Virus record (IMG/VR): IMGVR_UViG_3300012936_000121
Span: 1 to 28,496 of that record
Length of the DNA stretch: 28,496 nt
From: a virus
Reading direction: 5' to 3' (one strand)
The position numbers were made by a program, and so were the translations under genes. This document shows, piece by piece, positions 1 to 28,496 of the stretch. Position 1 is the first letter of the stretch. Each line of letters opens with the position of its first letter. The notes under the pieces are model-generated. The model made no database searches and was not told the origin of the DNA. It saw only the letters and a program-made list of their open reading frames with translations.

Positions 1-3000
1 AACACTGCCTAGTGGAACTTGGTATAATCTAAATTTATATTCTCTTTCGGATGTTACTTTGAAAGTTTCACTATAGCCTGCTTTTAAAATTGTGTTGTTT
101 AATTTTACAATAGTAAACCACTCGTGTGGTTCTTGAGTAAATGGAGTTTGTGTAAGAGTAAACGTTGTAGTACTTCCGTCATGTACAAATGTATCTTTGA
201 CTACACTACTAAAGTTTTGTATACTGCCTTCAAAGATTGCAAATCTTATTATTGCGTCCAAAGCAGGCGGTTGTGCAAAACTTATTACCACATTGCCTGG
301 AGTGATATATCCTGCATCACTTTTTATAAGAACATGTTCTACAGATTTTCCATTTACAGTAATTAAACTTGTCATGTTTTCAGTAAATCTAATATTTGTT
401 AAAAAGTCTACAGTTGAACCATCTCCTATAAATTCGTCTATATCTAAAATATTAGATCCGCTGTACTCTAATGTAACTAAACTTACTTTTGAGTTGTCTG
501 CAGGAGCAGCAACAAATGTTATAGTTTTGTTAGTGTAATCAATTGTGTAATCAGTAGTAAGATTTTGTATTGTTCCATTTATTTTTACAAACAGTGCAGA
601 TTCAGTAACTGGTCTTGTTCCAATTTCAAAAGTTTTATTAACACCATCACCTCTATAGTTTCTGCTAATTATTTGGCTTGATCCTGCTGTAGGTCTTTCA
701 TAAACTTTAATGTCAACAGTATCTTGCACCCATCCAGGAACTAGTTCATCTGGACCTTTTGAGTTTGTTGGTGTTGTAAAGCTGTCACCGTCAACATTTA
801 TATCTTCAGGATTAAGTCCTCTCGCATTGCTGTATGCTAAATCACCACCAGTAAGTACTGTATCATAGTTTATATCAGTTGGTAAAAAGCTACCGTCACT
901 TGTAGTTTTTCTGATTACAATTATATCATCAGCACTAGTGGATATTCCTAATTCGTCTAAGAAAATAGTTGTTTGAACACCATCTCCTGTTATGCTACGC
1001 ATAATAGCATTTGGATTGGCAAATTGTGTACTATCATCTGTCCAATCAGGATCATCTAATCTCACGCCGTTTCTATATACGTTATAAAGTATTCCTTCCT
1101 CTAATGGTTTAGACAATGTCAATGACACTGTACTTCCATCTAATTCAAATTTTTCATCTTCAAAAGTTATATCATAAGTATCATATGATCCAGTAAACCA
1201 AGGAGCGGCATCCCAACCATTTGGTCCTCCAAAGTCAAAACTTTTTACTTCAACTCCTCCGTAATCAATGCCATCCATTAATTGACTTAGATCTTTATCA
1301 TACTGACCTGTTTGAGGATCATATACTAAATTAATTCTATCCTGTGCATGAAGTAAACTTATTTGTTTTTTGTATGTAACTACAATAGCAGACAAATTAT
1401 CTGGCGGAAGTGTTAATGTTATTCTACCTTTATATCTATCATAACCTTTGTTAGTATCCAATATATTTTCATATGTGTATTGACTCTTTAATAATTCTTC
1501 TCCAGCTACAGATACAAATACATTTGTAGATTTCATATCCATTGGCCACTGTAAATCATAAATGTATTTCGATCCTGTACCTACAAAATTTTCTGTTTCG
1601 TCAAGATTAGTAATTAAATACTTTCCAGACAGTCTATCTATTTTCATTACTGTGCTAATTGATCTAGCTAGAGATTGTCCTATAATCAAACTTAGTTTTG
1701 CAGGAGTACCTCCTTCATTCAAAGAACCTTCCACAGTAAGGGTTGGAGCATTTAAATAACCTTTGCCAGGATTTAAAACTTCAACATCTGTTACTCTACC
1801 ACCAGCACCTAGTTTTGTAATTGCTTTAGCACCAGTGCCGCCACCGCCTTCGATTCTAAGTATAGGCGGATATGTATAACCCGAACCGCCATCTGCGATT
1901 TTTATTTCTTGTACTACAAATCCTAAGTTGTCTTTCCAATTTTTTGCAGGATATGTTGTAGTAGAAAAATCACTGCCTTGAATTTTCCCGTCTACAACTT
2001 TCAAACTTGAAGTTTCTATTTTTTCTGTAGACTCGTTGTAATATGGTGGTAAATCAAAATCACTTGTTAAATTATTACTTAAATCTAATTTTTCATAACC
2101 ACTGACATATTCTCTTAGCTTTGTTTTGAATGGCTTTACTTCATCAATATATTCTTGGTAACTAGGTAAGTTATCATTATTGAATGTAATATCTTTTCTA
2201 AGTTCACCAACATTGTGCTTAGCCTTTATAAAACTTGTTTTGAATAACCAATCAACATATAGTTGTTCAGATAGTATATACCTTATACTTGCAAAAAATA
2301 GTTTGTTATATTCTACTTCTAATGTTTCAGTAAATAAATCATTTTTAATAGCAGTAGCTATAATTCGTGTTTCTGTAGTGGGCAAACTATCATAAAATTT
2401 TGTATCAAAACTTATTTCATCAAATCCATCAAATGATACTGTTGTATTATATATAGACTTCTTGAAATTAATTGTGCCATTTTGTCTACCTATAGTTTGA
2501 TAGTTGACTGTATAATCTACATTGCTTTGATCATCGATTTTTCTTAAAAGAAGCCAGCCGCCCGAACCAATATTGTTAATTTTTACAATATCATTTATCT
2601 CATCATCCAAACCATCAAGTTGATAGGAAAAATCAATAGTGTACTTAGGCTCGCTAAATGGTCCATATCCTGTCAAATACCAATCCTTATAATCCCAATA
2701 TAAGGTTGTGTTGTATGCTTGGCTCTGGAATCTATCCCAGCTGCTATTTTCAAAATTTCTTTCATACAATGACCACTTGCCTTGAATTTCTTCATCTGCT
2801 TTGACCAACACAGTGAATTTTCTAATTTCGATTAATGTGTTGTCATTATAATTTTTGCCTCCATTAACAATTTCAACATTAGTAATAGATCCTACACTGT
2901 TTAGTGTAAATTTAAATTCAGCATCTGAACCTATGCCTGTAATTTTGTATGTAGGTGGCACAAGATATCCTCTACCTGGATCAAGGACAGTAGTTCCTAC

Positions 3001-6000
3001 AATTACACCGTCTTTTACAGTGACCGTCATTGTAGCTTGTTTTGCTTTTGCTACACCTAAAAATTCTAAATCAGCTTTAGTGTCTACTGATGTGTCGTAA
3101 ACATTTGTTACCGCACTAGGTTGCGGCTCTTGCTTTTGTAAATTAACTAAACTTTTACTTTCCACAATAAGTTCTTTTTCAATTACTGTGTTTACTCTTT
3201 CTATATATTGTTTTAAAGCCTCTAAGCGGTTTACAAACCAACTTTGTCTAGGACTATTTAAAGTTCCATATTTTTGCTTTTCTCCTAAGTTAGGATCCGG
3301 AACTATTCTTCCGTACAAATCATAACCTACTAAACTGTCAATCCATTTCTTTTCAATATCTCTATTTGGTTTGCTTGTAGCTAAACCATCACTTACAATT
3401 TGATATTGGTTATGAATGTTTACATCTTTTTTATCTATTGTCCACCATTGTATTCCTATAGCAACATCGTCATTTTCTAAATATTTTTCTATGTTAAAAG
3501 CTGAAAAACTATCATTGCTGAATAAGCCTACAAATTCATATTGTTGATTATTAGGATCAGCTATTAACTGAGCTACTTCAGATGCTTTTAAACTTCTGCC
3601 TTCGACATCTGGTTTAATTTTCTTATCTTTTACCCAGTAGTAATATAAATTTGTAAATGTCTGCGATATAGGATCGAATTGTCTTTTTAAAGTATAAGCT
3701 GCATCTCCATATTTTGCCTGTCCTGATATACCTTCTGATATTCCTTCATCGGTGTCAGCTAAGTTATTCCATTCTGACGGCAGATACTTTGATTCTACCC
3801 ATTCGTACACATCGATAGTATTTCCTTCAAAAAGTTTGTTCCAGTTGTTTGCACTAAAACTAACATCACCTTGATATGCATTGTAAAACTTTGCGTTGGT
3901 TAAATCCCACCATAATTCACCAACATGTTGACTATGCCAAGCATCATTAGGATTATTAATTACTGATGTATCTGTTGCGGTATTATAAGAAGCAGGATCA
4001 TAGTAAAGTTTGAAACTTAAATTTTCCTCTGCAGGACCTGCAATTTTTCCTTGTACAGGATCAATATAATCAAGATATTTCAATAATTTTTTTGTTTTTG
4101 TATTATATAAAATTATTCTTTTAATCTTATCTAAATCAATTGTTTCTTTTGCTTCTCTAATTTTATTGTAAATCTTTTTAGCAGGATTTGGATTTCTAAA
4201 GTTAACAACAACACCTTTTTCGTTTTGATTATGGTTTACATTTGGTAATCCTACATATACATGTCCGTCCATAAGTAAAGCATGTTTGCCAAAAAATGTA
4301 ATTGGTTGTCTTTCTTTTTCTACAAATATCTCAAATCCAAGCGGTTGTCCATATATTAATTTACTTTCTATATTTTCATAAACATAAATTATACCTGAAT
4401 TATCTACTTCAAATTCAAATCTTGTAAAATCTTTATCAAATATTAATGTATTTGAATCAAATGTAGTATTTTTTCCGCTATCAGCATTTTTAGCATTAAC
4501 AACTAAATGCTTTCCATCAAAATCTATTTTGTCACCAAATTGTTCTGCACTATCGTTTTGAGGGCTTTCTAATGTTTGATCTAAATTCCAAGTGCGAGAT
4601 ACAGCATCATATTTGTATAGATAAACTCTTCCTTGATCATTTTTAATATCATCACTTAGAGGATCACTTATTGCAATAAACGTACCGTCATTGTTAATTG
4701 CAATACTATGTCCAAATTGTGCATGTGTAGAGGGTGCAGGTATATCAGCACTCCAACCATATTGTCCGTTATTATTTCTATATACCGCAACAACGTTAGG
4801 TTTGTCTGTATACTTAACATTTGTGATCAATACTTCACCGTCATCACTTAAATCAAAATCAGATGCAAAGTCATTCATATTTGTAAGTTCGATTGAACTG
4901 TCAACAGCACTATCATTAATAACTTTTAATCCTGTATCATTAGGAATATATCCTACGTAATCGATCATATCATCTGTTGAATCCCAGAATGTTGCATCAA
5001 ATGGTCCAGGAGTTAAATTTGTTATTGCATTAAACAGACTTCCATCATTATATACTATATCTCCGATATAATAATTTTTCGAAGCATCAAAATCACCTTT
5101 GAATTTTTTGTTCTTAGCATAGTCCCAAGCATAACTATTATTGTTTTCTGTACCAAATTTTAAAAAGAATATTTTGCCTTGATTTGAAACTGTTTCTGCA
5201 TCGGTTGCACTTACAAATGCTCTATATAAATCACCAATTCTTTTCAAAGCAACTTTAGCACCAAAGTAATTGTTTGTTTTTCTTTGTGGAGATACCACAG
5301 TCTGTGCTATTACATATTGCTGACCAAATCTTTCAAAAATTGATACATAACCTTCATTGGTGTAAGAGCTTGCTGAACCTGCAGATTGTGCCGTAACTTT
5401 GAATACTTCTGTCCAATCTAAATTTTCAGCACCAGGTATATTTGCCAACCTAGGTACTCCTAACACAGTTGAACTTTTATAAATCCAATATTCAACATCT
5501 TTTAGTTCAAATGTAGTTGGTACTGATATTGCTGTTGCAGAATCAAATACTAATAATTTTCCAATGCCTGCAGGTGCATAACCTAAACTTATTTGTTGTA
5601 TTTGACCCATTACCCTGTCGGTAGTATATATACCAACTCTGCCATAAACATCAGGATCAGGTCCACTGAATCCTTGAGTGCCTGGCAAAGCTAAAAATTC
5701 TATTTCAGCGTTATCGCCAAACAAATCACCTTTGCTAAAACTACCAGATACATTTTTAACATAAATTGTAACATCTCTAAAGTTACGTTTATAATACATG
5801 ACTTCAGCAGTTGCACCTGTAGTTACATCACGTACAATTTGGCCGGCACCGTTATCAATCCAACTTGTACCAACATATTGATATCTTGCAATTGGTTCGA
5901 AAGGTTCTCCGTCTAGTGTTTTAGTTACTCTGTAGTCAATATAGCCGTCCCATACATCAAATACACTATGCGTTTTATTAGTCAGTGTATACGATAAATT

Positions 6001-9000
6001 TATATCTGATGGCGATACAAGAATTCCTACGTCAGGCGCACTGTTTGGTCTAGACAATAAAGGTCCACTTTGTGAACCAGATAACTGGTCAACTGTGCTA
6101 AATGATCCTGTAACATTTTGCACTTGTATGTTGTTTGTATTAGTAGCTGAAGCAAATACTGTTGCTGTTGCTCCTGTATTATCTTGTGAAATAATTTCAC
6201 CTGCTACAACAGAAACATTGTTATTAACATTTAAAGTTGTTACTGTTTTTTTCAATCTATTGAAATAAAACTCTATTGAGTCACCTGGTGATATTGTGTC
6301 TGTCAATTCCTTTGGTGCTCTTGCTACCCAATATGGAGCTTCAAACGGATCTGAAACACCTAAAGGTCCCGGAGCGCCTTGAAAACTTAGTGATTGTATT
6401 AAACTATTGTCAGTATTGAGACTTTCAATAGTTGATGTAGCAGTATCTAAACTATTGTAATAATAATTTGAGCTTGCACTACTATCTGTGACAACATTTT
6501 TAACAACTAATCCTCTACCACTATCACTGTTTACTGTGCCTACTGTATAAGGATTACTAGACTGAATTAAAACGTATCCACCCAACTCTGAGCTTCCATC
6601 AAATGTAACATCGCTTGGTGCTACTGATTCATATTCTCCAATAAAATCGTTTCCGTCAATAAACAAACTATTGCTTAATGGAAAAGCACCGTTTGTATTG
6701 TTAACATATATAGTGACACTTCCTCCTGCAGTGAAAGTATAAACCACTGTTGCTGTAGCACCTTGTGTAGTTACGATATCACCTATTTGAGGAGTATTTG
6801 TAACCTGATCAACATATAAAATAGTGTCAATTTTTTTGGACACTGTGTGATTAGATTCTAAATATTCTTTTGTAATATAAGGAATAGAATTGTTAAAAGG
6901 CAATCTTTCTTGCAAAGTGATTTGCGTTTGATTAGCATTTGTTAATTTGTTCCAATGTAAAAATATCTCATCAGTTTCGCCTATTCCTTCATACATTGCC
7001 GGTGGAACACGTACTAAAAAGTGATCAGCTGTAATATTTGTAAATGGATAGTCTCCAGCAAGTAAACTATCTATATCTTCACTGCCTTCTTCATCTATAT
7101 TAAGGTTATAAATTATTTGATCATAATTTACAAAACTGTTAAATTCAATATTTGTTTCACTTCCTTGAATAGCATTATCTGCTGTCCAATACGATCCTTG
7201 ATAACTTACTATATCACCTGCACCATAATCTGTAGATGCCACGTAATTTCCTTTGAAAGTAGTTTTTACATTACTTGCATTCGGTGAACCAATAATAATG
7301 TATCTTCCATCTTTCGATATTTCAACACTGCTTCCAAATTTTTCGCCTGATGCAGCAACATTTACTGTAGGTAGTAAAACTTGGAACAACTCCCAGGTAG
7401 CAGCATCACTTGGTCTTTTGTAAATATACACTTTACCATTGCCGTCATCCGGTGCTCCTATAGCTAAAATTACATTTCTTTCATCAACAGACAAACCAAC
7501 ACCAAAATTAGTCAATGCCGTTTGAGGAGTTTTAATTGTATCTATCTGGTCAAAAGTATTTGTATTTTCAAGCACTGTCCATTTAGAATTTCCTTGATCG
7601 TCAATCCAGATTTTAAAACCTTTTTCATTTGATGTTTGTGCAATTAAATTAGCAGACTCAACATCTGTAGCTCTTACTGATCTAAATTTAGTAATTACAC
7701 CATCCGACTCTTCAAAGTCAGTTGGAGGGTTATCACTTTCTAATTCTATTCTATTTAGATTAACACTTTTAACTTTGTAAAAACCTTTGATAGGTGCAGT
7801 CTCAAATGTTGCTTCTTGTGTGCTATCTTCCGCATCAAAAGTTGTTTTAGAAATCCTAACGATTCCTAATATATCTCCCACTTTTACATCAGTTGGTGTT
7901 GATTGTAAATTCAAAGTAAAACTATCTGTTCCACTTGTAACACCATCTAAAACATAATTTGTGTCAACATATTGATATACATTCCAACTAAAGTCAACAT
8001 TACCAATCCATACATATTGATTATTTTTTATTTTATCAATATCTAATGATAAAAGATTATTGTATGTGCCAACTACAAAATTTACATCATCTGGATTGAC
8101 ATAACCACTGTCTTTTGTGAATCCTTTTGTAACAAGTTTTGTAGGAAAAGGTTTATGATTATAGTCTTTAGATTTTAAGTAAGTTTGGTACTCTTGTATT
8201 CTATAAACAAGATCAGTTTCTGCTCCAGTAACACGATTCGTTAACAGTATAGGTTGTGGTTGTAGTCTAAACGCTCTTTCGTCTAGTTTATATTCAACTT
8301 CGTCAAAACTCTCATTCCCACCATATTGTCCATCTTTGATAGCCCATTCTTCATAAAATTCTAAACTATCTTGATCAGCACTTGCTAACGCATCAAATAA
8401 TTTTGTTAATGCATTCTTTGTTCCTTTGTCTTGAATAAATCCTTGATAGAATTTATATTGACTCACATCATCGTTAACAATATTTTCTAAATATTTTCTT
8501 TTCTGATAACCGATAAGATGTTGTGCAAGTTTCTGTTGTTCTGAATCAAAATTATCACTGTCTAAATCGTAAAAATCTGCAAATTGGTTTGTCTTATAAT
8601 CCCAGTTGGCAAACAATCCAGAAGTAGGAGGTCCGTCTAGTCGGCTCCAGCTTTCAGCTTCGAAAATAGATGTACCAGGTGTTTTATTTTTTGCGGTATA
8701 ATAAAATTCTTTATATTTTACTACATCGCCTATTGCATAATCTTGCCATGCTTCCCATTCTGTAATTTTTGCATCGTCAAATATAAATCCTGGTATATTT
8801 AAACTGCCGTTCCAATCCGCAGTTCTATATCCTAATACTTTAATTCTTTCTTGTCTATAGCCCGGTTCTACATCATATATTACATCACCAAATACAGTGT
8901 AGTTGTCTATCAAACATACATGTTCTTTAGATACAAGAGGAATTTTTATGTGATATATTCCATCTGTAGTATCTGCCGTTCTAACACTAAAATTGTTATC

Positions 9001-12000
9001 ACTATCTTTTGCAAATTTTAAGTTTGTTGTAGGTAAAATTTTACCATCTGCTTTTAAAATGCTATAACCAAAAAATGTTTCTAAAACATTAGAAGCTGTA
9101 GCATAATTGCTACTAAAATTAATTTTATCTGCTCCTGGACTTAAACTAAGCACAGTGCCGGGACCCCAATTTTGTGTAGTCCAATATAAAAATTCCCTTA
9201 CACTTGTTTGCCAATCAGATACATCATAAGTGTCTTCTCTAAATTGACTAAAAGTAAATCCTAGTTCTTCTAAATACTTTCCATAACCTAATATAAAATC
9301 AACCACATCTTGAATATTTTCAAACAACGTACCGTAGTTTAAAACTTGCGAAGTTGTGGCAAATGTATTTCTCATAAATGCATCGCGTCCTCCTGTGGAA
9401 GGTAAAACAGCTAATTGCACATATTTGCTAGTATCAAATTCTGTAGTGCTTGTATGCGTTTCAGTTGCTCTATAATAAGCAGAACCATTTTTTACAACAA
9501 CACCTGATACATAAGTTTTGCCGGCATCCCAAGTTACAAATGCTTCTGACACGCCTCCTACATTTATTAAAGGATCGTTTGTTTTAGGAATGACTGGAAA
9601 ATAATTAAACACAGGATTAGTGTTATCATATCCTTTAATATAATAACCTTCTTCTTGTTTTTCTATTATAAGTCCACTGTATGTTACTTCTTGGGTAGGA
9701 AAACTAGAATTTAAAAATATTTTATAATTTTCATCAGGAACAAAAACATTTCCTTCGTTTAAAGGAGTTCTACTATCTAGAATTAATCTAAATTTATTTT
9801 TATCTGTAAATCCTCCAATTTTAAAACCGATTTGATTTCTAATATTAAAAATATTATCTTTATACTTTCCTATATTTTCTCTAGTCAGAGCAGTTTGATA
9901 ATCAAAAATATAATTTATTATTCCACTTGTAAAAATCTGACTTGTATCGTCTATTGTTGTAGGAAATACAATACTGTTAAGTTGTATCTGTTTACCTGCA
10001 TCCCCATATACAATTTGGTCTGCTAAATTTCTTGTTTGTCTAAGTCTATCAAAAGCGGTAGCAAATACTTTGCTAGGCCTATTAATTAACATGCTTCTAA
10101 TTATAGCAAAAGGATATTCACTACTTCTACGCCATGCAGCTTCTACAGGAGAACCATCTCCAAATTTAAAACTATCATTTGCAGACGCAATATTTAAATT
10201 TTTAATCAACCCGCTTCCGTTAGGGCTAAGTAATCTTCCCTCACTGTCAACCGGTAAATGATTTAGCAAATCAGGTCTAGCATATTTTTTATTAATTGTA
10301 AAATTAGGTTGTCTAATTATACCAGCTTGTATATCTTCCCAAAGTAACAAATTATTGCTAGTGTAAGGACCTGCTCCATATTCACTTTCCCACCATGTAG
10401 GCTTAACTGTAAAGCCTAGCATTTCCCAAGGATGGGTATGTGGACGATCTGTGTCATATGCATGCCTATATAATTCTCTCCACCAACCTGGGCAAAACTC
10501 TGTATCATTATATCTACTTTGTGAATAATTAAAAGTAAATTCATTATTCCTTTGGAAGTAATCATGTTTTGTATATTCTAAATCAACTAATCTTAACCAA
10601 GATGAAAATTCATTGATCATAGAATTATCTAAATCATTTTTTTCAATCCCTTGTGACCTATACAACCCTTTTGATAACTCATGAATATCAAATAATTTAG
10701 GATCATATTCTACTTTTAAATTATTATAAATTCTTTTTTCTAAATCTAATAACAAATTATCTCTAAAATCTTTAAAAGCTGTAACTTTACTTCCGTCATG
10801 GCCTTGTATTACAGGAGAGCCTTCAATCCATTCGTCATAATCATCTGTATCTTGTAAACCATGTCCAGAACCTGTATTAGGCATGTAAAATTGTGTTGCT
10901 AATCCTACAAAAGTATGTAAATGAGCTTGGCCACTTCCGCCTAGTTCTGTGTCTCTAGCCTGAGCTTCTTCTAAAGTAGCATACAATGGATAGAACCATC
11001 CTAGTTTCCCAGCTCCGTTTTGATTAGGACCTGCTACACCATAAAACTTATAAGGCCCTGTTGGTAGATCTGGTGGTAAATTTTGAACAGTATCGTCTAT
11101 ATATAGAAGTGGTTCATACTTAGGATACAAACCCAATTTTGTAGGAGTAGGAGGAACATATGAACCGTTAGTGTTATCATATTCGATGATATCTATAATA
11201 TCTCCAATTTGCTTAGTAGTTGTAACCACAGCAAATCCTTCACTATTAAAAGTGTAGTCTGCTCCATATGTAAGTTGTAATCCGTTTTGATAAACATGTA
11301 CTGCTTTTGTACTAGGAGTGGTAATATCAAAAATACTTGTCAATGCAAAAAATGTTTGATCAGTATCTTCAATAGTAATAGAATTTATTTTTTTGCCGCC
11401 TAATGGAACCATATCACTAAAGTAATACGGCATGGCATTAGTTTTATCTTTGATTAGATTTTCTAAAATTTTATCAACGTGTAACCTTACTGGTCCATCA
11501 TAACCTAATTGGTCAGCTGTTTCTAAAAATGATCTTTTAAATTTACCGTAATCTGATCTAGCACTACTGAGTGCTTTGACTGCATTACTATTTTCATCTA
11601 GTAAATGATATAAACTTAAATTAATAGGACCTGAATGTTTTAAAAACTTTTTACCTAATAAAGAAAGATTGCCTATATCTCTTAAATTGCTTGCTCCAGG
11701 AAACATACCTGTAAAATTATCTGACTCTTCAACAATAGTTCGCAAATGATCATTGACTTCACCTAAAGTAAATTGGTTTATATTATTGTTAAGAGGATTT
11801 TTTTCAAGATTATTTGCTATCTCATAATAACCGTTATTATTTTTTGCTTTACTGCTTCTTGTTTTAATTAAAACGATATCATTTTTATTAAGTTTTTCAA
11901 CAAAATTTATGCTACTTTTATTGTTGACATCTTGTAAAATATTATAATCAGTATCTTTCTTTTTGATTTCGTTGTTTACATATACTCTAATCCACAAATC

Positions 12001-14139
12001 ATTTATAAATGATGTATCATCATAAACATCTATTTCAAATTTTTGTTGATTTTCAGTTGCAACATATTGCCTTATAATATTTTGTGTACTATCACTTGAT
12101 GCTTTTTCCCAACCGTTTACTAAACTGTAAGCAGTTCTATCTTGATATTTTCTTAAGAAACCTTCATCAGTGTTTTTTCTTTGCAAAGAATTATTTAAAG
12201 TGTAAGTGAAAGATTCGTTCAACAAATTAAATGTGAAAACAATGTCACCTGTATTTTCTATACTTCTATATGTTAAAGGAAATCCTAACTCAACATCATT
12301 TGTGCCAGCGCCTCTTGTATAAGAAAATATTTCATTACCAGTAAACAATGAAGAATTATACACATTTGTATCACTAAAACTATAATCATTTTTGTCTACA
12401 AGATCAAATTTTGGCTGTTGATTGACGCTATTTTTACTTTGTCCTTCATTCCAGGAAGTGCCATTGTAGAAAAAGTATTTTCCTCTATTTGCTTCACCTT
12501 GTGTAATTAACACTGTTTCGTTAGTTTGTGGAATACTATCTTCTTCTTCAACTAAAGTTATTTGTGTTTTATTTGCTATTCTTACAAATTTTACTTTAAA
12601 AATTCTTCCTTTTACTAAAGGATCTGGGTCAGCTGTAAATAACACACGCATACCCTCTGTAAGATTTACTCCATCTATATTATAACCTTCTGCACCTTCA
12701 ATATAAGAAAACGCATCAATAGTAAAATTATCTATTAGATTTACATTACCTTTACTAAATGTTCCAAAGTTAAAAAGTTTTAATCCTTTTTCAAATTCAA
12801 TAATAGGTCTGGAAGCTCTACTTGCTTGATCTATATTTGCAATCTGATCGTTAATTGTTGCAGATTTTTCGATTACACTTTTGTGGAACCATCTATTATA
12901 TCTACTCCATAAGTTACCGTCTTTGCTTCCTCTGTTAATTACAATGTAATCTTTTGTACTAGGAAAACCAAGTGCTTCACTAAAAGGATAAAAATCAAAT
13001 TCTTGTGCATCAAATGCAACAGTAACATCGTCTGTAAATAAACCACTGACTTGTAAATCTTCTTGTTTAATTAGTTGTATTTTATCGCCAACACCCTCAA
13101 CATACCATTCACCTTCAGCATACTTGGTTGGTGTAACATTGCCTAAAAATTTTAATTTCATACCGTTTGATAAATCAAAACCTGTACTTGTTTTATAAGT
13201 TTTTTTACCAACTATTTCTGCATCTACATTTATTTCTGTATTTTCAAATATTTCATTTACTGAAATAGTTCCACTTAAATTAGGATCATCTTTAGAAATA
13301 TAATATAAAGTTTCAGGAGCGTCATCAGGAATAGTAAATTCTATTGTTCCTTCATCTAACCAATCATCAGTTACAACATTTCCGTTTAAATCATATTTTG
13401 TAATTCCTGCGGTATATAAAAGTGACGTATTGGTTGTTTCATCTGTTGGTAAGCGACCTGGAGTAAAACTAACTTTTGTTACAAATGCAATTGGATAGTT
13501 TGGAGTGTTGACAGAAAATCTATATGTCTGTCCTTTATAAAAAGTTAGTGTAGGATTACTAGTTAACCCATCTGGACTAAACAAGTATGCTGGTGATCCA
13601 GCATTATCTTTTATTTCTAATGAATAAGTGCTTTGTACTTCTTTAGCTTGTCCAAAAACACTTACTGTAGTAGGACCTGTAGGCAACCAATAATACTCTC
13701 TATAGTTTACAAATTTGTCCCAGTCTACATGCGGATTCCAAGCATAATATTCTTGGCTGTTTAATTTGCTATGATCTTTTGTGTTACTAGAAAGTATTTT
13801 TAATTTGTTTATATAATCATTGTAATCAGCATAGAAATTTACATTTCCTAAATTGTCTTTAATTACAGTACTTGGTTCTAATTGGTAATTTTCTCTCTCT
13901 TCAGTTACATCTCCCACATAATTGTCAGTAGACTTATATGCTAAAGCATTTTTTCTTCCGTAAAAAACATTTAATTTTTCCGCAACACCCGGTTGCGTCA
14001 TTTGATCTAATGTTGATGATAAGAACTTATTATTAAATTCGGTACGAAAATATTTAGGAAGATGATTAGCTGTCTTCCTTTTATAGTTTTTATCACCTGC
14101 TGGAAGTGAAGGTTCCTGTTGATTATTTTCAAAAGCCAT
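1..14139 (-). CDS. Giant virion structural protein, partial (at least 4713 aa)
   Basis: An uninterrupted frame starts with ATG at 14139 and continues to base 1 without a stop, so at least 4713 residues (over 500 kDa) are present and the C-terminus lies outside the window. The start overlaps the gp6 stop by one base (TAATG), with GGAGG in the Gly codons of gp6 about 12 bases upstream. The N-terminal part is rich in Trp and Tyr (for example EYYAWNPH and YYWLPTGP, near residues 126-155; PWEMLGF and KPTWW near residue 1235). Further on are four short Trp/Tyr modules resembling carbohydrate-binding folds, FG-GAP-like beta-propeller strands (about 2207-2294 and 2894-3217), paired Gly-rich GxGY repeats and, near the left edge, GDG-x-F beta repeats typical of phage tail fibres. 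No signal peptide or membrane segment is visible. Its place directly after gp6, where T4 has genes 7, 8 and 10, suggests a baseplate-periphery or tail-fibre component. Very large structural ORFs are known in marine T4-like phages. The exact role is inferred. Confidence 0.9.
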   Translation of the reverse strand, partial: MAFENNQQEPSLPAGDKNYKRKTANHLPKYFRTEFNNKFLSSTLDQMTQPGVAEKLNVFYGRKNALAYKSTDNYVGDVTEERENYQLEPSTVIKDNLGNVNFYADYNDYINKLKILSSNTKDHSKLNSQEYYAWNPHVDWDKFVNYREYYWLPTGPTTVSVFGQAKEVQSTYSLEIKDNAGSPAYLFSPDGLTSNPTLTFYKGQTYRFSVNTPNYPIAFVTKVSFTPGRLPTDETTNTSLLYTAGITKYDLNGNVVTDDWLDEGTIEFTIPDDAPETLYYISKDDPNLSGTISVNEIFENTEINVDAEIVGKKTYKTSTGFDLSNGMKLKFLGNVTPTKYAEGEWYVEGVGDKIQLIKQEDLQVSGLFTDDVTVAFDAQEFDFYPFSEALGFPSTKDYIVINRGSKDGNLWSRYNRWFHKSVIEKSATINDQIANIDQASRASRPIIEFEKGLKLFNFGTFSKGNVNLIDNFTIDAFSYIEGAEGYNIDGVNLTEGMRVLFTADPDPLVKGRIFKVKFVRIANKTQITLVEEEDSIPQTNETVLITQGEANRGKYFFYNGTSWNEGQSKNSVNQQPKFDLVDKNDYSFSDTNVYNSSLFTGNEIFSYTRGAGTNDVELGFPLTYRSIENTGDIVFTFNLLNESFTYTLNNSLQRKNTDEGFLRKYQDRTAYSLVNGWEKASSDSTQNIIRQYVATENQQKFEIDVYDDTSFINDLWIRVYVNNEIKKKDTDYNILQDVNNKSSINFVEKLNKNDIVLIKTRSSKAKNNNGYYEIANNLEKNPLNNNINQFTLGEVNDHLRTIVEESDNFTGMFPGASNLRDIGNLSLLGKKFLKHSGPINLSLYHLLDENSNAVKALSSARSDYGKFKRSFLETADQLGYDGPVRLHVDKILENLIKDKTNAMPYYFSDMVPLGGKKINSITIEDTDQTFFALTSIFDITTPSTKAVHVYQNGLQLTYGADYTFNSEGFAVVTTTKQIGDIIDIIEYDNTNGSYVPPTPTKLGLYPKYEPLLYIDDTVQNLPPDLPTGPYKFYGVAGPNQNGAGKLGWFYPLYATLEEAQARDTELGGSGQAHLHTFVGLATQFYMPNTGSGHGLQDTDDYDEWIEGSPVIQGHDGSKVTAFKDFRDNLLLDLEKRIYNNLKVEYDPKLFDIHELSKGLYRSQGIEKNDLDNSMINEFSSWLRLVDLEYTKHDYFQRNNEFTFNYSQSRYNDTEFCPGWWRELYRHAYDTDRPHTHPWEMLGFTVKPTWWESEYGAGPYTSNNLLLWEDIQAGIIRQPNFTINKKYARPDLLNHLPVDSEGRLLSPNGSGLIKNLNIASANDSFKFGDGSPVEAAWRRSSEYPFAIIRSMLINRPSKVFATAFDRLRQTRNLADQIVYGDAGKQIQLNSIVFPTTIDDTSQIFTSGIINYIFDYQTALTRENIGKYKDNIFNIRNQIGFKIGGFTDKNKFRLILDSRTPLNEGNVFVPDENYKIFLNSSFPTQEVTYSGLIIEKQEEGYYIKGYDNTNPVFNYFPVIPKTNDPLINVGGVSEAFVTWDAGKTYVSGVVVKNGSAYYRATETHTSTTEFDTSKYVQLAVLPSTGGRDAFMRNTFATTSQVLNYGTLFENIQDVVDFILGYGKYLEELGFTFSQFREDTYDVSDWQTSVREFLYWTTQNWGPGTVLSLSPGADKINFSSNYATASNVLETFFGYSILKADGKILPTTNLKFAKDSDNNFSVRTADTTDGIYHIKIPLVSKEHVCLIDNYTVFGDVIYDVEPGYRQERIKVLGYRTADWNGSLNIPGFIFDDAKITEWEAWQDYAIGDVVKYKEFYYTAKNKTPGTSIFEAESWSRLDGPPTSGLFANWDYKTNQFADFYDLDSDNFDSEQQKLAQHLIGYQKRKYLENIVNDDVSQYKFYQGFIQDKGTKNALTKLFDALASADQDSLEFYEEWAIKDGQYGGNESFDEVEYKLDERAFRLQPQPILLTNRVTGAETDLVYRIQEYQTYLKSKDYNHKPFPTKLVTKGFTKDSGYVNPDDVNFVVGTYNNLLSLDIDKIKNNQYVWIGNVDFSWNVYQYVDTNYVLDGVTSGTDSFTLNLQSTPTDVKVGDILGIVRISKTTFDAEDSTQEATFETAPIKGFYKVKSVNLNRIELESDNPPTDFEESDGVITKFRSVRATDVESANLIAQTSNEKGFKIWIDDQGNSKWTVLENTNTFDQIDTIKTPQTALTNFGVGLSVDERNVILAIGAPDDGNGKVYIYKRPSDAATWELFQVLLPTVNVAASGEKFGSSVEISKDGRYIIIGSPNASNVKTTFKGNYVASTDYGAGDIVSYQGSYWTADNAIQGSETNIEFNSFVNYDQIIYNLNIDEEGSEDIDSLLAGDYPFTNITADHFLVRVPPAMYEGIGETDEIFLHWNKLTNANQTQITLQERLPFNNSIPYITKEYLESNHTVSKKIDTILYVDQVTNTPQIGDIVTTQGATATVVYTFTAGGSVTIYVNNTNGAFPLSNSLFIDGNDFIGEYESVAPSDVTFDGSSELGGYVLIQSSNPYTVGTVNSDSGRGLVVKNVVTDSSASSNYYYNSLDTATSTIESLNTDNSLIQSLSFQGAPGPLGVSDPFEAPYWVARAPKELTDTISPGDSIEFYFNRLKKTVTTLNVNNNVSVVAGEIISQDNTGATATVFASATNTNNIQVQNVTGSFSTVDQLSGSQSGPLLSRPNSAPDVGILVSPSDINLSYTLTNKTHSVFDVWDGYIDYRVTKTLDGEPFEPIARYQYVGTSWIDNGAGQIVRDVTTGATAEVMYYKRNFRDVTIYVKNVSGSFSKGDLFGDNAEIEFLALPGTQGFSGPDPDVYGRVGIYTTDRVMGQIQQISLGYAPAGIGKLLVFDSATAISVPTTFELKDVEYWIYKSSTVLGVPRLANIPGAENLDWTEVFKVTAQSAGSASSYTNEGYVSIFERFGQQYVIAQTVVSPQRKTNNYFGAKVALKRIGDLYRAFVSATDAETVSNQGKIFFLKFGTENNNSYAWDYAKNKKFKGDFDASKNYYIGDIVYNDGSLFNAITNLTPGPFDATFWDSTDDMIDYVGYIPNDTGLKVINDSAVDSSIELTNMNDFASDFDLSDDGEVLITNVKYTDKPNVVAVYRNNNGQYGWSADIPAPSTHAQFGHSIAINNDGTFIAISDPLSDDIKNDQGRVYLYKYDAVSRTWNLDQTLESPQNDSAEQFGDKIDFDGKHLVVNAKNADSGKNTTFDSNTLIFDKDFTRFEFEVDNSGIIYVYENIESKLIYGQPLGFEIFVEKERQPITFFGKHALLMDGHVYVGLPNVNHNQNEKGVVVNFRNPNPAKKIYNKIREAKETIDLDKIKRIILYNTKTKKLLKYLDYIDPVQGKIAGPAEENLSFKLYYDPASYNTATDTSVINNPNDAWHSQHVGELWWDLTNAKFYNAYQGDVSFSANNWNKLFEGNTIDVYEWVESKYLPSEWNNLADTDEGISEGISGQAKYGDAAYTLKRQFDPISQTFTNLYYYWVKDKKIKPDVEGRSLKASEVAQLIADPNNQQYEFVGLFSNDSFSAFNIEKYLENDDVAIGIQWWTIDKKDVNIHNQYQIVSDGLATSKPNRDIEKKWIDSLVGYDLYGRIVPDPNLGEKQKYGTLNSPRQSWFVNRLEALKQYIERVNTVIEKELIVESKSLVNLQKQEPQPSAVTNVYDTSVDTKADLEFLGVAKAKQATMTVTVKDGVIVGTTVLDPGRGYLVPPTYKITGIGSDAEFKFTLNSVGSITNVEIVNGGKNYNDNTLIEIRKFTVLVKADEEIQGKWSLYERNFENSSWDRFQSQAYNTTLYWDYKDWYLTGYGPFSEPKYTIDFSYQLDGLDDEINDIVKINNIGSGGWLLLRKIDDQSNVDYTVNYQTIGRQNGTINFKKSIYNTTVSFDGFDEISFDTKFYDSLPTTETRIIATAIKNDLFTETLEVEYNKLFFASIRYILSEQLYVDWLFKTSFIKAKHNVGELRKDITFNNDNLPSYQEYIDEVKPFKTKLREYVSGYEKLDLSNNLTSDFDLPPYYNESTEKIETSSLKVVDGKIQGSDFSTTTYPAKNWKDNLGFVVQEIKIADGGSGYTYPPILRIEGGGGTGAKAITKLGAGGRVTDVEVLNPGKGYLNAPTLTVEGSLNEGGTPAKLSLIIGQSLARSISTVMKIDRLSGKYLITNLDETENFVGTGSKYIYDLQWPMDMKSTNVFVSVAGEELLKSQYTYENILDTNKGYDRYKGRITLTLPPDNLSAIVVTYKKQISLLHAQDRINLVYDPQTGQYDKDLSQLMDGIDYGGVEVKSFDFGGPNGWDAAPWFTGSYDTYDITFEDEKFELDGSTVSLTLSKPLEEGILYNVYRNGVRLDDPDWTDDSTQFANPNAIMRSITGDGVQTTIFLDELGISTSADDIIVIRKTTSDGSFLPTDINYDTVLTGGDLAYSNARGLNPEDINVDGDSFTTPTNSKGPDELVPGWVQDTVDIKVYERPTAGSSQIISRNYRGDGVNKTFEIGTRPVTESALFVKINGTIQNLTTDYTIDYTNKTITFVAAPADNSKVSLVTLEYSGSNILDIDEFIGDGSTVDFLTNIRFTENMTSLITVNGKSVEHVLIKSDAGYITPGNVVISFAQPPALDAIIRFAIFEGSIQNFSSVVKDTFVHDGSTTTFTLTQTPFTQEPHEWFTIVKLNNTILKAGYSETFKVTSEREYKFRLYQVPLGSV
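140..1010 (-). other. GDG-x4-F tail-fibre-like repeats in the giant protein
   Basis: Near the left edge are four units beginning GDGVQTTIFL, GDGVNKTFEI, GDGSTVDFLT and HDGSTTTFTL (residues about 4378 to 4660). Most are followed by a strand such as (L/I)-(V/F)-V-K-(I/L)-N-(G/N)-(T/K). This G-D-G-x-x-x-x-F then V-x-(I/V)-N-G pattern is common in phage tail-fibre and appendage proteins. It favours an adhesion or fibre role for this part of the protein. Confidence 0.45.
1730..1925 (-). other. Paired Gly-rich GxGY repeats in the giant protein
   Basis: Residues about 4072-4137 show two tandem copies of a beta unit: IADGGSGYTYPPILRIEGGG, then GTGAKAITKLGAGGRVTDVE, then VLNPGKGYLNAPTLTVEG. A similar pair lies at 2835-3045 (LDPGRGYLVPPTYKITG and VEIVNGGKNYNDNTLIEI). 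This G-x-G-Y-x-x-(P/A)-P-x-(L/Y) repeat is frequent in large marine phage structural proteins. Its function is unknown to me. Confidence 0.55.
2835..3045 (-). other. Second GxGY repeat pair in the giant protein
   Basis: Residues about 3699-3769 repeat the unit described at 1730-1925: a hydrophobic strand, G-x-G-Y, a Pro-rich turn, a strand, then GSVTNVEIVNGGKNY. The second half is degenerate (NDNTLIEI in place of PP). Confidence 0.45.
4490..5460 (-). other. FG-GAP-like beta-propeller segment B in the giant protein
   Basis: Residues about 2894-3217 of the giant protein carry at least four blade-like units. Each has the pattern (N/Q)-x-F-G-x-x-(V/I)-(A/S)-(I/L), then a D-G turn, a hydrophobic strand, (S/A)-(D/A)-(P/A) and later G-(R/K)-(V/I)-(Y/F)-hydrophobic. 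Clear examples are NNYFGAKVAL, HAQFGHSIAINNDGTFIAIS followed by GRVYLYKYD, and AEQFGDKIDFDGKHLVV. The pattern matches FG-GAP/integrin-alpha propeller blades, which fold as beta-propellers and often bind ligands or metal. Module 4 of the Trp/Tyr repeats lies within this segment, so the propeller appears to be interrupted by inserted domains. Confidence 0.6.
4968..5105 (-). other. Trp/Tyr module 4 (CBM5/12-like) in the giant protein
   Basis: Residues about 3012-3058 read FKGDFDASKNYYIGDIVYND and then GSLFNAITNLTPGPFD, closing with TFWDS. It starts with FKGxF/Y like module 3 and also sits beside FG-GAP-like strands, so modules 3 and 4 look like a duplicated blade-plus-module unit. Confidence 0.5.
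7155..7265 (-). other. Trp/Tyr module 3 (CBM5/12-like) in the giant protein
   Basis: Residues about 2292-2329 read TFKGNYVASTDYGAGDIVSY and then QGSYWTADNA. The Y-x-x-G-D-x-V-x-Y-x-G-x-x-W-x-A core is intact, but the closing Trp is not obvious. The module directly follows the second FG-GAP-like blade. Confidence 0.5.
7266..7520 (-). other. FG-GAP-like beta-propeller segment A in the giant protein
   Basis: Residues about 2207-2292 contain two blade units. The first reads TNFGVGLSVDERNVILAIG and then APDDGNGKVYIYKRP; the second reads KFGSSVEISKDGRYIIIGSP. The spacing and the FG, DG, GAP/GSP and GKVYIY positions match FG-GAP blades. The segment is separated from segment B by about 600 residues of other sequence. 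Either there are two partial propellers, or one propeller is split by insertions. Confidence 0.6.
8630..8768 (-). other. Trp/Tyr module 2 (CBM5/12-like) in the giant protein
   Basis: Residues about 1791-1837 give the clearest example: WEAWQDYAIGDVVKYKEFYY, then TAKNKTPG, ending in ESWSRL. The order W, Y-x-x-G-D-x-V, Y, YY-x-A and a closing W is that of small carbohydrate-binding modules (ChtBD3/CBM5-12 type) common in phage tail fibres and chitinases. Confidence 0.5.
9398..9545 (-). other. Trp/Tyr module 1 (CBM5/12-like) in the giant protein
   Basis: Residues about 1532-1581 have the pattern W-x5-Y-x3-x-V-V-x-N-G-x-x-Y-Y-R-A (TWDAGKTYVSGVVV followed by NGSAYYRATETH). It resembles the short three-strand chitin/cellulose-binding domains in which exposed aromatic residues contact sugars. 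It is one of four such units spread through the protein. Sugar binding is inferred from the pattern only. Confidence 0.45.
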
Positions 14140-17100
14140 TAGTAACCATATCCTCCGCCACCGCCTGACGATCCACCACCACCTGATGATCCACCACCAC
14201 CTGATGATCCGCCGCCACCTGATGATCCACCACCACCTGATGATCCGCCGCCACCTGAGTATCCTCCTCCGGAGCTACTACTGCTTGAACTACTTGGAGT
14301 ACTCGAACTAGGTGTACTACTTGCTGAACTAATTGTGCTACTACTTGTAGATGTGTAAGTGGTTGTACCGGAAGTAACAGCGGCACTTGTAATACCTGTA
14401 TTTGCTGAACTTCCGCTAGTGACAACTAAACCAGATGCCACTAACTGATTAGCTGTTATTGCATCTATTATTTGTAAGTCATTAACTGTTGCACCACTAA
14501 TAAAAATTTCATCTACTTCTGATTTTATTTCAAATAAACTTCCAAAAGTTTGACTTGCATCTTCTGGAACAATTAAAAAAGTTACTATGTCTGGAGCCAT
14601 TTCTTTCATAACATATGTTGAAAGTTCTGAGAAGTAAAATTTATCTCCAAATTCCCAGTTTTCTAATGCAAAAAATTGATTAATTAAACTAATTACTCGA
14701 GACTTGATATCGTTATCATTTAATACAATACCAGAATTTTTTACTATTTTAAATTTTGCTTGCAATGTGCTTTCTGCCTTGTTTCCGAACAATACTCTAT
14801 ATTTCACCGGATGAAAAATTAATTCATCACTTAATGATTTTATTTTAGCTAAATCTGCGCCATAACTTGTATACAAAGCATCACTAGATGCAGGTAATGG
14901 TTTATTTGCTATCACACCATCTAAGTATTGCCTAAATAGTGTATCATATCCTCTTGTTAAAACATATGTATCAATAATATTGCTTGAGCTAGGATCAATA
15001 CGAGATGTGTCATCTGCAGCATGAATGTATTGGAATTTAATTTTTTCTCTTCCTAAATATGCTTTGTAATCAGAGGTGATTGATGTTTTACCTGTAGTTT
15101 TATTATATACTTCAAATATCTGTTCATCAATAAAATAAAAAATCTGCATATCTGCATATTGACTTAATGCTCCTAATGAACTTTTATTTTGTTTTATAAT
15201 TACGTTTAAAGAATCGTTGCTTATAAAATTGAAATCAACCACTCCGTCTTCTGTAATAAACTTTTTCAAGAATATATATTTTGATGTAAGATTTACATTA
15301 GGAGCAACAATTTCTTCAAAAATTTGTGGGTCGTCTACTACACCATCATCATCATTATCAAAAAATGTTACTTCTACTTTTTTACTATTAACATATCCAA
15401 CTGAATCACGAAATTCTTCTGTAATTTCCCAATTTTGATCTGTGGTAAAATTTACTATGCTATCTGGCTTGTTATTATTATTTAAAACGATTATCCTGTC
15501 TTTAACTACCTTGCCGGTTAGATTATTGTAAATTTTATCGCTGCTATCAAAATAAAATCTTATCTCTTTGTCTGACTCAAAAACATATCTACTTCCTCGA
15601 TATTCTATGGTATATGTTTCTCCGTCAGTTGTAAATTTTAAGAGCCAACTTGCATCAATACGCTGTCCGGAAATATCACCGGTTTTTCCTATGCTAAATC
15701 CGGATGTAACATCTAAGTTACTTTCAGTTACAAGACGCCATTGACCTAAATCTCTATCAAATCTTAAGCCAAATGTTTTGTTGGAAAAAATTTGATCTAC
15801 TAATTGTGTTTTGACATCATCTTCTATAGTTTGTGCAACACTTGGTTTAATTTCTACTAATTGTGCTCCTGTAGGAATAACATCATTTAATAACACAGGT
15901 CCAGATCCGTCTTCATTATCTACAGTTCCGTTGCCTGCTACATTAACTGTTTTTACCCATTTGTAAGTTATTGCTCCTGTGTAATTTGCTTCACCTGTTA
16001 TCAAGTTGCCTTCTTGATCAAAATGTTTTCCTTCAGGTGCTAAAAATTTTACAGAAGATCCTGGCTTAATTAATTTTAAAATACTTGTTGTAAAAGAACC
16101 TAGTGTTTGCTTAATATTATTGACATTAGTAAGATACCCTGTGCTTAAATTTGTATCTTTAGTGTTTTGATTCCATGTAATAGCCAAGTCTGCTGTATCA
16201 ACTTCTGGATATTCACTAGAGTAATAATTTCGTATTTTTTTGCCAGATAAGATAGGTTCAATAGTATTAATTATAATACCTTCAATATCTGTTTGCGTTG
16301 TAAAAGTAAACTTATCTTTTGTTGTTAATATTTCTTTGTATAATACTCCGTCGGTTCCAAATAAATTTGTTTTACTATATTTTCCTGTAGCATCAACAAG
16401 ATCAAAGTAACGACTTATACCGCTTGTAGTTCTATTAACACTTTTTGCTTTTATTATTTCTTGATTTACACTTAAAGGTCCTATTTGATAATCTTCTGCT
16501 GTAATTAACCTATTTTGAGTATAGTATGTTGCAGGTGCACGTTCTTTTATGTTTAAACTTGTCTCAGAAGTGCTTGCATTATCTACTGTGTATTTTAATT
16601 CAAATACAATTGAAAGTGTCTCAATTTTTCCAATGCTACTAATATAGGGAATATCAATTGCAATACCTCTCATATCATCAGGAGTAATAATTAAATTTCT
16701 ATTTTTACTTGTTCTATAATATGTTCTAAATGATCCTTGCGGTAAGTTACCAAATGTTCCGTCTGCAAATATCAAACTGACTCTGTCTTCAGCACGAGAC
16801 AACACACTGTATATGTTTCTTATTTTTTTATTTAGGCTATTATAAATTACATTGTTGCCTTCGACAGCATCAACTTTTGTCCAAAGATCTGATTCAGTTC
16901 CTGTTTCGTCTAATTGGTATAACCAAATATCTGAATTGTTAATGTTATTAGCATCAATCCCTACTGTCTGATTTGTACTAGGATTAAGCACAGAAAAATC
17001 TCCTGAATCTAATGTGCCTTGTCTAAAGTGGCTAAAAAATCCTGTGTTTGCACTACCAGATCCTCTGCCATCTTCTCTGTATATTATAGAAAAACTGGCT

Positions 17101-17795
17101 CCTGGTCTTGGCGTAGCTTCAATAATAGCAGAACTTGTTATATCTGTACTAACAAGATCAAAGTTTGTGCTAGAGCCATCTACAGTTGTAGAAAAACTAA
17201 ACAGAGGTACACCTGTATTGTTACTATTCAATCTATACTGTTCAGTTGGTATGCCGTCAATTATTTCTTTTTTAATAGGTTTGCCTACAACTCCGTTAGT
17301 TGGCATAGCTCTATTAAGAACTTTTATAAATTGTTCATACCAGTTTGGGTTAGCCGGATCGTTCCAAATAATTGTTTGATTTTCTAAATCAATATTGTTT
17401 GAATCTACAAATGACTCAGATGTTGTAACACTTGCCATTTTCATAATTCCGTTAGCGGCAATATTACGTTTAGGATTGTAACTTAATAATCTTGCTAATC
17501 TTAAAACACTTTCTCTACGTTCAGCAAGTTCTAGATAATTTTCTCTAGCATTTAGATCCATTCTAAACGCAAGATTTTGTCCTAAAAATGCTATCAGATC
17601 AATTAGTGCAAGATATTCAGAACTTTCAATATAATCGTTAAAATCTTCAGGATAATTTTGCCTGAGATAATTAATCATAGTCCTACGAAGATTTTCAAAA
17701 TCATAGGATTTGAAGTCAGCGTTTCTATATGTTTGATAGATACGCTTCCAATCTTCTGCTACTAGTAACCTGTTTTGTCTATCTGTAGATGACAT
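14139..17795 (-). CDS. 6: Baseplate wedge protein gp6 with Ser/Gly repeat tail
   Basis: This is the T4 gp6-like (baseplate J family) wedge protein of the ring that joins the wedges into a baseplate. The N-terminus (WKRIYQTYRNADFKSYDFEN, then LRRTMINYLRQNYPEDFNDY and LIDLIAFLGQNLAFRMDLNA) is the typical marine T4-like gp6 opening. The start has AAGGAA about 9 bases upstream. At 1218 aa it is nearly twice the length of T4 gp6 (660 aa). The last 80 or so residues are low complexity: a Thr/Ser-rich stretch, a run of Ser, then five GGGGSS units ending GGGGGYGY. The gene follows gp25, as in T4, and its stop overlaps the giant gene's start. The gp6 identity is strong. The tail's role (flexible tether or linker) is inferred. 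Confidence 0.9.
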   Translation of the reverse strand: MSSTDRQNRLLVAEDWKRIYQTYRNADFKSYDFENLRRTMINYLRQNYPEDFNDYIESSEYLALIDLIAFLGQNLAFRMDLNARENYLELAERRESVLRLARLLSYNPKRNIAANGIMKMASVTTSESFVDSNNIDLENQTIIWNDPANPNWYEQFIKVLNRAMPTNGVVGKPIKKEIIDGIPTEQYRLNSNNTGVPLFSFSTTVDGSSTNFDLVSTDITSSAIIEATPRPGASFSIIYREDGRGSGSANTGFFSHFRQGTLDSGDFSVLNPSTNQTVGIDANNINNSDIWLYQLDETGTESDLWTKVDAVEGNNVIYNSLNKKIRNIYSVLSRAEDRVSLIFADGTFGNLPQGSFRTYYRTSKNRNLIITPDDMRGIAIDIPYISSIGKIETLSIVFELKYTVDNASTSETSLNIKERAPATYYTQNRLITAEDYQIGPLSVNQEIIKAKSVNRTTSGISRYFDLVDATGKYSKTNLFGTDGVLYKEILTTKDKFTFTTQTDIEGIIINTIEPILSGKKIRNYYSSEYPEVDTADLAITWNQNTKDTNLSTGYLTNVNNIKQTLGSFTTSILKLIKPGSSVKFLAPEGKHFDQEGNLITGEANYTGAITYKWVKTVNVAGNGTVDNEDGSGPVLLNDVIPTGAQLVEIKPSVAQTIEDDVKTQLVDQIFSNKTFGLRFDRDLGQWRLVTESNLDVTSGFSIGKTGDISGQRIDASWLLKFTTDGETYTIEYRGSRYVFESDKEIRFYFDSSDKIYNNLTGKVVKDRIIVLNNNNKPDSIVNFTTDQNWEITEEFRDSVGYVNSKKVEVTFFDNDDDGVVDDPQIFEEIVAPNVNLTSKYIFLKKFITEDGVVDFNFISNDSLNVIIKQNKSSLGALSQYADMQIFYFIDEQIFEVYNKTTGKTSITSDYKAYLGREKIKFQYIHAADDTSRIDPSSSNIIDTYVLTRGYDTLFRQYLDGVIANKPLPASSDALYTSYGADLAKIKSLSDELIFHPVKYRVLFGNKAESTLQAKFKIVKNSGIVLNDNDIKSRVISLINQFFALENWEFGDKFYFSELSTYVMKEMAPDIVTFLIVPEDASQTFGSLFEIKSEVDEIFISGATVNDLQIIDAITANQLVASGLVVTSGSSANTGITSAAVTSGTTTYTSTSSSTISSASSTPSSSTPSSSSSSSSGGGYSGGGGSSGGGGSSGGGGSSGGGGSSGGGGSSGGGGGYGY
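14153..14157 (-). promoter_or_regulatory. Ribosome binding site for the giant gene, inside gp6
   Basis: GGAGG on the minus strand, within the last Gly codons of gp6, lies about 12 bases before the giant gene's ATG. The Gly-rich tail of gp6 therefore also supplies the Shine-Dalgarno sequence, and the TAATG overlap points to coupled translation. Confidence 0.5.
14167..14256 (-). repeat. 18-bp tandem repeat encoding (GGGGSS)5
   Basis: There are five consecutive 18-base units (14167, 14185, 14203, 14221, 14239), written on the plus strand as GATGATCCACCACCACCT or GATGATCCGCCGCCACCT. Units 2 and 4 are identical, as are units 3 and 5, which gives a 36-base higher-order period. Unit 1 differs from unit 2 by one base. 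They encode Gly4-Ser2 repeats near the C-terminus of gp6. Copy number is likely to vary by slippage or unequal recombination. Confidence 0.9.
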
Positions 17796-17813
17796 AAAAA
17801 ATTTCCTTTTTAA

Positions 17814-17821
17814 TATTTATC
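17814..17821 (-). promoter_or_regulatory. Late promoter-like element upstream of gp6 (GATAAATA)
   Basis: The 50-bp gap between gp25 and gp6, the longest inside the minus-strand operon, contains GATAAATA. This matches T4's late promoter TATAAATA at seven of eight positions. It lies about 18 bases before the gp6 start and just upstream of the AAGGAA ribosome site. It could give gp6 and the giant gene their own gp55-dependent late transcript. In AT-rich DNA a chance match is possible. Confidence 0.45.
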
Positions 17822-17845
17822 GAACAATGATAAGTGCGTAGTTAA

Positions 17846-18295
17846 TTAGGAGGATAAAAATCCTGCATTTTCATCAAACGTAAATTTCATTGCTTCTGAT
17901 ATGTTGTAAGGCAAATACTCCAATTCTATTTCAATTTGTATACCACTTTCATATTGGTCTACAATTATCTTCTTTACTTTTACCCTTGGGTCTGAACTTA
18001 CAATTCTTGTAATGTTCTGTGATATTGCATCTTTTAATGCTGGTGTCAAAGGTTCAAATAAAACGTCCCAAATAATAGTTCCAAATGTAGGATCTGATAG
18101 TTTTTCGCCTTGCCTAATGTGGAAATGATTTATTATATCTTGTTTAATTAAAGCAATATCGTACAATACAGGATTTGAATTATTAGGATTAACCGTGCTT
18201 ATACCTCGGTAATACTTGCTACCTATATCATAAGAATCTTTTGCATTACCTTTTACAGTTATATCTTTAAATAATTTTTTTTCTAATGAGCTCAT
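17846..18295 (-). CDS. 25: Baseplate wedge/sheath initiator gp25
   Basis: At 149 aa this matches the gp25/GPW lysozyme-like family length (T4 gp25 is 132 aa). The family contributes to the baseplate core bundle and nucleates tail-sheath assembly. Visible family features are the central ALIKQDIINHFHIRQGEKLS, PTFGTIIWDVLFEP (containing the conserved Glu-Pro core motif), and a C-terminal helix and strand with VKVKKI and IQIEIELEYLP. The ATG is 12 bases after the gp5 stop. No clear Shine-Dalgarno is seen, so translation may be coupled to gp5. It sits just before gp6, as in T4. Confidence 0.93.
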   Translation of the reverse strand: MSSLEKKLFKDITVKGNAKDSYDIGSKYYRGISTVNPNNSNPVLYDIALIKQDIINHFHIRQGEKLSDPTFGTIIWDVLFEPLTPALKDAISQNITRIVSSDPRVKVKKIIVDQYESGIQIEIELEYLPYNISEAMKFTFDENAGFLSS

Positions 18296-18307
18296 ACTGT
18301 ATTTAAC

Positions 18308-19906
18308 CTATTGTTTTTTGAATGTGTCCTTGATTGTTGGTGCTTCTGGTAACACAGTTTCTGCATCTTCTGACACATCTGTTTTATCAATTGTATGCAA
18401 TGTAGGATCAATACTTTCATGTCCTTGCCAAGGTTCGTGTTCCGGTACTCTTTTAGGCGTTTTAGCATCGTTAGCATCTTGTGCTGAAGTAGGAGCAGTT
18501 GGTGGACTTGCACCATACCCTCCCAATTGTTGATAAGCACCTGGATTTGGCCAAGATGCTCCTGCTGCTGTACCATTAACATTACCTGCCTGTACCATAG
18601 GTGTGTTAACCATTTGAGATACTAATGCTTTACCTGTGACATCAATGTTATTCATATGTGTATTAGGAGTATCAATATCTAGTTTTCCCGCTGTTGTAAT
18701 TTTGCCATCTTCGCCAGCTTTGATTTCAATATTCATTGCAGCTGTATCCAAAATATTTTCTCCTGCTTTTCTTTCAATATTAATTCCAGCTGTCTCAAAA
18801 ATATTTTCTGTAGCATTTAAATTTATGTTTCTGCCAGCTTGTAAATTAATATCTCTATCTGCTTTAAAATTGAAATCATTTTCTGTATGGATACTTACAC
18901 TGTCTTTTGAATAGATATCAATTTTTCCGTTAGCTGTAAGTTCTATCCAACTGTCACCACTACCATGTGAAATATAAATTAAATCTTCTGAATTATGTAA
19001 AAGTATTTGATGTCCTGTTCTAGTACGTAATTTTAAAAAATCATTTGCAGGTAAAGTAGGATCTCCTGATTCTCCTGCTTCTACATCTGCATATGCCGCA
19101 GGCCCTTCGCTTGCTTTTGTTTTTCTTACAAAAGCGGCATCACCGTCATCCATAATAAATGTACTACCACCTAGTCTGCTAAATGGCACTTGACTTTGTG
19201 CAAATTTTTCACCGTATGCTGCTTTTGGTTTTCCTGGACGTCTATCAAGAGCACCAGGAGTACTCCAACCAAACACCATACTAGGAACTTCCCTTCTTGC
19301 ACTAGATGTGTTAGTACCTCTTACATGATCCGCTATTAATCCAGCCTTTTTAAGTTGCTCCACTTGATCAGGGCTGTGTGGTTTTATGTATTGTGTAGCA
19401 TCTTTTCCTGCACCTGTTTCAACTTTTTTATTATATTCGCCTACAGGCAAAGCAGTACCTTTATCAGCATCATTAAATGTAGTAGATGCACCACCTGGAA
19501 GCATAAAATTCATATTCTTATCTTGTACACATCCTATCCAATATCCATGGCCATAATTTTCTTCTGCAAAGAATACAATTACCTTGACTCCAACATCGGG
19601 TGGAATAGCCCACATACCATAACTTTTTTGTGTAAAGTCATATCCTGCATTTTTAGAAACTCCGCTTCTTGGCGTGACTCCATAAAAAGGACTCACATAA
19701 GAACACGGAACAGTGTAACCTGCACTTGTTTCAGAATCTTCATTTCCTGTTTCAGTAATTTTTAAAATTTCAACTTCTAAACGACCCATGAAATCAGAAT
19801 CTAAATGATTAGTAATTCTACCAACAAAAGGTCCACTGCCTTTCATCCAGTCAGGTGCGACACCTCTTGTAAGTCTATTTGATTTTTTTGGGTCTACTTG
19901 TCTCAT
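18308..19906 (-). CDS. 5: Baseplate hub/needle protein gp5 without lysozyme domain
   Basis: This is the T4 gp5-like central spike protein at 532 aa. Residues about 20-140 form the OB-fold (FVGRITNHLDSDFMGRLEVE, then YGVTPRSGV and GMWAIPPDVGVKVIVFFAEE), typical of gp5 and VgrG. Residues about 300-425 carry the needle beta-helix with octad-like repeats (KADRDINLQAGRNINLNATE and similar). In T4 a lysozyme domain lies between these parts. Here the middle has no recognisable T4-lysozyme motif, which agrees with other marine T4-like phages, so it probably pierces but does not digest the wall. The C-terminal ~100 residues are Pro/Ala-rich and charged (VPEHEPWQGHE). Upstream TAGGAA precedes the ATG. 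The 812-aa gene ends 8 bases before it. Confidence 0.9.
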   Translation of the reverse strand: MRQVDPKKSNRLTRGVAPDWMKGSGPFVGRITNHLDSDFMGRLEVEILKITETGNEDSETSAGYTVPCSYVSPFYGVTPRSGVSKNAGYDFTQKSYGMWAIPPDVGVKVIVFFAEENYGHGYWIGCVQDKNMNFMLPGGASTTFNDADKGTALPVGEYNKKVETGAGKDATQYIKPHSPDQVEQLKKAGLIADHVRGTNTSSARREVPSMVFGWSTPGALDRRPGKPKAAYGEKFAQSQVPFSRLGGSTFIMDDGDAAFVRKTKASEGPAAYADVEAGESGDPTLPANDFLKLRTRTGHQILLHNSEDLIYISHGSGDSWIELTANGKIDIYSKDSVSIHTENDFNFKADRDINLQAGRNINLNATENIFETAGINIERKAGENILDTAAMNIEIKAGEDGKITTAGKLDIDTPNTHMNNIDVTGKALVSQMVNTPMVQAGNVNGTAAGASWPNPGAYQQLGGYGASPPTAPTSAQDANDAKTPKRVPEHEPWQGHESIDPTLHTIDKTDVSEDAETVLPEAPTIKDTFKKQ

Positions 19907-19914
19907 TTATATTC

Positions 19915-22353
19915 CTAAGTAACATTTCCTAGTCCAGAACCAGATGCTGGCGGTGGTGCAGATGTAGTAGTACCTCCTGGATTTCCACCGTCTCTTGGTC
20001 TAGATGATGGAGTTTCTCCAGAAGATGATTTTTTATCTGTTTTTTCTTCAACTGCTTTGTTTCCTTCTGTAGTTGGCTCTACTTTTGTATCTTCTCCTGG
20101 CTGATTTCTTCTTCTAATTAATTTCATTTGTTGTGTAAATGTTCCTCCAGTAAAACTATTCTGGCATGTCATTACATTGTAAACTCCACTAAATGCTCCA
20201 ACCGGAGATGTAGCAACACCTGGAAAATCCATCCAATTTCCTGCACCATAATCTAAAGGTGTTCTAAAATTAATTTCTATATCTACTTCGCTACTTTGGT
20301 AATCCATTGTGCCATCTTTTGTTATGTTAATTAATGGCGTTTCAGGAGCATTATAATTACCCATTCCACTGTCAGCAATGTAATAAGGGTCTCCCCATAT
20401 AGTCATATTTGCAGTTACCAAATCAACAGTACTGTTCACAAGTGCATCATTAAAGTCCCTAGCTACAGAAGTTTTAATACTGTTTAAATCACCTGCACCA
20501 CCAGAACCCCTTCCTCCTGAAGTATTAGATTGTTTTTCTTTTGTAGCAACATTACCACTAGCAGAAACATTCGACGTATCTCCTTTTGCTAATTTTACAT
20601 CTGCTTCATCATTAGTTTTTGCAACTTGTTCAGAGTCTTTATCTTTTACTCCTGCTTTATTTTTTCCGCCAAATGGTGTAATTGCTGTAAAAAATGCTGC
20701 GTCAAAATTTATGTCAAACTCTAATATATCATCGTTCTGTCCTGTATAAATGTAATCATATTTTTTACAAGCCTGTTGTTTTAGCATTTCAATACCTGGG
20801 CTAGATTTTGTACTAGGCTGATACCTGCTTACATGTGCTTTGTAAGGAACAACTCTATATACATAAATTTTAGGATATTCTCCTGTAAGATCCATTTGTT
20901 CATGATCGGTAATATTATAACAATCTGCTTCAACTCTAAACCAAGGTATGAATCCATTTGCGTCAGGTTCTGTTGTAGCAATTTTTTGTCCGTACTCACT
21001 TAGAATGACAATTTCTTCTATCATTTCTTGAAAATTTGTGCCCGATTTAAACGTAAGTGAACGTAGATTATTACTAATTTGTACTTTGCCTCTAGAAAAA
21101 ACGCCCGGCTTACCTTTTACTTCTACAAACTTAGGTTTACCAAACGGTTGTTTACCCCCATCTAAAAATGATTTTACTAATTTACTTTTACCAATTTCAT
21201 TTATATTCTCATCTTTTTCTGCGTATTCTCTAATGCTTTCTCCTATTTTACTTCTTTGAACTACAATTCCTAATAGCTTGGATAGTTCTGCATCAAAGTC
21301 AGCAGGAATTGGAGCATTTTCTGTACCTGTGATACTTTCATATATTCTACGTTTATCTTCTTCTGAAAAACCAGAACTTCCTGGTCCAGCACTGGTAGGA
21401 TTGACAGTGGCTGCATCTACTTTTTCTTGCGAGCCTCCAAGACCTTCGGTTGCACTATCTCTCTTTGTAGGAAATAAAATAACAAATTCGTCTGGTGTAA
21501 TTACATCTTCTGATTTTTTCTTTTCTTGTTCGCGTCTATTAATATGTTGCATTAAACTTTGGCCGCCTGCTTGTAACAACTCTTGAACAGTTCTTCCTGT
21601 TATAGTCACATCAGTCTTAATACTTTGAATTTGATTTGTGAGTGCTTGTTCGTGCCATGGTATAGCTTGAACATTGTATACGCTTCCGCCTTCTGTTACT
21701 TCAAAATCTATGTTTACTATTTTTATTGGAAATATACGGCGTGTTCCTGGTTTTGAAATGTTGTTGCCATTACCGTCGTAGCCCTTAAATTCTACAGATA
21801 AAACAAAAGGAGCCATTAAATAATTTTTGTGTCCTGACCTTAGCGAAGCAACTTGTAATGCTTGTAAGAATAAACCCATACTAAGTGGCTCTGTAACTTT
21901 AAAACTTATGTCTGTTGCATTTGAATGTTTTGTTTGAGGATTAAATCCTATAATTGTGCCTATTTCTACATCATCTATATAATACTCTACTTTGCCAGCA
22001 CCTTCATACACTGTTGCAGCACCAGAACCTGCTCCTCCTCCTGATTTTAAAATCACAGTAGATGGATCAGATATTCTATAAGTTAAGTCTGGAAAATTTA
22101 TTTCAAAATTATTTAAACAACCAAGTGTAAACACATAGTTGTAACTTGCAAAATCTCTAAGTTCGTTTGGAAAGGGAGGGCCACCTCCTAATAATCCTGT
22201 TGCGGCGGCAATCTGACTTATCACTTCAGCAACACCTCCTGAGAAATATTGTTGTTGTTCAGGTTTAACACCAGTTGAAGGATTTACTGTAGCTCCTTTA
22301 ACTCCTGAAGCTAGTCCTTTGATTGTGTCAATGCCTCTGCCTACTGTAATCAT
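19915..22353 (-). CDS. Putative baseplate hub protein (gp27 position), 812 aa
   Basis: I do not recognise this family with certainty. The gene lies between gp53 and gp5, where a gp5 partner is expected, and has hub-like features. One is a strand-rich core (PFVLSVEFKGYDGNG, RRIFPIKIVNIDFEVT). Another is a late segment ending YNVMTCQNSFTGGTFTQQMK, then LIRRRN. The pattern Y-x-V-x3-x-(H/N)-x-F-x-x-G-x-F-x-Q-x-(L/M)-x-(L/I)-x-R closes many phage hub proteins of the gp27/gpD class. The N-terminus is Gly-rich; residues about 270-360 are charged and low complexity; and the last ~60 residues are Pro/Ser/Gly-rich and probably disordered. T4 gp27 is only 391 aa, so this would be an expanded form. A role as the ring beneath the tail tube that holds gp5 is inferred from position and the C-terminal motif. 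Confidence 0.6.
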   Translation of the reverse strand: MITVGRGIDTIKGLASGVKGATVNPSTGVKPEQQQYFSGGVAEVISQIAAATGLLGGGPPFPNELRDFASYNYVFTLGCLNNFEINFPDLTYRISDPSTVILKSGGGAGSGAATVYEGAGKVEYYIDDVEIGTIIGFNPQTKHSNATDISFKVTEPLSMGLFLQALQVASLRSGHKNYLMAPFVLSVEFKGYDGNGNNISKPGTRRIFPIKIVNIDFEVTEGGSVYNVQAIPWHEQALTNQIQSIKTDVTITGRTVQELLQAGGQSLMQHINRREQEKKKSEDVITPDEFVILFPTKRDSATEGLGGSQEKVDAATVNPTSAGPGSSGFSEEDKRRIYESITGTENAPIPADFDAELSKLLGIVVQRSKIGESIREYAEKDENINEIGKSKLVKSFLDGGKQPFGKPKFVEVKGKPGVFSRGKVQISNNLRSLTFKSGTNFQEMIEEIVILSEYGQKIATTEPDANGFIPWFRVEADCYNITDHEQMDLTGEYPKIYVYRVVPYKAHVSRYQPSTKSSPGIEMLKQQACKKYDYIYTGQNDDILEFDINFDAAFFTAITPFGGKNKAGVKDKDSEQVAKTNDEADVKLAKGDTSNVSASGNVATKEKQSNTSGGRGSGGAGDLNSIKTSVARDFNDALVNSTVDLVTANMTIWGDPYYIADSGMGNYNAPETPLINITKDGTMDYQSSEVDIEINFRTPLDYGAGNWMDFPGVATSPVGAFSGVYNVMTCQNSFTGGTFTQQMKLIRRRNQPGEDTKVEPTTEGNKAVEEKTDKKSSSGETPSSRPRDGGNPGGTTTSAPPPASGSGLGNVT

Positions 22354-22357
22354 TGAC

Positions 22358-22660
22358 TTAAATTCCTAAAAAAGTTTTTAAATTAGCTGCTTTTGGTATG
22401 TAAATTTTTAATCCTGCTTCAATATCATAAATTGGATCTTTGATGACATCCATATTTCTCTGAGCAAATACCCACCATAAATTTTGATCATCATATAAAT
22501 CATATGCCATTAAATCTGGCCTATGTGTATACTGTTCTTCAACAGTATATAACTTGTCATCATCTTCAGCAGGTATAGGTCTGATAGATAGTATGCCTAA
22601 ATACTGTTTGTTTATAATGTTTGTGTCATTCCAAGGACTATTTTTTTTATATACTGCCAT
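22358..22660 (-). CDS. 53: Baseplate wedge protein gp53
   Basis: This 100-aa protein matches the conserved part of the gp53 baseplate wedge family (T4 gp53 is 196 aa). The central stretch RPDLMAYDLYDDQNLWWVFA, then QRNMDVIKDPIYDIEAGLKI and YIP, is the LysM-like gp53 signature: a tyrosine-rich helix, a WW pair, N-x-x-D/I-x-D-P and a closing G-x-x-I-x-I-P. The ATG overlaps the stop of the upstream gp48-like gene by one base (TAATG), and the hub gene follows 4 bases after its own stop. In T4, gp53 joins neighbouring wedges around the hub. Confidence 0.88.
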   Translation of the reverse strand: MAVYKKNSPWNDTNIINKQYLGILSIRPIPAEDDDKLYTVEEQYTHRPDLMAYDLYDDQNLWWVFAQRNMDVIKDPIYDIEAGLKIYIPKAANLKTFLGI

Positions 22661-23511
22661 TAAATAAACCCACCACTTCCTTTAACATAGTTTCCATTTA
22701 CAAACTTCTGTAAACTAAAGTTTTCTACTGCTCTTCTGCTGTAAATAGGTTGAACTGTACATTGAATATTACTTCTAGTTGGCACATGACTTCCGCCAGG
22801 GCCTACGCCTTTAACATGTATGTAATCTACATCTTGGCTAAGTTCAACAGCAAATTGTGTTACAACTACTGGAACATTTTTAAATACATAATCCCCGTAT
22901 CCATTTAATTTTACTACTGGAGGTGGACTACCCGATTGCGGTGTATTTCCGTATGCCATTTTAGATACACTTCTTAAATAATGAACAGCGGCAAGCCAAT
23001 ATTGTCCTTCTAAAGCATTTTCTACGGTAAAATCACCAGTGATACTGAACTGATCCACTTGTGAGTTTTGATAAGCAAAAAATGGATAATTACTATGTAT
23101 AGGCTTTATAGGCGAATAGGCAGCACTATGAGTCACATAAATTTGAGGAGTGTAAGGCCAAACTAGCCCATTTGTTCTACTAAGTGGAGCAAGTATTGGA
23201 CTACTTGTAAAATTGCCCGGTAAACTTAATCTAACACGCCAATCACCCGGTGAATTTGCGTTTTGATTCCAGGTTGCTTCACCAAAGTCGAAGTCTTCGC
23301 TTTGTTCAGCGCCAAGTATACCTGTAGCACGAAGGAACTTTCCGAAGGATGATTCTTGTATGTTTTCAATAAATGCATCTTTAGCACGAGAACCAATATT
23401 TGATATATTCTCGCTTATTTCCCCTGCCCAATTAGGAGTAGAGGATTCTGGGGATGCACTATTGCGAGCTTGCGAATCAGCTATCCTTTTTATTCTATCT
23501 TCGTATGCCAT
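22660..23511 (-). CDS. 48: Baseplate tail tube cap protein, gp48-like (or gp54)
   Basis: This is the first gene of the minus-strand tail operon, at 283 aa. The C-terminal two thirds contain WRVRLSLPGNF, ENALEGQYWLAAVHYLRSVS, KMAYG, PPPVVKLNGYGDYVFKNVPV and VDYIHVKGVG. These strand patterns are those of tail-tube-like domains and of marine T4-like proteins annotated as gp48 tail tube cap. The first ~90 residues are a charged helical lead. T4 gp48 (364 aa) and gp54 (320 aa) share this fold and start the tail tube on the baseplate, so gp54 remains possible. AAGGAG lies 11 bases before the ATG, with a late-promoter-like element immediately upstream. Confidence 0.72.
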   Translation of the reverse strand: MAYEDRIKRIADSQARNSASPESSTPNWAGEISENISNIGSRAKDAFIENIQESSFGKFLRATGILGAEQSEDFDFGEATWNQNANSPGDWRVRLSLPGNFTSSPILAPLSRTNGLVWPYTPQIYVTHSAAYSPIKPIHSNYPFFAYQNSQVDQFSITGDFTVENALEGQYWLAAVHYLRSVSKMAYGNTPQSGSPPPVVKLNGYGDYVFKNVPVVVTQFAVELSQDVDYIHVKGVGPGGSHVPTRSNIQCTVQPIYSRRAVENFSLQKFVNGNYVKGSGGFI

Positions 23512-23534
23512 ATTTTTTTGCTCTCCTTATAACT

Positions 23535-23542
23535 TATTTATT
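23535..23542 (-). promoter_or_regulatory. Late promoter-like element for the tail operon (AATAAATA)
   Basis: AATAAATA on the minus strand matches seven of eight bases of the T4 late promoter, which is read by gp55-RNA polymerase. It would start transcription near 23529, just before the AAGGAG (23523-23528) that serves the gp48-like gene at 23511. It overlaps the -35 box of the divergent gp55 promoter by two bases. Confidence 0.6.
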
Positions 23543-23569
23543 GACTTTTTTAACTACGTAGTTTATAAT
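23541..23569 (+). promoter_or_regulatory. Sigma70-type promoter for gp55
   Basis: TTGACT (23541-23546) and TATAAT (23564-23569) are separated by exactly 17 bases: a full-consensus -10 box and a five-of-six -35 box. Transcription should begin near 23576. This leaves almost no leader before the ATG at 23578 and so supports the gp55 start at 23593, which has GGAG 5 bases upstream. Such a promoter is readable by unmodified host polymerase, as expected for an early or middle gene. Confidence 0.8.
23552..23563. promoter_or_regulatory. 12-bp palindrome in the gp55 promoter spacer
   Basis: AACTACGTAGTT is a perfect inverted repeat lying between the -35 and -10 boxes and abutting the -10 box. A dimeric regulator bound here would block the gp55 promoter. 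No candidate regulator is visible in the window. It could be chance in a short AT-rich spacer. Confidence 0.4.
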
Positions 23570-23592
23570 AAGAACAAATGTTTGGAGAATCA

Positions 23593-24429
23593 ATGAGAAA
23601 AATTAACTATTTGAATAATAAAGACATATTAGCTGAAATAGCAAAGTCAAAAAATACATTTTGCAGCTATACAGACAAAGAATATGCACAGTATGATATC
23701 ATACTGCCAAGTATAGATAAAGTGAATATCAGAACTATAGCAGAGGCAAAAAGAAACAAGGCAAAAAGATTAACAGTACAAGCATTTGAAAAGGCAAAAA
23801 GCGAAGGAAAAAAGGTAAAACAGGCAGAATTTGAAGTAGACTACAAAAAAATTGACAAATACGAACTAGTATTTAGAATTATGACATTTGATCATATTCC
23901 AGAAGAACCTGGTCGTAAGAAAAATCCAAAAACAGTAGCAGATACAAGAGTAAAATTAAATTTTCCACCATTTCAACATTATAAATTTAATGAAAATGAT
24001 GAACTAGTATGTATAGGCAAAAGTCACTGGGAAGGTGGTATGGAAAATGGATACTTCAATATGGTACACGGAAAAGCTACAGACAAACTAGCTATGATGT
24101 GGATTAAGTTGTGTGAAAGATATGCTACTAGAGGTAATGTACGTGGATACACATACAACGACGAAATGAAGGGTCAAGCAATTTTACAACTTGCTCAAAT
24201 CGGACTTCAATTTGATGAATCAAAATCACAAAATCCTTTTGCTTACTACACAGCGGCAGTAACAAACAGCTTTGTAAGGGTGATAAATTTAGAAAAACGT
24301 AATCAAAACATCAGAGATGATATCTTAGAAATGAATCATATGAACCCGAGTTACACTAGACAAGCTCAAGGAGAATGGGAAAACCAGCAAAAGAGAGAAA
24401 GAGAACTTCGTCAGCAAAATAGCAGTTGA
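23593..24429 (+). CDS. 55: Late-transcription sigma factor gp55
   Basis: This is a T4 gp55-like sigma factor that directs RNA polymerase to late promoters. The ATG at 23593 is chosen (278 aa) because GGAG lies 5 bases upstream and the earlier in-frame ATG at 23578 falls almost on the predicted transcript start. The C-terminal half (YTYNDEMKGQAILQLAQIGL, QFDESKSQNPFAYYTAAVTN, SFVRVINLEKRNQNIRDDIL) is the sigma region-2-like core, corresponding to T4 gp55 around its KNPFAYFT motif. The protein is longer than T4 gp55 (185 aa). The extra N-terminal ~130 residues are Lys/Glu-rich and include PFQHYKFN and GKSHWEGG. The C-terminus (ENQQKRERELRQQNSS) lacks the short hydrophobic-acidic motif with which T4 gp55 grips the sliding clamp. 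It opens the rightward gene set with gp47/gp46. Confidence 0.93.
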   Translation: MRKINYLNNKDILAEIAKSKNTFCSYTDKEYAQYDIILPSIDKVNIRTIAEAKRNKAKRLTVQAFEKAKSEGKKVKQAEFEVDYKKIDKYELVFRIMTFDHIPEEPGRKKNPKTVADTRVKLNFPPFQHYKFNENDELVCIGKSHWEGGMENGYFNMVHGKATDKLAMMWIKLCERYATRGNVRGYTYNDEMKGQAILQLAQIGLQFDESKSQNPFAYYTAAVTNSFVRVINLEKRNQNIRDDILEMNHMNPSYTRQAQGEWENQQKRERELRQQNSS

Positions 24430-24454
24430 CTTTTATCTAAAAATAACATATAAT
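24426..24454 (+). promoter_or_regulatory. Sigma70-type promoter for gp47-gp46 and downstream genes
   Basis: TTGACT (24426-24431) and TATAAT (24449-24454) are 17 bases apart, the same boxes and spacing as the gp55 promoter. The -35 box overlaps the gp55 stop codon TGA (24427-24429). Transcription should start near 24461, giving a leader of about 16 bases that carries the AAAGG ribosome site for gp47. Confidence 0.8.
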
Positions 24455-24476
24455 AGACTAAAGAAAGGTATGTATT

Positions 24477-25487
24477 TTGTTTAAGAAAGCGGCGGTGTTC
24501 ACGGATATTCACTTTGGCTTGAAAGGAAACAGCAAAATTCACAATGATGATTGTGAAGCATTTGTTGATTGGTATATTGATCAAGCTAAAGAAAATAACT
24601 GTGAAACAGGAATTTTTTGTGGCGATTGGCATCACAATCGTAGTAGTTTAAATTTAACAACTATGGACAGCACTATACGTTGTTTAGAAAAACTAGGACA
24701 AGCATTTGACAAATTTTATATGTTTGTTGGTAATCACGATCTTTACTACAAAGACAAACGTGATGTAAGTTCAACAGAGTTTGCAAGACATATTCCAGGT
24801 ATAACTGTAGTTGACGGGTTTACAGAAATTGAAGATGTTGCACTTGTTCCTTGGTTAGTAGGTGATGAATGGAAAAAAATACAAAAATGTACTTCAAAGT
24901 ACATGTTTGGTCATTTTGAACTTCCGCACTTTTATATGAATGCTATGGTACAAATGCCTGAGCATGGAGATTTACGGGCTGAACATTTTGTAAATCAAGA
25001 ATATGTGTTTTCAGGACATTTCCATAAACGACAAAAACAAGGAAAAATACACTATATCGGTAATGCTTTTCCACACAACTATGCTGATGCATGGGATGAT
25101 GGTCGAGGCATGATGATACTTGATAGAGAAAATAACTTAGAGCCACAATATTTAGACTGGTCAGAATGTCCTAAGTATAGAACAACAACCTTAAGCAAAC
25201 TGCTTGATCCACAATCTGACATTATCAAACCTAATATGTACTTGCGTGTTACATTAGACTTGCCTATATCTTATGAAGAAGCACAGTTTATTAAAGAAAC
25301 TTACATTAACAATCACAAATGTAGAGAAATAACACTTATACCACAAAAACAAATAGAAGAAATTTCAACAGAACTTGATATAAGTCAGTTTGAAAGTGTA
25401 GATGAAATAGTAGCAAAGGAGATATCAGCAATTGACAGTGACAGCTTCAATAAAAAAATGTTGCTTGATATCTATAACGAACTTTAA
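24477..25487 (+). CDS. 47: Recombination endonuclease subunit gp47 (Mre11/SbcD-like)
   Basis: This is the nuclease half of the gp46-gp47 complex, which resects DNA ends for recombination-dependent replication and host DNA breakdown. At 336 aa it equals the usual length. The calcineurin-like phosphoesterase motifs run in order: D10-x-H12 (FTDIHFG), G49-D50, G85-N-H-D88, G145-H, and G180-H-F-H-K-R. The start is TTG: AAAGG lies 8 bases upstream, and any later start would remove the first metal-binding Asp and His. An ATG at 24470 is out of frame and meets TAA after four codons. The stop overlaps the gp46 start (TAATG). Confidence 0.94.
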   Translation: MFKKAAVFTDIHFGLKGNSKIHNDDCEAFVDWYIDQAKENNCETGIFCGDWHHNRSSLNLTTMDSTIRCLEKLGQAFDKFYMFVGNHDLYYKDKRDVSSTEFARHIPGITVVDGFTEIEDVALVPWLVGDEWKKIQKCTSKYMFGHFELPHFYMNAMVQMPEHGDLRAEHFVNQEYVFSGHFHKRQKQGKIHYIGNAFPHNYADAWDDGRGMMILDRENNLEPQYLDWSECPKYRTTTLSKLLDPQSDIIKPNMYLRVTLDLPISYEEAQFIKETYINNHKCREITLIPQKQIEEISTELDISQFESVDEIVAKEISAIDSDSFNKKMLLDIYNEL

Positions 25488-27259
25488 TGATTAAAATAAA
25501 AGATTTAACAGTTAAAAATTTTATGAGTGTGGGTAATCAAACCCAAGCAGTTGATTTCAACAAAGAACAACTTACACTTGTACTTGGAGAAAACTTAGAT
25601 CAAGGCGGAGATGATGCAGGATCTAGAAATGGTACAGGAAAAACAACAATTATTAATGCGTTGTCTTATGCATTGTACGGAAATGCATTAACAAATATTA
25701 AAAGAAACAATCTTATAAACAAAACTAATTCAAAAGGCATGTTGGTTACACTGCATTTTGAAAAAGGTGGTATAGATTATAGAATTGAAAGAGGTCGTTC
25801 ACCTAACATTATGAAGTTTTTCATTAATAATGAAGAACAAGAAATGGTAGATGAAAGTCAAGGTGATAGCAGGAAAACACAAGAGTATATTAATACTTTA
25901 CTAGGTATGAGTCATGACATGTTTAAACATGTTGTTGCACTGAATACGTATACTGAGCCTTTCTTAAGTATGCGAACAAATGATCAACGTGCTATTATAG
26001 AACAACTGTTAGGTATTACTATTCTTTCCGAAAAAGCAGAACTGTTAAAAGAACAGATCAAGCAAACTAAAGATGCTATTACAGAAGAAAATGCAAAAAT
26101 TAGTGCCATACAAAGTTCAAACGAAAAAATACAAGGTACTATTGAAGGATTAGAGCGTACACAGAGAGCTTGGACAGCAAAAAAGAGCCAAGATATAGAA
26201 AAACTAAGCAAATCAATTGACGAATTAGAACACTTAGACATTGATGCAGAGTTAGATGCACATGAAAAATTACAAAATTGGACTGAGCTAAACAATGCTA
26301 TTACGGCTCTTAACAAAGAAAAAAGCACGTTAGAGAGTGCATTACTACGTGCAGACAAGTCTGTAGAAAAAGCAGAAAAAGATATCGCAAATTTAGATGA
26401 TGCCACTTGTTATACATGTGGACAAGCACTACATGACGACAAAAAAGTAGAACTTGAATCACGAAAACAAAAAGAACTTGAAGATGCAAAAGCATATCAA
26501 ACAGAAGTAAGTGATAAACTACAAGATGTAATAAAAGGATTAGATGAAATTGGTGATATCAATGGAAGACCAAATACGTTTTACGAAACTGCAAAAGAAG
26601 CATACGAACATAGACAAAATGTTGACAGTCTAAAACAATCATTGCAGAATAAAAATGATGAGATTGATCCTTATCAAACACAAATTAATGATTTGCAAAA
26701 TACTGCAATGCAAGAAGTAAGTTGGGATACAATGAATTCGCTTACTGATTTTAAAGATCATCAAGAATTTTTATTGAAACTATTAACAAACAAAGATTCT
26801 TTCATACGTAAAAAAATTATTGATCAAAATTTAGCATACTTGAATAATAGATTAACATATTATTTGGACAAATTAGGTTTGCCACATCAAGTTGTATTTT
26901 TAAATGACTTAGCTGTTGAGATTACACAACTTGGACAAGATTTAGACTTTGATAATTTGAGTAGAGGTGAAAGAAATAGATTAATTCTTGGAATGAGTTT
27001 TGCATTCCGTGATGTATGGGAAAGTTTATATCAAAATATCAACTTGTTGTTTATCGACGAACTTATTGACAGCGGAATGGATACTAGTGGTGTTGAAAAT
27101 TCACTTGCTGTAATTAAAAAAATGGGTAGAGAAAGACATAAAAACGTATTTTTGATTTCACATAAAGATGAATTAGTCGGTCGTGTTAATCATGTTTTGA
27201 AAGTGATTAAAGAGAACGGCTTTACAAGTTACGAAAATGATGTAGAGATAGTAGAATGA
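25487..27259 (+). CDS. 46: Recombination endonuclease subunit gp46 (Rad50/SbcC-like)
   Basis: This is the ATPase partner of gp47 and has the SMC/Rad50 layout at 590 aa (T4 gp46 is 560 aa). The Walker A region near residues 34-54 starts GEN and ends RNGTGKTT. It carries an insertion (LDQGGDDAGS) compared with T4's GRNGGGKS. Long charged coiled coils (about 180-300 and 320-430) flank a zinc hook, CYTCG, near residue 307. The C-terminal lobe has the ABC signature LSRGERNR (about 492), Walker B LLFIDEL (about 519) and the switch His in LISHKDE (about 558). The next gene overlaps its stop by ATGA, so translation of the set is probably coupled. Confidence 0.95.
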   Translation: MIKIKDLTVKNFMSVGNQTQAVDFNKEQLTLVLGENLDQGGDDAGSRNGTGKTTIINALSYALYGNALTNIKRNNLINKTNSKGMLVTLHFEKGGIDYRIERGRSPNIMKFFINNEEQEMVDESQGDSRKTQEYINTLLGMSHDMFKHVVALNTYTEPFLSMRTNDQRAIIEQLLGITILSEKAELLKEQIKQTKDAITEENAKISAIQSSNEKIQGTIEGLERTQRAWTAKKSQDIEKLSKSIDELEHLDIDAELDAHEKLQNWTELNNAITALNKEKSTLESALLRADKSVEKAEKDIANLDDATCYTCGQALHDDKKVELESRKQKELEDAKAYQTEVSDKLQDVIKGLDEIGDINGRPNTFYETAKEAYEHRQNVDSLKQSLQNKNDEIDPYQTQINDLQNTAMQEVSWDTMNSLTDFKDHQEFLLKLLTNKDSFIRKKIIDQNLAYLNNRLTYYLDKLGLPHQVVFLNDLAVEITQLGQDLDFDNLSRGERNRLILGMSFAFRDVWESLYQNINLLFIDELIDSGMDTSGVENSLAVIKKMGRERHKNVFLISHKDELVGRVNHVLKVIKENGFTSYENDVEIVE

Positions 27260-27519
27260 ATGACACAGTAGTATCAAATTGCGTAGGTCCTGGTGGTACT
27301 CCTATTGACAGACTGTACGGAAACTTAAACGGCAGTTTACGTTTAGTGCAAAAAGACTTTAGTGTATACAAAGGCAGTATTACTAAAAAGACACTAACAA
27401 AAAAAGGACTTGACGGAAACAATTTTAGATCGTATTGTTATGTTACTGATGATAACAGATGGTTTGACAGAGCAGGAATGCCAATAGACAAACCTAAATC
27501 GGTTGTAGAAAATGAGTGA
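27256..27519 (+). CDS. Hypothetical protein, 87 aa
   Basis: I do not recognise this protein. It overlaps the gp46 stop by four bases (ATGA) and the next start by eight, so it is almost certainly translated as part of the gp47-gp46 set. It is small and basic with no membrane segment. Two similar phrases, GGTPIDRLYG near the N-terminus and AGMPIDKPKS near the C-terminus, hint at an internal duplication around a strand-rich centre (SLRLVQKDFSVYKGS). A role near recombination or replication is possible only by position. Confidence 0.75.
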   Translation: MNDTVVSNCVGPGGTPIDRLYGNLNGSLRLVQKDFSVYKGSITKKTLTKKGLDGNNFRSYCYVTDDNRWFDRAGMPIDKPKSVVENE

Positions 27520-27721
27520 TATAAAAGACGACACACATGATTTATTAACAAAGGCATATTTAGAATACTTCAAGGCAAGCGAAGCGTTTGAAGCAAGAAA
27601 TAGTGTGCGTACACACGGTGCGGCCAGAAAATGGTTGCGAGAAATACGCTCTCTAGCTAAAAAACGCATGGAAGAAATACACAACAAGCACAAAACCAAA
27701 AAAGACCAAGGCAACGAATAG
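27512..27721 (+). CDS. Hypothetical small helical protein, 69 aa
   Basis: I do not recognise this protein. It starts inside the end of the previous gene (8-base overlap) and is highly charged. It is predicted by eye to be two amphipathic helices: DLLTKAYLEYFKASEAFEAR and then ARKWLREIRSLAKKRMEEIH, with a Lys-rich end. The pattern suits a small DNA- or protein-binding helper, but nothing specific can be claimed. No cysteines and no membrane segment are present. Confidence 0.75.
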   Translation: MSDIKDDTHDLLTKAYLEYFKASEAFEARNSVRTHGAARKWLREIRSLAKKRMEEIHNKHKTKKDQGNE

Positions 27722-27739
27722 GCAACGGTAAGTATCCAT

Positions 27740-28162
27740 ATGCAATGGACTTATCAAGGAAAATCTATAGACGAATTACCACAAGGCGTTGAAGGATTTG
27801 TGTACTTGATAACAAATCTTACAAATAATAAAAAGTACGTAGGCAAGAAACTAGCAAAATTTAAAACCACAAAGCCACCACTAAAAGGCAAAAAAAACAA
27901 AAGGCGTGGATACAAAGAAAGCGACTGGAAAGATTACTGGGGTTCCTCAGATCATTTACTAGCAGATGTAGAAAAACTAGGTGTACAACAGTTCACAAGA
28001 GAAATTTTACATATGTGTCCAAGCAGAGGCGTAATGAGCTATTTAGAGGCCAAGGAACAATTCGACCGTAGAGTGCTAGAGACTGATGAGTATTATAACG
28101 GAATTATTAATGTAAGGGTCGGCGGTTCCAAAATTCTTAAAGAACATTTAAAGGCAATATAA
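27740..28162 (+). CDS. Small GIY-YIG nuclease-superfamily protein, 140 aa
   Basis: The GIY-YIG core is visible: F-V-Y at residues 20-22, Y-V-G at 33-35 with KK following, an aromatic WKDYWGSS at 63-70, TREIL at 86-90, and a probable catalytic Glu in YLEAKEQ (about 103). The family includes homing endonucleases such as I-TevI and the T4 Seg proteins, and also repair nucleases. This one is only a catalytic-size domain with no separate DNA-binding tail. Similar short proteins occur in marine T4-like phages, so a resident phage nuclease seems more likely than an active homing enzyme. It lies 18 bases after the previous gene, with a weak GGTAAG ribosome site. No intron is visible around it, although a structured non-coding region follows directly. 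Confidence 0.75.
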   Translation: MQWTYQGKSIDELPQGVEGFVYLITNLTNNKKYVGKKLAKFKTTKPPLKGKKNKRRGYKESDWKDYWGSSDHLLADVEKLGVQQFTREILHMCPSRGVMSYLEAKEQFDRRVLETDEYYNGIINVRVGGSKILKEHLKAI

Positions 28163-28297
28163 GGACAGTGTTTGATCGGGGTAGCTCGATCCGCTTTGAG
28201 GACATGCACACTCATGTTCAGAATCTAGCGAGTCCATTAATCTGTTGCTCCTAAAAACTCCTTGCAAAGGAACGAAGCTGGAGGTATAGTACAGGAT

Positions 28298-28316
28298 ACT
28301 TGCATATTCTGCAAGT
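28298..28316 (+). terminator. Possible terminator-like hairpin with T-run
   Basis: ACTTGCA and TGCAAGT form a perfect 7-bp stem with loop TATTC. TTTTAT follows, counting the last stem base. The stem is only moderately GC-rich. It could be a weak intrinsic terminator for the gp55-to-GIY-YIG gene set, or one arm of the larger RNA. Confidence 0.35.
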
Positions 28317-28472
28317 TTTATGTATTAGATGTCGACGTAGGTTGGGAAAGGTCAGAGCCCATGGAGCAAGTAAAACACCTACTTCCGATCTCGGCTGTGC
28401 GAACTCACATGAAGCTTGAGGTAGATGGAACCGCTAGTAGGTTCCGTCTGACTGAACAATCTACATGAAACG

Positions 28473-28489
28473 TAAGTGCTTCGCACTTA
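28473..28489 (+). terminator. Hairpin TAAGTGC-TTC-GCACTTA near the window end
   Basis: A perfect 7-bp inverted repeat with a three-base loop closes the structured region. It is followed by ATATAAA and not a clear T-run, so termination is uncertain. Because the repeat is symmetrical, it could act on either strand. Confidence 0.4.
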
Positions 28490-28496
28490 ATATAAA

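Follow-up and report, generated by a model that had tools for sequence, protein, structure and literature searches.

A modular structured RNA with a twin motif downstream of segE in uncultured aquatic phages

We analysed a 28,496-nt stretch of viral DNA (IMG/VR record IMGVR_UViG_3300012936_000121), hereafter the window, whose right end was read on both strands from position 28163 to the end of the contig. On the minus strand, one uninterrupted reading frame of over 4700 residues covers positions 1-14139, continues beyond the contig end and is adjoined by structural genes. On the plus strand, a segE-like GIY-YIG endonuclease gene occupies 27740-28162 (PF19835, E = 1e-34) and is not part of the RNA described here. 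Genes of this SegE type are tagged "NAD synthetase" in many phage records (phrog_447) despite a fit to SegE_GIY-YIG at 1e-34, probably a propagated misannotation. The segE stop ends at 28162, the first conserved helix begins at 28163, and the final conserved hairpin closes at 28489. Homologues, their covariation and the non-coding nature of the region indicate that 28163-28490 on the plus strand is almost certainly a conserved structured RNA gene, of the architecture that we designate type A. Short AGGCA(A) words (TAGGCAA, AAGGCACA) are repeated between the segE stop and the start of the RNA in many loci; they precede segE too, in the window at 27708-27735.

The preliminary description had seen in 28163-28496 a gene-free, G/C-rich stretch filled with dense stems, and the lack of genes and the composition were both borne out. 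The 334-nt stretch has a G+C content of 44.9% (window, 33.2%), a richness equalled by just 0.5% of the other 334-nt stretches of the window. The sole other strongly G+C-rich spot, 14130-14400, encodes a structural protein's Gly/Ser repeat tail, (SSGGGG)n. The minimum free energy (MFE) of the stretch is -102.9 kcal/mol, below all 372 other 334-nt folds of the contig. Compared with dinucleotide-shuffled controls, as had been proposed, the thermodynamic excess is modest, with a z-score of -2.5 for the plus strand (1 of 100 shuffles as low), -1.0 for the minus strand, and -2.1 for 28163-28490. The proof of a structured RNA is comparative, not thermodynamic. Conserved helices could be proven among the stems, but not all of those originally listed are conserved, and the single-sequence MFE fold differs from the evolutionarily supported one because the long-range pseudoknot is missing from it.

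Instead of codon-like conservation, the homologues carry stops in each forward frame (47 to 50 of 50), and the indels among them are mostly not multiples of three. The region is therefore not coding. A 68-residue open reading frame at 28262-28468 was rejected as a protein gene, being neither conserved nor spared by out-of-frame indels.

The 3' hairpin pattern matched 13 viral contigs, and a SegE protein search yielded 80 loci, many with related DNA immediately 3' of segE. Independently of segE, a pattern for the invariant core gave matches in 60 contigs. Among the fetched loci, nhmmer detected the RNA core in 115, and 57 unique cores formed the core alignment. The covariance model R1 recovered two loci left out of its training set, L136 and L144, at about 1e-14 despite their different helix sequences, and it matched viral records of 97-236 kb once per genome. 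Core patterns of two further architectures, types C and D, matched at least 120 contigs each. The RNA family is therefore very common, being shared by hundreds of uncultured aquatic phages.

To assess the helices, all on the plus strand, each sequence was paired with its own partner strand versus that of another sequence in 2000 permutations, which Plong, Pb, Pa and Pe each beat. Plong joins UUGCUCC (28245-28251) to GGAGCAA (28363-28369); more than 20 different complementary strand pairs occur among 44 distinct sequences, and none of the 2000 permutations was as good. In an alignment of 20 sequences (A2), 91.7% of the cells of Plong, Pa, Pb and Pd are paired; shuffles reach 72.2 ± 1.5% and slid controls no more than 46%. 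Both sides change in 16 of 20 pairs, including every counted pair of Plong. The changes among homologues thus preserve the pairings by compensation rather than destroy them, as the preliminary description had anticipated for a new structured phage RNA.

The 5' domain (alpha, 28163-28235) forms a three-way junction in a 17-sequence alignment (A3). Its helices P0 (28163-28166 with 28232-28235), P0a (28174-28180 with 28185-28191) and P0b (28192-28195 with 28227-28230) are paired in 100% of cells, and both strands of each helix change; only 58% of cells are paired in the apical hairpin (28202-28206 with 28213-28217), which is therefore variable. Within the core, the stem-loop Pa (28258-28283; 28258-28261 with 28280-28283 in A2) carries the conserved loop AGGAACGAAG, and the peripheral hairpin Pb (28287-28327) varies in length, with six of six counted pairs changing on both sides. 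The near-invariant strand GUCGACGUAGGUUGGG (28331-28346), made of invariant or nearly invariant columns, contains the 5' strands of Pd (28344-28346 with 28358-28360) and of the predicted helix Pc (28337-28342), which would pair with ACCUAC at 28377-28382. Plong crosses Pc, and the core is therefore pseudoknotted. Pc has little covariation of its own, because its near-invariant complementary strands show only C-G to U-G changes, too little variation for proof by covariation.

The 3' domain comprises Pe (28388-28422; 28388-28392 with 28418-28422; 0 of 2000 permutations as good), the hairpin Pf (GAUGGAACC/GGUUCCGUC, 28424-28448), identified from the 3' hairpin pattern and alignment columns, and a terminal hairpin, UAAGUGC-UUC-GCACUUA (28473-28489). 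The last is terminator-like only as read on the minus strand; no U-run follows on the plus strand. A further contact of 28351-28354 with 28449-28452 is possible from the sequence.

The most striking feature of the 3' domain is a pair of near-identical units, NNA-CUC-X and NNA-UCU-X, about 56 nt apart, in which X varies among phages and is identical within each RNA. In the window, copy 1 reads GAA-CUC-ACAUGAA-G (28401-28414, enclosed by Pe) and copy 2 CAA-UCU-ACAUGAA (28457-28469), both on the plus strand and recognised by the identity of the repeat across homologues. Among A/B cores, the first seven bases of X match between the copies in 103 of 103, with six distinct seven-base alleles, and X changed approximately 20 times on a segE tree of 82 rows; the allele of one locus (L068) in both the allele set and the tree is a mis-detection. 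Among distinct C/D RNAs, counted by the exact repeat, the seven bases recur after CUC and UCU in 116 of 162 at a spacing of 44-80, the other 46 having no match; the controls gave 0 at control spacing and 0 in reverse order. The C/D motif has 17 alleles, roughly RRAURAW, and the two bases preceding X co-vary as well (56 and 62 of 116 versus 35 expected).

X has no complement at a consistent place within the RNA, which led us to discard pairing within the molecule, and simple hairpins around each X form in some loci only. Nor does X appear to guide the RNA to a phage-genome target: across seven records of phages or MAGs, the sole recurrent complements of the extended motif were on the opposite strand of the RNA gene itself. 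X could still pair with a partner RNA via fewer than six consecutive bases.

Among known RNA families, the window gave no match to Polynucleobacter-1 (RF01718), either at the gathering threshold (at least 37 bits) or at E up to 10, and none to GOLLD, ROOL, OLE or any other Rfam 15 family at the family cut-off. Its sole Rfam match at E up to 10 was a snoRNA by chance, at 15.8 bits versus a cut-off of 100. In agreement with the preliminary description, which could place the stretch in no tRNA, tmRNA, RNase P, intron or riboswitch class, neither ARAGORN nor Rfam recognised a tRNA or tmRNA in the window, including permuted tmRNA. A group I intron was dismissed, as there is no Rfam match and the RNA follows a complete segE with no second gene half after it. 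Short look-alikes of RNase P RNA (GGAGCAAG, UAGAUG) had no model match at E up to 10, and a reading as SRP RNA had no Rfam support. The literature search did not find the whole architecture with its twin motif described; a published catalogue of structured RNAs predicted for viruses and phages could hold fragments.

Large structured phage RNAs without an assigned function are already a known kind, exemplified by GOLLD and ROOL (PMC12286853). GOLLD resembles the present RNA in being phage-borne, large and pseudoknotted, with a 3' part better conserved than the 5' part and no assigned function, but many of its members are longer than 800 nt, and it is located close to tRNA genes (PMC12286853). 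No twin motif is described for GOLLD. ROOL is likewise a phage or prophage RNA with pseudoknots and no assigned function, of about 660 nt and in another genomic setting (PMC12286853).

The window RNA thus belongs to no Rfam family; it represents one architecture of a large modular family that includes the Polynucleobacter-1 type. Five architectures (A to E, or the A/B core combined with a different 5' domain; type C assigned by a hand list) account for 55 of the 64 segE loci whose downstream sequence reaches at least 450 nt, and the nine loci without the RNA form one clade. At least about 17 switches of architecture occurred on the segE tree; therefore, modules are exchanged, whole 5' and core modules being swapped at one genomic position. 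The 5' domain of type C is common to type A, and a search with the A/B 3' domain gave weak but correctly placed matches (E 4e-4 to 0.014) to RNAs of types D and C. Members of the RNA-less segE clade (L022, L023, L032, L036, L044, L045) have a different conserved gene-free stretch with GATGAGAGAGGTTTAGAGGAGACATA downstream.

RF01718 was the only Rfam 15 family matched by the relatives. In five type D loci (L012, L027, L039, L060, L066), the first ~147 nt after segE are a full-length RF01718 with 62-108 bits. Polynucleobacter-1, described in 2010 from Burkholderiales and from fresh water or estuary (PMC2864571), is the 5' domain of one architecture of the larger modular family. The RF01718 model excludes the core, the 3' domain and the twin motif. 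The RNA that the preliminary description had put forward as possibly new is neither confined to this phage nor wholly without precedent.

In the A/B set, the RNA lies 3' of gp47-gp46-orf-segE, ahead of the border with reverse-strand genes, and its usual position in general is between gp55-gp47-gp46 and a reverse-strand structural gene, typically after segE. All A/B loci with at least 400 nt upstream have segE directly 5', except L144. The RNAs of L136, with only 217 nt of upstream sequence, and L144 have no segE, and the small and large terminase genes are nearby. In several C and D loci, a cargo gene of 0.7-1 kb separates segE from the RNA, and in further C/D loci segE is absent and the RNA still lies ahead of the same reverse-strand genes. 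The endonuclease gene is a frequent but dispensable neighbour, and the obligate association with a nuclease expected for an OMEGA-like nuclease-guiding RNA was not found, as segE is displaced or absent in these loci. The cargo was inserted exactly between segE and the RNA in L185, L191, L240, L300 and L355, which suggests a gene-acquisition hot spot; by eye, one cargo gene is like a GMP reductase/IMP dehydrogenase and one like a methyltransferase.

Sigma-70 promoters matching 11 of 12 consensus positions lie between segE and the RNA in two relatives, TTGACA-17-TATAGT in L063 and TTGACA-17-TATACT in L073, and the RNA is therefore a separate transcription unit, there at least. The window copy has no convincing promoter upstream of the RNA and therefore may ride on the gp46-segE transcript here. 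In most A/B loci (e.g., L005 3420-3950, L018 3850-3980), a second conserved element, GTTTGAGCGATAGCGAAAAC, lies just 3' of the RNA and is followed by a perfect hairpin (e.g., AATGAGCTTTAGCTCATT) before the next gene, an arrangement resembling a bidirectional terminator.

Because the two copies of X always change together, the RNA probably grips a partner molecule. Our preferred reading, with a probability of roughly 0.5 on sequence grounds, is that the folded RNA acts in trans and offers a co-evolving partner two equivalent sites at which to dock. We infer that the RNA would be produced as a separate early transcript and serve as a folded, trans-acting scaffold; each of its two units would dock one copy of the same partner. 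This partner would most likely be a protein of the phage or of its host, possibly a repeated nucleic-acid site. It would differ between phages, forcing both X copies to change together, and docking would sequester or position it during infection. More tentatively, the twin X might constitute a two-site, lineage-tuned recognition element of T4-like phages that reads out a phage-lineage-specific partner, an arrangement with no described counterpart.

The RNA might instead act in cis, as a 3' UTR element for protection or termination of the gp47-gp46-segE mRNA, in line with its place 3' of the operon at a convergent gene border and with the window copy lacking a clear promoter of its own. We consider this unlikely, since consensus promoters separate segE from the RNA in relatives, the RNA is found after unrelated genes too, and its complexity and pseudoknot go beyond the needs of stability or termination. 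The processed 3' UTR suggested by the preliminary description is likewise unlikely as a general rule, given the promoters of L063 and L073 and the RNAs of L136 and L144 without segE. HEARO/omegaRNA is a structured RNA beside a nuclease gene, that of IscB, with HNH/RuvC domains. By analogy, segE and the RNA could form one unit, an RNA-associated GIY-YIG nuclease. The structured RNA adjoins an endonuclease gene here too, and directly so in nearly all A/B loci with at least 400 nt upstream. However, the nuclease is of the GIY-YIG type and not HNH/RuvC, and the RNA persists without its gene or at 0.7-1 kb from it, as L136 (in its 217 nt) and L144 also illustrate. Common descent accounts for the linkage, given the synteny with gp46; nine segE loci that make up one clade have no RNA; and the RNA type switches about 17 times on the segE tree, all of which makes a common unit highly improbable.

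A conformational switch would account for the duplication differently: the two units would compete for one site in the same RNA and toggle two folds, for example with the invariant core AGAG pairing either with the CUC in copy 1 or with the UCU in copy 2. The sole fixed difference between the units, CUC versus UCU, is indeed complementary to the overlapping GAG/AGA of the A/B invariant AGAG. Yet no complement exists within the RNA for X itself, which is what changes in concert, and in D-type RNAs a GAG/AGA partner shows no obvious conservation, so we regard a switch as quite unlikely. Improbable, too, is a self-assembling ornate RNA like GOLLD or ROOL that forms a homo-oligomer in infected cells. 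Such an RNA would share the large structure, the better-conserved 3' part and the exchangeable 5' part, as in GOLLD (PMC12286853). The present RNA is shorter (330-500 nt) and matches neither covariance model, and its repeats are direct, not complementary, offering no obvious kissing interface.

For a trans-acting RNA with two docking sites, the twin motif provides a concrete handle on the presumed partner that sees both copies. Few classes of large structured phage RNAs are known, and none has an assigned function. Here, many uncultured phages of aquatic habitats carry such an RNA at one position, with interchangeable architectures, and an Rfam family from 2010 is shown to be a domain of something larger.

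The carriers are a large, mostly uncultured group of T4-superfamily-like phages (gp55, gp47, gp46). Judged by gp46, the closest relatives in culture are jumbo phages, including PA5oct and Phosso, with less than 50% identity; the group is therefore essentially uncultured. Queries of the five types found no match to the RNA in cultured phages: matches of one query to Lactococcus phages span only 35 nt and are due to chance, and the window query gave only short matches (E 4). R1 was also run on the cultured jumbo phages nearest by gp46. A match in Atu_ph07 (23.5 bits), having neither the invariant motif nor the Plong helix, was taken as chance, as were those in PA5oct and XaC1, which are situated inside genes. 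Phage Melnitz has a SegE homologue, but the gene after it follows at only 149 nt. Xanthomonas phage XaC1 (OR258281, our L163) has a gene-free stretch of ~700 nt (4148-4870) right after gp46 and endonuclease VII, with no Rfam or R1 match; lying at a comparable position in a cultured jumbo phage, it is possibly a distant counterpart that can be grown.
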